64,000 nt of DNA from Nitrospirota bacterium. GTDB taxonomy: Bacteria; Nitrospirota; Thermodesulfovibrionia; Thermodesulfovibrionales; UBA9159. Below the pieces are notes generated by a model that saw only the letters and a program-made list of their open reading frames with translations, searched no databases and was not told the origin of the DNA. Positions 1 to 64,000 of this stretch are shown piece by piece. Made by a program: the position numbers and the translations under genes. The stretch's first letter is position 1, and each line of letters starts with the position of its first letter. The stretch is from assembly GCA_023475105.1 (NCBI GenBank), contig JAMCWJ010000101.1:1-64000 (forward strand), written 5' to 3'.

Positions 1-90
1 TCCGCATCGCTTCCACTGAGATCATTTGAAGTGCAGGGGGCTTCGGCCCCCCACACCAAAGGCCAGCTCATCGTGAAAGGGTCGGAATAA

Positions 91-444
91 TCAGAAAGTT
101 TGGGCTGCGTTAATTTGAAAAACAACAGCTTCTTTAATCTCTACGATCTTCTTCTTAACCGGGGCTGGCAGGCTCCGTCCCTTGCCGTTATGGCTCTTTA
201 AGAGCCCCGCTTCCCCCTCACTACGGTAGGCCCTTACCCACCGCCTCACCGACTCCTTGCTCACCCCGCATTCCTGCAGGATCACCGGGACGGGAACGCC
301 CTCCTCAAGATACTTCCTGACTATCTGAAGCTTGAAATCGGCCCCGAAAAACTTCCTCTTCCCCTCCGAGGCCTTCCTCTTCGTAACGCTCTTCTGTACT
401 GCCTCTATTGCTTCCATCACTGACACTCCTCTCCAAAACCTCAC
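91..444 (-). mobile_element. Truncated transposase, N-terminal helix-turn-helix part only (IS remnant)
   Basis: ORF with transposase-like HTH (FGADFKLQIVRKYLEEGVPVPVILQECGVSKESVRRWVRAYRSEGEAGL); no catalytic domain follows. Confidence 0.65.
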
Positions 445-456
445 TTTGGAGTGTCA
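421..456. repeat. 9-bp inverted repeat TGACACTCC...GGAGTGTCA near the start of the transposase fragment
   Basis: Read directly: TGACACTCC (421-429) and GGAGTGTCA (448-456); possible IS end. Confidence 0.5.
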
Positions 457-1035
457 CCCTATTTCTTCATCTCCTTGGTATCATAAACTGGTCGTTAGCG
501 CAACTTCGTAATTGGGATCTGTCCAATAACAGTCAATATAACAACCATAGCCGGGTATCGGAGTGTAAGAACATATATCATCTGAGCTAGCACAAGCCCC
601 GTAAGTGTGATATTCGGTCTCCCCGCACCAACCAAAAGCCAACTGCGGAAGAAAGAGAAAACATATAAATGCAATACTCTCTGATATCTTCATGTTCGAA
701 TGGATGTTGTCAAGTCTAAAACGTGAGCATAGATTAGCCGAGCGGCACAGTTTCACCACTAAGAGAATCTTATTGCAAATTCCAAAAATGGGTGAGGCGG
801 GACAATCGGACATTGCTTAATTTAGACCTTGCTGGAAGCACTAAACCTATGAGTCCCCTCCCCCTACAGAGATGCCTTCTGTTCCCTTTACGTTTCAAAC
901 AAAAGGTCCCATTGGCGTCTTGGTCATTGTCAAGCTGCAAACTTTTCTGATTGCCATTCGGCTCCATTTAACCTTTTCCGAACCCCCACATCCGCACATC
1001 CGTAAAAGTTCCCCTTAAGACATGCCTGCATTGCG

Positions 1036-1545
1036 CTATACTGAGCTGAAATACAGTGCGGCTGGAGCCAAGTCAATGATCTGAGCTGCGGTTCTCGGAT
1101 CTCGCACTCCACCCAGCCAGTTCATCAGCCTGTTCGTCGATAGTTCTATTTGTGCCACAGGTGTATTTCGCAGGAATACTGTTGCCCTTAATAAAGCAAT
1201 AAGCACGCTAGCCAAATCGATGTCATTTCCTGCCTTCTCAAGAAGCGTCTGGTTAGCACCCTTTATAGACCCATAATAGGGTTCGCAACTAAAGCTGTTG
1301 TGCACATATTCGCAGATATTCACCAGCGAATTTCCGAGTTCAGCAGCTATGTCCTTTTCGAATTTCTCTTCAGGTTTCTGTGTTCTCGTTTGCCCAGTCT
1401 TTAACGTAAAACCTTGAACGTTGAACTTTGAACCGGTATTTAGCGCATAGACAATATCAACCACTCCCCAAAAGGTCCACAAAAAGAAAGCAAGAACTAC
1501 CGCTGATACGATTTTCAGCGCACAACTGAACTCACAATCCATCAA
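1036..1545 (-). CDS. Hypothetical protein with N-terminal hydrophobic segment
   Basis: ORF 169 aa; contains heptamer-repeat-encoded GSKFNVQGF. Confidence 0.4.
   Translation of the reverse strand: MMDCEFSCALKIVSAVVLAFFLWTFWGVVDIVYALNTGSKFNVQGFTLKTGQTRTQKPEEKFEKDIAAELGNSLVNICEYVHNSFSCEPYYGSIKGANQTLLEKAGNDIDLASVLIALLRATVFLRNTPVAQIELSTNRLMNWLGGVRDPRTAAQIIDLAPAALYFSSV
1413..1433. repeat. Heptanucleotide array CTTGAAC-GTTGAAC-TTTGAAC
   Basis: Three consecutive 7-mers NTTGAAC. Confidence 0.8.
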
Positions 1546-1936
1546 TCACCGCCCCAGAAGAACAGATTTGCGTTAAGGATATACCACGTTTGAAAAGCCC
1601 GGTCATTTCATTTCTCCTTGAGCATGCAGGTAAGGTTTTCAGCCGAAGGTACTCTTCGTCTCTTAGTCCGTATGCCACTAAAAATATGCTACCCTCTAAC
1701 AATCCTGCGCAAGAAAATCTATCGGGCAAACACAGTATTTTTGGTATGGGGTCGGAAAAGTGCTGCGACCGTCTATAAGTGAAGGTTGTCCACCTGTGCA
1801 AGCATCATCAGATAGGCTGTTGCCTTGTTAATTGTGAAAGTAATGAGCCCGGAGGGTCACACCCAAAACCGTTATCTCCAGTTCTAACCTCTATTTACTT
1901 GCGATACTGCCGTTCAACGGTCGCAATTCATACCGC

Positions 1937-3469
1937 TTAGAACACTCCCCTGTCCAGGGTCCTGTACTGGATCGCCTCGGATACATGGTGGCTCTGGATA
2001 TCCTCGGCGCTTTCGAGGTCCGCGATCGTCCTCGACACTTTCAATATCCTCATGTACGCCCTCGCGCTCAGCCCGAGTCTGTGCATCGCATTGTCGAGAA
2101 GGGTATGGGCGTCTTCCTTCAGTTTGCAGTATTTCTTGATATGCCGTGCCTTCATCTGTCCGTTGCAGTAAATCTTGTCGTTCCTGAACCGTTCCAGCTG
2201 CCGGTTCCTCGCACTCACCACCCTGTCGCGTATCGTCTCGGACCTCTCCCCTGAAAAATCCGTCGAGAGCTCCTTGTGCGGCACAGCCGGCACTTCGATA
2301 TGGATATCGATTCTGTCGAGCAGAGGACCGGAGACCCTCCGCCGGTACCGGTGGATCTGCCCCGGACTGCACGTGCACTGGTGCCTCGGGTCGCCGAGGT
2401 AGCCGCAGGGACAGGGGTTCATCGCGCTCACAAGCATGAAGGAGGCGGGATAGGTGATCGAGGCGACCGCCCTCGATACGGTCACCTCGCCGTTTTCGAG
2501 GGGCTGCCTCAGGACTTCGAGGACATTCCTCTTGAATTCGGGGAGCTCGTCCAGAAAAAGGACGCCGTGGTGCGCAAGACTCACCTCGCCGGGCTTCGGT
2601 ACCTGCCCGCCCCCGATCAGAGCGACATCGGAGATGGTATGATGGGGGGACCTGAAGGGCCGTATCGCGAGAAGCGGCTGACCGTCCTTCAAAAGCCCCG
2701 CGACGCTATGGATCCTCGTTGTTTCCAGCGCCTCCTCGAAGGTCATTCCGGGGAGTATCGTCGGCAGTCTCTTCGAAAGCATCGTCTTGCCCGAGCCGGG
2801 CGGACCGATCGTCAGAACGTTATGGCCTCCGGCGGCAGAGACCTCGAGCGCCCGCTTCGCGTGCTCCTGGCCCTTCACCTCGGAGAAGTCTTCTTCGTAG
2901 ACCGAGTTTTCCTCAAGCGCCTGTGCCGCTTCTATCTTCAGTGCGACCTTTCCGTTGTCCGAGGTCAGGAATTCGATCACTGCGGGAAGGCTTTCGAGGC
3001 CGAAGACATCGACGCCGCTCACGACCGCGGCCTCCGGGGCGTTCTCTTTCGGGAGGATGAGCCCCTTCAATCCCATGCCTTTTGCGAGGATCGCCATCGA
3101 GAGCGCGCCCCGCACCGGTTTTATCCTGCCGTCGAGAGAGAGTTCGCCGGTAAAGAGATACCCGTCGAGAAACCCGGAATCGATCACGCCCTCAGCAGCG
3201 ATGATACCTATCGCTATCGGCAGATCGAAAGCCGAGCCCTCTTTCTTCAAGTCCGCGGGGGCAAGGTTCACGGTGATCTGTTTCAAGGGGAAATTGAAGC
3301 CGATATTCTTGAGCGCCGGCCTCACCCTGTCGCGGCTTTCCTTCACCGCGAGGTCGGGAAGGCCCACCATCGAGAAATGGGGCAGGCCCCTCGCCGTGAT
3401 ATCGACCTCGACCTCGACCACATGCGCGTCGATACCGACGACGCTCGCGCTCCGTATCTTTGCCAGCAT
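1937..3469 (-). CDS. comM: YifB/ComM family Mg-chelatase-like AAA ATPase
   Basis: 510 aa; [24 protein letters not shown] start, Walker [11 protein letters not shown], zinc motif [15 protein letters not shown]. Confidence 0.93.
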
Positions 3470-3772
3470 TGCCGTATTATATTTTTAAACACTGACAAAA
3501 GCAACTGATTTCAGGCTCATCGTATCAGGTACTATGGAGTTCACAAGAATGGTGACATTGATCCGGGGAACGCCCCTATTTGAAAAGACCCCTCTTTCGA
3601 AAAGAGGGATGCCGTTTTTGCCGGGAGACTGTTCATATTTGAGAAACTCCCCTTCGTCCCCATGCGCAGGGGGGAGTTCGGAATTGTCTTAACGATGAAT
3701 TCTTCCCCGATCAGGGAAGTTTTGATCGGATTGACAAGGGTGCATTTTAGCGTGTATTCTATAGGTTCCGGA

Positions 3773-3848
3773 GGGCCGCTAGCTCAGTTGGCAGAGCAAC
3801 GCCCTTTTAAGGCGTGGGTCGATGGTTCGAATCCATCGCGGCTCACCA
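3773..3848 (+). tRNA. tRNA-Lys (TTT)
   Basis: Acceptor GGGCCGC/GCGGCTC, anticodon loop CTTTTAA, T-loop GGTTCGAATCC, encoded CCA. Confidence 0.95.
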
Positions 3849-3955
3849 AAAAAACCGCATTGGGTAACGCGTGATATGTGATGAGAAAAAGGCTCCACGA
3901 GCGCCTGATGAAGAAGTGTTCACAACGTATACCCATCACGGACTAAGGTTTTGAT

Positions 3956-4033
3956 GTCCCCATCGTCTAGCCCGGCCTAGGACATCGCCCTTTCAAGGCG
4001 GTAACATGGGTTCGAATCCCATTGGGGACGCCA
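3956..4033 (+). tRNA. tRNA-Glu (TTC)
   Basis: Acceptor GTCCCCA/TGGGGAC, anticodon loop CTTTCAA, GGGTTCGAATCCC arm, encoded CCA. Confidence 0.95.
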
Positions 4034-4043
4034 AGAAAAATCC

Positions 4044-4072
4044 AGGGTTACGTTTTTTCCGTAACCCTTTCT
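4044..4072 (+). terminator. Terminator-like hairpin downstream of tRNA-Glu
   Basis: AGGGTTACG-loop-CGTAACCCT followed by TTTCTT. Confidence 0.6.
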
Positions 4073-4180
4073 TGTTCCTTCGGACCGGCCGGCCCCTTAC
4101 GGCTTTGCCGCCCCTGGGACAGGTGCTATCGCATAAATACCCGGCCTTCGGCAGCATCCGACTTACGGCCCTTCATCTCA

Positions 4181-4672
4181 CTATTCAACTTTCACAGAGA
4201 TCTTCTTTGTTTCCGCAAGAGCCTTTGCGGTCTTGGGAAGCGTTATGCTGAGCACGCCCTTTTTGAACGCGGCCTCGACCTTATCTGTTTCGACCTCGAC
4301 AGGAAGCGGAATGGTCCTGCTGAAAGAGCCGTAGGAGCGCTCCATTCTGTAGTAGTCTTTTCTCTTGTCTTCCTTTTCCTCTTTCTTCTCACCTTTGATC
4401 GTCAGCATGCCGTTTTGGAGCGATATATCGATCTCCTTTTCGTCCATGCCGGGAAGTTCGGCAGAGACCTTGATCTCCTTGTCATTTTCGATCACGTCGA
4501 CCTTCGGATCAAAGGCGCCCATGCGGCTTTCGAAGGGCTCGAGATCGAAGCCGCGGAAGTAGTTCTCGAACAGGGTGTCCATCTCCCGCCGGAGAAGGGC
4601 AAAGGGATTTTCGTCTTCACGCTGTACCGGGACACTCTTCTTTCCGAACGGCGCCAGGTTTCTGATAGCCAT
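4181..4672 (-). CDS. Hsp20/alpha-crystallin family small heat shock protein
   Basis: 163 aa; alpha-crystallin domain, ELPGMDEKEIDISLQNGMLTIKGEKK, FKKGVLSITLPK. Confidence 0.93.
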   Translation of the reverse strand: MAIRNLAPFGKKSVPVQREDENPFALLRREMDTLFENYFRGFDLEPFESRMGAFDPKVDVIENDKEIKVSAELPGMDEKEIDISLQNGMLTIKGEKKEEKEDKRKDYYRMERSYGSFSRTIPLPVEVETDKVEAAFKKGVLSITLPKTAKALAETKKISVKVE

Positions 4673-4728
4673 GACAAATACCTCCTTTCGGGATCTCTCT
4701 TCACCCTGGATTGAGCTTCACGGCCCTG

Positions 4729-5145
4729 TTATGCTTCGGCCTGAATCGGTATTTTCCTCATTTTGGCCGCCTCTGCCTTGGGCAGCACGAGTTTCAAGAC
4801 ACCGTTCTTCACTGTTGCGCGAATCCTGTCCCTGTCCACCTCGTCAGACAGGGTAAAGGTCCTCTGAAAATCGCCGATCCCGTATTCAGACAGAAGAAGC
4901 TTGTGGTTTTCGGGTATTTCGGCATCCACCCTGCCATGGATGGTCAGCACATTCTTATCGAGGGTCACGTCGACGGACTTCTCATCTACCCCCGGCATAT
5001 CGGCAATCACGACCATCTCGTCCTTCTTCTCCATAATATCGACGTCAGGCGTGTAGACACGGCGCTGTCTCGTGCGCTCTCCCTGGCCGGGCGTCGATGC
5101 CTCTTTCTTTTCGATCTCTCTTTTCACATCTTCCATTCCCTTCAC
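4729..5145 (-). CDS. Hsp20 family small heat shock protein
   Basis: 138 aa; DMPGVDEKSVDVTLDKNVLTIHG, VKNGVLKLVLPK. Confidence 0.92.
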   Translation of the reverse strand: MKGMEDVKREIEKKEASTPGQGERTRQRRVYTPDVDIMEKKDEMVVIADMPGVDEKSVDVTLDKNVLTIHGRVDAEIPENHKLLLSEYGIGDFQRTFTLSDEVDRDRIRATVKNGVLKLVLPKAEAAKMRKIPIQAEA

Positions 5146-5156
5146 CTCCTCGTATG

Positions 5157-5588
5157 TCAGCTTGGGTTGATCACTATCTTCCTCGGCTTCTCGGCTTCGG
5201 CACGCGGCAAAGACACAGACAAGACACCTTTCAGAAACCGCGCCTGCACCCTGCTTGAATCAACGGCAAAGGGCAGTTCGACCATCTTGGTGAGCTGTCC
5301 GTGCCAGCGTTCTCTGCGGTGGTAGGCCTCGCCCTCCTTCAATTCCTCCAGCCGCCGCGCCCCGCGAAGCGTGAGGGTCTTGTCGACAATGGAGATATCG
5401 AGTGACTCGGGGTCGATTCCCGGGATTTCCGCAGTGACGACCGCATGCTCTTCGGAAGCCCACAGGTTGACTGCCGGGAATTCGACTGTCACCGGCGCCG
5501 ACAACCTCGCAAGGGCTCTGTTCATGCTTTCGAATTCACGCCATGGATCGAGAAACCTGCCGAACCTCTCCAGTTCCGACCATAACAT
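5157..5588 (-). CDS. Hsp20 family small heat shock protein
   Basis: EIPGIDPESLDISIVDKTLTLRG, FLKGVLSVSLPR; start taken at MLWSELERFG, since the longer ORF start lies inside the CIRCE element. Confidence 0.9.
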   Translation of the reverse strand: MLWSELERFGRFLDPWREFESMNRALARLSAPVTVEFPAVNLWASEEHAVVTAEIPGIDPESLDISIVDKTLTLRGARRLEELKEGEAYHRRERWHGQLTKMVELPFAVDSSRVQARFLKGVLSVSLPRAEAEKPRKIVINPS

Positions 5589-5637
5589 AACATCCACCTC
5601 CTTCGTTTTTGTGCTCCGAAACTTTCGGCAAACCGCG

Positions 5638-5664
5638 TTAGCACTCACCAGCTGAGAGTGCTAA
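5638..5664 (-). promoter_or_regulatory. CIRCE operator (HrcA binding site)
   Basis: TTAGCACTC-N9-GAGTGCTAA, exact match to CIRCE consensus, directly upstream of the hsp20 cluster. Confidence 0.95.
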
Positions 5665-5777
5665 CAGTTAATATTTATCATATTTTCCGGGGACTTGTCA
5701 AGAGCTTCTGTATTGCCTTCTTTTTACTTTAGAATCATGCCGTTTCAGTCCAGGATACAGGCCCGAGCGGTGGACAG

Positions 5778-5890
5778 TTCACCGCCGATCTTGATCTGAT
5801 CGTAGAGTTGTCAGCGGACAATCTGAAAAAGTTTCTCACCGCCATGGGTGAATTAGGCTACAAACCGAGACTTCCGGTTAGGGCGGATCA
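5778..5890 (+). pseudogene. Fragment resembling a nucleotidyltransferase (FTADLDLIVELSADNLKKFLTAMGELGYKPRLPV)
   Basis: Short open segment without start, ends abruptly at a junction. Confidence 0.45.
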
Positions 5891-6223
5891 CAGCAGGCAA
5901 AGACGGTCACGACGATCGTCTACGCCCTCCAGGCAGGCTCCTTCGTCCTCGGCGTAACGATCATCGCGGCGGTCATCATCAATTATCTCAAAAGAGAAGA
6001 TGTTCAGGGCACCTGGCTTGCCTCCCACTTCCGCTGGCAGATCAGGACCTTCTGGTTCGGCCTCCTCTGGGGCGCAGTCGGCGCCCTGACCGTACTATCC
6101 GGCATCGGATTCTTTCTCCTCGGTGTCGACCTCGTCTGGGTGATCTACAGGATCGTGAAAGGCTGGCTCAGACTGAGCGAGGGGAAGGAGATGTATACAG
6201 AGGCCTCACTCCGAAGCGACTAG
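5882..6223 (+). pseudogene. 5'-truncated DUF4870-like membrane protein
   Basis: Frame after a TAG at 5879-5881: TVTTIVYALQAGSFVLGVTIIAAVIINYLKREDVQGTWLASHFRWQIRTFWFGLLWGAVG...; no ATG, absent from ORF track. Confidence 0.6.
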
Positions 6224-6467
6224 GAGATTCTTTGAGCCGCATCCGATTACAGTAAATGCCGGGGCTGTGCCGCACCCGATTGTCTACACTCTCCGTTCCG
6301 GATGATCACCGTAGAATAGCCATGGAAACTGAGCTTTTTTGCCGACCTTCCTTTGTCAATCTGTTTCTTAAATTGTTATTCTTGTTTAATAGGAAAAATT
6401 CAATCGGCAATGACATTCCCGCCCGCCAAACGCAGGGATGCGGCCATAAAATGCAAAGGATGATGAT

Positions 6468-7643
6468 ATGTTTCAGCTGAAACGGCAGTTGCCTTACAGA
6501 CCCACGGAAAGGATGAACGTCGTAAGCTACCCGATACGCGACATCGTAATGGAGGCGAAGCGCGAGGAGGCAAAGGGCAAGAAGATGATCTACCTCAATA
6601 TCGGGGACCCGCCCCAGTACGGCTTCCCGCCGTTCAACGTGATAGCCGAGCGGGTGAAGAGCGCGCTCGACGAGAACTGGAAAGGGTATGCCCCTTCCGA
6701 AGGCGACGAGGAGTTCTGTGATACCGTGGCAAAGATCGAGAAGTGCAGACGCGAGGATGTGTTTGCCGTTGCCGGCCTCACCGAGGGAATAGACTTCTTT
6801 TTCCATTCGTTCATCGGCTTCGGGGAGAAGGTGCTTCTTCCGAACCCGGTATATCCCCTTTACCTGAGCAAGGCAAAGCAGTTCGAGGGCGACACCGTGT
6901 TTTACAGGCACGATGAAAAGGGCCAGATAGACGTAGTAAATCTGGCAAAGAAGATCGAGGGCGCAAAGGCGATGGTGATCATCAACCCGAACAACCCGCT
7001 GGGCTCCGTCTATTCGGAAAAGAACCTCTCGGACGTCGTGAAGCTCTGCGACGAGTTCGATGTCCCCATATTTTACGACGGCTCCTACGACCAGCTGATA
7101 TTGGAAGGCAAACAGGTGGACTTCAGAAAGATAGCGCGGGACAAGGTGTCTTTCATATACGGCAGTTCGCTTTCGAAGGACTTCAACTACCCTGGCGCAC
7201 GAATAGGATGGGTGGCGTTCCACGGCGACAAATGGTCAGAGGTCAAGAATGCGTTCTTCCTGCTCTGCAACCAGCGCCTCTCGGTAAACTGGGAGTACCA
7301 GAAAGCGGCTGCGGCCGCACTGGTGCACCCGTCATATCCGGCGTATCTCGCAAACATAAAGGCGAAGCTCATCGAAAGAAGGGACACGTTTATGAAGATG
7401 GCAGGGAAGCTGCCGCTCTCATTCCCTGTTCCAAAGGGCACGTTCTACGCGTTCATCAAGATAGAAACGACGAAATGGAAGAAGGACGTGCAGTTCGTGC
7501 GGGCCGCGCTGAAGGAAGGCGTCGTCTTTGTTCCCGGTTCAGGATTCGGCCGGCAGGAGGATGGGGTCTATTTCAGGACCACGTTCCTGCCTGAGCCGCA
7601 CATCATAGAAGAGGCCTTCACCAAGATCAGACGGATACTATGA
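6468..7643 (+). CDS. PLP-dependent class I/II aminotransferase
   Basis: 391 aa; INPNNPLGSVY, SLSKDFNYPGARIGW (PLP-lysine region). Confidence 0.93.
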   Translation: MFQLKRQLPYRPTERMNVVSYPIRDIVMEAKREEAKGKKMIYLNIGDPPQYGFPPFNVIAERVKSALDENWKGYAPSEGDEEFCDTVAKIEKCRREDVFAVAGLTEGIDFFFHSFIGFGEKVLLPNPVYPLYLSKAKQFEGDTVFYRHDEKGQIDVVNLAKKIEGAKAMVIINPNNPLGSVYSEKNLSDVVKLCDEFDVPIFYDGSYDQLILEGKQVDFRKIARDKVSFIYGSSLSKDFNYPGARIGWVAFHGDKWSEVKNAFFLLCNQRLSVNWEYQKAAAAALVHPSYPAYLANIKAKLIERRDTFMKMAGKLPLSFPVPKGTFYAFIKIETTKWKKDVQFVRAALKEGVVFVPGSGFGRQEDGVYFRTTFLPEPHIIEEAFTKIRRIL

Positions 7644-7804
7644 ACAGTCTTTTATGAAAGGAGAAAAAGGGACAGGCTGCTTCCTTCCGGGTTTGGTACA
7701 ATAAAGTATCCTGCAGAGAGGATTCAGGCAATGAAACGGATAATTTCAGCGGGCCGAAGGACAGGATATCACGGCACGGCCTTCCAGGCATCAGGAGGGA
7801 GAGC

Positions 7805-8281
7805 ATGACCATAAACCCGGGAAGGCAAGGGAAGTTTTCCATCATCGCATCGGTCGTATTTCTCGGAGCCGTCATCCTGGCGGCATGCCACAGCGAGCCG
7901 CCGCGGATCAGCATCGAGTCGCCGAAGGCCATATTGTCGCCCGTCATTTACGGTGAGGCCATGGTTGCCATGACGATCAGGAACGACGGAGGCGCGGATG
8001 TGCTGAAGGGTGTCAGCACGGACATACCGGGTGCGAAAGTGTCGTTTCACGTTATGGAGGATAAGCGCATGGGGCAAGTCGCGACCGTCGATATCAACGG
8101 AGGGAGCTCTACGGTGTTCAAGTTGGGAGGCAGCCATGTAATGATCGAGGACATGCCGAGGACCTTGGTCGAGGGCTCGCCTATTACGCTGACCCTGGTC
8201 TTCGAGAAATCGGGTGAAAAGCAGCTTCATCTGAAGCTCGAAAAGGCCCCTGCGATGCCGACGGACGAACACAAGGATTAG
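7805..8281 (+). CDS. PCu(A)C-family copper chaperone-like lipoprotein
   Basis: 158 aa; lipobox-like AACHS; FHVMEDKRMGQV...GGSHVMIEDMPRTLVEGSPITLTLVFEKSG. Confidence 0.85.
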   Translation: MTINPGRQGKFSIIASVVFLGAVILAACHSEPPRISIESPKAILSPVIYGEAMVAMTIRNDGGADVLKGVSTDIPGAKVSFHVMEDKRMGQVATVDINGGSSTVFKLGGSHVMIEDMPRTLVEGSPITLTLVFEKSGEKQLHLKLEKAPAMPTDEHKD

Positions 8282-8360
8282 TCCAAAGCACGGCCGGTTC
8301 TGCTAATATATCTACAATGACCCCTGAAAACAAATATAGTTGCTTCCCCTGTCGCAAACT

Positions 8361-8867
8361 ATGAACCGGAATAAGATATGCCCTGATTGCGAAACCGAGT
8401 ACCTCCCGCATATCGAGAAATGCGCTGATTGCGGGGCGGTCCTCCTGCTGCCCGAGGAGCACAAAAAGGCTCAGGAAGAAAAGAAACGGCTCATGGAGAA
8501 GGCCGTCGAGAACGAGGTCGTGGTCAGGGAGGGTGATCTGAAGTGGCTGAGTGAACTGTACGCAGTCCTCATCGACGCCGGTATCCCCTGCACCGTCCGT
8601 TCCGATGCAGGCTGCAAGAAAGGCTGTTGCAGCGATAAATGCCGTTTGGTCGTATCGCAGGAGGACCTTGAACGTGCTCAGGAGCGGATCGAGGAATACT
8701 TCATGGAAATGCATCCCGAGATCCGCGCTTCACGTGAACTCGTCAGTGAGGGCAAATGCCCGGCCTGCGGTTCCTCCATCGGCGCCGCCGACCGTGAGTG
8801 CCCCGATTGCGGCCTGGTGCTCGTCGTTATCGAGGAAGAGGGAGAGAAAACTGAGCAGGCTGATTGA
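8361..8867 (+). CDS. Zinc-ribbon / DUF2007-like protein
   Basis: CPDCETEYLPHIEKCADCG and C-terminal CPACGSSIGAADRECPDCG. Confidence 0.7.
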   Translation: MNRNKICPDCETEYLPHIEKCADCGAVLLLPEEHKKAQEEKKRLMEKAVENEVVVREGDLKWLSELYAVLIDAGIPCTVRSDAGCKKGCCSDKCRLVVSQEDLERAQERIEEYFMEMHPEIRASRELVSEGKCPACGSSIGAADRECPDCGLVLVVIEEEGEKTEQAD

Positions 8868-9034
8868 GGACTAAGAAGGGACGCCTTCCTCCCCCCGCCG
8901 CAGAAGAGAAACTCCCGCCCTTATTATCACCCTTTGGCACGGCGGAGCGCTGCTGCGGCACCGTGCGGGCAAAAAGTCCGGAGTGCATGGACGGGCATGA
9001 AAAAAGTAGTTTGTCTCTTTTCTTTCCCAAACCA

Positions 9035-9140
9035 CGGTACCCGGCCGTCTGCGCGCGGCAGGACGGTCATCGCAGCGCTGCACCTCACCTGCTGAGAGGA
9101 AACGACGGGAATTAACCGGCATCATGGATGCAAAGCGGAC
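9035..9140. repeat. Deletion-derivative partial copy of the 10064-10526 region
   Basis: 9035-9067 matches 10064-10096 with 3 mismatches; 9059-9140 is identical to 10445-10526. Confidence 0.9.
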
Positions 9141-9150
9141 TGAAAGAGAT

Positions 9151-9816
9151 TCAAGACTGAATAGCATCCCCTGAGCGCGCCAGCTTCCGGAGAGCTTCCT
9201 CCGCAATCCTGCCGATGCTTTTGACGCAGGCAGAATCATTTTCGAAGACCCAGGTCTCCCTTTCGTCCCTCAAAAAACTCTCCACTTTGTCCGATGCCTC
9301 TCTTATCCCGAGTTCGCCGATGGCCCAGATAGCCTGACCGGTCATGCAGACGTTCTGCGACCCAAGAAAACCGATGAGCTCCGGTGCAAACTCCCGTGTC
9401 CTCTCCATTTCGACCTGGCAGATCCTGCACATCCCCCATATATAACCCTGGCAGCTGCACTCGTCTTTCCTGAATCCTTTCAGAAAAAGTTCGATCTTTC
9501 TTCTCTGTTCCGGAAGGTTTCTCGCGATCTCGCCCAGGGCCTCCGCGGCCCCCCAGCAGCTCATCGTGTCGTCAAAGGCCCTGAAGATGCGTTCCCACCT
9601 CTGCCTCATGAGGTCAGGGACGCGCCTCGCAATTTCTCCGAGCGCCTTTGCAGCGACAAGCCGCTCTTCCATCTTCTCGCCATACAGGAGCGAAACGATC
9701 GCCCTGAGTTTTCGATGGTCCCTGATCGCGCCTTCGGCGAGCGCTGCCGCACCCTGAGGCCCGGAAAGCAACCCGGCCTCTGCCCCGGTCTGTTCTTTTT
9801 TCCGCTCCCTTTCCAT
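9151..9816 (-). CDS. HEAT-repeat protein (DVU0298-like)
   Basis: 221 aa; repeated EERLVAAKALGEIARRVPD / CWGAAEALGEIARNLPE / QAIWAIGELGIREASDK units. Confidence 0.75.
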   Translation of the reverse strand: MERERKKEQTGAEAGLLSGPQGAAALAEGAIRDHRKLRAIVSLLYGEKMEERLVAAKALGEIARRVPDLMRQRWERIFRAFDDTMSCWGAAEALGEIARNLPEQRRKIELFLKGFRKDECSCQGYIWGMCRICQVEMERTREFAPELIGFLGSQNVCMTGQAIWAIGELGIREASDKVESFLRDERETWVFENDSACVKSIGRIAEEALRKLARSGDAIQS

Positions 9817-10139
9817 CGGTCCGCTCTTCCCTCTCTAGTATAATCAAAGGATCTCCCGAATTCGAGACGCCGGAACGGGAGGGATGTTGAAGGTGAGGCT
9901 GTTTCGTACACGGACGTAATCCTTCCACACTCAGGCGCTCCACAGGAGGAGCCCTGTATAATAGACAGGCTCCACATGATCGGCGGGGGAAGCATCGGGA
10001 ACGAAGGCGGTTGGCATGTGTTCCTCTTTTACTTCAATCTGATCGCAATGCTCGGTTCGACCCCGGTACCCGGCAGCTTGCGCGCGGCAGGACGGTGCCC
10101 GAAACAGCGAAGGCGTTCATTTCAGTGGTAGAATGAAAT

Positions 10140-10481
10140 ATGAGGATCGAACATTATTCTTTCGGAAAGATAGTCATTGACGGCAAGACCTACACCTCCG
10201 ACGTCATCGTCTATCCCGGGCGCGTCGACGCCTCATGGCGGCGAAAGGAAGGCCACTCCCTCCAGGCTGTCGATCTTGCCGATATCATCCGGGCAAAGCC
10301 CGGTCTGCTGATAGTAGGCACCGGGTATTCGGGCGTCATGACCGTACCGGAGGAGACGGTCGGGTTCGTCGGCTCGAAGGGGATAGAGCTCCGGGTCGAA
10401 AGGACCGAAAAGGCCGTTGATATCTATAACAGCACGAAGAAAGACAGGACGGTCATCGCAGCGCTGCACCTCACCTGCTGA
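10140..10481 (+). CDS. Mth938-like domain protein
   Basis: 113 aa; IEHYSFGKIVIDGKTYTSDVIVYPGRV...LLIVGTGYSGVM...AVDIYNSTKKDRTVIAALHLTC. Confidence 0.85.
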   Translation: MRIEHYSFGKIVIDGKTYTSDVIVYPGRVDASWRRKEGHSLQAVDLADIIRAKPGLLIVGTGYSGVMTVPEETVGFVGSKGIELRVERTEKAVDIYNSTKKDRTVIAALHLTC

Positions 10482-10526
10482 GAGGAAACGACGGGAATTA
10501 ACCGGCATCATGGATGCAAAGCGGAC
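10445..10526. repeat. 82-bp direct repeat, second copy (first at 9059-9140)
   Basis: Identical by direct reading. Confidence 0.95.
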
Positions 10527-10548
10527 CGCCAGCTTCCCAGCTCTCTCC

Positions 10549-11607
10549 TTATTTCCCGAAGGGGCAGAGGGGATAGCGGCACTGCCCACATTTCATGCAG
10601 AGCCCGCCGTGTCCGAGCTCCGCAAGCTCTTTTCGTCCTACTTTCTCACCAGCAAGGACCCTCGGTAGCATCAGATCAAAGACAGTGGTCTTCGCATACA
10701 TGCCGCAAGCAGGAATGCCAAGGATTGGGATCGCGCCGAGATAGGCAACCAGAAACATTGCTCCCGGAAGAACTGCCGAACCGTAAGTGATATCCTCCAC
10801 TCCAAGATTCCGTATTGCAAAGCGCGTCACATCGTCCGGGTCAACAGACATGCCGCCCGTGGTGATGAGCAGGTCAGCTCCGGCATTTATAAGCTCTCTC
10901 AGCCTTGCCTCGATGAATGATTCATCATCAGGCGCGTAGTATGTGCCGACGATTTCGCCGCCGAATGCCTCTATCTTGCTCTTAATAATCGGAGCGAAGG
11001 CATCCTTTATCCTCCCATAATAGACCTCATTTCCCGTGATGACGACACCGGCCTTCGGCTTCCTGATCGCTTTGACCTGAATGATTTTCCCGGCCTGCTC
11101 ACCGATCTTCATCGCTGCCTGCACAACAGCTTTTTTGACAATCAATGGGATTGCTCTTGTACCTGCAACCGTCTGACCTTTTTTCACAATCGCGTTACTG
11201 TGGACCGTAGCGCACATGACATCACCAAGCATATTGAAGGCAAGGAGCGAGTCTTTATTAATCTTTAAAAGCCCGTCCGCTTCGGCAATGATGTTTATCT
11301 TCCCCTCTTTAGGCTCGCCATTTATCTTCACTCCCTCACCTATGAGCGCATGTGCAAGGGCGTATGCAGCATCGTCTTCGTGCATCTCTTCGTCCGCGAT
11401 ATTCAGTACAAAGAGATTTTCCTTGCCAAGTCTTTGAAGATGGCAGACATCTTCCTGCCTGATAATATGTCCTTTCTTGAAGGCGCGTCCTTTGAACTCT
11501 CCCGGACGTATTTCTGTTATGTCATGGGCGAGGACAGTGCCTACGGCTTCGGCAACAGCCAGCTTCTTCGTTCCGGGAGTATGACTCTCATGCGATGAAT
11601 CACACAT
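10549..11607 (-). CDS. Molybdopterin-binding/MoeA-like protein with C-terminal Cys motif
   Basis: 352 aa; ITGNEVYYGRIKDAF, LLITTGGMSVDPDDVT, C-terminus CMKCGQCRYPLCPFGK. Confidence 0.85.
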   Translation of the reverse strand: MCDSSHESHTPGTKKLAVAEAVGTVLAHDITEIRPGEFKGRAFKKGHIIRQEDVCHLQRLGKENLFVLNIADEEMHEDDAAYALAHALIGEGVKINGEPKEGKINIIAEADGLLKINKDSLLAFNMLGDVMCATVHSNAIVKKGQTVAGTRAIPLIVKKAVVQAAMKIGEQAGKIIQVKAIRKPKAGVVITGNEVYYGRIKDAFAPIIKSKIEAFGGEIVGTYYAPDDESFIEARLRELINAGADLLITTGGMSVDPDDVTRFAIRNLGVEDITYGSAVLPGAMFLVAYLGAIPILGIPACGMYAKTTVFDLMLPRVLAGEKVGRKELAELGHGGLCMKCGQCRYPLCPFGK

Positions 11608-11619
11608 AAAGACCCTCCT

Positions 11620-11961
11620 CTATAATCCGTTATCTTTGAATATTTTTCTGAACCTCTCGTCAACAATCTCTCTAATACCCAGCTCAAGTTCCTCATACTT
11701 TTTGAGGAATTCCTTCGCCTCATCGGTAAGCGTGGCGCCCCCGCCGTTTTTCCCGCCGGTCTGTCGCTCGATAAGCTTAAAGCCAAGCCTTTCTTCCATC
11801 GCCTTTATATAGCCCCAGGCCTTTCTGTAGGAGATATTGATCTCTTTTGCAGCCTGGTTTATCGAGCCGTATTTGTCTATGGCCTCAAGCAGAAACCTTC
11901 TGCCTCGTCCGAAGACCGGTTTTCCTCCAAACTCGATCCAGAGTTTTGATTTAATCTCCAT
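11620..11961 (-). CDS. ModE-type winged-helix regulator
   Basis: 113 aa; LWIEFGGKPVFGRGRRFLLEAIDKYGSINQAAKEINISYRKAWGYIKAMEERLGFKLIERQTGGKNGGGATLT. Confidence 0.88.
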   Translation of the reverse strand: MEIKSKLWIEFGGKPVFGRGRRFLLEAIDKYGSINQAAKEINISYRKAWGYIKAMEERLGFKLIERQTGGKNGGGATLTDEAKEFLKKYEELELGIREIVDERFRKIFKDNGL

Positions 11962-12003
11962 TATTGCCTTTCATCCGTTATGGGATATTTGCATAGCGCC
12001 GGC

Positions 12004-12627
12004 TCAGAAAATAGCCTCCCCGACAGGCTCATAATATCCGGCAGCGGCACAGGGCCTGCAAAAAACATTTCCGTCCCTATGAACCTCCCGCATGTCCTGT
12101 ACGAATTCTCCGCAGCGCATGCAAGGGACCCGCTTGAGCGGTCTTCCGGGCATGTCTTCAGGATTTATCTTCACACGGACTTCCATGACGTCAAAAAGCT
12201 CATTGTCAGCCATGACCTTGTATGCCTCAAGCTGGGCCTCATACTTATTTTCGATTTCCGGGAAATATTCCTTTGCCTTCTGACGGGGCTCCTCTTTTGC
12301 GACAACCCTTATAGCCCTTCCTGTTTTCAGATTCACAAACGTCGCAGCCATCTTCCCGTAGTCCATGAATTTCATGGTCCTGTGTCCGAGGCTGCAGCCG
12401 GTGACAGACTGCACGGCATCCGTCGCGCACCGGTCCATCTCGACAAAAACGATGATGCTCTTTCTGTCTTTTCCCTTTGGGTTTGATATCCCTATCTCTC
12501 TTAGCCCGAGCATGGACATCTTCACCCCAAGTACCTGGCCGGGGCAGAGATGTCCGTGGATTTTTATCGACTCCTCCAAGAGGATGATAAAATCAGTTTT
12601 ACGGGCTTTTGCAGAAATAGTCTCCAT
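12004..12627 (-). CDS. FmdE-family protein
   Basis: HGHLCPGQVLGVKMSMLGL, DRCATDAVQSVTGCSLGHRTMKFMDYGKMAATFVN; C-terminal zinc-finger-like CMRCGE...CRPC. Confidence 0.88.
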   Translation of the reverse strand: METISAKARKTDFIILLEESIKIHGHLCPGQVLGVKMSMLGLREIGISNPKGKDRKSIIVFVEMDRCATDAVQSVTGCSLGHRTMKFMDYGKMAATFVNLKTGRAIRVVAKEEPRQKAKEYFPEIENKYEAQLEAYKVMADNELFDVMEVRVKINPEDMPGRPLKRVPCMRCGEFVQDMREVHRDGNVFCRPCAAAGYYEPVGEAIF

Positions 12628-12631
12628 ATCA

Positions 12632-13228
12632 TTATCTCCCGACAAAGTCTATTACCTTTCTTGTAGCCCTTGCCAGCTCTTTGTAGAACAAAGTCTCCGC
12701 AGCCTCTTCCATGTCTCGCGTAAATTCCGGCGTCCATTTCAAGAGATGCTCGTCCAGGAGCTTTTCTGTAAGCCTCATATATTCATTTTTCCCGTCCGCT
12801 TCCGAGCGGGTTCTCTGCAGCAAGAGGGCGAGAAAGTTCAGCTCCGCTCCTATATGGTCCGGCATTACCTCGGCGGAATTTATCGTGAGCCCTGCTTCCT
12901 CGTATATTTTCCGGACCTGGCCCGCGGCGTCCTGCATCATGAGTCTCTTGGGAGAGGTATAGACGGACTCCCACGGCGGGCAGGGCAGTTTGTACGGCCC
13001 GATAAAAAGACGGGTATGCTCCGATAGAAGATTTTCCAGCTCATCTTCCGAATTCGCGTCTATCCCGCTGACCGCCTTTTTCAGCCCGGCAAGGAAAATC
13101 GACGTGTCTTCTGCAAGCGCCCTCTTCCAGATCTCAAGTGCCTTCCGGGAAGGCTTGCAGAGATACATGCTTCCGAGTAAACCGATCGCCTCTCCCGGCA
13201 TCGCGATTTCAACTGTCGTCATAGCCAA
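12632..13228 (-). CDS. TorD/DmsD family molybdoenzyme chaperone
   Basis: 198 aa; EHTRLFIGPYKLPCPPWESVY, PDHIGAELNFLALLL. Confidence 0.9.
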   Translation of the reverse strand: MAMTTVEIAMPGEAIGLLGSMYLCKPSRKALEIWKRALAEDTSIFLAGLKKAVSGIDANSEDELENLLSEHTRLFIGPYKLPCPPWESVYTSPKRLMMQDAAGQVRKIYEEAGLTINSAEVMPDHIGAELNFLALLLQRTRSEADGKNEYMRLTEKLLDEHLLKWTPEFTRDMEEAAETLFYKELARATRKVIDFVGR

Positions 13229-13232
13229 ACTT

Positions 13233-13262
13233 CAGGAGGGGCGGGCTCGCCCGCCCCTCCTG
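13233..13262. repeat. Intercistronic stem-loop, 13-bp perfect GC-rich stem
   Basis: CAGGAGGGGCGGG-CTCG-CCCGCCCCTCCTG between torD-like and 4Fe-4S subunit genes. Confidence 0.9.
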
Positions 13263-13271
13263 CCTCCCTAC

Positions 13272-13850
13272 TTACTTATTCTCGACGAATCTCGCCGACG
13301 GGATAGTCAACTTGGGGTCCGCGAAATTCGGCAACCGGTCGACGAGCTCTCCTTTGAACACAGGGTCGGGAAACGCCTTGCCTGCCTCCACGTCCGAAAG
13401 TTTTCCGTTTGAAAGAGCGTAGCCCATGCAGGTCCTTACGCACGCGGGCGGGAGCCCTGCTTTCAACCGGTGAATGCAGAAAGTACATTTGTCCATCTTC
13501 TTCTTTTTCTCGTCGAAGGTCGGCGCTCCGTACGGGCACGCGGCCGCGCATCGCTTGCAGCCTATGCACTTGTCCTGGTTGATCAGGACCGCGCCGAACT
13601 CCGGCTCTTTTGTTATCGCCTGCGAAGGACAGGCCTTCATGCAGGCCGGCTCTTCGCAGTGATTGCAAGCAGAGGAGATATACCGCACCTTCATGTTCGG
13701 ATATTTCCCCTCTTCCTTGATGATAACTCTCCTTCGTCTTACGCCGACGGAGAGGTCGAACTCCTGTTTGCAGCCCGCCTCGCACGCCCTGCAGGCAATG
13801 CAATTCTTCTCATTGAAAAGCCACGCCATCTGCTTTGGATTTTTCGCCAT
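13272..13850 (-). CDS. 4Fe-4S dicluster electron-transfer subunit (DMSO reductase beta-type)
   Basis: 192 aa; four Cys clusters: CIACRACEAGC, CNHCEEPACMKAC, CIGCKRCAAAC, CTFC...CVRTC. Confidence 0.93.
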   Translation of the reverse strand: MAKNPKQMAWLFNEKNCIACRACEAGCKQEFDLSVGVRRRRVIIKEEGKYPNMKVRYISSACNHCEEPACMKACPSQAITKEPEFGAVLINQDKCIGCKRCAAACPYGAPTFDEKKKKMDKCTFCIHRLKAGLPPACVRTCMGYALSNGKLSDVEAGKAFPDPVFKGELVDRLPNFADPKLTIPSARFVENK

Positions 13851-13863
13851 GGTTATCGCCTCC

Positions 13864-16200
13864 CTATGCCTTCACGACTTTTACGCCGATTTCTTTATGG
13901 ACCGCCATGCCCGAGGTCTTCTCCGCCACTCCCGCGAGAAATTGGCCATCACCGGTCCCTGCCGGAGACCAGGTGTTGATCTTGTTCAACGCGCCTCTCG
14001 CTATCTTCCCGAAGCCCCAATGGCCGTACCCGTGCTGAAGCGCGACGACCTCGGGATGGATCCGCTCGGTTGCCTGCACCGTGGCCTTTGCCTTGCCATA
14101 GGGGGACTCGATCCATATGGCGTCCCCGTCCTGCAAACCGAGCCGCGCTACGGTGGCGGAATTCATCATGAGCGGGTTGTCCGGCTTCATTTCCATAAGA
14201 TAATCGTTGTTGAACGTCCGGGAATGCGTATGCTCGGCCTGCTTGAAGTTGACCAGATAGAGCGGGAAATCGGAGGTCGGCTTGAAGGTCGGCTCGGCAT
14301 ATTCCGGCAGAGAATTCAACCCCTTTTTCTCCATCTGCTCGGAAGAGAACTCGATCTTCTTAGACGGCGTAGCAAAACCTGATGTCTTGTACTTCTCGTA
14401 ATGGGTTTCTCCGCCGATGAACACCGCGCCCGGGAGCGCCAGCATTTCGTCCAGCGTCTTCCCGATTGGACCGTTTTTGAGCTGGTCGGACATATAGTCC
14501 TGATACGTGGCAGGCAGGGTCTTGCCGTCCTTGTCTTTCAAGCCCATCTTTTTTGCAAGGGCGAGGATAAACTCCTGCTCCGTCATGCCGTTGATCACGG
14601 ACTTGACGGCAGGCTGGCGTATGGCCGTAGCCGGGAAGGTTACCCAGTTGGCGTTTATCTCCCACCGCTCAAGATAATGGCTGCCCGGAATCACGATATC
14701 CGCAAGCTCCGCGGTCTCGCTCATCATCGTGTCAAAGACGACTATGTACTCAAGCTTTTTCAGGGCCTCGATGTTCTTCTTCGTATTGGGAACGGACATA
14801 ACGAAGTTCTGGAACATGAATACACCCGCTTTGAGCTGATAAGGCTGGCCCGAGATCATTGCGTCACGGGTCTCCACGTATATCCCCGATCCGTGTCCAA
14901 AAGGATATTTTGTTCCCAGTCCGTCGATCCTCGCGGCCTTCGGCTTGTCCACGTTGAAGGCCCGTCGTTTACCGCCTTTTGCCTGCCTGCTCATCATCGT
15001 GCCCGGTTTGTCATACTGCCCCAGGAGAGCGGGAAGCATCGCAATCGCCCTTCCACCGTCCGTGGCATTCGTGTGATGCCCCGGTCCGCTCCACACATCG
15101 ACGATTGCGGGTTTTGCCGATGCAAGCTCCTTTGCGATCCTCCGTATGGTTTCCGCGGGGACGGAAGTTATTTTCTCCGCCCATTCCGGGGTCTTATCGG
15201 CGACAAAGGCAGCGTATTTTTCGAAGCCCACGGTGTAATTGTTTATGAACTCCTGATCGTACCATTTGTTCGCCACGATCTCATGCCCAAGCGCGAGGGC
15301 AAGAGCGCCGTCGGTTCCCGGCCTGACGGGTATCCATTCGTCGGCCTTCGCGGCGGTTTGACTCAAAATGGGATCGACGACCACCATCTTCGCGCCCCGC
15401 GCCCTGCCGAGGTTCCAGATGCCCGGCAGGTGGGCCCACTTCGTGGCGCCCATCGGGTTCCCCCCGAACACAAGGGCGTATTTCGTGTTCGCGAAATCAG
15501 GCAGCGGCCTGTCATCTCCCATAACCAGTTTAAACGAAGCTTTTCTTGCAACATCGCAGAGATTCGAATGCATGGAATAGTTTGGAGAGCCGTAGAGAAG
15601 ATTGAAATCACCCTGCATATCGGTGAATGAGGAGTCTTCCGTGGCCCAGAAAAGCGCCTCAGGGCCGTATTTCTCCCGGATGCTCAAAAGATTTCTTGAG
15701 ACTTCGTCGAGGGCCTCGTCCCATGAGATGGCCTTCCACTTCCCCGAGCCCCGCGGCCCGATGCGCTTCATAGGTTTTTTTAACCTGTCGGGATCGTAGA
15801 GCGCCCTTGCGCCGGAATTCCCTTTCGGGCACATCCTTCCGCCGAGCGTCTTGAACTTTTCATAATCCGCCGAGATATTCATGACCCCTATCGGGTTGTA
15901 CTCGTTCGGCTCGATCTTCACGACCCTGCCGTCCACCACGTGGACCTTTATGCCGGAGGTCCCGCCGCACATCTGACAGGTCGTGTGAATCCATTTCCCT
16001 TTCCCCGACATCTTCTCCTGCGCGCTGGCCTCCCGGAACAGGCCGAACTTATCGTCCCAGAGCAGGCCGCTCGCGACAGCCGCCCCGGCAAGGGCCGAGG
16101 TCCACTTCAGGAACGATCGTCTCGTAAATTCCTTTCCCGTGACCTGCTCGAACAACCTCTTTTCTTCTTCCGTAATATTCCGTTTCTCGCTCATCGACAT
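13864..16200 (-). CDS. TAT-exported molybdopterin oxidoreductase, DMSO reductase family (substrate unknown)
   Basis: 778 aa; twin-arginine TRRSFLKW, CQMCGGTSGIKVHVVDG, CPKGNSGARALYDPDRLKKPMKR, HSNLCDVARK as probable Mo-Cys region. Confidence 0.92.
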   Translation of the reverse strand: MSMSEKRNITEEEKRLFEQVTGKEFTRRSFLKWTSALAGAAVASGLLWDDKFGLFREASAQEKMSGKGKWIHTTCQMCGGTSGIKVHVVDGRVVKIEPNEYNPIGVMNISADYEKFKTLGGRMCPKGNSGARALYDPDRLKKPMKRIGPRGSGKWKAISWDEALDEVSRNLLSIREKYGPEALFWATEDSSFTDMQGDFNLLYGSPNYSMHSNLCDVARKASFKLVMGDDRPLPDFANTKYALVFGGNPMGATKWAHLPGIWNLGRARGAKMVVVDPILSQTAAKADEWIPVRPGTDGALALALGHEIVANKWYDQEFINNYTVGFEKYAAFVADKTPEWAEKITSVPAETIRRIAKELASAKPAIVDVWSGPGHHTNATDGGRAIAMLPALLGQYDKPGTMMSRQAKGGKRRAFNVDKPKAARIDGLGTKYPFGHGSGIYVETRDAMISGQPYQLKAGVFMFQNFVMSVPNTKKNIEALKKLEYIVVFDTMMSETAELADIVIPGSHYLERWEINANWVTFPATAIRQPAVKSVINGMTEQEFILALAKKMGLKDKDGKTLPATYQDYMSDQLKNGPIGKTLDEMLALPGAVFIGGETHYEKYKTSGFATPSKKIEFSSEQMEKKGLNSLPEYAEPTFKPTSDFPLYLVNFKQAEHTHSRTFNNDYLMEMKPDNPLMMNSATVARLGLQDGDAIWIESPYGKAKATVQATERIHPEVVALQHGYGHWGFGKIARGALNKINTWSPAGTGDGQFLAGVAEKTSGMAVHKEIGVKVVKA

Positions 16201-16206
16201 CCTCCT

Positions 16207-16560
16207 TTATTGCGCATACAATACTTTTGCGCCTTTCATGCCGCCGCTGTGGCACCCGGCGCAGATCTGCGGATCGACCTGTTTCCGCAGGGCGGCCGCC
16301 GAACCGTTCCTTACGTCAATGGACTGGTGACAATCGGCGCAATTCTTTGGCGTGTCCAGTTTCGATTCCAGATGGACCCGGTGATACGTCTTGAACTTCT
16401 TGTTGAGCGTAACGTCTTTTATGATCTTGCCATGGCACGCCAGGCATTCCTTGTTGCTCATCTTTCCGGCATTCTTGTGCAGCTCGACAAGGTTCTTCTC
16501 CGCCGCCGTAACCGTGGAGGCGAATAGCAAAGCCAGACAACAGACAAACATCTTCTTCAT
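16207..16560 (-). CDS. Periplasmic triheme cytochrome c
   Basis: Signal peptide then CLACH, CADCH, CAGCH. Confidence 0.88.
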   Translation of the reverse strand: MKKMFVCCLALLFASTVTAAEKNLVELHKNAGKMSNKECLACHGKIIKDVTLNKKFKTYHRVHLESKLDTPKNCADCHQSIDVRNGSAAALRKQVDPQICAGCHSGGMKGAKVLYAQ

Positions 16561-16689
16561 ATTGCTCCTCCTTCCATGATTTCTCAAAGGCCATGTTATT
16601 ACATCTTTTTTGATTTTATAAGCTCTAAAATTTCATCAACTCTGGGCGAAATGCAATACTTGACAAAATGCAATTCAAGCCAGAGGTAA

Positions 16690-16705
16690 TACAATTTTCT
16701 TGCCA
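16690..16705 (-). promoter_or_regulatory. Candidate sigma54 promoter
   Basis: Minus-strand TGGCAAGAAAATTGTA vs TGGCACGN4TTGCW; two deviations, one in the -12 GC. Confidence 0.4.
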
Positions 16706-16777
16706 GATACAACCCGCTGAATTTTAAATGTTTTTTAGAATAAAGGATTACGAAAATGTAACGTTTATCTTAATACA

Positions 16778-16795
16778 TGTTACGCTTAAGTAACA
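16778..16795. promoter_or_regulatory. Candidate upstream activator site
   Basis: Perfect inverted repeat TGTTAC-N6-GTAACA with a further TGTAACG half-site ~20 bp away, 75-100 bp upstream of the sigma54-like site. Confidence 0.4.
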
Positions 16796-16906
16796 CAAAG
16801 GTTCCTCAGCACCGCATCCTAAAAGACATATGCTTACTCTTACCGGCAATGGAAAAAGTCGCAATAGAAGGAAAGGATTGCTTTGTGAAGATTGAATGCC
16901 TATAGA

Positions 16907-17124
16907 TCTCTGGATCTCTACTCTAACGATATTGCTTGCATATCATGCGCTCTCCGCATCAAAAGGGCAGTCGGCGAGATGGACGGGGTCAAGAAGAAGG
17001 CACGGTATCGGCCGGTACAAAGCAAGTTCATGTCGACTATAATGAGAAAAAAGTTGCAGAAAAGCAGATAATCAGAAAGATTGAGAGCTTGAGATTTAGA
17101 GTGGACGAGAGCAGCAAGCCCTGA
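16907..17124 (+). pseudogene. Frameshifted heavy-metal-associated (HMA) domain protein
   Basis: Frame 1: ACISCALRIKRAVGEMDGVKK; other frame: VSAGTKQVHVDYNEKKVAEKQIIRKIESLRFRVDESS. Confidence 0.6.
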
Positions 17125-17135
17125 CGGGAATATAG

Positions 17136-18479
17136 CTATGGCTGTTCTATTCCATAAGCATTGATCTTTTCCCAAAGCGTCTTCCTGCTGATCCCCAAAA
17201 CTTCAGCTGTTCTTGTCTTGTTGCCATGGGTCGTCTTCAGGACTCTTAGAATGTGGGCTTTCTCAGCATCCGCCGCCACATCGGAAAGAAGCAGGCTTTT
17301 TGGACTCTGTCTACCGTTTGCCATAAGGGGAGGCAATTCATCTTTGTCGATCACCTCCGACAAAGAAAGAGTGGCGCACCTTTCGATAATATTTTCCAGT
17401 TCCCGCACATTGCCCGGGTAGTCATAGACAAAAAGCAGATCGACCGCATCTTTGGAGAACCGGACATTTTTTGCATGTTTTTTCCTGTATCTATCCATGA
17501 AAAATTCTATCAGGCCGGGTATATCCTCCCTACGCTCCCTTAGCGGAGGCAGAATAATTGGGATGACATTCAGACGATAATAGAGGTCTTCCCTGAAGCG
17601 CCCGGCCTTCACTTCCTCTTCGAGACTCTTGTTTGTCGCCGCGATGATCCTCACATCAACATTCAGGGTTACGGTGCCGCCGATCCTTTCAAACTGCCTC
17701 TCTTGTATAACCCTCAGTATCTTTGCCTGTGTTGAAAGTGGAAGGTCGCCGATCTCATCGAGAAAAATGCTTCCTCCGTCGGCAAGCTCAAATCTGCCGG
17801 GCCTTCTCTTCACCGCCCCGGTGAAAGCCCCCTTTTCATGGCCGAACAGTTCGCTCTCTATGAGACCTTCAGGCAGAGCAGCACAGTTGACCTTGATGAG
17901 AGGTCTGTCTTTACGTTTGCTCTGATAGTGTATCGTCGTGGCAATGAGCTCTTTGCCGGTTCCGCTCTCACCGAGGATGAGGACCGTTGAATCCGTCGCA
18001 GAGACCTTTCCGATAAGGGAGAATACCTTTTTCATCTCTGCGCTGTCGCCTATAATATTGGGGCCGCAGTAACATTTGCTGAGATCTTTTTTGAGCCTTA
18101 TGTTTTCTTCCTTCAGCCGTTTTATTTCGAGGGCACGCTCTATGAGCAGAAGAAATTCATCGAGCGCAAAAGGCTTGGTTATATAATCGAACGCCCCGAG
18201 TTTCATGGCTTCGACAGCGTCTTTGATCGTGCCGTAGGCGGTCATAACAATTACCGCAACATCCTTTGTCTCCGTGATCTCTCGCACAATATCGAAACCA
18301 TCGATGTCAGGGAGCCTGACATCAGTTACGACGACATCAAAGCGATTGCTCTTCATTGCCTGCAAAGCAGGGCCGCCTGTATCAAAAGACATGACTTCGT
18401 ATCCCGCGCCTTTGAGGGCGTCCTCAAGGGTAATACGCATGATCTTTTCATCTTCTATAAGCAGAACGGTTTCTTTCAT
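17136..18479 (-). CDS. Sigma54-dependent response regulator (NtrC family)
   Basis: 447 aa; receiver domain, GESGTGKELIA, GAFTGA, C-terminal Fis-type HTH. Confidence 0.96.
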   Translation of the reverse strand: MKETVLLIEDEKIMRITLEDALKGAGYEVMSFDTGGPALQAMKSNRFDVVVTDVRLPDIDGFDIVREITETKDVAVIVMTAYGTIKDAVEAMKLGAFDYITKPFALDEFLLLIERALEIKRLKEENIRLKKDLSKCYCGPNIIGDSAEMKKVFSLIGKVSATDSTVLILGESGTGKELIATTIHYQSKRKDRPLIKVNCAALPEGLIESELFGHEKGAFTGAVKRRPGRFELADGGSIFLDEIGDLPLSTQAKILRVIQERQFERIGGTVTLNVDVRIIAATNKSLEEEVKAGRFREDLYYRLNVIPIILPPLRERREDIPGLIEFFMDRYRKKHAKNVRFSKDAVDLLFVYDYPGNVRELENIIERCATLSLSEVIDKDELPPLMANGRQSPKSLLLSDVAADAEKAHILRVLKTTHGNKTRTAEVLGISRKTLWEKINAYGIEQP

Positions 18480-19948
18480 GACAATTGAAGCGCCCGGAAT
18501 CGCATAATGAACCTGCTGCCTCTCCCCGGCTCGCTTTCCACGGCAATTTCACCATTGTAATTTCTGATTATCTCGTAGGTCAACCAAAGCCCCAACCCGG
18601 TCCCCTCGCCGGTCGGCTTTGTGGTAAAAAAAGGATCGAATATCCTGCCGATATTCTCCGACTCGATACCGCAGCCATTATCTGCAACCTCGATGGTAAG
18701 CCTTGAATCTTCCTTATAGCCCTTGACCTCAAGCAAACCACCGTCTTTCATCGCATGGATCGCATTGATAAATAGGTTCAGCAATAGCTGCTGAAAATCA
18801 TGCATATCAAAGATAAATCTCAGGTCATCAGGGACGGCGTTCTTGAAGGCAACCCTACCCTTCTTCATCTTGTACTCCAGAAAGGCATAAACACTGTCCA
18901 CGGAGTTTTTGATATTCATGTCGACGGGTGCATGCTCAGCCTTCCGTGACATCCAAAGCAGTTTGCTGACGGTATTTTCTATTTTGTCCAGCCCCTCGTT
19001 TACGAGGTCCAGATACTTCTCCCTGAGTTGAGAGTCGCCGCCGTTCTGCTTGAGCATCTGGAGACAGTTAAAGATACCGCCGAGCGGGTTGTTGATCTCA
19101 TGGGCAACGCCGGCAGCAAGAATGCCGACCGAGGCAAGTTTTTCCGACTGGACAAGCTTTTCGTGGGTCTTTTTTAGTTCGTCGTTCGCCTGTTTAATCC
19201 TTGCGATCATGCTGTTGAATCTCTCCCCAAGCACGGCAAGCTCATCATGCCCCTTTACATCGACTTTCAGATCAAGATAATCACCCCTTGCTTGCTCCAT
19301 GGTATTAGCGAGCTGGGTGATAGGACTTATGAACCGCCTGCTCAAAAGCAGGATCATCGCAAAGCCCGCCATGAGAAGGGCTACAGTCAGGATCGCGATC
19401 CTTTTGACAGTGGCCAGAATTTCATGTTCGGCCTTTTCGAGGGATATCCCGAATTTCAAAGTGCCCCACCGTTTCTTGCCGATGGAAAGGGGCACACCGA
19501 AATCAAGGGTCTCATACCCTTTACCCGGAACCTGCTGAATAATAGTGCTGTCCGCAGCAAGGGCCTTTTTCGTTAATGGGTCAGCATACACTTTCCCATA
19601 TTCGGTAATATCGTTATGGGATATAACCTTGCCGTCCTCATCCAGAATAGCGATGTAAAGAAGCGACAAGTCCTTTCTGTTGAATATCTCCAGTATATAA
19701 TTATCGAGAAGCCCTCCTTCCTCAACAAGTCCAAGTCTTTCATAAATGAGGTCGTTAATGATCGGTATGGCAAGAGTTTCTCCGAGCAGGCGTCCCTGTT
19801 TTTCAACTTCCGCGTACAGTATATCCTTTTCCCTTTCAACAGCGAGATATCCAACGATACTCATGACCGCGATGATCGCACAGGTCGTAATGAGTATGAA
19901 CTTATACTGAAGATCCAGTCTGGAGAAGAGACCTTCTATTCTGTTCAT
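18476..19948 (-). CDS. Membrane sensor histidine kinase
   Basis: HAMP region, GVAHEINNPLGGIFN H-box, DNGCGIESENIGRIFDPFFTTKPTGEGTGLGL. Confidence 0.95.
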   Translation of the reverse strand: MNRIEGLFSRLDLQYKFILITTCAIIAVMSIVGYLAVEREKDILYAEVEKQGRLLGETLAIPIINDLIYERLGLVEEGGLLDNYILEIFNRKDLSLLYIAILDEDGKVISHNDITEYGKVYADPLTKKALAADSTIIQQVPGKGYETLDFGVPLSIGKKRWGTLKFGISLEKAEHEILATVKRIAILTVALLMAGFAMILLLSRRFISPITQLANTMEQARGDYLDLKVDVKGHDELAVLGERFNSMIARIKQANDELKKTHEKLVQSEKLASVGILAAGVAHEINNPLGGIFNCLQMLKQNGGDSQLREKYLDLVNEGLDKIENTVSKLLWMSRKAEHAPVDMNIKNSVDSVYAFLEYKMKKGRVAFKNAVPDDLRFIFDMHDFQQLLLNLFINAIHAMKDGGLLEVKGYKEDSRLTIEVADNGCGIESENIGRIFDPFFTTKPTGEGTGLGLWLTYEIIRNYNGEIAVESEPGRGSRFIMRFRALQLS

Positions 19949-21684
19949 AGCCTTATCCTGGGATGGCATCCTCTTCCACAGGTCCGGGGAATTGCGTTGA
20001 ACTCTGTCCGTATTTCACCGTAATCCCTGTCTGTTGCTTCGGTAAAGCCGTTCCTCAAGTCGTCATCGAGACGCCTCAGTATCTTCTGGCTGCCGCTGTC
20101 CCGGGGATTCAACTCAAGCAGCGCCTTTTTGATATTCTCAATAACAGCATATGCTGTCCCCGGCCCTGCCACGAGTGGTCCTGACGGGATGGGGCCGGAC
20201 TCCGCAAGGGTGTCTATGCCCAGCTTCGCATATTTCCTGGCGACCGAATCCCTTACAGCGCCGGCGGCATATTGCCCTTTCAGAACCGCCTTAACAACCG
20301 AATCGTGGTAATCGAAATTGGCATAGGCGCTCAGATCACTGAGATGTATTCCCGCATTTGCAAGAAGATAGCGGGGCATGAGATTGCCTGACGTGGATTT
20401 CGATGAAGCAAACGCAACGCTTCTTCCCTTGAGCCCGGATAGATCCCTGACAGGGGAATCCTTCTTTTTAATGATAACGCACTTGTAGCTTGCCGTGCCC
20501 TCAGCCCCTTTCGGCTTTAAAATGCTGATCGCACCATATTTTGCATGGGCCTCAAGATACGTTAACGGGCCGAGCAGCGCAATCTCCACTTCGCCGCTGC
20601 CGACGGCATTCACCATTTCCTCATAATTCCTCTTTAAGACGAGTTCATACCTGTAGGGTGTCTTTTCCGTGAGATAGTCAAGGAGGGGCTGGTACTTTTC
20701 ATACATGATCCGTGGATTGTCTCTCGGTATGACACCGAAATATACGGCCTTTTTGTCTCTGACCCGTCCCATAGTCTTTGCGCTGTCGGCTGCAGCCTTC
20801 TCCATTTCACGTATGGTGTCATAGTTCCTGTCAGGAACCTCAACAAATCCGTCTATCATCATTGCGTCCAGGATCACCTTTCCTTTGACGGTCTTCCGCA
20901 TGCCGAGGAAAGCTTCTTTTACTTTTTTCCTGAGTCCAGGGTCAATGTCCCGCGTAACGACCACGGGAGGGATACCGTAAGGAGGAGAGCGCTTGATGAT
21001 CTTTGTCTGTTTGGCGTAGGGCGAGCCTGTCTTCAGCATATGTTCATAGACAATACTTTCGACTGCAGCGCCGTCAACGATCTTCTTTGCGACCATCTCG
21101 ACTGATTTGTTGTGGCTGTAGCTATAAAGGGTCCTCCGGAAAAACGTATCAGGGATCAGCCCCATGGTCTTCAGAAGGTATGTCGGGTAGAGCTTTCCGG
21201 AATTGGATTTGGGGTCAGTAAAAGCAAAGGTCTTGTCCTTAAGCCCGGGGAAGGATTTTATGTGGCTGTCGTTGTGGACAATGATATAGGATTGATACGT
21301 GGATTTTCCATGCACGCTCGGCGCTACGAGGAGTTCGACGCCGAATCGCTCACGGTTCTTTACGTAAGGCGCAGAGCAGATGAATGCTACCTTGACTTCT
21401 CCTCTTTCGAGAAGCTGGTCCATCTCCTCGTATGTCCTTCTATTGACCATCTGGACCGGCTGTTTTATCTCCTCTCCGATATAATCGATGACATCCTGAT
21501 AGTATTTCACTGCGTCAACAGGCGTGATCATGGAGGCGACGCCGATCTTGAGAGGGGACTGCACAATCGCTTTCCCTGAAACATCTGCATGCTTCTGCGA
21601 GTAGACTTTTTCCAGGGAAAAGAAGATAAAAAAAACAATGAAGAGAAGAATCAAGAAAACGTCCCGTTTGCATTTGCTGTTCAA
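19945..21684 (-). CDS. Periplasmic PhnD-like binding protein with two tandem PhnD domains
   Basis: 579 aa; domain 1 PLKIGVASMITP...VAFICSAPYV; domain 2 VYFGVIPRDNP...IALLGPLTYLEA. Confidence 0.88.
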   Translation of the reverse strand: MNSKCKRDVFLILLFIVFFIFFSLEKVYSQKHADVSGKAIVQSPLKIGVASMITPVDAVKYYQDVIDYIGEEIKQPVQMVNRRTYEEMDQLLERGEVKVAFICSAPYVKNRERFGVELLVAPSVHGKSTYQSYIIVHNDSHIKSFPGLKDKTFAFTDPKSNSGKLYPTYLLKTMGLIPDTFFRRTLYSYSHNKSVEMVAKKIVDGAAVESIVYEHMLKTGSPYAKQTKIIKRSPPYGIPPVVVTRDIDPGLRKKVKEAFLGMRKTVKGKVILDAMMIDGFVEVPDRNYDTIREMEKAAADSAKTMGRVRDKKAVYFGVIPRDNPRIMYEKYQPLLDYLTEKTPYRYELVLKRNYEEMVNAVGSGEVEIALLGPLTYLEAHAKYGAISILKPKGAEGTASYKCVIIKKKDSPVRDLSGLKGRSVAFASSKSTSGNLMPRYLLANAGIHLSDLSAYANFDYHDSVVKAVLKGQYAAGAVRDSVARKYAKLGIDTLAESGPIPSGPLVAGPGTAYAVIENIKKALLELNPRDSGSQKILRRLDDDLRNGFTEATDRDYGEIRTEFNAIPRTCGRGCHPRIRL

Positions 21685-22095
21685 ACAATCACCTCTTCTT
21701 CGTACGCAGCCGAAGAGCCCTTGACCTCTCGGCCAGCGTCTTTCCCTTCATTTTCAGAAAGGTCTTCGGTCTGCCCATGCGCCTGCTTTTCCCTCCGATC
21801 AGCAGCCCGCCTTCAGGGGCCGCTGAGCATGAAAGCGCTCCATTTCTTCACGGATATGAGAAAGGGCGACACCGAGATAGTGAGGCCGGAGCCCGAATAT
21901 CCCGCGATGCCGACGACACAAATGGAATGCATGGATGTAGTATACCGTGACGGCAGGCAAGACGAAAAGGCCTCAATCCTTTTTGAGGAGAATGGATGGG
22001 CGGCGGGTGCTTATATCCGGACAGCGCACACGAGAAAGATCGCCGCACCAAGGACGAACATATTAAGGTGTGCATAATAGTATCGACATCTATTG

Positions 22096-22161
22096 TGTCA
22101 TTCCCGCTTGTCGGGAATCCTTCTTGCAGCAAAGAAAGATGCCGGACAAGCCGGCATGACA
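22096..22161. repeat. REP-like paired palindrome, copy R1
   Basis: TGTCATTCCCGCTTGTCGGGAATC...GATGCCGGACAAGCCGGCATGACA. Confidence 0.9.
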
Positions 22162-22436
22162 GAGAAGAGGCGTTCAATCAGTGTCCACATTATTATGAGA
22201 ACATTAGTAAGTGAACCCGTGACCCTGACGAACTGAAGGAACCAGTCCTGCGGCAAGCAGCATATGGGGCAGATATAAAGCGCTGAGCCATCTCGTAGCG
22301 GGATATTTTGCAGTTTCGAACAAGAAAGGATTGAATACGGAATAGAAGAATCCGGCAAAGGGGCTTATCATTATCAGGACTTCGAGCGCAATGATAAAAA
22401 TGGAGCACGACCGCGCTGTGAAAGACCGCCCCGGCC

Positions 22437-23147
22437 TTATTCATCGACAGACTCCGGCATAACATTCCCCTCAAGACAGCCGTCCTTCAGGTGATACACG
22501 TGGTCGAAACCCTCGATCATCCGTTCGTCGTGGGTCACCACGATTACCGCCGACTGATTTTCCCTGGCGATCCTCTTTAACATGTCCATCACCCTCGTTC
22601 CTCTTCCGGTGTCCAATGCGGCGGTGGGTTCGTCGGCCAAAATCAGGCCGGCATTATTGGCCAGGGCGCGCGCGATTGACACGCGCTGCTGCTCGCCCCC
22701 GGAAAGAAGGGCCGGCAGGTAATCGGCCCGGTCGGCGATTTCCATGTATTCCAAAAGCCCCTTCACGCGATTCTCAGCCTTTTGCCCCTTTATGCCCACC
22801 AAGCTCAAAGGAAGAAGCACATTCTGCCTGGCGGTGAGAAAAGGGATCAAATTGTGAGACTGGAAAATGAAACCTACTTTTTCCCGGCGCAGGCGGCGCA
22901 TATCAACTCCCCCCTCCCAGCCGTCTTTTTGAAATATAGTTTACCCGCCAAAGACGACTTTACCGGCCGTGGGCACAAGGATCAGACTGATGCACAAAAG
23001 CAGTGTGGTCTTGCCGGAACCGCTCGGCCCGAGCAGCGCCACCAGCTCGCCCTTTGAGACCGAAAGGTTTATATCTTGCAGCGCACGGACTTCCAGACGC
23101 CCGGAGCCGAAAACCTTGGTCAGGCCCTCAATTCGAAGGATTTCCAT
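22437..23147 (-). pseudogene. ABC exporter ATP-binding subunit (MacB/LolD type) with in-frame stop
   Basis: MEILRIEGLTKVFG...GPSGSGKTTLL...KVVFGG*TIFQKDGWEGGVDMRRLRREKVGFIFQ...LLSGGEQQRVSIARAL; TAA at 22941-22943 in the same frame as the downstream ORF. Confidence 0.82.
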
Positions 23148-24338
23148 CATCCACCCAGGGCCATGGCAGGCTGGGTTTTCAATGCGTGCCAGAGCCCTAA
23201 AATACTCGCGAGAATGCCACCCGTTAAAGCCGAAAGTAAGCAGGTCGTCACCGGGAATTCTCAGGATGGTTCTGGGAAACATCTGATATGTGTTCTGAAT
23301 CAGAATCAGCCCGAACAGGAAGGCGCCAATGGTCAGAAGCAATGACTGTTCCATGACCATTCTGACGATTACCCGGTCGGGGGCACCGATGAGTTTCATG
23401 ACGGCAATGCTGCGGATTTTTTCCATAGTAAAGGTATAGACCACAAGGGAGACTATAACTACAGAGATGATCAGGAGCAAGGTCCTGAAGAGCAGCAGCT
23501 GCTTGGCCATGCTGGCCAGCCTCCCTTTCAACATTAACTGCAGCTCATCTTCCGTACTGTAAGCCGAGAGGTACAGCCATTTGTCGATCATACGGCCTAC
23601 CTCTGCGCGGTTCGTCCCGGGCTTCAGCCGGACAAGTACGGCATTGATGATATGGGTATCGGACTGCAGCGGTGCAAGTAATTTGTCGGCCTGGTTCGGG
23701 GATAAATAGCTCTGTCCGGAAAGGGTCCGGAGCAATCTCTCGCGCTGATTGCGTATTTCTTCGTCATCTCTTTGATATAGCACTTCCTGGGCATCCGGCA
23801 GGGAGAGATACACCAGAGCTTCTCCATCGGAAGAGATCGCCTCTTTTGTCAAACCCACCACCGTATAGGTATGGAGGCCCAAGGGAACCCTGTCCCCTAC
23901 ATGCACCCCCAATTTCGGATGGGCGACCATTTCATAATGGGCATGCTCAATATTCCTACCGGCAAAGATCTTTTGCGGCCCTCCCAGCCCGCCGAAGACA
24001 TCGTAGCCGATAATACTGAAATGTCGGCTTTTACCTGCAATCGGTCTTTCAACGGTATAGTAGATAAACGGGCTCGCCTTTTCCACTCCGGGGATCGCTT
24101 TGACACTGTAATGGTAAAATTCCGGTACGGTAGACTGCTCGTTGAAGGGGCCGCCCCGGTATCTTTCCACAACCCAGAGATCGGGATTGGTAGCGTTGAT
24201 GAGGGCGAGGCCCTCGTAAATGTTTCCGCGATACAGGCCGTTCATTGCCAGGACTATGGTAAACAGCAGACCCACGCCGAAAACTGTGGCGATGAACCGG
24301 CCTCTATGTTGCTTCAGGTCATAAAATGCTAAGTGCAT
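23147..24338 (-). pseudogene. FtsX/MacB-type ABC permease with 3' frameshift
   Basis: MHLAFYDLKQHRGRF...LLTIGAFLFGLILIQNTYQMFPRTILRIPGDDLLTFGF, then other frame TGGILASILGLWHALKTQPAMALGG*. Confidence 0.8.
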
Positions 24339-24352
24339 CGGTCCTCCGGATC

Positions 24353-24414
24353 TGTCATTGCGGCTTGTCCGCAATCCTTCTGAAAGAAAAGATTCCCGAC
24401 AAGCGGGAATAACA
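24353..24414. repeat. REP-like paired palindrome, copy R2
   Basis: TGTCATTGCGGCTTGTCCGCAATC...GATTCCCGACAAGCGGGAATAACA. Confidence 0.88.
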
Positions 24415-24447
24415 ACGATGTTGCCTTAGTAAGAAAGCTTATCAATC

Positions 24448-25602
24448 TCACATGCTCTTCTTCATATCAGATTTTATTTCAGGCCGAACTTTTTTGCCCT
24501 GTGCAATCCCCGCAGGGTTCAGTATTGCCACAGCGCCTTCCCTCAGGCCGTCCGGCACCGTAACTCGCCGTCCGTCCTGCAAGCCAAGGACAACTGGACG
24601 GAAGCCGGCTCGTCCATTAGCGACCACCATTATCCCTTTGGAACCGTTTCGTTCCACGATGGCGGACAAGGGAACCACTGGAGCAGTTTGGCGGCCGGTA
24701 TCGATATCGACCTCGGTCTCCTCTCCGATCACAAGAGGATTCGGGAGCGAATCGAATTTCACATCCACTTCCAGTTCGCGCGTTACGGTGTCCGCCTCTT
24801 TGTTGAGGCGGGCGACCTCTCCCTGAAAGACTCGTCCGGAACGCAGGGTGATCGAGGCCTTCTGTCCTTCCCGGAGTTGCGCCAGCTTTGTCTCATCTAT
24901 CCAGGAAGCCGCCCAGATCTGATAATCCACCATTTGAAAAATAGGAGTTCCGGGAGAGACGGTATTACCGACCTCCGCCTTGCGGACTGTAACAACACCG
25001 TCCATGGGCGCCAGGATCCGCGTGTACCCGAAGAGCGCTTCCGCTGCCCGCGTTTCGGATTTCGCTTGGTTGACGACAGACTCAAGGGCCTTGACCGTGG
25101 CCTCATTGGCCGCAACATCGCTCTCAGCTATTCGAAGAGCGGCCTTGGTCGCGTCAAAGGCAGCGGGGGAGATATAGCCAGGCTTAAAGACTTCCAGGTC
25201 TCTTTGATAATTGCTTTGAGCCAGTGCAAGGTTTGCCTGCGACTTTATCAAGTCTGCCCGCGCCCTCGCCAGATCGCGTTCCGCGCGAGTCCCGGCAGCA
25301 TGTGCCGCGGTCTCCCGTGCCCTCAACTCGGCGGAATCCAGCTCCGCAAGAAGTTGGCCCTTTCTCACACTGTCTCCCTGGTCCGCATAGAGCTTTTCCA
25401 AAATACCGGTGATCTTGGCGCTTACCGTAACAGGCACTCTGGATCGGACCGTGCCCGGCCCGTGGACTTTGCCCCGGACCTCCGCCTTCTTAACCACAAT
25501 GGCAGCCGTGGGCGGAAGATACCAGAAAATTTTATATCCTGCAAATGCCAGGACAAGCAGGGCTATAATAATGCCCGTAAGTTTTTTCTTGCCTGATTTC
25601 AC
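24448..25602 (-). CDS. HlyD/MacA-type membrane fusion protein
   Basis: 384 aa; RSRVPVTVSAKITGILEKLYADQGDSVRKGQLLAELDSAEL, coiled coil, ILAPMDGVVTVRKAEVGNTVSPGTPIFQM. Confidence 0.92.
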   Translation of the reverse strand: MKSGKKKLTGIIIALLVLAFAGYKIFWYLPPTAAIVVKKAEVRGKVHGPGTVRSRVPVTVSAKITGILEKLYADQGDSVRKGQLLAELDSAELRARETAAHAAGTRAERDLARARADLIKSQANLALAQSNYQRDLEVFKPGYISPAAFDATKAALRIAESDVAANEATVKALESVVNQAKSETRAAEALFGYTRILAPMDGVVTVRKAEVGNTVSPGTPIFQMVDYQIWAASWIDETKLAQLREGQKASITLRSGRVFQGEVARLNKEADTVTRELEVDVKFDSLPNPLVIGEETEVDIDTGRQTAPVVPLSAIVERNGSKGIMVVANGRAGFRPVVLGLQDGRRVTVPDGLREGAVAILNPAGIAQGKKVRPEIKSDMKKSM

Positions 25603-27152
25603 TTCTTCTGACCCCCTTTATCATTTTGCTGTGAGGACTCAAAATCCTGCGATCCAAGGATTTGTCGAACCCGAGCCCGGGCTATTTCATAGTTCACCTC
25701 ATACCTGATAAGGCCGAACCTGGAGCCTGTCAGGTCCACTTGCGCCTGAAGCACATCCAGGCCTATGGCCTTGCCGTTACGATAAAGGGCCTGGGCGCTG
25801 GCGTATGCCTCTTCATTGGTGGCCACGGTCTGCCGGGTGGCAGCCACTCCTTGTCTGGCGTTTTCCTGGTCCTGCCAAGCGGTGGCAAGCTCTATTTTAA
25901 GGCTGTTAAGACGATCCCGTTTCCTTTCGAGCGATTGAAGGTACCGGGAAGAGGCCGCTGCCACTTGGGTTTTGGTCAAGCCACCCTCAAAAAATGGAAA
26001 CTCCATGAATACCCCTGCCAGCCACTCGCCTCTCGTCCCTCCGATATCCTGATGGCGAGTTCCGATGTCGCCCCGCAGACTCACCTCCGGGAAATAGGCC
26101 CCCTTTGCGGCTTTGACAAGAGTTTGGCTCTGCTGTATTTCCAGGTTTATTCTTCTAATTTCGGGGTTGCTTTTGAGCGTTGCCTGCCATAGGGAGTCGA
26201 TATCGGGCGCGGGGGGGAATTCCTCCGTAAGCCGGCCCCGGACATCCACCTGCACCTGTTCGTCTTCGTTCAAGCCTATGGTCCTGACCAGGATTTCCCT
26301 GGCAAGCCGTAAGGCGTTTTCTGTCTCCACTTTGGCCTGTTCAGCCTCTGAAACCAGGGACTTTGCCCGGAAGGAATCGAGCTGGGTGACTTTGCCGGCC
26401 TTGAAAAATGCCTCTGTGAGATTGAGAAACTCCTGTCGCTGCTTTAATGCCTCCTCTGCTACGTTAAGATTTTCTTTTGCTTCGACCACGCGGTAGAAGG
26501 CCGCCGTAACGGTAAACGCCACTTCGTCCCCGGTCCGCAGGACTTCCTGCTTCTGAGCTTCTGCGCCGATTTTAGCGGATTGAGCGCCGTAATAGGTTTT
26601 CCCGCCGTTAAAGAGTATCTGCTTGCCCGCAATGCCTGCAAACGCTTCGTCCTTGTTGAAGTCCTGGGTTGGCGACCCAGTGCTGCCTCCCGGAGGCAAC
26701 CGATTAGGCTCCAATCTTTCATAGTAGGACAGGAGAACGAGCTGGGGAAAAAATTGGGACTTAGCGGCCTGATAATCCGAAATCAATTCGCGGATCCTTT
26801 CTCTCGCTCCGCTCAGGGCCGGATTATACTTCCCTGCGAGTGCAAGGCAATCTTCGAGACTCAGTGACTGATAATCACTTTTCTGTGTTGTTTCAGCTTC
26901 GGCATTGGTGGTGAAAATTAATGTTGATAAAGACATAAGACATACAGTGACAATGATATTAAAAAGTGAAAAATAAACCGGCCACAGGCTCTCTAATTTA
27001 CTGTCATTGCGGCTTGTCCGTATTCTTTCTGCGGCGCCAAAGAAGGATTCCCGACAAGCGGGAATGACAGTGTCCTGGAGCAGGCTTTCACGTAATGTCC
27101 ATACGATATTGCAAATATTAAAAACTGCTAATTCTGTTCTGTTGGCGGACAT
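25599..27152 (-). CDS. TolC-family outer membrane efflux protein (true start uncertain; ORF runs through repeat R3)
   Basis: LSLEDCLALAGKYNPALSGARERI...; two TolC-type repeats. Confidence 0.88.
   Translation of the reverse strand: MSANRTELAVFNICNIVWTLRESLLQDTVIPACRESFFGAAERIRTSRNDSKLESLWPVYFSLFNIIVTVCLMSLSTLIFTTNAEAETTQKSDYQSLSLEDCLALAGKYNPALSGARERIRELISDYQAAKSQFFPQLVLLSYYERLEPNRLPPGGSTGSPTQDFNKDEAFAGIAGKQILFNGGKTYYGAQSAKIGAEAQKQEVLRTGDEVAFTVTAAFYRVVEAKENLNVAEEALKQRQEFLNLTEAFFKAGKVTQLDSFRAKSLVSEAEQAKVETENALRLAREILVRTIGLNEDEQVQVDVRGRLTEEFPPAPDIDSLWQATLKSNPEIRRINLEIQQSQTLVKAAKGAYFPEVSLRGDIGTRHQDIGGTRGEWLAGVFMEFPFFEGGLTKTQVAAASSRYLQSLERKRDRLNSLKIELATAWQDQENARQGVAATRQTVATNEEAYASAQALYRNGKAIGLDVLQAQVDLTGSRFGLIRYEVNYEIARARVRQILGSQDFESSQQNDKGGQKK
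27002..27069. repeat. REP-like paired palindrome, copy R3
   Basis: TGTCATTGCGGCTTGTCCGTATTC...GATTCCCGACAAGCGGGAATGACA. Confidence 0.88.
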
Positions 27153-27616
27153 CCCATCTGTCTCCCCTCTGTCATAGCATTTTCTATCAAATCAAGGAAC
27201 TTCTTCTGCTGGTTTTTGTCCAGTCCGGCCTTCATGTCGAGTATATGCATGGCTATCATCCCCTGCATCTCTTCCTGCATGCCGCTGATTTCGGATACAA
27301 CCGCGGCGATGGCATTTCTGTCAGGATTGTCCTGACGCATCATCGTAATGAGTTCCTCTCTCTTTGAGGCTATAGACTGCTTCTTTTCATCGATGACCGC
27401 CCGGAATTTGGTAGCCGCTTCCCTCATCGTCTTTAGTTGCTCCGGCTTCAGAGAAAGCTCTTCAAATAAAAAGTGGCCCTTCTGAATCTTGTATCCGAAA
27501 GGAGAGGTCCAGTAAGTCGACTGCTTGTTATAGTACTGATATCCGGCGGCGCCGAGGAATGATATGTTTAATATCAAAGAGGCAAAGAGGAGGAACTTCA
27601 AAGTGCTATTTTTCAT
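27128..27616 (-). CDS. Periplasmic heavy-metal sensor / Spy-CpxP-ZraP-like protein
   Basis: MKNSTLKFLLFASLILNISFLGAAGY...LSLKPEQLKTMREAATKFRAVIDEKK. Confidence 0.75.
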   Translation of the reverse strand: MKNSTLKFLLFASLILNISFLGAAGYQYYNKQSTYWTSPFGYKIQKGHFLFEELSLKPEQLKTMREAATKFRAVIDEKKQSIASKREELITMMRQDNPDRNAIAAVVSEISGMQEEMQGMIAMHILDMKAGLDKNQQKKFLDLIENAMTEGRQMGCPPTEQN

Positions 27617-28058
27617 TTTTTGCCTCCGCCATCGCAAGGTATGCCCGTCCCAAAGTGCCCGGAGGCGCGGACTCAAAAACCTCCAGGTGAAGAAATGCAA
27701 CAGCATCTCTCGCCTGACCCGGCATAAGACCTTTTGCGAGTAAGGTGCCCGACATTACACCGGCGACAATGAGAACAAGTACGATGACAGCCTCTGCAAA
27801 TCGTACAGGGAGCGGAACCCAGAAGAGTCTGCCAGTCTTGGCGGTCTTAACGTTAGCCATTACCTTTGCATGGAATCCAAAAGGCGCTTCAAATTTCTCT
27901 GTATTTACAAATAGATCACGCAAGCTCCGCATCTCCTCCAGTTCCGCCCGGCATTTCCCGCAGACCTCAATGTGATCTTCAAGCTCCTTTTTTCCCACCT
28001 CTGACAATTCATTGTCAATATAGGGTGATATTAGTTTTTGCGTATTAGAGCACTTCAT
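27606..28058 (-). CDS. Anti-sigma factor with zf-HC2 zinc finger
   Basis: MKCSNTQKLISPYIDNELSEVGKKELEDHIEVCGKCRAELEEM. Confidence 0.85.
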   Translation of the reverse strand: MKCSNTQKLISPYIDNELSEVGKKELEDHIEVCGKCRAELEEMRSLRDLFVNTEKFEAPFGFHAKVMANVKTAKTGRLFWVPLPVRFAEAVIVLVLIVAGVMSGTLLAKGLMPGQARDAVAFLHLEVFESAPPGTLGRAYLAMAEAKNEK

Positions 28059-28348
28059 CTTTGCCTCCTCTTATTATTTAAACGATTGAGAGTTCAGTTT
28101 TGTTCCGTAAATTTATTCGGATTTTTTGGATATGCCGAGAATGCGGGATCATGACCATTCAGAAGGAGCACTATGTGCGGACCTCGGCGCTGGAAACGTC
28201 ATTGCCTTCGGCAGAGATGGATACCACGCCCTCGATGAGATTGTGCTTGCAACTCCTGTCAGAAATGATAACATTGAGCTGGATGTGCATATCCGAATGT
28301 TCAAGGGTCAGCAAGATGATGTTCTTTTTAAAGTGAGGAGGTTATGCC

Positions 28349-28588
28349 ATGATGGGACCTATGATGTACGGGCCGGATGGAGGCGGGATGTGGATGTTCC
28401 TCCACTTCTTTTTTTGGATTCTCATAACCATCGGTGTTGTCCTGCTGATCGTATGGATTGTCAGGCAGCCCGGCAGATATGAGCGCGGCCGCGGTGAAGA
28501 ATCTCCCCTTGACATATTGAGGAGGCGTTACGCTCGCGGGGAGATTTCAAAGGAAGAGTTTGAAAGGATGAAGAAAGATATTTTGTAG
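28349..28588 (+). CDS. SHOCT-domain small membrane protein
   Basis: 78 aa; one TM, C-term DILRRRYARGEISKEEFERMKKDIL. Confidence 0.85.
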   Translation: MMGPMMYGPDGGGMWMFLHFFFWILITIGVVLLIVWIVRQPGRYERGRGEESPLDILRRRYARGEISKEEFERMKKDIL

Positions 28589-28598
28589 AGGCATTTTC

Positions 28599-29285
28599 AT
28601 GAAAAATAACCGCTTGCTCATAATCGCTGTTATTCTAATCGCCCTTGGGTTGATAGGCATTTTCATGTCAACATGGTTCAAAAGCTATCGGGGGCCGCGA
28701 GGAATGTTTCAGATGCCCGGCAAGATGATGGATGGTATGATGGGCGGCAGAATGATGAATCGGGACGAGATGAAGGACATGATGCAGCGGATGATGCCCG
28801 GCATGCTTCCGCCAGGGATAAAACCGGAAAATCTGCCCGATCCGGAAAGTCGTGGGGCAAGGCTTTTGACCCATTATTGTAATCAGTGCCATAACCTGCC
28901 AAGCCCTAAGATGCACACAGCCGAAGAATGGTCTTCAGTAACTGGTAGGATGTTCACGCGCATGTCCATGATGTCCGGCATGATGGGTATTGAAAATCCT
29001 TCCTTTGAAGAACAACATCTTATAATTTCCTATTTGAAAGCGCATTCGCTGAAGTCTGTTTCTCCGGGTACTCTTCCCTCGCCTGAGTCAAAGGGTGCAA
29101 TCCTGTTCAAGGAGACATGCTCACAGTGTCATGCTCTTCCCGATCCGGCTATTCACACGGCCCAAGAGTGGAACGCAGTTGTGGAGCGGATGCGAGGCCA
29201 TATGCAAGCGATGGGTAGAAGGGTGATTACCGATCAGGAAAGGACGGAGATAGTCGCTTATTTAAGTAACAACGCCCGCAAGTGA
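28599..29285 (+). CDS. Diheme cytochrome c-like protein
   Basis: CNQCH and CSQCH in two repeated units (HTAEEWSSV / HTAQEWNAV). Confidence 0.82.
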   Translation: MKNNRLLIIAVILIALGLIGIFMSTWFKSYRGPRGMFQMPGKMMDGMMGGRMMNRDEMKDMMQRMMPGMLPPGIKPENLPDPESRGARLLTHYCNQCHNLPSPKMHTAEEWSSVTGRMFTRMSMMSGMMGIENPSFEEQHLIISYLKAHSLKSVSPGTLPSPESKGAILFKETCSQCHALPDPAIHTAQEWNAVVERMRGHMQAMGRRVITDQERTEIVAYLSNNARK

Positions 29286-29398
29286 TCCCAAAAGAAGATG
29301 AAGCCCCGCCCATAGAGTAGTTGTTACAATGGCCGCTTGACAATGCCGGCTCTCTAAAGTATATTAGTAGATACTTATATGGCTATTGAGGATGATCT

Positions 29399-29725
29399 AT
29401 GAAGGAAGCAGCTGACCTATTTAAACTCCTGTCGGTCGACAAGCGGATAGAAATTATCGAGTTACTCAAGAAAGACTCAATGAGTGTTAACGCCATAGCC
29501 AAAAGTTTGGGTATTACGCAGTCTGCGGTGTCCCAGCACTTGCGTGTCCTGAAAAGTGCGGGACTTGTGAGAGATGAGAGACAAGGGTATTGGATTTATT
29601 ATTCATTAAATAGAGACAGTCTTGAGAAGTGCCGTCAAAGACTCAATCGTATTTGCACCTGCGGGTGTTTGGGCAAACAGGTGACCATGAGAATTCATAA
29701 AGAAGCAGCCTCAAAAGGGGAATGA
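29399..29725 (+). CDS. ArsR-family transcriptional regulator
   Basis: ADLFKLLSVDKRIEIIELLKKDSMSVNAIAKSLGITQSAVSQHLRVLKSAGLVRDERQGYWIYYSLN. Confidence 0.9.
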   Translation: MKEAADLFKLLSVDKRIEIIELLKKDSMSVNAIAKSLGITQSAVSQHLRVLKSAGLVRDERQGYWIYYSLNRDSLEKCRQRLNRICTCGCLGKQVTMRIHKEAASKGE

Positions 29726-29790
29726 GGTTTTTTTTGATCCATGCCTATAAGTAAGTGCGCATTTGCTTATGCAGAGAGGAGGTGAGAAAC

Positions 29791-29910
29791 ATGGCTGACG
29801 TAAAGGAAGACAGCAAGAAAAGCGGAACTCTGAGCAAAGTTGTTCGTGAGATCAAGACATCAGTTTGCGACTGCGGTTGCGGCTGTGTGCCGCCGTTGGA
29901 GAAGAAGTAG
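29791..29910 (+). CDS. 39-aa Cys-rich small protein (candidate metal-binding peptide)
   Basis: ATG preceded by GAGAGGAGGTGAGAAAC; MADVKEDSKKSGTLSKVVREIKTSVCDCGCGCVPPLEKK*; below ORF-track cutoff. Confidence 0.7.
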   Translation: MADVKEDSKKSGTLSKVVREIKTSVCDCGCGCVPPLEKK

Positions 29911-29919
29911 TCTTCACCT

Positions 29920-29943
29920 GAGGGGAAGGGGTCCCTTCCCCTC
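29920..29943. terminator. Stem-loop downstream of the 39-aa gene
   Basis: GAGGGGAAGGG-GT-CCCTTCCCCTC. Confidence 0.6.
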
Positions 29944-30034
29944 GAATCTTAACTAAAAGGCCGCATCCGGGTTTCTCATGGATAGCCCCAACATATTGTA
30001 CTGGCTCATTGTGAATAGTAATACCCTCCTACTT

Positions 30035-30058
30035 TGTCATTCCGGCTTGTCCGGAATC
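30035..30058. repeat. REP-like half unit R4, left 24-bp terminal inverted repeat
   Basis: TGTCATTCCGGCTTGTCCGGAATC; exact reverse complement of 30479-30502. Confidence 0.95.
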
Positions 30059-30459
30059 TTTCCGACAATGTAGTCTCTTAACAAAGGATTCCCCTGCCTG
30101 ATAACTTCTATCTTACTTTGTCTGCTCATATTCTTTAGCTGTTTTTCCCGGATTATGGCGCTTCGGCTGTCCAGACAAATCTCATAATATACAAGCTTAT
30201 GCAGGTAGTACTTGGCCGTAAAGCAGCGGGGATTACTAAGGGGAACATAAGTAGGATACCTTTGAATGTCACTCCGGCTTGACCGGAGTCTCTCTTAAGA
30301 AGGATTCCCGACAAGCGGGAATGACATCCTACTAACGAACGTATTAGTAACATCGTTCTTATGCTCATAGACTCTCCGTATGAGATCATTGGTCACCCCG
30401 ACATACAAGGTCGGTCTCGCATTGGCCATGATATACACAGCAAAGATATTTTCTCTCAC
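30037..30459 (-). pseudogene. GIY-YIG nuclease-like gene interrupted by a REP-like element
   Basis: GTG start: [43 protein letters not shown]-[insert, one TAA][62 protein letters not shown]; both halves in the same frame. Confidence 0.88.
30267..30326. repeat. REP-like paired palindrome R5, inside the GIY-YIG frame
   Basis: TGTCACTCCGGCTTGACCGGAGTC...GATTCCCGACAAGCGGGAATGACA, flanked by AGTAGGAT (30250-30257) and ATCCTACT (30326-30333). Confidence 0.92.
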
Positions 30460-30478
30460 TCAGCCGGTATATCAGAAA

Positions 30479-30502
30479 GATTCCGGACAAGCCGGAATGA
30501 CA
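30479..30502. repeat. REP-like half unit R6, right 24-bp terminal inverted repeat
   Basis: GATTCCGGACAAGCCGGAATGACA. Confidence 0.95.
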
Positions 30503-30592
30503 TCGAAACAAAATTGGGATAACCACTCTATCTCGCATAGACCCATTAAAAAGCCGGATGCGCCACTAAAACTTTAAACAGGAGGTAATGAA

Positions 30593-31084
30593 ATGAAGGA
30601 AGTATTACTTGTCGTGGGGGCGTGGATACATCTGTTTGCATCGATCGTATGGGTAGGGGGCATATTCTTCATCTTATTCGCTGCCTTTCCGGGCGCCAAG
30701 GAGACCCTTGAGCAGCCGGGCAAGCTTATGGGTGCTTTAAGCAAACGTTTTGCACCTTTAGCAAATATCAGCATCCTTTTTATTTTCGTGACCGGCATTC
30801 TCATGAGTTTGTCGTCTCACAGTCTCTCCGAAATCACATCACTTGGTAGCGCGTGGTCACAAGCGTTGTTGGTGAAAATCATGCTTGCACTGATCATGAC
30901 AGGCATTCATTTTTACAGGGGACTGGTAGTTGCCCCAAAGATCACAAAGTTGACAGCGGAAGGCGGGCGTTTAGAAAACATCAGCGGTCTTCAAAAGCAG
31001 TCACTAAACTTGGTAAAACTGAACTTACTATTTGGCCTAACCGTGCTCTTGATCACCGGCATATTGTATGCCTTTCGCGGTTAA
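30593..31084 (+). CDS. CopD-family membrane protein
   Basis: 163 aa; GAWIHLFASIVWVGGIFFILFAAFPG, four hydrophobic segments. Confidence 0.78.
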   Translation: MKEVLLVVGAWIHLFASIVWVGGIFFILFAAFPGAKETLEQPGKLMGALSKRFAPLANISILFIFVTGILMSLSSHSLSEITSLGSAWSQALLVKIMLALIMTGIHFYRGLVVAPKITKLTAEGGRLENISGLQKQSLNLVKLNLLFGLTVLLITGILYAFRG

Positions 31085-31149
31085 CTCGTGGCAGAAAATG
31101 TTGTTGCTTTTGGCAGCGGGAATAATGATAGAAGAATGCTCGATGCCGC

Positions 31150-31616
31150 TTATCTTTGGCCAATATAATTTTTCATCAGTCCTTTTAATTCTTCCCTTGC
31201 CCTTGAAATCCTTGATTTTACGGTGCCTACTGAGACTTCGAGAATGTCCGCAATTTCTTCGTAAGATATACCTTCTATTTCCTTCAATATAATTGCTGTC
31301 CTGAGCTTTTGGGGGAGTTTTCCTACACTATTATGGAAAGCGAGGCCAATCTGCTTTGACTCATAAAGTTTTTCCGGTGACGGCTCATGGGAGACCGGTT
31401 CCAGAATATACTCCTCGTTCTCGTCCGATTTTGATTCTGATACGCCTTGATAAAAGTGTCCTGGGCCGCATCCTCAGCGTCATGCGCGTTACCGAGCATA
31501 TAACGGCACAGATTGTATATCCTGTCCTGGTACTTGAGCACGATTTCTTCAAATGCAGTGCTATCACCGTCTTTGAATCTTTTCAGAATTTGGAGATCAT
31601 CAGATTTTTCACTCAT
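31150..31616 (-). pseudogene. ECF sigma factor with internal deletion/frameshift
   Basis: SDDLQILKRFKDGDSTAFEEIVLKYQDRIYNLCRYMLGNAHDAEDAAQDTFIKAYQ, then other frame SESKSDENEEYILEPVSHE...KLPQKLRTAIILKEIEGISYEEIADILEVSVGTVKSRISRAREELK. Confidence 0.82.
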
Positions 31617-31623
31617 TGTAAAC

Positions 31624-32766
31624 TCAGAATACAACTGCCGAAATGACTGCGGTTATGACCACAACATAGAGGATGTCCATCTTTTTTATCAGCGCCGCAA
31701 AAGCTAGACATACCAATACCACTCTGATAAGATCCCAAGAAACAGCGAACGCAAATTTGATCGTCACAAAGAAAAGAAGCCCCACGAACGAGGCGAGTAT
31801 TCCTTTTGTCGCCCCAATGAAATATTCCGATGTCCTTAATCTATCGAAGAACGGCGTTATGGCAATGACGATAAGGAAAGAAGGGGTAAAGACCGCCATC
31901 GTCGCTATTATCGCACCTGACAGCCCGTAGAGGAGAAAACCTACAAAGGTCGAGGTGATAATAATAGGGCCGGGCGTCACTTGTCCGAGCGCTATTCCAT
32001 CCATGAGTGTCTTATTGTCCATCCATCCCCGTACGTTGACTATTTCATGAAGCATTAAAGGGACAGAGGCAAAGCCGCCGCCGAAGGCAAAAATATCTAT
32101 CTTCATCATCAGTGCCGCAAGGCCGAAAAGTCTTATATCTATGAGATAAAGCACAAGAAGTCCGGCGCATAAGATAAACAGCAACGCCAGGGATGGTTTA
32201 AAGCTGTATCTTTCCGGTATGGATGCAAAAACAGCACTTCCTCTCCTCAACAATATCATACCGGCAAGCGCGGCTCCCGCGATCACAACAAAGGGACTCA
32301 CGCCCACCTGGAAAAGCACAACTGCTCCCACAGCGATGAGGACATCCCTGTAATCCTTAAACGTGCTTTTACCGAAGGAATATGTCGCATTCGCTACAAT
32401 AGCGACCACCACGACCTGTAGACCGCTAAAAAGTGAGACAATTTTCGGAACAGAATGATATTTCGCGTAAAGCAATGAAAGTGTCAGCATTAGAAGGAAA
32501 GCCGGTAGACCGAAGCCGACGAAGGATGCCAATGCCCCAGGGATGCCTCTTACACTGAGGCCCACATATGCAGCTGTTTGCATGACGGTGGCGCCCGGAA
32601 TAGTTTGACAAAGTGCGACACCTTCCTTAAATCTCTCTTCCTCAAGCCATTTGCGGCGTGTTACAGCCATTTCTCTTATGTATGCAACCATTGCTGGACC
32701 GCCGAAGGCTGTCAGACCAAGGCTGAGGAAAGAAAGAAAAAGTGTGCTTAGGGAGGGTAGCCTCAA
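31624..32766 (-). CDS. chrA: Chromate transporter, long form (two CHR domains)
   Basis: 380 aa; LTAFGGPAMVAYIREMAVTRRKWL, GQVTPGPIIITSTFVG. Confidence 0.92.
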   Translation of the reverse strand: MRLPSLSTLFLSFLSLGLTAFGGPAMVAYIREMAVTRRKWLEEERFKEGVALCQTIPGATVMQTAAYVGLSVRGIPGALASFVGFGLPAFLLMLTLSLLYAKYHSVPKIVSLFSGLQVVVVAIVANATYSFGKSTFKDYRDVLIAVGAVVLFQVGVSPFVVIAGAALAGMILLRRGSAVFASIPERYSFKPSLALLFILCAGLLVLYLIDIRLFGLAALMMKIDIFAFGGGFASVPLMLHEIVNVRGWMDNKTLMDGIALGQVTPGPIIITSTFVGFLLYGLSGAIIATMAVFTPSFLIVIAITPFFDRLRTSEYFIGATKGILASFVGLLFFVTIKFAFAVSWDLIRVVLVCLAFAALIKKMDILYVVVITAVISAVVF

Positions 32767-32774
32767 TAATACTC

Positions 32775-33611
32775 CTATGCTTTTACAACCAGAACAGCCG
32801 TTTCAGAATGGCCGATCACCCTTTCAGTTACGCTTCCCATGAGGAGCCTTTTAAGCCCTGTTCTTCCATGGCTTCCGACAATAATCAGATCTGCATGCCT
32901 TTGTTTTGTAGTGGCAACAATGGCCTCATATGGTTTTCCAATCAAGGTACGTCCTTCCGCCTGAACGCCGTCGGCTTTTGCAAGGTCCACAATTTTTCTC
33001 ACATTGTTTTCAACTGCGGAGACTTCAGCATCGTTCCAGGCAACGGACACCACAATCAGTGCGCTTTCACACTTTTTTGCTATTCCGATGGCTTCTCGCG
33101 CTGCTGCCTCACTGAATCCTGAACCGTCCGTTGCCATAAGAATATTCCTGCATTCCACCTTTGCATCAGGGGGGATAACGAGTACATTACAAGGCGCGTG
33201 ACCGATAACCCTGGCAGCGACGCTCCCCATCATGAGCCTCGGAAGGCCTGTTCTCCCATGCCGGCCCATTATAATTACATCTGCCCGACTCTTTGCCGCT
33301 GCATCTACAATGTCCCGGTATGGCTCTTCACTATGAGGCGCACTGATTTCGCAGTCAATACCCTCCTGTGATGCCCTCATCATGATCGCTTCGAGATGCT
33401 TCGCTGCCTCCTCTTCCTCTTTCTCAATGACCCGAGACATGGTTATCTCTAGTTCGAGATTCGTTTTAACCACGTATATGGCAATGAGCATGCTTGAACA
33501 CCGCCTTGAAAGACTCAAAGCTTCCCGTATCGCTCCCTCGCTGAACTTCGAGCCGTCAGTCGCCAGAAGTAACCTTCCCGACCTATCAAATGGACAAATC
33601 TGACTGTTCAT
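32775..33611 (-). CDS. Universal stress protein, two UspA domains
   Basis: LLATDGSKFSEGAIREAL ... IIMGRHGRTGLPRLMMGSVAARVIGHAPCNVLVI; ILMATDGSGFSEAAAREAI ... IIVGSHGRTGLKRLLMGSVTERVIGHSETAVLVV. Confidence 0.95.
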   Translation of the reverse strand: MNSQICPFDRSGRLLLATDGSKFSEGAIREALSLSRRCSSMLIAIYVVKTNLELEITMSRVIEKEEEEAAKHLEAIMMRASQEGIDCEISAPHSEEPYRDIVDAAAKSRADVIIMGRHGRTGLPRLMMGSVAARVIGHAPCNVLVIPPDAKVECRNILMATDGSGFSEAAAREAIGIAKKCESALIVVSVAWNDAEVSAVENNVRKIVDLAKADGVQAEGRTLIGKPYEAIVATTKQRHADLIIVGSHGRTGLKRLLMGSVTERVIGHSETAVLVVKA

Positions 33612-33660
33612 ATTATCCCCCCATTGTTCTTATTTAACCCGGCAATAGTATATCGTAATC

Positions 33661-33726
33661 TGTCATCCCCGCTTGTCGGGGATCTTTCTTTGTTTTCAGA
33701 AGGATTCCGGACGAGCCGGAATGACA
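33661..33726. repeat. REP-like paired palindrome, copy R7
   Basis: TGTCATCCCCGCTTGTCGGGGATC...GATTCCGGACGAGCCGGAATGACA. Confidence 0.9.
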
Positions 33727-33790
33727 ACGTTCAGGTATTTGATTGCCGCCTTAAATAAATTCTGCGTTATCGCCACAGATAAGAAGTTTT

Positions 33791-34309
33791 TCATAATAAT
33801 ACCGCCCCCAGAATGCCGGCCCCGACAATCACAAAAGAAGGGTCTGTCTTTGTGAAAGCAATCACCGCAAAGCTGATTATGGCGATCCCAAACGTAAGGG
33901 GGTCCACAAGCGCCGTATTCCCAAGGGAAATAGCTACAGCGGACAACAGTCCTATAACGGCGGGTTTTATTCCTTTGAAACTCGACTGGACGATTATTGA
34001 TTCCTTGTACTCGTAATAGTACTTGGCTACGATTGTTACGATGATGATGCATGGCAGGTATGAACTGACCATTGCCAATACGGCTCCTATCAGGCCGCTG
34101 ATTTTGTAGCCGATAACGGCATTCATAACAGTAAGGGGACCGGGAGTGAGCTGCCCGATTGCGATGGCATCCAGAAATTCCTGATTGGTCAGCCAATGAT
34201 ATTTCTCCACAAATTCCTTCTGGAGCATGGGAAGCATTACGAAGCCGCCTCCTATGGTGAGGGCGTTGATGACGATAAGCAACCAGCAGAGCTTCAGTAA
34301 GACCATCAA
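33791..34309 (-). CDS. Chromate transporter, short form
   Basis: 172 aa CHR domain; TIGGGFVMLPMLQKEFVEKYHWLTNQEFLDAIAIGQLTPGPL. Confidence 0.9.
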   Translation of the reverse strand: MMVLLKLCWLLIVINALTIGGGFVMLPMLQKEFVEKYHWLTNQEFLDAIAIGQLTPGPLTVMNAVIGYKISGLIGAVLAMVSSYLPCIIIVTIVAKYYYEYKESIIVQSSFKGIKPAVIGLLSAVAISLGNTALVDPLTFGIAIISFAVIAFTKTDPSFVIVGAGILGAVLL

Positions 34310-34851
34310 GTCCTCCTTCCATATACGAGAAGTCCGATTATCCCGGAAGCCAGAATAAGCCCGATAGGGTTTAGCTTGAACAATGCGAGTGCAAAAAAAG
34401 CTACAGAAGCAAACAGCGCTGCTTTGAGATCCTTGATAGTGTTTCTCGACATCTTGAAAATGATTGAAAGAAGTAGCCCTACAACGGCCGCGCCCACGCC
34501 CTTCATGACCGAGGTCAACAGGACATTCCCCTTGCTTTTTACGTAGAAGACTGCAAGGAGTATAGCCAACATGGTACCCGTAAACGACTGACCTGCAGTT
34601 GTGGCAAGAGCTCCCTTTATCTTTTTCAGCTTGTATCCGATGCAGATACCTGTATTTACTATGGGAGGCCCCGGTGTCATCTGTCCTATCGCCACGCTCT
34701 CGACAAACTCTTCATGAGTAAGCCATTTCCCCTTTTCCACGAGTTCCCTTTCAAAAAAAGCAAGCATCGAATATACGCCACCAAAAGAGAAAGACCCTAT
34801 TTTAAGGAATTTCCAGAAAATATCTTTGACAGTTATGTTGTCCTCTTTCAT
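34306..34851 (-). CDS. Chromate transporter, short form
   Basis: 181 aa CHR domain; SFGGVYSMLAFFERELVEKGKWLTHEEFVESVAIGQMTPGPPIVN. Confidence 0.9.
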   Translation of the reverse strand: MKEDNITVKDIFWKFLKIGSFSFGGVYSMLAFFERELVEKGKWLTHEEFVESVAIGQMTPGPPIVNTGICIGYKLKKIKGALATTAGQSFTGTMLAILLAVFYVKSKGNVLLTSVMKGVGAAVVGLLLSIIFKMSRNTIKDLKAALFASVAFFALALFKLNPIGLILASGIIGLLVYGRRT

Positions 34852-34868
34852 CCTTGCCTCCTTGTCGT

Positions 34869-35330
34869 CTAACGCCCTTCCCCCGCGTTTCGAGTTGTCC
34901 CGGGTCGCTGTTCTCCGTGGACACCGAGACCGCCTTTTTCAAACTCAGTACGGATTACGTCGTAGAATTGCCTTTTCTGCTCGGGGCTGAGGAGCTCTTT
35001 TTCCTGGAGGATATGGTCGATAACTTCTCTTTCCAATTGCGTCTGAAGCTTCGAAATATCCCTGCTTTTGCCCTCAATCGCCCGCATGTCAGGAGGGTCT
35101 GCGAAGAGGAGGTCGTTTAATTCGAGCCTGTTTTGGCGCAGGGCCTGGCGAATTCCCGCCACACGAGGCAGAAAGTCTCTTCTTATATCCTCGACCTGTT
35201 GTTTCTGCCCTTCGCTTATATTGATAAGGTCGAGATAGCCTCTGATCGGCTTGCGCCGCACTCCTATAAACCTGCTCGCCAGAAGGATAATGACCATCAG
35301 TAAGAGAAATATTAATAGGAAATCCTTCAT
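34869..35330 (-). CDS. Periplasmic heavy-metal sensor / Spy-like protein
   Basis: 153 aa; NISEGQKQQVEDIRRDFLPRVAGIRQALRQNRLELNDLL. Confidence 0.72.
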   Translation of the reverse strand: MKDFLLIFLLLMVIILLASRFIGVRRKPIRGYLDLINISEGQKQQVEDIRRDFLPRVAGIRQALRQNRLELNDLLFADPPDMRAIEGKSRDISKLQTQLEREVIDHILQEKELLSPEQKRQFYDVIRTEFEKGGLGVHGEQRPGTTRNAGEGR

Positions 35331-35755
35331 GTGGACTCTCCTTGGATAAGGGAAATATAAATGCTCGAAAGGGAATCGGGAGGGAAATCATCGAAGCTGC
35401 GCAAATAAGCGTTAAGTAGTGTCCGCCTCCTGTATGCGTTAGTTTCCAGCGGACAGAGAACGAGAGAGACCGCCGAGCGCAAAGCAGTCAGCGCAGGCGT
35501 AAGGATATGCCTTTTTACATAGACACGGCGTTTCCATGAGGAAGCTCTGTGAATAGTTGTCAGAATGAATGAGCGGGACGGGCTTTCATCGGGAAGTTCG
35601 TCCAATAAGTGTATGACCTGCCGAAGGGACCTTTCCTCCTGTGCGCACGCAGGGCACTCATGGAGGTGTCCTTCAATTAACTTGAGCTCACGGGCCGATA
35701 ATTCGTTGTCTATGAACGCCGAGAGCCTCTCACGTATTTCCTTGCAGTCCCTCAT
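35327..35755 (-). CDS. Anti-sigma factor with zf-HC2 zinc finger
   Basis: KEIRERLSAFIDNELSARELKLIEGHLHECPACAQEERSL. Confidence 0.87.
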   Translation of the reverse strand: MRDCKEIRERLSAFIDNELSARELKLIEGHLHECPACAQEERSLRQVIHLLDELPDESPSRSFILTTIHRASSWKRRVYVKRHILTPALTALRSAVSLVLCPLETNAYRRRTLLNAYLRSFDDFPPDSLSSIYISLIQGEST

Positions 35756-35807
35756 ATATATATAAACACGAGAATCGGCAAAAACTTGCGGTCTGGAGAA
35801 GAAAAAA

Positions 35808-36368
35808 CTAAAGATAGGGGGTCAGCTGTTTTCTAAGACGCTGGCGAGCCCTGTGGATGAGGGACTCGACGGCTGATATGGAGCAGTTCATCATCTGGCT
35901 GATCTCAAAGTAGGAGAATCCGCTATACTTGTGGAGGAGCAGCGCAACCCGTTGCTTTTCCGGAAGGCTTTTGAGCGCGTTCTTCAGGGTGGAACTTAAC
36001 TCTCGGTTTTCCAAGTCTCTTGCAGGCGACGGGCACTTTGCGGCAAGAAACACAAAACCGGCCTCATTCAGTTCAAAGATGTCGATGGTATTACGATGTA
36101 TTCTGTTATCCCTTAATTCATTGAGGCAAAGATTGGTGGCTATTTTGAAAAGCCATGTCTTGAAGGAAGAAAGCAGTCTGTAGTCCTTTGCAGCTTTGAA
36201 TACCCGCAGAAACACCTCCTGCGCGATATCTTCTGATGCGGCCCTGTCCCCGGTGTACCTAAAGATGTAATTGAGCAGGGGGTTCTGGTAACGATCGACA
36301 ATCTCGCGGAATGCCGAGAGATCTCCTTTTGCAACCTCTGCCATTATTTTCGATTCAGATTCATCCAT
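35808..36368 (-). CDS. ECF RNA polymerase sigma factor
   Basis: 186 aa; DLSAFREIVDRYQNPLLNYIFRYTGDRAASEDIAQEVFLRVFKAAKDY ... LPEKQRVALLLHKYSGFSYFEISQMMNCSISAVESLIHRARQRL. Confidence 0.95.
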   Translation of the reverse strand: MDESESKIMAEVAKGDLSAFREIVDRYQNPLLNYIFRYTGDRAASEDIAQEVFLRVFKAAKDYRLLSSFKTWLFKIATNLCLNELRDNRIHRNTIDIFELNEAGFVFLAAKCPSPARDLENRELSSTLKNALKSLPEKQRVALLLHKYSGFSYFEISQMMNCSISAVESLIHRARQRLRKQLTPYL

Positions 36369-36412
36369 TGATCTATGTGTATCGTATCAGAAATCAGTTT
36401 CTTTTACTGGTA

Positions 36413-37348
36413 CTATTTCAGTATCCCCTTCACAATCACATCCACCGCTTCTTCGGGCGTCAGTCCGTGCGCCATAAGTGTCTCCATCTGGCGCTTGTCA
36501 ACGCTGCCGATTGCAGCCTCGTGGGTCACCTTTGCAAGCGGATTTGTGACATTCACGATAGGAATTGCCTTTGCTACGGCATTATCTTTCACGATCTCCA
36601 TGCAGTCTACATGCCCCCGCGCTCCGGCTGCGTTCCCCTCAGTAATGCCTGTCACCTCCGCCTCTGCCTCATCTTCGAGAGCCACTCTTGTCTTGATCAA
36701 TCCTCTTGAATTTTCCCCTGCAAGGATGACCTTTTCTTTTATCTTTATATTGTCATTCGCATGACCGAATACTCGTGCCGTCAGTTCAGTTACCGCATTT
36801 TCTCCCGCTTCAACAGAGTAATCTATGTCGAGTTTGCCGACTCGCCCTGTGATCAACGTGAAATCTGTGAAGTATCTGCCGTTCCTGGCGACTGTCACAA
36901 CAGATTTTGGCACAACCTCTATTCCCCCGTAAAGGCCGTGGAAATGGGTCTCAGAGTACCTCATCTCCGCCCCTTCGCCCAGCTCGACAACAGCGTCCAT
37001 GATATGCTTCACTTTTTCGGCCTTCGGGAATATGCAGTGAGCGATAAAACGAGCTGATGAGTTCTTTTCGAGTTTAACATCCATCCTTATCTTCTGCGTG
37101 CCCTTTTTGTGAAGAATACCGAAGCAAAGATGAACAGGATTCTTTATCTTTATGCCTTCTTTGACCGTAACCTTTGCGCTTATGCCGGTCAAGGTCTCTC
37201 GTGCATCTACTTCAAGGCCTTCGAGGCTTCTCATGCTCAACAACTTATGACCGTCTGCAACGAGGTGCGCAATCTCATTGCTCGCAAGGATACCTTTGTC
37301 CCCTCCGGCCTCGCCAAAGGCCTTCATCAGCGCATCGAGATCATACAT
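36413..37348 (-). CDS. SufB/SufD-family Fe-S assembly protein (short, SmsB-like)
   Basis: ARFIAHCIFPKAEKVKHIMDAVVELGEGAEMRYSETHFHG...NPLAKVTHEAAIGSVDKRQMETLMAHGLTPEEAVDVIVKG; start overlaps sufC stop. Confidence 0.88.
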   Translation of the reverse strand: MYDLDALMKAFGEAGGDKGILASNEIAHLVADGHKLLSMRSLEGLEVDARETLTGISAKVTVKEGIKIKNPVHLCFGILHKKGTQKIRMDVKLEKNSSARFIAHCIFPKAEKVKHIMDAVVELGEGAEMRYSETHFHGLYGGIEVVPKSVVTVARNGRYFTDFTLITGRVGKLDIDYSVEAGENAVTELTARVFGHANDNIKIKEKVILAGENSRGLIKTRVALEDEAEAEVTGITEGNAAGARGHVDCMEIVKDNAVAKAIPIVNVTNPLAKVTHEAAIGSVDKRQMETLMAHGLTPEEAVDVIVKGILK

Positions 37349-38087
37349 AAGCGCATACCTTTCCGTCACAGACAAGACATTTTCCCGCCTTGTAATATTC
37401 CGCCACTTCATGAGGGCTTCCTGAGCAGACAATCTTGCCCCGGCAGATCTGGGACGCCTTATCGGAGATCAGAGCGATCTCTTCCCTGTGGGTGATCAGG
37501 AGCACTGATGAGCCGTTTTCTCTGAAGATATTGATGACATTTATGATGTCCCGCGTTGAGAGCATGTCTATCCCGGAATCAGGCTCATCCAGAATAGCGA
37601 GCTTTGGATGGAGTGCAAGAACCGATGCCAGCTCTATCCTCTTTCTTTCGCCTCCGCTCAGGCATTTATCGACCATCCTTCCCAGATACAGCTCGGCTGA
37701 GAGGCCGACCATTTCAAGATATCCGGATGAGTCCGTGCCTTCTTGCTTCAGGGAAAGGTAGTCCCTTACGGAGATCCCCTCGAAACGGACGGGTTCCTGC
37801 CATGCCATGGTTATACCGAGCTGCGCCCGTTCATGAATTCTAAGGTCGTTGATAGCCTTTCCTTCAAATCGTATCTCTCCGGATGTGGGGCTGTACCCCT
37901 CACACCCCATAATCAGATATGCAAGGGTGCTTTTGCCCGTTCCGTTTGCGCCGAGAAGGGCGTGGACTTCTGAGACCTCCATGCTCATGGAAAACTCATT
38001 TAGGATTCCTTTATCTCCTGCATGGAAGGTAACTCCCTTAATTTCAAGCAGCGGCACCTTTTCCTTTGCCTCCCCAATCGACGTCAT
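37341..38087 (-). CDS. sufC: SufC-like Fe-S assembly ATPase
   Basis: ALLGANGTGKSTLAYLIMG, CLSGGERKRIELASVLALHPKLAILDEPDSGID; C-term CLVCDGKVC. Confidence 0.9.
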   Translation of the reverse strand: MTSIGEAKEKVPLLEIKGVTFHAGDKGILNEFSMSMEVSEVHALLGANGTGKSTLAYLIMGCEGYSPTSGEIRFEGKAINDLRIHERAQLGITMAWQEPVRFEGISVRDYLSLKQEGTDSSGYLEMVGLSAELYLGRMVDKCLSGGERKRIELASVLALHPKLAILDEPDSGIDMLSTRDIINVINIFRENGSSVLLITHREEIALISDKASQICRGKIVCSGSPHEVAEYYKAGKCLVCDGKVCAYV

Positions 38088-38115
38088 ATATTCCCCTCTG
38101 CAAGCACATCTTCAA

Positions 38116-38523
38116 TCATCCTCCGGTGTTCAGTCCCATTTGAGTTGCCGGCTTAATATCTAAAACCGGCGTTCCGTCCATCATATCCAGCCCTTTGATA
38201 CGGATAATGTTGCCGTCAATTCCCAGGACCTTCGCAACTGACAAGCCAAGAGGATTGGGTCTGACCGGTGAACAGATACTGAAAACACCCAATAGCTCGT
38301 TACGGTGTCGGGGCTTCTGCACAAGCAGGTCAGAAGTAAATCGCGGGCTTTGGTGAAAATAAAAAAGCACGACAATGCGCTGACCGGCTTTAATGTCCTT
38401 AAGTCCCTCCTTATATTGCGCATCGATGACAATTATGCCTTCCGCATCAGATACAGTCCAGTGACGCGGGACCTTTTCGACATCGGTTCTGACAAAACCT
38501 ATCGGCTCAAGCTCGATCTTCAC
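38116..38523 (-). CDS. TrmO/YaeB-family tRNA methyltransferase-like protein
   Basis: EPIGFVRTDVEKVP...GVFSICSPVRPNPLGLSVAKVLGIDGNIIRIKGLDMMDGTPVLDIKP. Confidence 0.9.
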   Translation of the reverse strand: MKIELEPIGFVRTDVEKVPRHWTVSDAEGIIVIDAQYKEGLKDIKAGQRIVVLFYFHQSPRFTSDLLVQKPRHRNELLGVFSICSPVRPNPLGLSVAKVLGIDGNIIRIKGLDMMDGTPVLDIKPATQMGLNTGG

Positions 38524-38568
38524 ACCTGGTCCTCTTGTCCGACAATCCCGTCGGCAGCCGAATCAACA

Positions 38569-38913
38569 TCATATGATACGTCCTGAGAAACATACTACTT
38601 CTCCTGAGAATATTGTATCACCTTCTCCATCCCGCCCACGCGGGGAGCCTGCGCTGTCCCTGAGGACAAGAGTGCTGTCGCCCCTTTTCACCCCGGCAGC
38701 GATTATTGCGGGCTTGCCCGAGAGAGTAACTCTCGAACCCTTTAACTCAACTTTGTCGTCTTTTTCGATCTTCGTATCGAGCCGTTCAATGTACCAGCCG
38801 GGGCCAAGGTCGAAGTCCTGTCTTCTGCTTTTCGTGGCAGTGTGAAACTGAAGGAAACCTACCTGGAGATTTCTTATGAGCGTATCGTATACCTGCTTTT
38901 TTTTCATTACCAT
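38569..38913 (-). CDS. Conserved hypothetical protein
   Basis: 114 aa ORF; GPGWYIERLDTKIEKDDKVELKGSRVTLSGKPAIIAAGVKRGDSTLVLRD. Confidence 0.45.
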   Translation of the reverse strand: MVMKKKQVYDTLIRNLQVGFLQFHTATKSRRQDFDLGPGWYIERLDTKIEKDDKVELKGSRVTLSGKPAIIAAGVKRGDSTLVLRDSAGSPRGRDGEGDTIFSGEVVCFSGRII

Positions 38914-39012
38914 ACCCCGAGTTCTTGCTTCAGCAGATCATGAGGGAGCCGCTCTGCATATGACTTCATCTCTTGACAATGCTTACATCGATGAATATCT
39001 GTCGGCCAACCC

Positions 39013-39267
39013 TTACGCATCGACATTTTTTGACGGTTCTCTATCCTCGATTATGTATTGTATGTTCATTCGTATGTCTTTTCTCAGTGAGTTGCAGACT
39101 GAGCAGTATTTTTCATGCGAAAGCGATACTGCGCGGTCCACTTTTCCGGGGTCCACATTCTTTCCCCTCTTGTATGTCTCCGGCGTGATACGCGAATCAC
39201 TCTTACCGTCGTGCTCTTTTATCATCTTTCGTTCTCCCAAAGCAGCTTCCCGGACCCCAAAAAGCAT
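39013..39267 (-). pseudogene. OsmC-like C-terminal fragment
   Basis: VDRAVSLSHEKYCSVCNSLRKDIRMNIQYIIEDRE resembles OsmC C-terminus; N-terminal domain not found. Confidence 0.5.
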
Positions 39268-39467
39268 GCTTGACCGCTTTTGTAACTACAAATGAACCTT
39301 CGCCGTAACCTTCCTTGACCGGCCCAACCTCCTTCGTCTTCGCAAATGAGAGGCATTTGCCGCAGAATGGGTCATTCCGCTGGTTCTTCAAGCTACCAGG
39401 ATAAAATGAAAACACCTCAGTTGATTGAAGATCCTTTCCTGTCCATGTTTTGACCTCCGACTTTACG

Positions 39468-39851
39468 TTAATGAGCGCAGCCCCCGCCTTGTGTGTGTCC
39501 GCCGCAGCATTGCATGGGAGTAAACTCAGGAAGGGACTGATTTCTGAACAACGCGATATTTTCTTTAACGTTCTGTGCCTGTGTCTGATAAACTCTTATT
39601 CCTGATAGATTCAGCCCTCTCAGGGCGCCGCCGCCGATACCGCCGACTACTACCGCATCAACCTGCTCACCTCCCAGTACCCTGACCGGATTGCACTGCC
39701 CGTGAGCATGGCGCTGATCCCTGTTGGCGATTACTGAAACCTCGCTTGTTTCGGTATCCACAACGATGAACAGCGGCGCCGTGCCGAAATGGTTGAACAC
39801 CCTGCTTTCGACTCCCTCATTCCTTTGTACGGGAAAACATACTTTCATCAC
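39468..39851 (-). CDS. NifX/NifB-type dinitrogenase iron-molybdenum cofactor biosynthesis domain protein
   Basis: KVCFPVQRNEGVESRVFNHFGTAPLFIVVDTET...VDAVVVGGIGGGALRGLNLSGIRVYQ. Confidence 0.9.
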   Translation of the reverse strand: MMKVCFPVQRNEGVESRVFNHFGTAPLFIVVDTETSEVSVIANRDQRHAHGQCNPVRVLGGEQVDAVVVGGIGGGALRGLNLSGIRVYQTQAQNVKENIALFRNQSLPEFTPMQCCGGHTQGGGCAH

Positions 39852-40147
39852 TCTACCTCCTCAGTGTCTTTATCAAGCTCGATCCTGAGTGCCTTGCCTT
39901 TTACGAGGCACTCAGCGATCTTTCTGTGAGCCCCATTCAATATCCTGCCGAATGTCGGGCGAGAAATCTCCATTTTACCGGCCGAGTCTTCATGGTAAAG
40001 GCCTTCATGGTCCGCGAGCCTTATGGCCTCGAATTCGTCCAGGCTGATGGATATTTCCTCGAGTTCTGTAAGGGGAATACCCCTGGGCTTAAAATACAAG
40101 GCATTCGGCCTGGATTTTATGCATCTGCATTTCTTCGGCCTCGCCAT
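39848..40147 (-). CDS. DUF134 family DNA-binding protein
   Basis: MARPKKCRCIKSRPNALYFKPRGIPLTELEEISISLDEFEAIRLADHEGLYHEDSAGKMEISRPTFGRIL. Confidence 0.92.
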   Translation of the reverse strand: MARPKKCRCIKSRPNALYFKPRGIPLTELEEISISLDEFEAIRLADHEGLYHEDSAGKMEISRPTFGRILNGAHRKIAECLVKGKALRIELDKDTEEVE

Positions 40148-40232
40148 AAGCTAATTATAAGCATATGCTCATAATAAAGTCAAGTCGGCGAATGCCTGAC
40201 AGATAGGCCTTTGTTTCAGGGCAGCGCGTTTT

Positions 40233-41447
40233 TCACCTCACGATGCCGGCAGCGCCCATAGCGGCTCCAATGGCAAGAACCCAAGCGGGATGCCACTGAA
40301 AACGCGCCAGCAGCAAGAGAGCGCTCGCCATGAGACCCCAGCCGGCGGGGCCGTGAAGTGCCCCAGGCGCCAGGAGCACTGCTGCGCTTATCACCATACC
40401 CATCACTGCCGGTGTGACTCCAGCCAGAAAGTCCTGAACATGCCGCCCTTCTTTGAGTCGGGAGTACCCGTGTGAGAGAAACGTCATGAGTATCAGAGAC
40501 GGGATGAAGAGCGCGAGAGTAGCCGCTAAAGCTCCCGGGACACCGTGGAGGTGGAACCCGGCAAAAGTAGCCAGAACAGCGATGGGACCGGGTGTCAGGT
40601 TACTGATCGCGACCCCGTCTATGAACTCCCTTGGGGTGAGCCATCCCATAGTCTCCAGCTTCTGCTGAAGGATCGGCACGAGGACAAAACCTCCGCCAAA
40701 AAAGACACAGCCAACCTTAAGAAACATCCATGCAATAGATGCCAGGGATTTTCCTCCGGCCGCAGTGCCGACAACCGGGAGCAGGGCGAGCCCGGCAGTT
40801 GCGGCGGGTCCGGCGCCAGGCGTTCGCGGCTTATCCCGGTGCGCCGTTTTTTGCTGCTGCCCTTTACTCAGTATCCGCTTCCCTGCAACCAGGCCTATCA
40901 GGCCGGCCCCGATGAGGACATAGATGGCGCCGATCTTCAATACAGAAAGACCCAAAGCAAGGACCGCCATTAACACGGGCGGCCAGGAACGCACGGCTTT
41001 CCGGCCCATGGACCACGCCGCACTGAGGATCAGCGCGATGACAACGGGTCCCAGCCCCCCGATGGCGTTCTGCAGGGCTGGAACAGCATTAAAGCTGAAG
41101 TAAAGCCAGGCGAGCAGAATCACAATGAGAACTGAAGGCGCCATAAAGGCAAAGGCGCATGCAAGTCCACCCCAGGGGCCATACAACCGGTTCCCAACGA
41201 AAAGCGCCGTATTTACCGCAAAGGGACCGAGCACCTGCCCTAGCCCAACTCCATGAAGAAACTCCTCCGCCTCCAGAGCGCGCTTCTTGACTATGAGATC
41301 CCGTTCCATCAGGGCGATCATCGCCATACCGCCCCCGAAGCCTACGGCGCCGATCTTCAAAAAATGAAGGAGCAGGACTGGCAGCGAAAGGGCCGGCCTT
41401 GCTCCGTTATGCAGGCGCTGAGTTTGGAATTCTCTATCAGTCGCCAT
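40233..41447 (-). CDS. chrA: Chromate transporter, long form
   Basis: 404 aa; [93 protein letters not shown]. Confidence 0.92.
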
Positions 41448-42057
41448 CGACTTTCTCTTTTTCAGCGCAGGCTATGCAGAGCATCCGTCCATCAGGGGCG
41501 GTCGTCAATTTATCGGTGAATACTGCTTCGCCGCATTTCGCGCAGCGTCTGACCTCAAAGTTCGCAGATCCCTTCTTCATGTCTTTCTGGAATACGTCGC
41601 TGATGTTCAGAAATTCGGCCTCCGGAAGTCCAAGCACCCTCTCCACAAGAGGGTCCGTGATTGCAGCGGGAATGTCCTGCGGCGGCACGCCCTTTTTACG
41701 TTCCTGAACAAAGGGCGAGTTCAACGCCTTTTCGAAAAACTCTGGCTTCAGCGAAACTCTTACAGCCTTCCCCGTCTTCGTATCGACAAGGGTGAAGGCC
41801 ATCTTGTTGTAATAGAGTTTCTGGATGTTCGCTTTTCCGTAGGTGCATCCGGTAGCGGTCATGATCCCGTCGAGAAAGCATCCCGCAGCATGTCCCTTGC
41901 CGGTTTCGGCCTCCACAAAAAGCTCCTTGTCCTTTGACCGCGCAACGCCAAGCGCCTTCATCGCAGCAAGCCCTGCCCTGAGACCCATCGGCATCGCCGG
42001 GCACCTGTGGCCGTGGAACTCCCAGGCCACATCAAGATATTCCTTGAATCCTTTCAT
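41437..42057 (-). CDS. FmdE-family protein (second in window)
   Basis: 206 aa; [24 protein letters not shown]...[34 protein letters not shown]-term CAKCGE...CIAC. Confidence 0.88.
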
Positions 42058-42186
42058 CGCAAGTCCTCCTTAAACTATCCGTAATTGTCCCCGTTGATAA
42101 CGGGAGAATTAAAGGAGACCCGCGCCCATTATCCTCCGTGCCACCAGCACTTGCAAATAATTGAGAATCTTTTCATATACGATCCC

Positions 42187-42876
42187 TCATAAATTCGTTA
42201 TCCCGAAATATATGCCCACAACAACCAGTAAAGCTCCGCTGAACTTTTTCGCGTAAAGTGAGAAGTTGCTGACGCCTCTTGAGCCGACGATACTTTCAGT
42301 GAACCCGATAGATAGTCCGGCAATAAATATAAGCGCGCAGTGGCCGAGGGAATAGACAAAAAGCAGCGAGCCGCCATACAAGATATCTCCTTGTGTAGAC
42401 ACATAAGCAAGAATCACCGCCAGCACCGGTGTCGCGCAGGGAGATGAGACTGTGCCGGTCAATAAACCGAGCAGGAATGCGCCTGCAAGCCCCTTTGACT
42501 TAATCTGCCGTGCTTTTTGGAATGGCAGGGGAACTGATATGATCCCTATGAGCTGAAGCCCCACAGCTATCGCAACGACAGCAAGCCCTATATAAAGCCA
42601 TTTTCCCATGAAACCGAGGAACTGTCCCATGAATGAAGCGGATGCGCCAAGGAGGGTAAAGGTGATCGAGAGGCCAAGAACGAATATCAGCGGGAAAAGG
42701 GCCGCCTTTCGTTTGTTCCCCTCAGAGTAACCGCCGACGTAGCCGATGATGAGCGGGATCGCGGCAAGAACGCAGGGACTCGCGGCTGAGATCAAACCGC
42801 CGATAAATACGGCAATAAATGCCAGTCCGTGCTGGTTCTGAATAATTTGCCGGATATTACTGAAAAAGGCTTCCAT
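42187..42876 (-). CDS. CcdA-family cytochrome c biogenesis/thiol-disulfide membrane protein
   Basis: SAASPCVLAAIPLIIGYVGGYSEGNKRK..., LLTGTVSSPCATPVLAVILAYVS. Confidence 0.9.
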   Translation of the reverse strand: MEAFFSNIRQIIQNQHGLAFIAVFIGGLISAASPCVLAAIPLIIGYVGGYSEGNKRKAALFPLIFVLGLSITFTLLGASASFMGQFLGFMGKWLYIGLAVVAIAVGLQLIGIISVPLPFQKARQIKSKGLAGAFLLGLLTGTVSSPCATPVLAVILAYVSTQGDILYGGSLLFVYSLGHCALIFIAGLSIGFTESIVGSRGVSNFSLYAKKFSGALLVVVGIYFGITNL

Positions 42877-42881
42877 GCATC

Positions 42882-43646
42882 CTATTTCGCCTGTCTGAGC
42901 TTCTCCGCGAAGTACGGCGGCAGCCCGCTTTCGATTATCGCCAGTGCGGTCTTTTCGACGTCGTACGAGACCCGCAGAAATTCCGTCCTCACGTCGCCTC
43001 CAGCTATCTCCACTAAGGTAACGCAGGCCCTTGAATCGCCATCTTTGGGTTTCCCGACGCTTCCGGCGTTTATAAAGATTTTGCCTTCAATGTCTTTGCG
43101 GTATGGCCTATGGGTGTGTCCGTAAATGAACACATCAGCATCGGCTTTTTCACTCATTTCTCTGAAAAACTTTTCCGGCCTGTCTTCATACCAGTAGAGG
43201 TTGTTCTTTTTCGGGCTCGCATGAAAGATGATGATCTTTCTGCCATCAACAGTGAGCCGGATTTCGAAGGGAAGATTTCTCATATGCTCTTTGCTGTTTG
43301 AGGAAGCATGTTTCTTGGTCCACTCAAACCCGAGCGCCGCCATTTCGGCCTGGATGGGATCTTCATATTTGCATCCGCAATGCTCCCTGTCGTTGGCTAC
43401 CGTTTCGTCATAATTTCCCTGGACTCCCTCAATGTTGTGCGCAATAAGGAAATCAACCACTTCGTTGACGAACGGGGCATAACCGCCGAGATCACCGATG
43501 TGGTACATCTTATCTGCTCCTCTTGATACCGCTGCGGCATAGGCAGCCTTCAGCGCCTCAATATTTCCGTGGATGTCTCCGAAGATCGCAAATTTCACAG
43601 TCAACTCCTCGGCCAGTACATGATCATACCCACTCCAAGGAGGCAT
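42882..43646 (-). CDS. Metallophosphoesterase
   Basis: [63 protein letters not shown]. Confidence 0.92.
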
Positions 43647-43883
43647 ATCAGTCCGCCGATGAGATCGAAACGGTCAGGCGCTATATGATCTACTTTCCAT
43701 CCCCAGAGAATGGACAGAACGACAAATATTCCCCCATATGCCGCATACACTCTCCCGAAATGGGCAGGCTGGAAGGTGGGAATAACGCCGTACAAAACAA
43801 GGACAGAGCCAGACAAGATATCCCCCGCCTATCTCGCAAAGCCCAGCCAATACAAACAGAGAAACAGACTTCGCTATTGCCAT
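43601..43883 (-). pseudogene. YnfA/UPF0060-like membrane protein with internal out-of-frame deletion
   Basis: [26 protein letters not shown] in one frame; [67 protein letters not shown] in another. Confidence 0.85.
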
Positions 43884-43895
43884 ACGCGCCCCCTT

Positions 43896-44276
43896 CTATA
43901 TTCCCGCCTTTTTCAGAACCGGCTCGATTTCTTCATACCCGTAAAAACCGATGTGCCGGTGAATCACTTTCCCGCTCTTGTCGAGGAATATCTGAGTGGG
44001 TATGACATAGACGCCGAATTTTCGTGCGGCATCCTGTTCCTTCCTGATATCCACAAAAACGACTTCCAGCTTTCCTTTGTAATTCCTTCTCAACTTCTCC
44101 ATGACCGGCTTCATCTGCTCACAGGGTATGCAGCCGACCGAACCCAATTCGAGCATGACCAGCTTGCCATCCTTCCTTGCAATGTTCAAAACAGTGTCCA
44201 CCTCGCCCGCATTGCTGTATCCCCATGGGGTCGACAAAGTTATCAGGACAACAAGAAGCATTAATCTTTGTTTCAT
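43896..44276 (-). CDS. Thioredoxin-family protein, exported
   Basis: Signal peptide; LVMLELGSVGCIPCEQMKPVMEKLRRNYKGKLEVVFVDIRKEQDAARKFGVYVIPTQIFLDKSGKVIHRH. Confidence 0.88.
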   Translation of the reverse strand: MKQRLMLLVVLITLSTPWGYSNAGEVDTVLNIARKDGKLVMLELGSVGCIPCEQMKPVMEKLRRNYKGKLEVVFVDIRKEQDAARKFGVYVIPTQIFLDKSGKVIHRHIGFYGYEEIEPVLKKAGI

Positions 44277-44312
44277 TGCTCCTCCATATTCATAAGTCTT
44301 TCTTCGAACATT

Positions 44313-45392
44313 TTATGATGTTTTAAGGCCTTTTACTCTGCAGTATTCAATCGTGAAATATTTCTTCTGGAAATATAGAGCAACATTAACCAGACCGATT
44401 AAAACCGGCACTTCTACGAGCGGGCCGATGACAGCGGCAAAAGCAGATCCCGAATTGATTCCGAAGACCGCAACGGCAACTGCAATGGCGAGCTCAAAGT
44501 TGTTGCTCGCCGCAGTAAAAGAAAGCGTCGCCGTCTTTGGATAATCTGCACCGATCTTCTTTCCTAAATAGAACGAAACAAGGAACATGACGACGAAATA
44601 AATCAAGAGTGGTATCGCGATCCGCACCACGTCCAGAGGAAGTCTAACGATATAATTGCCTTTCAGCGAGAACATAACAATGATCGTGAAGAGCAGAAAG
44701 ATGAGAGTGACAGGGCTTATACGTGGTATAAAGACCTTCTCATACCAGTCTTTACCTTTCAACTTGAGCAGGCCGAAGCGGGTCATCATCCCTGAAAGAA
44801 ACGGGATACCAAGGTAAATAAAAACACTTTTTGCTATCTGGCCGATTGTGACATCGACGACAGCACCCCTTAGACCGAACCACGCGGGCAGGACGGTTAT
44901 GAAGATATAGGCATATACCGAGAAGAAAAGTACCTGGAAGGTCGAGTTGAAGGCCACAAGTCCTGCCGCATATTCAGGGTCTCCGCAGGCAAGGTCGTTC
45001 CAGACTATTACCATAGCGATGCAGCGTGCAAGGCCGATCATGATAAGCCCGACCATATATTCCGGATAGCCGCGTAGAAAGACGATGGCAAGCAGGAACA
45101 TCAGGATAGGGCCGATCACCCAATTCTGGATAAGGGACAAACCAAGCACTTTTTTATTTCTGAAGACCCCCCCCAACTCTTCGTATTTCACTTTTGCAAG
45201 CGGGGGATACATCATAAGGATTAGTCCGATTGCGATAGGGATATTAGTTGTCCCCACTTGAAAGCTGTTGATCAGCTTTTCAGTGCCGGGGATATAATAG
45301 CCGAGCCCGACACCGAAGGCCATTGCGGCAAATATCCACAGGGTGAGAAATCGATCAAGAAAAGAAAGTCTTTTACCCCTTTTATCAGCCAT
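44313..45392 (-). CDS. acr3: ACR3-family arsenite efflux transporter
   Basis: [28 protein letters not shown]...[35 protein letters not shown]...[23 protein letters not shown]. Confidence 0.95.
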
Positions 45393-45394
45393 GG

Positions 45395-45772
45395 TCATCC
45401 TCCACAACATCTTTTTTTATTTTGAATAGGAACAACGCCCCCTTTTGTCTGCTTATTCTCAAGAAAATCATCAAGTCTTCTCCTGTCCTCTGCTATGGCT
45501 TCTTTCGGTATCCTTTCGAAGACAGACAGAAGCAGAAATCTTCTGAAGAAATCAGAATCATCAAGGCGATAATAGATCCACCTTCCCTGTTTCCTGTCTT
45601 TCAAAAAGCCCGATTCCTTCAATGCGTTCAAATGAAAGGATACTTTAGGCTGAACCATATCGAGCGCCGCAACGATATCGCAGACGCACAGCTCTCCATT
45701 CTCAAGCAGCTTCAATATCCTGAGCCTCGTTTCCTCGGAAAGTGCTTTGAAGATACTCAAAAGATCCTGCAT
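45395..45772 (-). CDS. arsR: ArsR-family regulator
   Basis: [67 protein letters not shown]. Confidence 0.93.
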
Positions 45773-45774
45773 GG

Positions 45775-46014
45775 TTAAGCCTCTTCCTTTATCAAAGCTT
45801 TCACTTTGTCGAGGCTGGGCAGCGGCTTACCTGAATGTTTAAGCTTGCCGTTGACCACGAGCCCCGGCGTCGACATCGTATATCTCATTATCTCGTGAAT
45901 TTCGGAAATCTTCTCAACCTTTGCTTCTATGCCGAGGTCATTCACGGCGGTTTTTGCCAACTCTTCCATCTTGTGACAGTTTGCACAACCTGGACCTAAT
46001 ACCTTGATTTCCAT
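45775..46014 (-). CDS. Small thioredoxin-fold redox-active disulfide protein
   Basis: MEIKVLGPGCANCHKMEELAKTAVNDLG...STPGLVVNGKLKHSGKPLP. Confidence 0.9.
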   Translation of the reverse strand: MEIKVLGPGCANCHKMEELAKTAVNDLGIEAKVEKISEIHEIMRYTMSTPGLVVNGKLKHSGKPLPSLDKVKALIKEEA

Positions 46015-46025
46015 AATTGAAGCTC

Positions 46026-47039
46026 CTATAAAATCGTATTAAAGAGATACCCTACGGCTGTTATTGTTGCGGCCATAATGCCCGCAAACACAGCGAGAAG
46101 GGGTATCTTGAGCACCTTCCTAAGAATTATCATCTCGGGAAGAGACAACGCGGTCACCGCCATCATAAAAGCAAGGACGGTGCCCATGCTCAAGCCCTTC
46201 TCCATAAGGGCGTAAACGATTGGTATCACGCCTGCCGCGTTGGAATAAAGAGGCACGCCAATGGCGACCGCCATGGGGACTGCAAAGGGATTGCCATTGC
46301 CGGCATAACGGACAAGGAAGTCCTCCGGCACATAACCGTGAATGAATCCTCCGATACCTATGGCGAGGAAGATGAACAACCATACCCTTTTCAGTATGTC
46401 GGCCGTATTCCATTTTGCATATTGGAGTCTTTCCGGAAAGGTTTGAGTTGAAACCTCCTGCCCCTGTCCCGTCTTGATCTTGTATACGTACTCCTCAACC
46501 CATTTCTCAAGCTTCAGTTTCCCGATTATGAATCCTGCCAAGATAGCTACCAAAAGACCCGTGCCCATATAAATAGCCGCTATTTCCCAGCCGAATAGCC
46601 CCCAGAGGAGGACCACGGCCACCTCGTTCACCATCGGTGAGGAGATCAGAAACGAAAATGTCACGCCCAGGGGCACCCCGGCCTCCACAAAGCCTATGAA
46701 GAGGGGGACAGCCGAACAAGAACAGAATGGTGTGACGATACCCAGCAATGCAGCCAGAATGTTACCGATAAATTCCTTTTTATGAGATAAGATGCGTTTG
46801 GTTTTTTCAGGCGGGAAATAGCTTCTGGCTACGGACACGGCAAATATAATGACAGAGAGCAGCAAAAATATCTTGATCGTATCGTAAATAAAGAAAGCAG
46901 CGGCTTCGGAGAGGCCCGAACCCCGCTCAAGCCCTATGACATCATGCGTGATGTACGAGACAAACTCCCCGAGCACCTCTCGCCTCCGGCCAAACTCAGC
47001 ATCTTTAATTAGATAAACATATTTTGATGCATTAGTCAA
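46026..47039 (-). CDS. DUF318/ArsP-type permease
   Basis: 337 aa; HKKEFIGNILAALLGIVTPFCSCSAVPLFIGFVEAGVPLGVTFSFLISSPMVNEVAVVLL. Confidence 0.88.
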   Translation of the reverse strand: MTNASKYVYLIKDAEFGRRREVLGEFVSYITHDVIGLERGSGLSEAAAFFIYDTIKIFLLLSVIIFAVSVARSYFPPEKTKRILSHKKEFIGNILAALLGIVTPFCSCSAVPLFIGFVEAGVPLGVTFSFLISSPMVNEVAVVLLWGLFGWEIAAIYMGTGLLVAILAGFIIGKLKLEKWVEEYVYKIKTGQGQEVSTQTFPERLQYAKWNTADILKRVWLFIFLAIGIGGFIHGYVPEDFLVRYAGNGNPFAVPMAVAIGVPLYSNAAGVIPIVYALMEKGLSMGTVLAFMMAVTALSLPEMIILRKVLKIPLLAVFAGIMAATITAVGYLFNTIL

Positions 47040-47281
47040 TAGGCCGCTTGGTTATGACTCTGTCACGCATAGGACGGCGCGAGCTTCCGGCGTATTGTTC
47101 GGGAAAGACGAGACAGGATCAGGGAAGGACCAGGGGGTTGTTATCGCCGGCCCCCCTGGTCCTTCCCTGCGATTGCCGCGAGGAAATGCCTCTCCTGCAT
47201 CCGGGAAGATGTTCCCGCGTTTCGGGCTCCGGAAAGCCGGACCGTCTGCCCGCACGGCAGGGCAAAGCGGGACATCGTCCT

Positions 47282-47749
47282 TTAGCCGATCTGCTCGATC
47301 AGGTAGTTCTGCGGTCCCATCTGCTTGATCTGGTCGAGCTGGGCCTCAATCCAGTCGATATGGTCCTCTTCTTCCTTCAGGATCGCATCGAGGAGTTCGC
47401 GTGTGCCGTTGTCCGCCACCTCGACCGCCAGCCTGATGCTTTCATTGTAGCCCAGGACCGCAGCCTCTTCGGCGCCGCGGTCGTTCTCGTGCATCTTCGG
47501 AACTTCAGGACCGATGTACATCTTGTTCAGGTTGCTCACGATCGGACGCCCTTCAAGGAAGAGGATGCGGCCGATGAGCTTCTCGGCGTGCTTCATCTCG
47601 TCGATGGCCCTCTTCTGGATCGCATCGTGCAGCCGCTTATACTTCCAGTTGTCGCACATCTCGGCGTGGACCATGTACTGGTTGACCGCGGTCAGCTCCT
47701 CGGCGAGGCGCGCGTTCAGGTGCTCGATGATCTTCTCGTTTCCCTTCAT
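47282..47749 (-). CDS. bfr: Bacterioferritin
   Basis: MKGNEKIIEHLNARLAEELTAVNQYMVHAEMCDNWKYKRLHDAIQKRAIDEMKHAEKLIGRILFLEG. Confidence 0.95.
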   Translation of the reverse strand: MKGNEKIIEHLNARLAEELTAVNQYMVHAEMCDNWKYKRLHDAIQKRAIDEMKHAEKLIGRILFLEGRPIVSNLNKMYIGPEVPKMHENDRGAEEAAVLGYNESIRLAVEVADNGTRELLDAILKEEEDHIDWIEAQLDQIKQMGPQNYLIEQIG

Positions 47750-47923
47750 GAATAACCTCCTCTGTGTAGTGATGCGGCGATTTCAGACCCGCAGACGCTT
47801 CTTCTTCACGTTCACGCCTGCAGCAGTTACTATTATTCTATCAGGCTTTCCGCCAAGGTCAAGACCGGATCGGCCATCATCGTGAAACGTTCCCTGCGCC
47901 CGCGGCCCTCTCCATGAAAGAGT

Positions 47924-48238
47924 TCAGCCGGTCACTTCCTTCAGCCAGTCCAGGTACTCCGCAGAGCCTTCCGCGACCGGGAAGGCGATGACCTCGGGGA
48001 CCGAGTAGCTGTGGAGCTCCTTCACCTTTTTCGAGAGGGCACCGAAGAGTTCTCTCCGTGTCTTCGCGATCATCAGCACTTCGGCCTCATCCTCCACCTT
48101 TCCCTGCCAGCGGTAGATGGACCGAATCCCCTTCACAATATTCACACACCCCGCAAGCCGCTCGCCGACAAGGGCAAGGGCTATCTTGGCTGCCTCTTCT
48201 TCATTCGACGCCGTGATAAAGACTACGATGTTTTCCAT
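47924..48238 (-). CDS. cutA: CutA divalent-ion tolerance protein
   Basis: VVFITASNEEEAAKIALALVGERLAGCVNIVKGIRSIYRWQGKVEDEAEVLMIAKT. Confidence 0.95.
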   Translation of the reverse strand: MENIVVFITASNEEEAAKIALALVGERLAGCVNIVKGIRSIYRWQGKVEDEAEVLMIAKTRRELFGALSKKVKELHSYSVPEVIAFPVAEGSAEYLDWLKEVTG

Positions 48239-48565
48239 GCGATATGCTCTCCAAACGGCGGATTTGAGACATAGAGACCGGCATCAGGCGGGACAGCGCT
48301 CCGAACGGTTTCTTTTGCCGATAGTCCTCCAGTACGTCTCTTGAAGAAAAAGAGGCAAAAGCCTAGGAGCGGAGCAAAAATGAGCACAGGGGCTCTGTCC
48401 TGCCGAAGATCCATGTAAAGAAGAGGGATGACAAAAAAGCCTTCCTGAAATCCGGGAAAAGCCCGAATACGAAAGGGGTTAATCATGCCGTTTACTAAAG
48501 AGTCCATAAGCGAGAAATCACAAAATCCCGGGGTTGCCTCTCCCGCATAGCCCTGGAAACAACGA

Positions 48566-49690
48566 TTACGTAAAGCTGCCGTCCTTCATGAGGGTCGTCC
48601 TCCCTCCGTCCCTGTCGATAAGCACAACCGTCGGCTGGAAGAAGACGAAGTCCTGATGAAAAGGCGTCTTGACGGTGCCTCCGAAGGAGCTGTTGTCGCC
48701 AAGAGCAATGTGTATGGTACCGAGGATCTTCTCGGATTCGAGGATGTTGTCCGGCCTCTTCGCCCTGTCGTTCGTCCCGATGCCCAGCTCCGCAATATTC
48801 GCGTTTTCTTTTCTCTCCCGCAGTTTGTCCCTCAGGAGGGCCGCGTATGGCTCGTCTCCCTCGATCCCGGCGACCACCCCGTCCTTCACGATCAGGGATA
48901 TCGGGGACTGCAGCTCTCTCATGGGCGCCCACTGCAGCACGAGTCTCCCTTCGGCAGTGCCCTCCAAAGGCGCAAGGAACACTTCTCCTGCCGGCAGGTT
49001 GCCGAATGAGCCCGGCCTCGTGAGCAGCCCCGTGTCAGAGATCACTTTTCTTCCCTTTTTCGAGAGGGAGAAATGCGTCCCGTTCGGGCTCGTTATCTCG
49101 ATCGTCTCGGCCCCCTGCACCCGCTTCGCCGTCCTGTTCGTCCTTCCGGCAAGCGCCTTCCAGTCGACATCCATCGCGCCCTCGCACATCGCTATGTCAA
49201 ACAGGGGCATGCTCGCGTATCTCGCACCACAGAGACTCGTGAGAAAATCCCTGAACCGCGTATGGCTCGTCGAATAATTCGAGAGCGCGATCACGGCATC
49301 TGCGGCAGAGGCCCTGTACTTCCTCACCACGGCCCCGGCCTTCCTCGTCTGCTCATCGGGGATCTCCTTCATCAGGAGCGGGCCGAGAAGGCCGGCCTTT
49401 GCCAGTCCTGTCACGGCCCTTTCCCCGAAAGCAAGCCGCCACAGCTCTTCAGGGGGCTCGACGCCGTGGCTCCTCGTCGCCGGATATTCATAGAAGAGCA
49501 CCTTCTTCGTAAAAGACTTCCCGATCTCGGCAGTGAGAAGCGCGATGTCCCTCAGCCTCTCCCTCCTGCACAGGTCTCCGGCGTCCACAAGCTCTCTTTG
49601 AGAGACCCTGTCGGTGAATACGAGGACCCTCTCGCCGCGTTTCACGCCGAGGTTCGTTGTGTAAATCGCTCTCAGGGAATCGGTCAGCAT
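48566..49690 (-). CDS. M29-like aminopeptidase
   Basis: MLTDSLRAIYTTNLGVKRGERVLVFTD...LPAGEVFLAPLEGTAEGRLVLQ...AELGIGTNDRAKRPDNILESEKILGTIHIALGDNSSFGGTVKTPFHQDFV. Confidence 0.87.
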   Translation of the reverse strand: MLTDSLRAIYTTNLGVKRGERVLVFTDRVSQRELVDAGDLCRRERLRDIALLTAEIGKSFTKKVLFYEYPATRSHGVEPPEELWRLAFGERAVTGLAKAGLLGPLLMKEIPDEQTRKAGAVVRKYRASAADAVIALSNYSTSHTRFRDFLTSLCGARYASMPLFDIAMCEGAMDVDWKALAGRTNRTAKRVQGAETIEITSPNGTHFSLSKKGRKVISDTGLLTRPGSFGNLPAGEVFLAPLEGTAEGRLVLQWAPMRELQSPISLIVKDGVVAGIEGDEPYAALLRDKLRERKENANIAELGIGTNDRAKRPDNILESEKILGTIHIALGDNSSFGGTVKTPFHQDFVFFQPTVVLIDRDGGRTTLMKDGSFT

Positions 49691-49919
49691 GTATCAATAT
49701 TACCTTTTCCGGACGGGAATCTCAATGGCCCGGGACGGAAATCAGCTGTCCTGTTCTATCCCTCACGTACACGCAACGGTCTTGTCGCTTCGTCGCTGCA
49801 GGCGACCGGGAGGAGAGCGGCAATCCGGCTGAAAAATCCGATCGCTTCATCGTACTCATTCGCCGCAATAACAGCGTAGGTCTTCGGGGCCAAGCGATAA
49901 CGGCAGGAAGGCAGGCAAG

Positions 49920-51392
49920 CTACCGGAAGAGCATCTCCATCTGCTCGAAGTGCTCTCCGGGGAAGCCGATGGGGTAATCGTTGTCGAAGCAGGCGGTGCA
50001 GAAATCCCCGGAATCGGGCACGATCTTCTTCAGGCCCTCGAGGCTCAGGTACGCGAGGGTATCGGCGGTGATGTACTTCTTTATCTCCTCCACCATGTGG
50101 GAGAACGCGATCAGTTCCTGCCGGGTGGGGGTATCGATGCCATAAAAACAGGGGGCGATAGTCGGGGGCGAACTGATCCTCACGTGCACCTCCCTGGCGC
50201 CGCCCACCTCACGGATCATCTTGACGATCTTCTTGCTCGTCGTCCCTCTCACGATCGAGTCGTCCACGACGACGACCCTTTTGCCTTCGAGGAGCTTCTT
50301 CACGGGATTGAGCTTGATCTTTACTCCGAAATGGCGGATGCTCTGCTTCGGCTCGATAAAGGTCCTTCCGACGTAGTGGTTTCTTATCAGGCCGAAGTCG
50401 AAATGAATCCCGCTTTCTTCGGAGAACCCTATCGCAGCCGGCACACCCGAGTCGGGAACAGGGATGACGATGTCCGCGTCCACCGGAAGCTCCCGTGCGA
50501 GCTGACGGCCGAACTCCTTCCTCACTTCATTCACATTCCGATAGCCGAAGATAGAGCTGTCGGGGCGCGAGAAGTAGATGAACTCGAAGACGCAGTGCGC
50601 CCTCCTGCCGTTTGAGAAGACCCGCACCGACCTCAGTCCCTTCTCGTTGATGATCAGCATCTCCCCGGGTTCGACGTCCCGGACGTATTCGGCGTTGATC
50701 AGGTCGAGGGCGCACGTCTCCGAGGCGACGACGTAGGCGCCGTCGACCTTGCCGAGGCAGAGGGGTCTCACGCCGTGGGGGTCCCTCACCGCGATAAGCT
50801 CCTTCTCCCTGAGTATCAGGAGGCTGTATGCGCCGCTCACCCTGTTCAGCGCCTGGATTATCCTGTCGTACGGGTCGTCTCCCTTTGCGTGCGCAATGAG
50901 ATGCACGACCACCTCGCTGTCCGAGGTCGACTGGAATATCGCCCCCTCGTCCTCAAGCTCCGCTCTCAGTTCCGCCGCGTTCACGAGGTTGCCGTTGTGC
51001 GCAAGGGCGAGAGAGCCGAGGGCAAAGTTCGCAACGATCGGCTGGACGTTCTTCAGCACGCTGCTTCCCGCCGTAGAATAACGGTTGTGGCCGATCGCCA
51101 GATATCCGGGCAGCCGCTTCAGCCTCTTTTCCGTGAAGATGTCGGCGACCAGTCCCATCGACTTTTCTATGAAGAGCTGCTTGCCGTCGGAGGAACAGAT
51201 CCCCGCCCCTTCCTGGCCCCGGTGCTGAAGCGCATAAAGCCCGAGATAGGTCAGATTGGAGGCCTCTGGATGGTCGAATGCCCCGAATACGCCGCACTCC
51301 TCATGGATGTCATGAAACAGAGAGGAGGCGGGAATGGAGCAGCGGGGACGCCGCGTCTTTCCGCACGCTGTGTGTGCGTCTCTTCTTTTCAT
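49920..51392 (-). CDS. purF: Amidophosphoribosyltransferase
   Basis: [33 protein letters not shown]...[37 protein letters not shown]. Confidence 0.97.
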
Positions 51393-52072
51393 CTGCTTTC
51401 GAACGACATTCTTATGTAGTTCTCCCAGTACGAAAGGAGCTCCGCCGTTGCCCTGAGATCTCCCACGCAGTATCGTGCAATATCGACATACCTCCCGGAC
51501 TGGAAAAGGGACTTGACTTCATACCCGGTGATGCCTTCCGATTTCGGACTTTTTATGCCGAAGGTCCTGCACCACATGTCCAGGCTGAACTTTCTCCTCG
51601 AGGCCCCGAAAAACGTCAGCTGGTCGAGAAGATCGATGTGAGAACCATTGTACCTGTTCGGCATAAGGTCCCTGGAGGGCCTTATCTTGTGCACCGCAGA
51701 CCGTACCAGGATGAACGGACAGTCAAAGGACCTCCCGTTGAACGTGACGATCTGATCGTAGCCTTTCACCGTGTCCCAGAACTTCCGGAGTATCTCCTTT
51801 TCCGTACCCGGCTGAAAGGAGATGCCTTCCTCTTCGAAGGGCAGCTGCAGATCACCGGGAGTCTGGAAAAACACCGCGCCCTTTCCGGTGTCGGGATTGA
51901 GCAAGCCGATCGCCACGACCTCTCCGGTGAGCGGATAAAAAGAAAGGCTTTCCTTCACCTCCCTGATCTCCTCTTCAGTGCCGGCCCATCTCAGGAGATA
52001 GTCCTGGGCCTCCTTGTCCAGGGAGTTGAAATCCTTGCCTACCGTTTCGATATCGACGACAATCCTCGCCAT
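51389..52072 (-). CDS. RNase H-like 3'-5' exonuclease (PolB-like)
   Basis: [17 protein letters not shown]...[31 protein letters not shown]...[33 protein letters not shown]. Confidence 0.85.
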
Positions 52073-52205
52073 CCCCGCAGTTCAACCAGACGCGATGGGC
52101 AACGCGTGACGGGGCCCCGACACATATCCCTGGTCCGTGGCCCGTATCTCACGTTTCATTTCACGCCTTCAGTTCGTGGCTCGTCACGCGCAACGCGTTC
52201 CGGCG

Positions 52206-53549
52206 TTACGATGCCTTCGGCAGCTCCTTGAAGACCCGCCAGGTCTTCAGAAGGTCGATCGCCCTTTGGAGCTGGACATCGTCTTTTTCAGAAACCTCCA
52301 GGGGCGCCGCAGCCTCTTCTTCAGGCCCGACCTTCTCTTCCTTCTGGTCGTTCTTCAGATGCCTATCGAGGTCCTTCTCCCGTACGACGGTGTGCTCCTT
52401 TGTACCGTCCTTTGGCTCGATCTTCGCGACGATATCAGGCGTGATACCCATGGACTGTATGGACGTGCCGCTCGGTGTGTAGTATCGCGCCGTCGTCAGT
52501 CTGAGGCCCGACCCGTCGGTCAGGGGGATGACGCTCTGGACGGAACCTTTACCGAAGGTCTGAACCCCCAGAACAACGGCCCTGTGCCAGTCTTTGAGCG
52601 CTCCTGCGACTATTTCGGACGCACTGGCGCTGCCCTGGTTCACAAGCACGACCATCGTGACTTTGTCATAGGAGGGACGACTTCCGCCCGTCTTATACTC
52701 GGACTTTTCACCCGCCCTGTCCTTTATGTAGACGACGAGTTTGCCCTCCGGGAGAAACTGGCTCGCCACATCGACGGCGCTGTTCAGAAGCCCGCCGGGA
52801 TTGTTTCTGAGATCGAGGACCATGGAATTCATCTTTCCTTCCTGCAGTTTCGAGAGGGCATCGGCGAGGTCGGCGGCGGTCTGCTCCTGGAACTGCGTAA
52901 TCTTCACATACCCGATCCCGTCCGCGAGCATCTTGGACTTCACACTCTTTATCTTTATGATGTCCCTCACTATGGTGAAGTCCTTCGGCTCCTTCCAGCC
53001 TTCCCTCGCTATCATGATCTTCACCGACGTCCCCTTCGGTCCCCGCATCTTGCTCACCGCATCCTGAAGGCTCATGTCCCTCGTGATCTCGTCATTGATC
53101 TTGATGATCTTGTCCCCGGCCTTTATTCCGGCTTTGTATGCGGGCGTATCCTCGATAGGGGCGATCACGGTAAGCATGCTGTCCTTAACGCCTATCTGTA
53201 TGCCGAGGCCGCCGAACTCACCCTTTGTGTCGACCTGCATTTCCTTATACGCCTCGGGCGTCATGAACGCGGAATGGGGGTCGAGGGAATTCAGCATCCC
53301 CTTGATCGCGCCGTACACGAGGTTCTTGGTCTTCACGTCTTCCACGTAGTTCCTCTTTATGATAGACAGGGCCTCCGTAAAGATCCGTATATTTTCGTAC
53401 CCTTCCACCTCGGCATCCACGAGGCCCACCGACCATCTTCCCACAACAATGCCCGTGACGGCTACCGTAAGAATCAGGGTCCAGGCGATGAACAGTTTCT
53501 TGTTCTTCAGCAACATCTTCAAACCTCCGTCTATTTTCTCTTCAACCAT
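52206..53549 (-). CDS. ctpA: S41 carboxyl-terminal processing protease
   Basis: 447 aa; PDZ GGLGIQIGVKDSMLTVIAPIEDTPAYKAGIKAGDKIIKIND; VLVNQGSASASEIVAGALKDWHRAVVLGVQTFGKGSVQ. Confidence 0.96.
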   Translation of the reverse strand: MVEEKIDGGLKMLLKNKKLFIAWTLILTVAVTGIVVGRWSVGLVDAEVEGYENIRIFTEALSIIKRNYVEDVKTKNLVYGAIKGMLNSLDPHSAFMTPEAYKEMQVDTKGEFGGLGIQIGVKDSMLTVIAPIEDTPAYKAGIKAGDKIIKINDEITRDMSLQDAVSKMRGPKGTSVKIMIAREGWKEPKDFTIVRDIIKIKSVKSKMLADGIGYVKITQFQEQTAADLADALSKLQEGKMNSMVLDLRNNPGGLLNSAVDVASQFLPEGKLVVYIKDRAGEKSEYKTGGSRPSYDKVTMVVLVNQGSASASEIVAGALKDWHRAVVLGVQTFGKGSVQSVIPLTDGSGLRLTTARYYTPSGTSIQSMGITPDIVAKIEPKDGTKEHTVVREKDLDRHLKNDQKEEKVGPEEEAAAPLEVSEKDDVQLQRAIDLLKTWRVFKELPKAS

Positions 53550-54721
53550 TGCATAGGATCGAGAGGTTTTCCTTTATACCTCACTTCAAAATAAAGGGAT
53601 GGGGCATTCAGGATCCCGGACTCTCCTACCTTGCCAATGACATCTTTAGCTTTTATTATATCTCCAACCTTTAAAAAAGTCTCTGAGAGATTTCCGTACA
53701 GCGTATGGTACCCCTCTCCGTGGTTGACAATCACGAGGTTGCCATACCCTTTGAACCAGTCCGCAAACACGACCTTTCCCCCGTATACCGCCTTCACCGC
53801 GCTGTCCCCGGTCTTGATATAAATGCCGTTCCTGAAAACGGGGGTGTTGAATTTTGGGTCCCTCTGGCTGCCGTAGGGTACGGCGACGCTGCCGTTCACC
53901 GGCCAGGTGAGCCCCCCCCTGAGCTCGGGAAAGCCCTTGCCCACGTAAGTATCTTTTTCGTCGAGTTTCCTGATGACCTCCAAAAGCCTCTTCGAGGCCT
54001 CCTTCAGTTCCCTGACCAGTTTTTCATGACTCGATTTTTCTCTCCTCACCGATGCCAGGAGTGTTTCCTTTTCCCGCCTTTTCTCCGCCATGGCCGCCTC
54101 GGTCAGCCTGATCCTTTCCGCGCCTTTCTTCAACTCTGCGGTGAGGGACTTGAGCTGTTTCTCCTTGTCATCGAGTTTTCCAAGGTTCCGGGCGTATTCC
54201 TCCATCACCTTTCTCTCAGCCAGGGAAATAATCTCGAGGTACCGCCATCTCCTCATGAACTCGGCCATGTCGTCCGCTCCGGCCAGCAGCTGTACCATCT
54301 CCCCTGACTGTCCGTATCTCTGCATGGCCCTGAGCCTTACCTTCATCCATCTCTTTCTCTTGTCGAGCTCCCCTCTGGTGAGGGCTATTTCTTTTTCGAC
54401 CCTTCCGATCTCCGACTCCGTCCGCCCGAGACGCCTCCGCTGTTTTCTCAGGTCCGCTTCGGTCTCTTCGAGTCTTTTGGTCACACTCTCGAGGTCTTCA
54501 AGGACGGAACGTTCACGTCTCTTCGCCTGTTCGAGTTTGTCTTTATGACTCTGCATTTCCTTCTGGATGCGCCGGTACTGTTCCTTCGGGTTTTCGGCGG
54601 AGACCGCCTCCGGCAGGGTAAGCAGGGAAAGCGCCACACAGGAAACGAGGAGCAGAAAAAAGACAGCGGACGTTCCTCTTCCCTCAGGGGACGCGATGAG
54701 TCTGCATCTCAACACGCGCAT
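53531..54721 (-). CDS. envC: EnvC-like murein hydrolase activator (M23 domain)
   Basis: Coiled coil; GNLVIVNHGEGYHTLYGNLSETFLKVGDIIKAKDVIGKVGESGILNAPSLYFEVRYKGKPLDPMQWLK. Confidence 0.93.
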   Translation of the reverse strand: MRVLRCRLIASPEGRGTSAVFFLLLVSCVALSLLTLPEAVSAENPKEQYRRIQKEMQSHKDKLEQAKRRERSVLEDLESVTKRLEETEADLRKQRRRLGRTESEIGRVEKEIALTRGELDKRKRWMKVRLRAMQRYGQSGEMVQLLAGADDMAEFMRRWRYLEIISLAERKVMEEYARNLGKLDDKEKQLKSLTAELKKGAERIRLTEAAMAEKRREKETLLASVRREKSSHEKLVRELKEASKRLLEVIRKLDEKDTYVGKGFPELRGGLTWPVNGSVAVPYGSQRDPKFNTPVFRNGIYIKTGDSAVKAVYGGKVVFADWFKGYGNLVIVNHGEGYHTLYGNLSETFLKVGDIIKAKDVIGKVGESGILNAPSLYFEVRYKGKPLDPMQWLKRK

Positions 54722-54730
54722 TTCGAATCG

Positions 54731-55603
54731 CTATTCAAACCGTATCCTTCCCAGGGCGATAAGCGACCCCGTCACGCCGAGGAAGAGGCCGACTGCCGGC
54801 AGGAGCAGGAACATGTCGAAGGGGAAGACCACCGTCTTCATCAAAGGCACCGTGGCGCTCAGTTTGGAGAACACGCTGAAATAAAAGGCAAGGGCTATGG
54901 CGAAACTCAGGATGCCTCCTGCCATGCCGATCACGCTTCCCTCTATCACAAAAGGGGTCCTGATAAAAGTCTTCGTGGCGCCGAGCAGCTTTAGCGTCTC
55001 TATCTCTTCCTTCCTGCGATAAAAGAGGATCTTCACGGTGCTGTAACAGATAAAGATTACCCCTGAGATCATCACCGTCATCAGGATCAGTCCAATCGTC
55101 TCCATGCCGGTCCTGACGGAGTCGATCGAAAGGAGGAATTTCTCTCCGTACTGCACGTCATCGATACCGTTCATCTTCCGCAGGGAGCCTGCCAGCTCCT
55201 TCACCTTCTCGGGCCCGACAGCCTCTCTTTTCAGGGACACGGGGAAAAGGGTGTTCAACGGGTTTTCATCAAGGCCACCGACGATGTACTCGGCATCCTT
55301 CAGGGACTGTTTCAGCTCCCTGAGCGCTTCGTCCTTGGATATGTACGTCACCTTTTCGACCGGACCGCTCGCCTTTATCGAGGCCACGATCTTCTGTATT
55401 TCGTTTTCCGCAAGACCGTCTTTGAGGTAAGCGACGATAAAGAATTTCTCGGGAAGTGTCCTCGTGAAAAGACCTACGTTATACAGGGACGAAAAGACGA
55501 GGGAGATGACGAGCAGCCCCATCGCAATGGTCAGCATCGACAGGAGGTTGATCCACTTCTCGCGCCAAAGACTCTGCAACGCGATCTTCAGCGGATACGG
55601 CAT
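54731..55603 (-). CDS. ftsX: Cell division protein FtsX
   Basis: MPYPLKIALQSLWREKWINLLSMLTIAMGL...RRKEEIETLKLLGATKTFIRTPFVIEGSVIGMAGG. Confidence 0.95.
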   Translation of the reverse strand: MPYPLKIALQSLWREKWINLLSMLTIAMGLLVISLVFSSLYNVGLFTRTLPEKFFIVAYLKDGLAENEIQKIVASIKASGPVEKVTYISKDEALRELKQSLKDAEYIVGGLDENPLNTLFPVSLKREAVGPEKVKELAGSLRKMNGIDDVQYGEKFLLSIDSVRTGMETIGLILMTVMISGVIFICYSTVKILFYRRKEEIETLKLLGATKTFIRTPFVIEGSVIGMAGGILSFAIALAFYFSVFSKLSATVPLMKTVVFPFDMFLLLPAVGLFLGVTGSLIALGRIRFE

Positions 55604-55607
55604 GGTG

Positions 55608-56270
55608 TCATCCTCTCTCTTCGCTCGCGACGGCCGCGTTGTCGAGCCTGAACACCCTTTTCCCCGTGTCCCTGAAAAGCTCCCTGTTATGGGTGGCGAT
55701 GACGATCGTCGTCCCCCGTGCATTGATCTCTTTGAATATCCTCATGATCCCGGCCGCAGTGTCCGGGTCGAGATTCCCCGTCGGTTCGTCGGCAAGCACG
55801 ATGATCGGGTCTCCCACGACCGCCCTGGCGATCACGACCCTCTGCTGTTCTCCTCCGGACAGGGCCGGGGGAAAGCTGTCCGTTTTATGTCTCAGGTTCA
55901 CCATTTTGAGGGCATCGAGGACATGGGCCTTGACCTCCCGCTCCGGTACCTTCCTTACTCTGAGGGCCAGGGCCACGTTGTCATAGACGTTCCTGTTTCC
56001 GAGGAGCCTGAAGTCCTGGAATACGATCCCGATATTCCTCCTCAGCGAGGGGATGTTTGAGCCGTTACGCCTGTCGGACTGCCACTCGTCGACGGTGACG
56101 CGTCCGGTATCGGGGAATTCGGCTGCGTAGATAAGCTTGAGGAGAGTGCTCTTTCCGGCGCCGCTCGGCCCGGTGACAAAGATCGTCTCCCCTCTCCCGA
56201 CAGAGAGAGTTATGTTCCGGAGGGCCGTTGTCGTGTCGTAGTATTTCGATACCCCTTCAAAGGTGATCAT
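55608..56270 (-). CDS. ftsE: Cell division ATP-binding protein FtsE
   Basis: MITFEGVSKYYDTTTALRNITLSVGRGETIFVTGPSGAGKSTLLKLIY...ALSGGEQQRVVIARAVVGDPIIVLADEPTGNLD. Confidence 0.96.
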   Translation of the reverse strand: MITFEGVSKYYDTTTALRNITLSVGRGETIFVTGPSGAGKSTLLKLIYAAEFPDTGRVTVDEWQSDRRNGSNIPSLRRNIGIVFQDFRLLGNRNVYDNVALALRVRKVPEREVKAHVLDALKMVNLRHKTDSFPPALSGGEQQRVVIARAVVGDPIIVLADEPTGNLDPDTAAGIMRIFKEINARGTTIVIATHNRELFRDTGKRVFRLDNAAVASEERG

Positions 56271-57232
56271 AGGTATGTCTTGACTGTCTTCACGATCTCT
56301 TCCGCGGTCAGGCCGTAAAGCTTCATCAATTCGTCCGGCTTGCCCGAACGTCCGAAGGTATCCCTGACCCCGATCCTCTTCACTATCGCCGGATGCGCGT
56401 CCGCAAGGACCTCGCATACCGCGCTCCCCAGTCCTCCCAGTATAGAATGTTCTTCCGCGGTCACAATGAGCCGCGACGCCTCGGCTGTCCTGAGCAAAGT
56501 CTCCTCGTCGAGGGGTTTGATCGTCGACATATTCACGACCCCGACATCGAGTCCCTCGGCCTTCAGCTGCTGCTGCGCCTCGAGCGCCACGGATACCATG
56601 ATGCCCGCAGCGATGATATTTGCGTCTTTTCCCCTGTGAAAGGTATATCCCCGCCCCATCCGGAACCGGTAGTCTTCCGGCATGATAGCGGGTACCTTCG
56701 CCCGTCCGAGCCTCACGTACACGGGTCCGTCATACTCGGCGACCGCATGGATCACCTGCCCCGTTTCCGTTCCGTCGGCAGGGACGATCACGGTCATCCC
56801 CGGGAGGACCCTCATCAACGCCACGTCCATGAGGGCCTGATGCGACGCGCCGTCTTCCCCCACCGTGATGCCGCTGTGCGTTGCAACGAGTTTTACGTTC
56901 AGGTGAGAATAGCAGACGCTCTGTCTTATCTGCTCCCACGCCCTTCCCGTTTCGAATATGGCAAAGGTCGATGCAAACGGGACTTTGCCCGCCAGGGAGA
57001 GCCCTCCCGCAGTCCCGACCAGGTCCTGCTCGGAGATGCCGATGTTGAAGAATCTCTCAGGAAAGGTCTTGGCGAATTTCGCAGTCTTTGTAGAACCCGA
57101 CAGGTCCGCATCGAGTACGACCACATCTTCCCTTTTCCCGCCGAGCTCGAGCAGAGCCGACCCGTATGCGTCCCTCGTCGCCACGGCCTTCGGTTTTCCT
57201 TCAGATACGTGCGGATCTTTTCTCTCTCCCAT
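56267..57232 (-). CDS. Transketolase C-terminal subunit
   Basis: 321 aa; RFFNIGISEQDLVGTAGGLSLAGKVPFASTFAIF. Confidence 0.93.
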   Translation of the reverse strand: MGERKDPHVSEGKPKAVATRDAYGSALLELGGKREDVVVLDADLSGSTKTAKFAKTFPERFFNIGISEQDLVGTAGGLSLAGKVPFASTFAIFETGRAWEQIRQSVCYSHLNVKLVATHSGITVGEDGASHQALMDVALMRVLPGMTVIVPADGTETGQVIHAVAEYDGPVYVRLGRAKVPAIMPEDYRFRMGRGYTFHRGKDANIIAAGIMVSVALEAQQQLKAEGLDVGVVNMSTIKPLDEETLLRTAEASRLIVTAEEHSILGGLGSAVCEVLADAHPAIVKRIGVRDTFGRSGKPDELMKLYGLTAEEIVKTVKTYL

Positions 57233-58065
57233 TATGCCAGCTCCTTCAGCGCCTTTTCCTCCTCTTCCTTCGTAGGCGCCATGCCGTGATACTCCGCCTT
57301 CCCTTCGAAGAAAGAGACCCCTTTGCCCTTCACGGTCCTCGCCACGATGACCGAGGGCTTGCCTTTCACACGCTCTGCTTCGTCCAGCGCGGCTATGATC
57401 TGTTCCATGTCGTGGCCGTCGATATCAAACACGTTCCAGCCGAAAGCCTTCCATTTGTCGGTGACCGGCTCGATCTTCATGACATCGCAGCAAAAGCCGT
57501 CTATCTGCAGTCCATTGTTGTCCACTATGGCGCACAGATTGTCCAGACAGTAATGGGCAGCGGTCATCGCCGCCTCCCATACCTGTCCCTCCTGCAGCTC
57601 ACCGTCCCCCAGGAGACAGTATACCCGGGAGTCGAGGCCGTCCATCCTCAGTCCCAAAGCGACACCGTTTGCGATCGACAACCCCTGGCCGAGAGAGCCC
57701 GTCGAAACCTCGATCCCCTGGAGCATCTTGGAACTCGGATGTCCCTGAAGAACGCTGTCGACCTTCCTGAGAGTCCTCAGAAGAGTCCTGTCGAAATACC
57801 CGCTCAGGGCGAGCACGGCATAGAGCAGCGGCGCAGCATGGCCCTTCGAGAGGATGAAGCGGTCCCGTTCTTTCCAGAGGGGGTCCTCCGGCCGGTGCCT
57901 CATCTTATAAAAGTAAAGCACCGTGACGATGTCCGCTGCAGAAAGGGACCCTCCCGTGTGGCCCGACTCCGCTTCCGTCAGCATGCGTATTATCTCCCGC
58001 CTCACCTCTTTTGCACGGAGCGATAATGCGCCCGCATTTTTCACAACCGTCGCTGCCTTCATCAT
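57232..58065 (-). CDS. Transketolase N-terminal subunit
   Basis: 277 aa; SGHTGGSLSAADIVTVLYFYKM, LLGDGELQEGQVWEAAMTAAHYCLDNLCAIVDNNGLQIDG. Confidence 0.94.
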   Translation of the reverse strand: MMKAATVVKNAGALSLRAKEVRREIIRMLTEAESGHTGGSLSAADIVTVLYFYKMRHRPEDPLWKERDRFILSKGHAAPLLYAVLALSGYFDRTLLRTLRKVDSVLQGHPSSKMLQGIEVSTGSLGQGLSIANGVALGLRMDGLDSRVYCLLGDGELQEGQVWEAAMTAAHYCLDNLCAIVDNNGLQIDGFCCDVMKIEPVTDKWKAFGWNVFDIDGHDMEQIIAALDEAERVKGKPSVIVARTVKGKGVSFFEGKAEYHGMAPTKEEEEKALKELA

Positions 58066-58463
58066 CTGTTTCCCTTCTTCGAGATATGTTCGAGCAGAAT
58101 CTCATCGAGACTCTTCTTTAGCCCCTTTGCGCGGGGGCCTTCCTTCCTTTCAGGCTCTTCCGCCCCCTGCTGCCCCGGCAGGATGCCGGCTTCGCGACCG
58201 CTTTTCACCTGTTCGACGCCGAATTTGCCGGTGATGAGCCCCCTGATCATTTCACGGTGCTGGCGCTTCATGAGATCCCTGACCCGCTCTTTGAAATCAG
58301 CGCTTCCGACGAGATGGGCATATTCGGTCTTGATCGAACGCAGGATTGCGCCCCGGAGATAGAGGAGGGTCATTATGTAGGGATTGCCGGGACCGCTGTC
58401 CTCGGTCTGAACATGGTACATTTTCCCCTTGTACGGCACATTCGTATTGTAACCGATAAGCAT
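58062..58463 (-). CDS. Conserved hypothetical protein
   Basis: MLIGYNTNVPYKGKMYHVQTEDSGPGNPYIMTLLYLRGAILRSIKTEYAHLV. Confidence 0.65.
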   Translation of the reverse strand: MLIGYNTNVPYKGKMYHVQTEDSGPGNPYIMTLLYLRGAILRSIKTEYAHLVGSADFKERVRDLMKRQHREMIRGLITGKFGVEQVKSGREAGILPGQQGAEEPERKEGPRAKGLKKSLDEILLEHISKKGNR

Positions 58464-58590
58464 TCTTACCGCATCCTCGCCCCGAAATTCTACTGCCGCG
58501 ATTCTGCGGAGTATTATATACTCGATGCGCGCAGAGATACAAGTGAGGCAGCAACACCCAAATCCGCCGTGACTCCGTTTCTAAGAGGGG

Positions 58591-59175
58591 TCAATGTGCA
58601 CGTTCATACCGTTCCATAACAAAAAACATCGTGCCCGCAAGAGCAGATACCAGAGCGAGAACGATCCAGTGATTGATTCCGAGCAGCACCGGCAGGGTAA
58701 CATCACCCATCGGCGAAAACAGATAGAAGTTTTCGACGAAGGGATAGAGGAGCGCGAAAAGGAAAGAGCCTGCTCCTATCCCGGCCATGGCGATCAGGGC
58801 ATCGAGCCTTCCCTCCGCAAAACCTGTCATTGCGGTTCCCGGACAATACCCGCTCAACACAAATCCCGCGCCGAACAGGAGTCCTCCCACGATCTGAGGC
58901 CAGAAGAAAGTCGGGACGATCCAGACCCTGCTCATGTCCAGAAGTTTCAGGTCCGACAGCAGGTACAAACCGAGGGCCGCGACAACGATCGCGGTAAACA
59001 TCACCTTCGGCACGGTAAAATCCGTCAGATAAAAGACCCCGGTGAGTTTGTGGGGATTGCCCAGGCCGCCTCTTTCGAGGAAAAACCCGAAGAAAAACCC
59101 TATCGCAACCGCTACGAGAAGGCTGATTCCTTCACCGAATAGGCCGTATTCGTATAAGGGTGATCTCATTGCCAT
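58591..59175 (-). CDS. YeeE/YedE-family sulfur transport protein
   Basis: FFLERGGLGNPHKLTGVFYLTDFTVPKVMFTAIV...GGLLFGAGFVLSGYCPGTAMTGFAEGRLDAL. Confidence 0.9.
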   Translation of the reverse strand: MAMRSPLYEYGLFGEGISLLVAVAIGFFFGFFLERGGLGNPHKLTGVFYLTDFTVPKVMFTAIVVAALGLYLLSDLKLLDMSRVWIVPTFFWPQIVGGLLFGAGFVLSGYCPGTAMTGFAEGRLDALIAMAGIGAGSFLFALLYPFVENFYLFSPMGDVTLPVLLGINHWIVLALVSALAGTMFFVMERYERAH

Positions 59176-59675
59176 AACCTCCTGAAGAACGCCGCCAACA
59201 CGAAGCCGCTCGCGAACATCGAGATGACGAATATCCAGCCTGCTATCGCCAACTGCGCCCCTCCCGACAGTGCAACGCCGCTGGTGCATCCCCGTGCAAG
59301 CCGGCTCGCGAAACCGATCGCCATTCCTCCCCCGAAAGCGGTGAAGAGTCTCGCCGTATTTCCGATCGACTTGCCTTTGTCGAATCTGATCCGGAAGTTT
59401 CCGCCGGCAAGGGCGCCGGCAAGGGCACCGGCAAAAAGACCTATCATTTCGAAGACGATCCAATCCCTCAGGGGCGATTCCAGGCTCAGGTATCTCGAAA
59501 AGTACTTCAGGGTTCCGGCATACTCAGGGGCGATTCCTTTCGCCGCGACCGCCGCAGTCACGGAGAATGCACTCGAAGCGCCGAGCCCCTTCCCCATGAC
59601 GTAAAAGGCTGCGAGCAGGGTCAGACCAAGACCTGCTCCTGCGATATAAGGAGACCAGTAATTATTCCTTTCCAT
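59166..59675 (-). CDS. YeeE/YedE-family sulfur transport protein
   Basis: MERNNYWSPYIAGAGLGLTLLAAFYVMGKGLGASSAFS...GGGMAIGFASRLARGCTSGVALSGGAQLAIAGWIF. Confidence 0.9.
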   Translation of the reverse strand: MERNNYWSPYIAGAGLGLTLLAAFYVMGKGLGASSAFSVTAAVAAKGIAPEYAGTLKYFSRYLSLESPLRDWIVFEMIGLFAGALAGALAGGNFRIRFDKGKSIGNTARLFTAFGGGMAIGFASRLARGCTSGVALSGGAQLAIAGWIFVISMFASGFVLAAFFRRLWQ

Positions 59676-59845
59676 GGCTGCCTCCTGATCACTGAAACTC
59701 TTATTGTTTCTGAGATGCACTATTGCGCACCTGCCTTCCTATGAAATTATAGCACTCTTTGACTCCATAAAACAATTTTATCACCAAAAGGAAGAGATAC
59801 GAAGAGAAACAGGGATAAAACGAACGCAGGGAAAGGGATTATTAA

Positions 59846-59864
59846 GGGGGGGGGACACCCCCCC
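59846..59864 (-). terminator. Homopolymeric G/C hairpin downstream of FadL-like gene
   Basis: GGGGGGGGG-ACA-CCCCCCC next to a T/A-rich tail (reverse strand). Confidence 0.55.
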
Positions 59865-59873
59865 AAGAAAAGC

Positions 59874-61133
59874 TTAGAACCTCCAGGTAAACCCGAATTC
59901 GAGACTATCTTCGCTCAGGCTGGACTGGAGCGTCGCAGGCTGACCCGTGAAAGTGGTGCCGCTTTCGCTGATTGTTTCCTTAAAGGCATGGGTATACCCC
60001 GCGTTGAGAGCGAAACTCTTCGATATCTCATATCCGGCTCCGAAGGAGATATGCTGTTTCGCGATGGCCGGGAACCCGATAATCCTGAACGTTTCGTAGT
60101 AGTAAGTCGGCATCTGTATCCCCTGCACGGTGGTAATGTTCGGACCGCCCGGCAGCGCGCCGACAAAGTTATTATGCTCCCGTACAGGATTGTTCCCATA
60201 ATTGTACCCTACGCGCAAGGCCAGCTGCTTGATCGGTTTATACTGCGCGCCTATTCCGAGCACCCACTGGTCTTTCCAGTCGAAGTCATCATATCCCGTC
60301 GCGTTCGCCCAGTTGATCCATCTTCCGTCCACTTCGATGAGGAAGGTATTCTTCACCGGCTCGACCGCGATGCCGAGCCCTACCTGCTGAGGGGCTTCGA
60401 GTTTGAGGTTATAGAGCGTGCCGCCGAGGTTGAGGACATCTTTATGGTCCACCTCCTGAGGCGAGATGTACGTCGCCCCGATCGAGAGCATATCAGTCGG
60501 CTTGTATATTGCGCCGGCCTGTACCCCGACTCCGTAATTGAACGACGAGCCGCTCCTCAGGTCGAGGTTCGCGTAATCGATATGGACCGCAAGGCCGACC
60601 GAAAACTTGTCGTTCGGCTGAAACGCGACAGAGGGAGCGAATTTCAGTATCTGGAGCTGGGTATACTCTCCCGCGATAAGCGGGTTCCCGCCGAACGGAG
60701 CATAACTCGGCTGGTCGATGCTGCTGCCCCGGTAATCCACGCCGAGCCCTGATACTCCGTATGCGGCAAGGCCGAACCTCCAGACAGGAGTGATCGGAAC
60801 GGAAAGTCCGATGGCCGGTATTGCGTAAGTTTTCTTGTCGCTGCCGGCACTGAACTCCGTCCCTCCGACCGTCACTTTAGCATCTACCTTCGGCATAAAT
60901 AAAGTCCCAGCGAAATCGAATTGGGAACCCGGGCAGTAAGGCCCGAAACACATTGCGGCGGGATTCGAGAAGACCGCGCTGATTGCGTCCTGCGGCGCCG
61001 CGATGCCCACCCCGCCCATGGCCCTCGAAATAGGACCGATGGCCATCAGGTTGTCGCCGTTCGTCGCCATGGCAGGAGGCGCCGCGAAAGCAAGTAACCC
61101 TAGGATCGCAAAAATCAAAAAAACCTTACGCAT
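59874..61133 (-). CDS. OmpP1/FadL-family outer membrane protein
   Basis: 419 aa; signal peptide, GDNLMAIGPISRAMGGVGIAAPQDAISAVFSNPAAM, C-term GFTWRF. Confidence 0.92.
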   Translation of the reverse strand: MRKVFLIFAILGLLAFAAPPAMATNGDNLMAIGPISRAMGGVGIAAPQDAISAVFSNPAAMCFGPYCPGSQFDFAGTLFMPKVDAKVTVGGTEFSAGSDKKTYAIPAIGLSVPITPVWRFGLAAYGVSGLGVDYRGSSIDQPSYAPFGGNPLIAGEYTQLQILKFAPSVAFQPNDKFSVGLAVHIDYANLDLRSGSSFNYGVGVQAGAIYKPTDMLSIGATYISPQEVDHKDVLNLGGTLYNLKLEAPQQVGLGIAVEPVKNTFLIEVDGRWINWANATGYDDFDWKDQWVLGIGAQYKPIKQLALRVGYNYGNNPVREHNNFVGALPGGPNITTVQGIQMPTYYYETFRIIGFPAIAKQHISFGAGYEISKSFALNAGYTHAFKETISESGTTFTGQPATLQSSLSEDSLEFGFTWRF

Positions 61134-61497
61134 AACTTCCTCCTTTTCTTGTAATTTTCTTCCGTTGCCCCATTCGCCTCTTCACCCCCCCTCGGTTCCT
61201 CACCTCCTCCTTGTTTGGTTTGACCTTCATCCCGCCATTCATCAGCCCGGCCCTCCGGGATTCCATCCGTTATTCTGATGAATGCCTTTTCCGGAACAAT
61301 CTTCCGCCCTTCTTCTTCGCACGCACGTTTGAGTTGTTTTTGAGACGGGACGTCGAGTGATGCCGGATTCTTCACAATCTCTTCTGACCCCCTTCATGTA
61401 GTGAACACCTTCAGATAAACCGGTCCGGGAGAGACTTCAGGACGGCCGCCGAACCCGGCAGAGGGAAAACGCGCCTCGTTATCGCCTCTTTGCCCAT

Positions 61498-61734
61498 TTA
61501 TTTTTTCTTGATGAAGAAAGCGTATACAGCCCCCTTGTCTTCGATCTCGATCAGTTCGTTGCCGGTCCTCTTCAGCATTGCAGGGATGTCCGCCTTCGAG
61601 CCTTTGTCCGTCGCCTCAACAAAAAGGATCTGTCCCGCCTGCATCCCGTCAAGGGCCTTTTTCGTCTTCACAACAGGCATCGGGCAACTGAGCCCTTTCA
61701 GGTCGAGCGTCACATTCGCTTCCGACTTTTCCAT
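61498..61734 (-). CDS. tusA: TusA-family sulfurtransferase
   Basis: LDLKGLSCPMPVVKTKKALDGMQAGQILFVEATDKGSKADIPAMLKRTGNEL. Confidence 0.95.
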   Translation of the reverse strand: MEKSEANVTLDLKGLSCPMPVVKTKKALDGMQAGQILFVEATDKGSKADIPAMLKRTGNELIEIEDKGAVYAFFIKKK

Positions 61735-61784
61735 CTCGGTTCACCTCGCTTCCGTATTTCGTGATGTACGACACATTTTCGGAA

Positions 61785-62267
61785 TCAGACAAACAGGTTG
61801 ACGTTTGCATCAAGGGCAAAGTCCAGAAACTCTGCCGCTCCCGCCACTTCGACCCCTGCGACGAGATCATCCTTGCTCACTCCGGTCATCTCGAGCGTCG
61901 GGGTGCACGCAGTCATCTTCACACCGGATTCGAGGCAGACGTCCAGAAGTTCCGGTATGGAGGGCCAGTTGATTTTCTTGATCATGCTCTTCATCATCAT
62001 GGTAGCCAGCGGCGTCATGCCCGGCAGCACGCCCAGGATGTTCGGAAAGGGGACGGGAGACGGCATCGCGGGATTTGCAATCGGGGCTACCTTGAGAGAA
62101 CGGTATTTTTTCTTGTTCACTATATCCACCCCGTACAGCGTAAAGAATATCCCCACCTCCACATCCATCGCTACTGCCGTCGATGCAAGGATCAGGGGGG
62201 GATACGCCATATCGAGTGTCCCTTTTGACGCGATGATCGCCATTCGTTTCGGTTTTTTCTCTTCCAT
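61785..62267 (-). CDS. DsrE-like family protein
   Basis: RMAIIASKGTLDMAYPPLILASTAVAMDVEVGIFFTLYGVDIVNKK...CLESGVKMTACTPTLEMTGVSKDDLV. Confidence 0.9.
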   Translation of the reverse strand: MEEKKPKRMAIIASKGTLDMAYPPLILASTAVAMDVEVGIFFTLYGVDIVNKKKYRSLKVAPIANPAMPSPVPFPNILGVLPGMTPLATMMMKSMIKKINWPSIPELLDVCLESGVKMTACTPTLEMTGVSKDDLVAGVEVAGAAEFLDFALDANVNLFV

Positions 62268-62759
62268 GACTTTTCACCTCCAATACTAGAAAGTAGTACA
62301 TAACTATACCGAAGTCAACCGACCGATGTCAATAAGATTCGCATAAGCGCAACTTTGAATTTACAGGAGAAGTCATCCTGTAATTTGACCTGTTCGAGTA
62401 CGTGTGGCAGGGCGCTTGAAACAAGCTTCAGTATTCTAACCGAGGTAATCTGTGAAATTCCGGAGGGACAGAGACCCGTGCTCATTCTCGCTCCGCTCCG
62501 ATACCTCAGAAGACCGAGGGCCGGAGAGGGGGCAGGGTAGCGCGAAAAGCCTTTTGCAGCGATACCCGGTGGCATCGGAAGCTACGCAACTCTTTGGAAA
62601 GAGGGAAATATTAGCCGGAGAAGTACTGTAAACCTGACGCCATGCCCTGATCAGATCCTATCGCCTTAAAAGGCTTTGAGGGATGCTCTGCCCGCCGTTT
62701 GTGGTATCAATCTTGTCTTCGGAGCGGGAGAGAGACAGCCCCGGGGAAAGGTTTTTCCC

Positions 62760-63611
62760 TTACACCTCAAGAAGCGGGTCTTTTATCCCCGCCTCTTTAA
62801 AACCCTTCTCCCGGAACCTGCAGCTGTCGCATCTTCCGCAGGGAACGTACCTGGCTTGGGGTTCGGAGCCCGGTGTCCGGAGTTCATCGCCTTTTTCTTT
62901 CCCTGAATTTTGAACCTTTAACTTTGAACCTTGAACTCCTCCGGAAGCCGGCTGCGGGTCATAGCAGCTCCAGGTGAGGGAATAGTCGAGCCCGAGTTCC
63001 CTGCCCTTTTTTATTATCTCTGCCTTCGTCATGAACAGAAGGGGCGCCCTTATCCTGAACCGCAGCTTCCCTTCTACGGAGGCCTTCGTGGCGAGGTTCG
63101 CCATATCTTCGAACGCCTTCAGATACCCGGGACGACAATCCGGATAGCCGCTGTAATCGACCGCGTTCGCTCCGATGAAGATATCCGCCGCTTCGAGGAC
63201 TTCGGCCCACGCCAGCGCGAAGGAGAGGAAGATCGTGTTCCGCGCCGGGACGTACGTAACGGGGACCGCTGACGAGTGTTGAGCGACGAGTGATATGTCT
63301 GCCGAAGAGTCTGTTTCATTTCTTGCCCTGTCACTCGTTGCCTGTAACTTGACGGTGTTTTTCGGCACTTCAATCTCTGAGGTAAGGGCCGAACCGCCTA
63401 TTTCCCTGAGGTCGAAGGTTATCACGAGATGCTTCTCCACCCCGAGGTCCTCCGCCACCCTCCTCGCCGATTCAAGCTCCCTCCGGTGCCTCTGATGGTA
63501 ATCGAAGCTCAGGGCATGGAGGTCATAGCCCCCGGAGAGCGCGATCGCGAGGGTGGTCGACGAATCGATTCCGCCGCTGAGGAGTACGACTGCCTTTCTA
63601 TTCATATCCAT
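62760..63611 (-). CDS. queC: 7-cyano-7-deazaguanine synthase with two repeat-derived insertions
   Basis: [82 protein letters not shown]. Confidence 0.95.
62902..62936. repeat. Heptanucleotide array CCTGAAT-TTTGAAC-CTTTAAC-TTTGAAC-CTTGAAC inside queC
   Basis: Five consecutive 7-mers, same family as 1413-1433. Confidence 0.85.
63272..63292. repeat. Heptanucleotide array ACGAGTG-TTGAGCG-ACGAGTG inside queC
   Basis: Period-7 array; inverted unit CACTCGT lies at about 63332-63338. Confidence 0.75.
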
Positions 63612-63635
63612 ACGGGAGTGAACGGGAGTTTCCGC

Positions 63636-63998
63636 TCAGTAGATGTCGTCCGAGGTCCCGGCCTTGCCGTCGGGGCCCGCGCTGAAGATCACCGGAGCGT
63701 TGTTTTCGATCCGGTACAAGAAGGGTCTTCCCCAAGCATCCCTCCCGGCGCCGATCCGGCCGAGGTCGGCGGGGTAGCTGCCGTTCTTATAGAGGGAAGC
63801 CTCTGCCATAAACCTCAATGCTTCTATCTCTTTCACCGTCCTCGACCTCTTCTCTGCATTGCCTCCCAGAAAAGAGGCGATGCCCTTATGCGACCACGAC
63901 GCCTGGAGCGTTGCCGAGGCCAAAGACAACGCGAGGGCTCCGAAGAAGACAACAGGGACAAGGACTCCCGCCAGGGACCTCTTCCGCGCCTCCGGCAT
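63636..63998 (-). CDS. Type II secretion GspG-like protein
   Basis: ALRFMAEASLYKNGSYPADLGRIGAGRDAWGRPFLYRIENNAPVIFSAGPDGKAGTSDDIY; near window edge. Confidence 0.6.
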   Translation of the reverse strand: MPEARKRSLAGVLVPVVFFGALALSLASATLQASWSHKGIASFLGGNAEKRSRTVKEIEALRFMAEASLYKNGSYPADLGRIGAGRDAWGRPFLYRIENNAPVIFSAGPDGKAGTSDDIY

Positions 63999-64000
63999 CA

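Follow-up and report, generated by a model that had tools for sequence, protein, structure and literature searches.

Site-specific single-stranded GIY-YIG nucleases, termed Ssn, reportedly cut at the Neisseria NTS repeat, as described in a 2025 paper in Nature Communications. CGTC-REPs are dispersed bacterial hairpins with a CGTC or TGTC tag, A-T pairs at the stem base, a stem of 8-9 bp, a loop of 4-5 nt and a CCA tail, and their superfamily includes Neisseria dRS3, which corresponds to the CGTC-1 repeats (Di Nocera et al. 2013, PMC3733652). The same 2013 survey assigned CGTC-REPs neither a dedicated enzyme or transposase nor an association with tyrosine transposases, and it located REPs mainly downstream of genes (PMC3733652).

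Here we analysed a stretch of 64,000 nucleotides from a Nitrospirota bacterium (the window; GCA_023475105.1, contig JAMCWJ010000101.1), in which a GIY-YIG gene lies between two TGTC-tagged palindromes. We interpret the locus as probably a degenerate transposon-like cassette, with an Ssn-like hairpin-specific nuclease and its sites as passengers, mobilised in trans. The features, in window coordinates, are as follows.

29952-29959, no strand: target-site duplication, left 8-bp copy, ACTAAAAG, 7/8 identical to the right copy
29960-30564, minus strand: 605-bp mobile element with the GIY-YIG gene and palindromes; same ends at unrelated sites, at least 8 copies; empty orthologous site in two relatives
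29960-29981, plus strand: terminal inverted repeat, GCCGCATCCGGGTTTCTCATGG, 18/22 identical to the other end
30035-30058, plus strand: TGTC-tagged palindrome, subterminal, at the gene's 3' end, TGTCATTCCGGCTTGTCCGGAATC; its minus strand supplies the codons for IPDKPE and the stop
30037-30459, minus strand: GIY-YIG nuclease gene, a pseudogene in the window copy; GTG at 30459 and stop codon at 30037-30039, with a MITE splitting the frame
30236-30347, no strand: 112-bp MITE (CTAAGGGG..CGTATTAG), inserted at TA (30234-30235 and 30348-30349)
30267-30290, plus strand: palindrome inside the MITE (TGTCACTCCGGCTTGACCGGAGTC)
30303-30326, minus strand: second palindrome of the MITE (minus-strand sequence TGTCATTCCCGCTTGTCGGGAATC), forming with 30267-30290 a REPIN-like inverted pair
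30479-30502, minus strand: TGTC-tagged palindrome, subterminal, on the upstream side of the gene; identical to 30035-30058 in inverted orientation
30543-30564, minus strand: terminal inverted repeat pairing with 29960-29981, minus-strand sequence GGCGCATCCGGCTTTTTAATGG
30565-30572, no strand: target-site duplication, right 8-bp copy, ACTAAAAC, 7/8 identical to the left copy

The initial annotation had taken the mobile unit to be the 468 bp bounded by the palindromes and had seen no target-site duplication. Alignment of copies within the source genome corrects both points: the element has clean ends well outside the palindromes, at separate terminal inverted repeats, which rejects the palindromes as element ends in this genome, and the true span of 605 bp (29960-30564) is flanked by an 8-bp duplication (7/8). 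End sites at 0 mismatches number eight of the left type and six of the right type, and therefore at least 8 cassette copies are present; several stop at contig ends, as expected where near-identical repeats break assembly. Read from the alignment, the 8-bp duplication is exact at C61 (AAATTTCT), is 7/8 at C19 as it is in the window, and matches across contigs from C11-left to C14-right (AAAAACAT) and from C14-left to C47-right (CCTTTCTA). The five duplications thus include one exact case, from a single resolved copy, as well as two at 7/8 and two that need contig ends to be joined, so that C14 may be an assembly chimera. On this contig, the flanks on either side of one cassette copy (L049, G000:C14:22039-22474) correspond to duplications seen at two other copies, and its upstream palindrome is fused to a MITE palindrome, reflecting either recombination between copies or an assembly chimera.

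The polymorphism between empty and filled sites that had been suggested as a check does exist. In two relatives, G029 (same family) and G024 (same order), gene order is the same and the element is absent from the orthologous site, a comparison that rests on flanks with about 68-84% identity; empty sites for the inner MITE are likewise present in the cassette copies C61 and C19. The cassette combines terminal inverted repeats and a target duplication with the lack of a transposase gene, which places it among mobile insertion cassettes or MITEs. No autonomous element with the cassette ends was found in the assembled genome (3 mismatches over 19 bases, or an 11-12 base end pattern) or in 60 relatives (2 mismatches), the other matches in this search looking like chance. 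Plasmids gave no match to the cassette DNA, and viral contigs gave no nuclease and one terminal-repeat match, which lies in unrelated sequence.

Since terminal inverted repeats together with an 8-bp duplication constitute a DDE-type signature, we infer that a DDE transposase acting in trans moves a MITE-like cassette, with the nuclease-REP unit as its passenger. Alternatively, the GIY-YIG protein itself might mobilise the 605-bp cassette and make its 8-bp duplications, being the sole gene in the element, with no other element found to share these ends. We regard this as highly improbable, because the same nuclease lineage is also present in relatives that lack these terminal repeats, staggered 8-bp duplications typically come from DDE transposases, and we know of no GIY-YIG protein that makes such duplications alone.

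As initially proposed, the minus strand of the window encodes a GIY-YIG protein, with a match to PF01541 above the cut-off (33.5 bits, read across one stop); the frame, however, is not continuous, as the 112-bp MITE at 30236-30347 splits this copy and leaves no intact gene. When the flanks of the MITE are joined in silico, an open frame results that ends in ..GKIPDKPE*, its last codons and stop being supplied, just as first described, by the palindrome at 30035. The MITE is absent at the equivalent point in the C61 and C19 copies, and its insertion is later than the cassette. The MITE family has about 20 related copies in the genome, each with an inverted hairpin pair (for example at C8:2065-2182, C69:78631-78749 and C109:59347-59464).

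None of the copies assembled in the source genome carries a fully intact nuclease gene: the C19 copy has frameshifts, the C61 copy (38.4 bits against PF01541, cut-off 22.6) is open only via two small deletions, and those of other copies are cut by contig ends. In relatives the gene is kept, as the median pN/pS of 0.19 in the close clade, computed with codons aligned from a common motif, indicates purifying selection. PF01541 is matched by 14 of 14 relatives, and Y2, Y12, G14, R22 and E60 are invariant (alignment A1) and correspond to the conserved Y, Y-G, R and E active-site positions; by analogy, these residues can be assigned putative catalytic roles. Assignment to UPF0213, made in the initial annotation, does not survive comparison: the UPF0213 protein 1zg2 scores just 23 bits with the family profile versus 118-145 bits for Pseudomonadota members, and no UPF0213-named model in NCBIfam matches the nuclease. 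A search by sequence returned no solved structure of the nuclease lineage, with UPF0213 and UvrC as distant matches.

The palindromes were correctly recognised as perfect 24-bp inverted copies: 30035-30058 reads TGTCATTCCGGCTTGTCCGGAATC, and 30479-30502 is the exact reverse complement of this sequence. This 24-mer occurs exactly 22 times in the 3.28 Mb genome, which holds 97 palindrome sites when up to 3 mismatches are allowed (reversed control pattern, 0), and the window contains 10 such hairpins, where shuffled sequence averages 0.3; the abundance is beyond chance in both. The window type consists of a TGTC tag, a 7-bp stem (ATTCC..GGAAT), a 5-nt loop and a CTT tail. Four more inverted pairs of the same hairpin family, REPIN-like in arrangement, lie in the window at 22096-22161, 24353-24414, 27002-27069 and 33661-33726, and their stem changes are often compensated on both sides. 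Another multi-copy sequence shows, at several places (L006, L007, L013, L015, L022), a hairpin pair enclosed by common flanks (GTTCCATGCAACGTTAAGG..).

Of 150 genomes in the order, 78 contain homologues of the nuclease, and others come from MAGs titled Nitrospirae, Chloroflexota, Alphaproteobacteria and Bacteroidetes. Hairpins were scored by a fixed rule, under which a GTCA tag with 6 or more perfect stem pairs after it had to lie within 160 bp. By this rule the 45 non-duplicate loci yielded an upstream hairpin in plus orientation at 29, a downstream hairpin in minus orientation at 32 and both at 25, with the opposite orientation at 3 and 3, versus an expected 0.012 per interval searched, taken from the rate in distant sequence of the same 45 loci, which are not all independent since some share one genome or are orthologous. 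Palindromes are thus much closer to these GIY-YIG genes than expected, as the initial annotation had required. The 29 Pseudomonadota loci gave 15 upstream in plus orientation, 17 downstream in minus orientation and 10 with both (22 of 29 with at least one in the expected orientation), with 3 upstream and 10 downstream in the opposite orientation and 0.033 expected. Lower-scoring GIY-YIG genes from the Pseudomonadota search, used as controls, had hairpins in 0 of 16 cases. Nine loci of the first set fail the hairpin rule; most of these, judged by eye and kept outside the counts, have the same arrangement, made up of hairpin-like repeats that carry a GTCA tag and an imperfect stem. On a 40-row tree, palindrome class changes 5 times against a shuffled mean of 18.8, a result that speaks to clustering and not to recognition specificity, as the classes were defined after the sequences were seen and related rows cluster by descent. 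It is well supported that the association between nuclease and palindrome is strong, mostly orientation-specific and clustered with nuclease lineage; with the controls, these properties give good support to the proposal that the GIY-YIG nuclease is tied to REP-like palindromes as RAYT is to its REPs.

The same data bear on two other explanations. The palindromes could be ordinary transcription or mRNA-end signals that flank a small gene by chance, which would agree with the mainly downstream location of REPs in the 2013 survey (PMC3733652) and with the overlap of the downstream palindrome and the stop codon. We find this quite improbable, given that palindromes also occur upstream, in a preferred orientation, that their sequence clusters with the nuclease lineage, and that they are absent from 16 of 16 other GIY-YIG genes. 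We give almost no credence to the idea that the palindromes belong, as REPs, to a tyrosine (Y1) transposase and have a secondary link to GIY-YIG: the genome does contain 11 Y1 transposase matches, one of which has a palindrome 244 bp upstream, but 0 of 11 are bracketed by palindromes, and the same holds for CGTC-REPs in the 2013 survey (PMC3733652).

Other arrangements were seen among the relatives. In six loci (L116, L131, L133, L169, L180 and L184) direct repeats, with exact common stretches of 38-51 bp, flank the nuclease gene; at L176 (G004:C24:14300-16500) what remains of a unit of one palindrome type seems to enclose a nuclease unit of a different type; and in L170-L173 (G060) the nuclease domain is missing from shortened derivatives that retain an upstream palindrome and, together with the downstream one, the last codons.

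A further possibility is that the mobile unit is the nuclease gene with its two palindromes, a GIY-YIG REPtron in which both hairpins would be cut in single-stranded DNA and the unit would re-enter other copies of the repeat. The recurrence of the gene-palindrome unit in several phyla without the cassette ends, its position between long direct repeats in several relatives and the apparent nesting at L176 are in its favour. Nevertheless, we consider it unlikely as an account of this locus, as the repeated unit in the source genome ends at the terminal inverted repeats, not at the palindromes, and GIY-YIG enzymes are hydrolytic, with no covalent intermediate for strand transfer.

We return to the passenger cassette as our preferred reading. 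The only gene of the 605-bp cassette is that of a small GIY-YIG nuclease, bracketed by two inverted TGTC/CGTC-tagged hairpins of the REP family, and this nuclease may recognise the hairpin and cut it as single-stranded DNA. Such cutting, as is said of Neisseria Ssn, would make the gene and its hairpins a nuclease-REP unit like RAYT and GTAG-REPs. More generally, we lean slightly towards the view that CGTC-tagged REPs are the recognition sites of the widespread GIY-YIG lineage that they bracket, and that a conventional transposon-like cassette has, in addition, taken up this unit as cargo. A candidate enzyme partner would then exist for a large class of hairpin repeats dispersed in bacteria, to which the 2013 survey assigned none. 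Where hairpin type follows the lineage of a partner nuclease, the origin and spread of the repeats become directly testable, and many natural nuclease-site pairs become available for comparison; in the cassette, a mobile element of another kind carries a nuclease-repeat unit. Should the general link already be covered by the 2025 Ssn work, the new part would be the cassette and the lineage-tracking test.

Taken together, these features allow the locus to be set against the known systems. Like mobile insertion cassettes and passenger MITEs, it has terminal inverted repeats, a target duplication and a passenger gene, and no transposase gene; unlike them, it shares its ends with no insertion sequence found in the genome or in 60 relatives, and its passenger is a repeat-linked nuclease. 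As in CGTC-REPs, the window palindromes have a T/CGTC tag at one end, A-T first stem pairs, a short loop and inverted dimers, and the hairpins of the locus lack an association with tyrosine transposases (0 of 11 Y1 genes bracketed). The window type differs from CGTC-REPs in its 7-bp stem and in having a CTT and not a CCA tail, and the relatives L102 and L103 have an 8-bp stem, a 4-nt loop and a CCA tail; unlike CGTC-REPs as surveyed in 2013, these hairpins bracket a specific GIY-YIG lineage. The locus resembles RAYT/REPtron and REPIN systems (PMC3116915) in that a small nuclease-type gene is bracketed by a genome-dispersed inverted hairpin repeat. It departs from RAYT/REPtron in that the enzyme is of the GIY-YIG type, not a Y1 transposase, and the tag is TGTC, not GTAG. 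By description, the likeness reaches to Ssn, where a small GIY-YIG protein with a single domain is likewise said to be linked to a palindromic repeat present in dispersed copies; unlike Ssn, the gene and hairpins here lie within a multi-copy transposon-like cassette.
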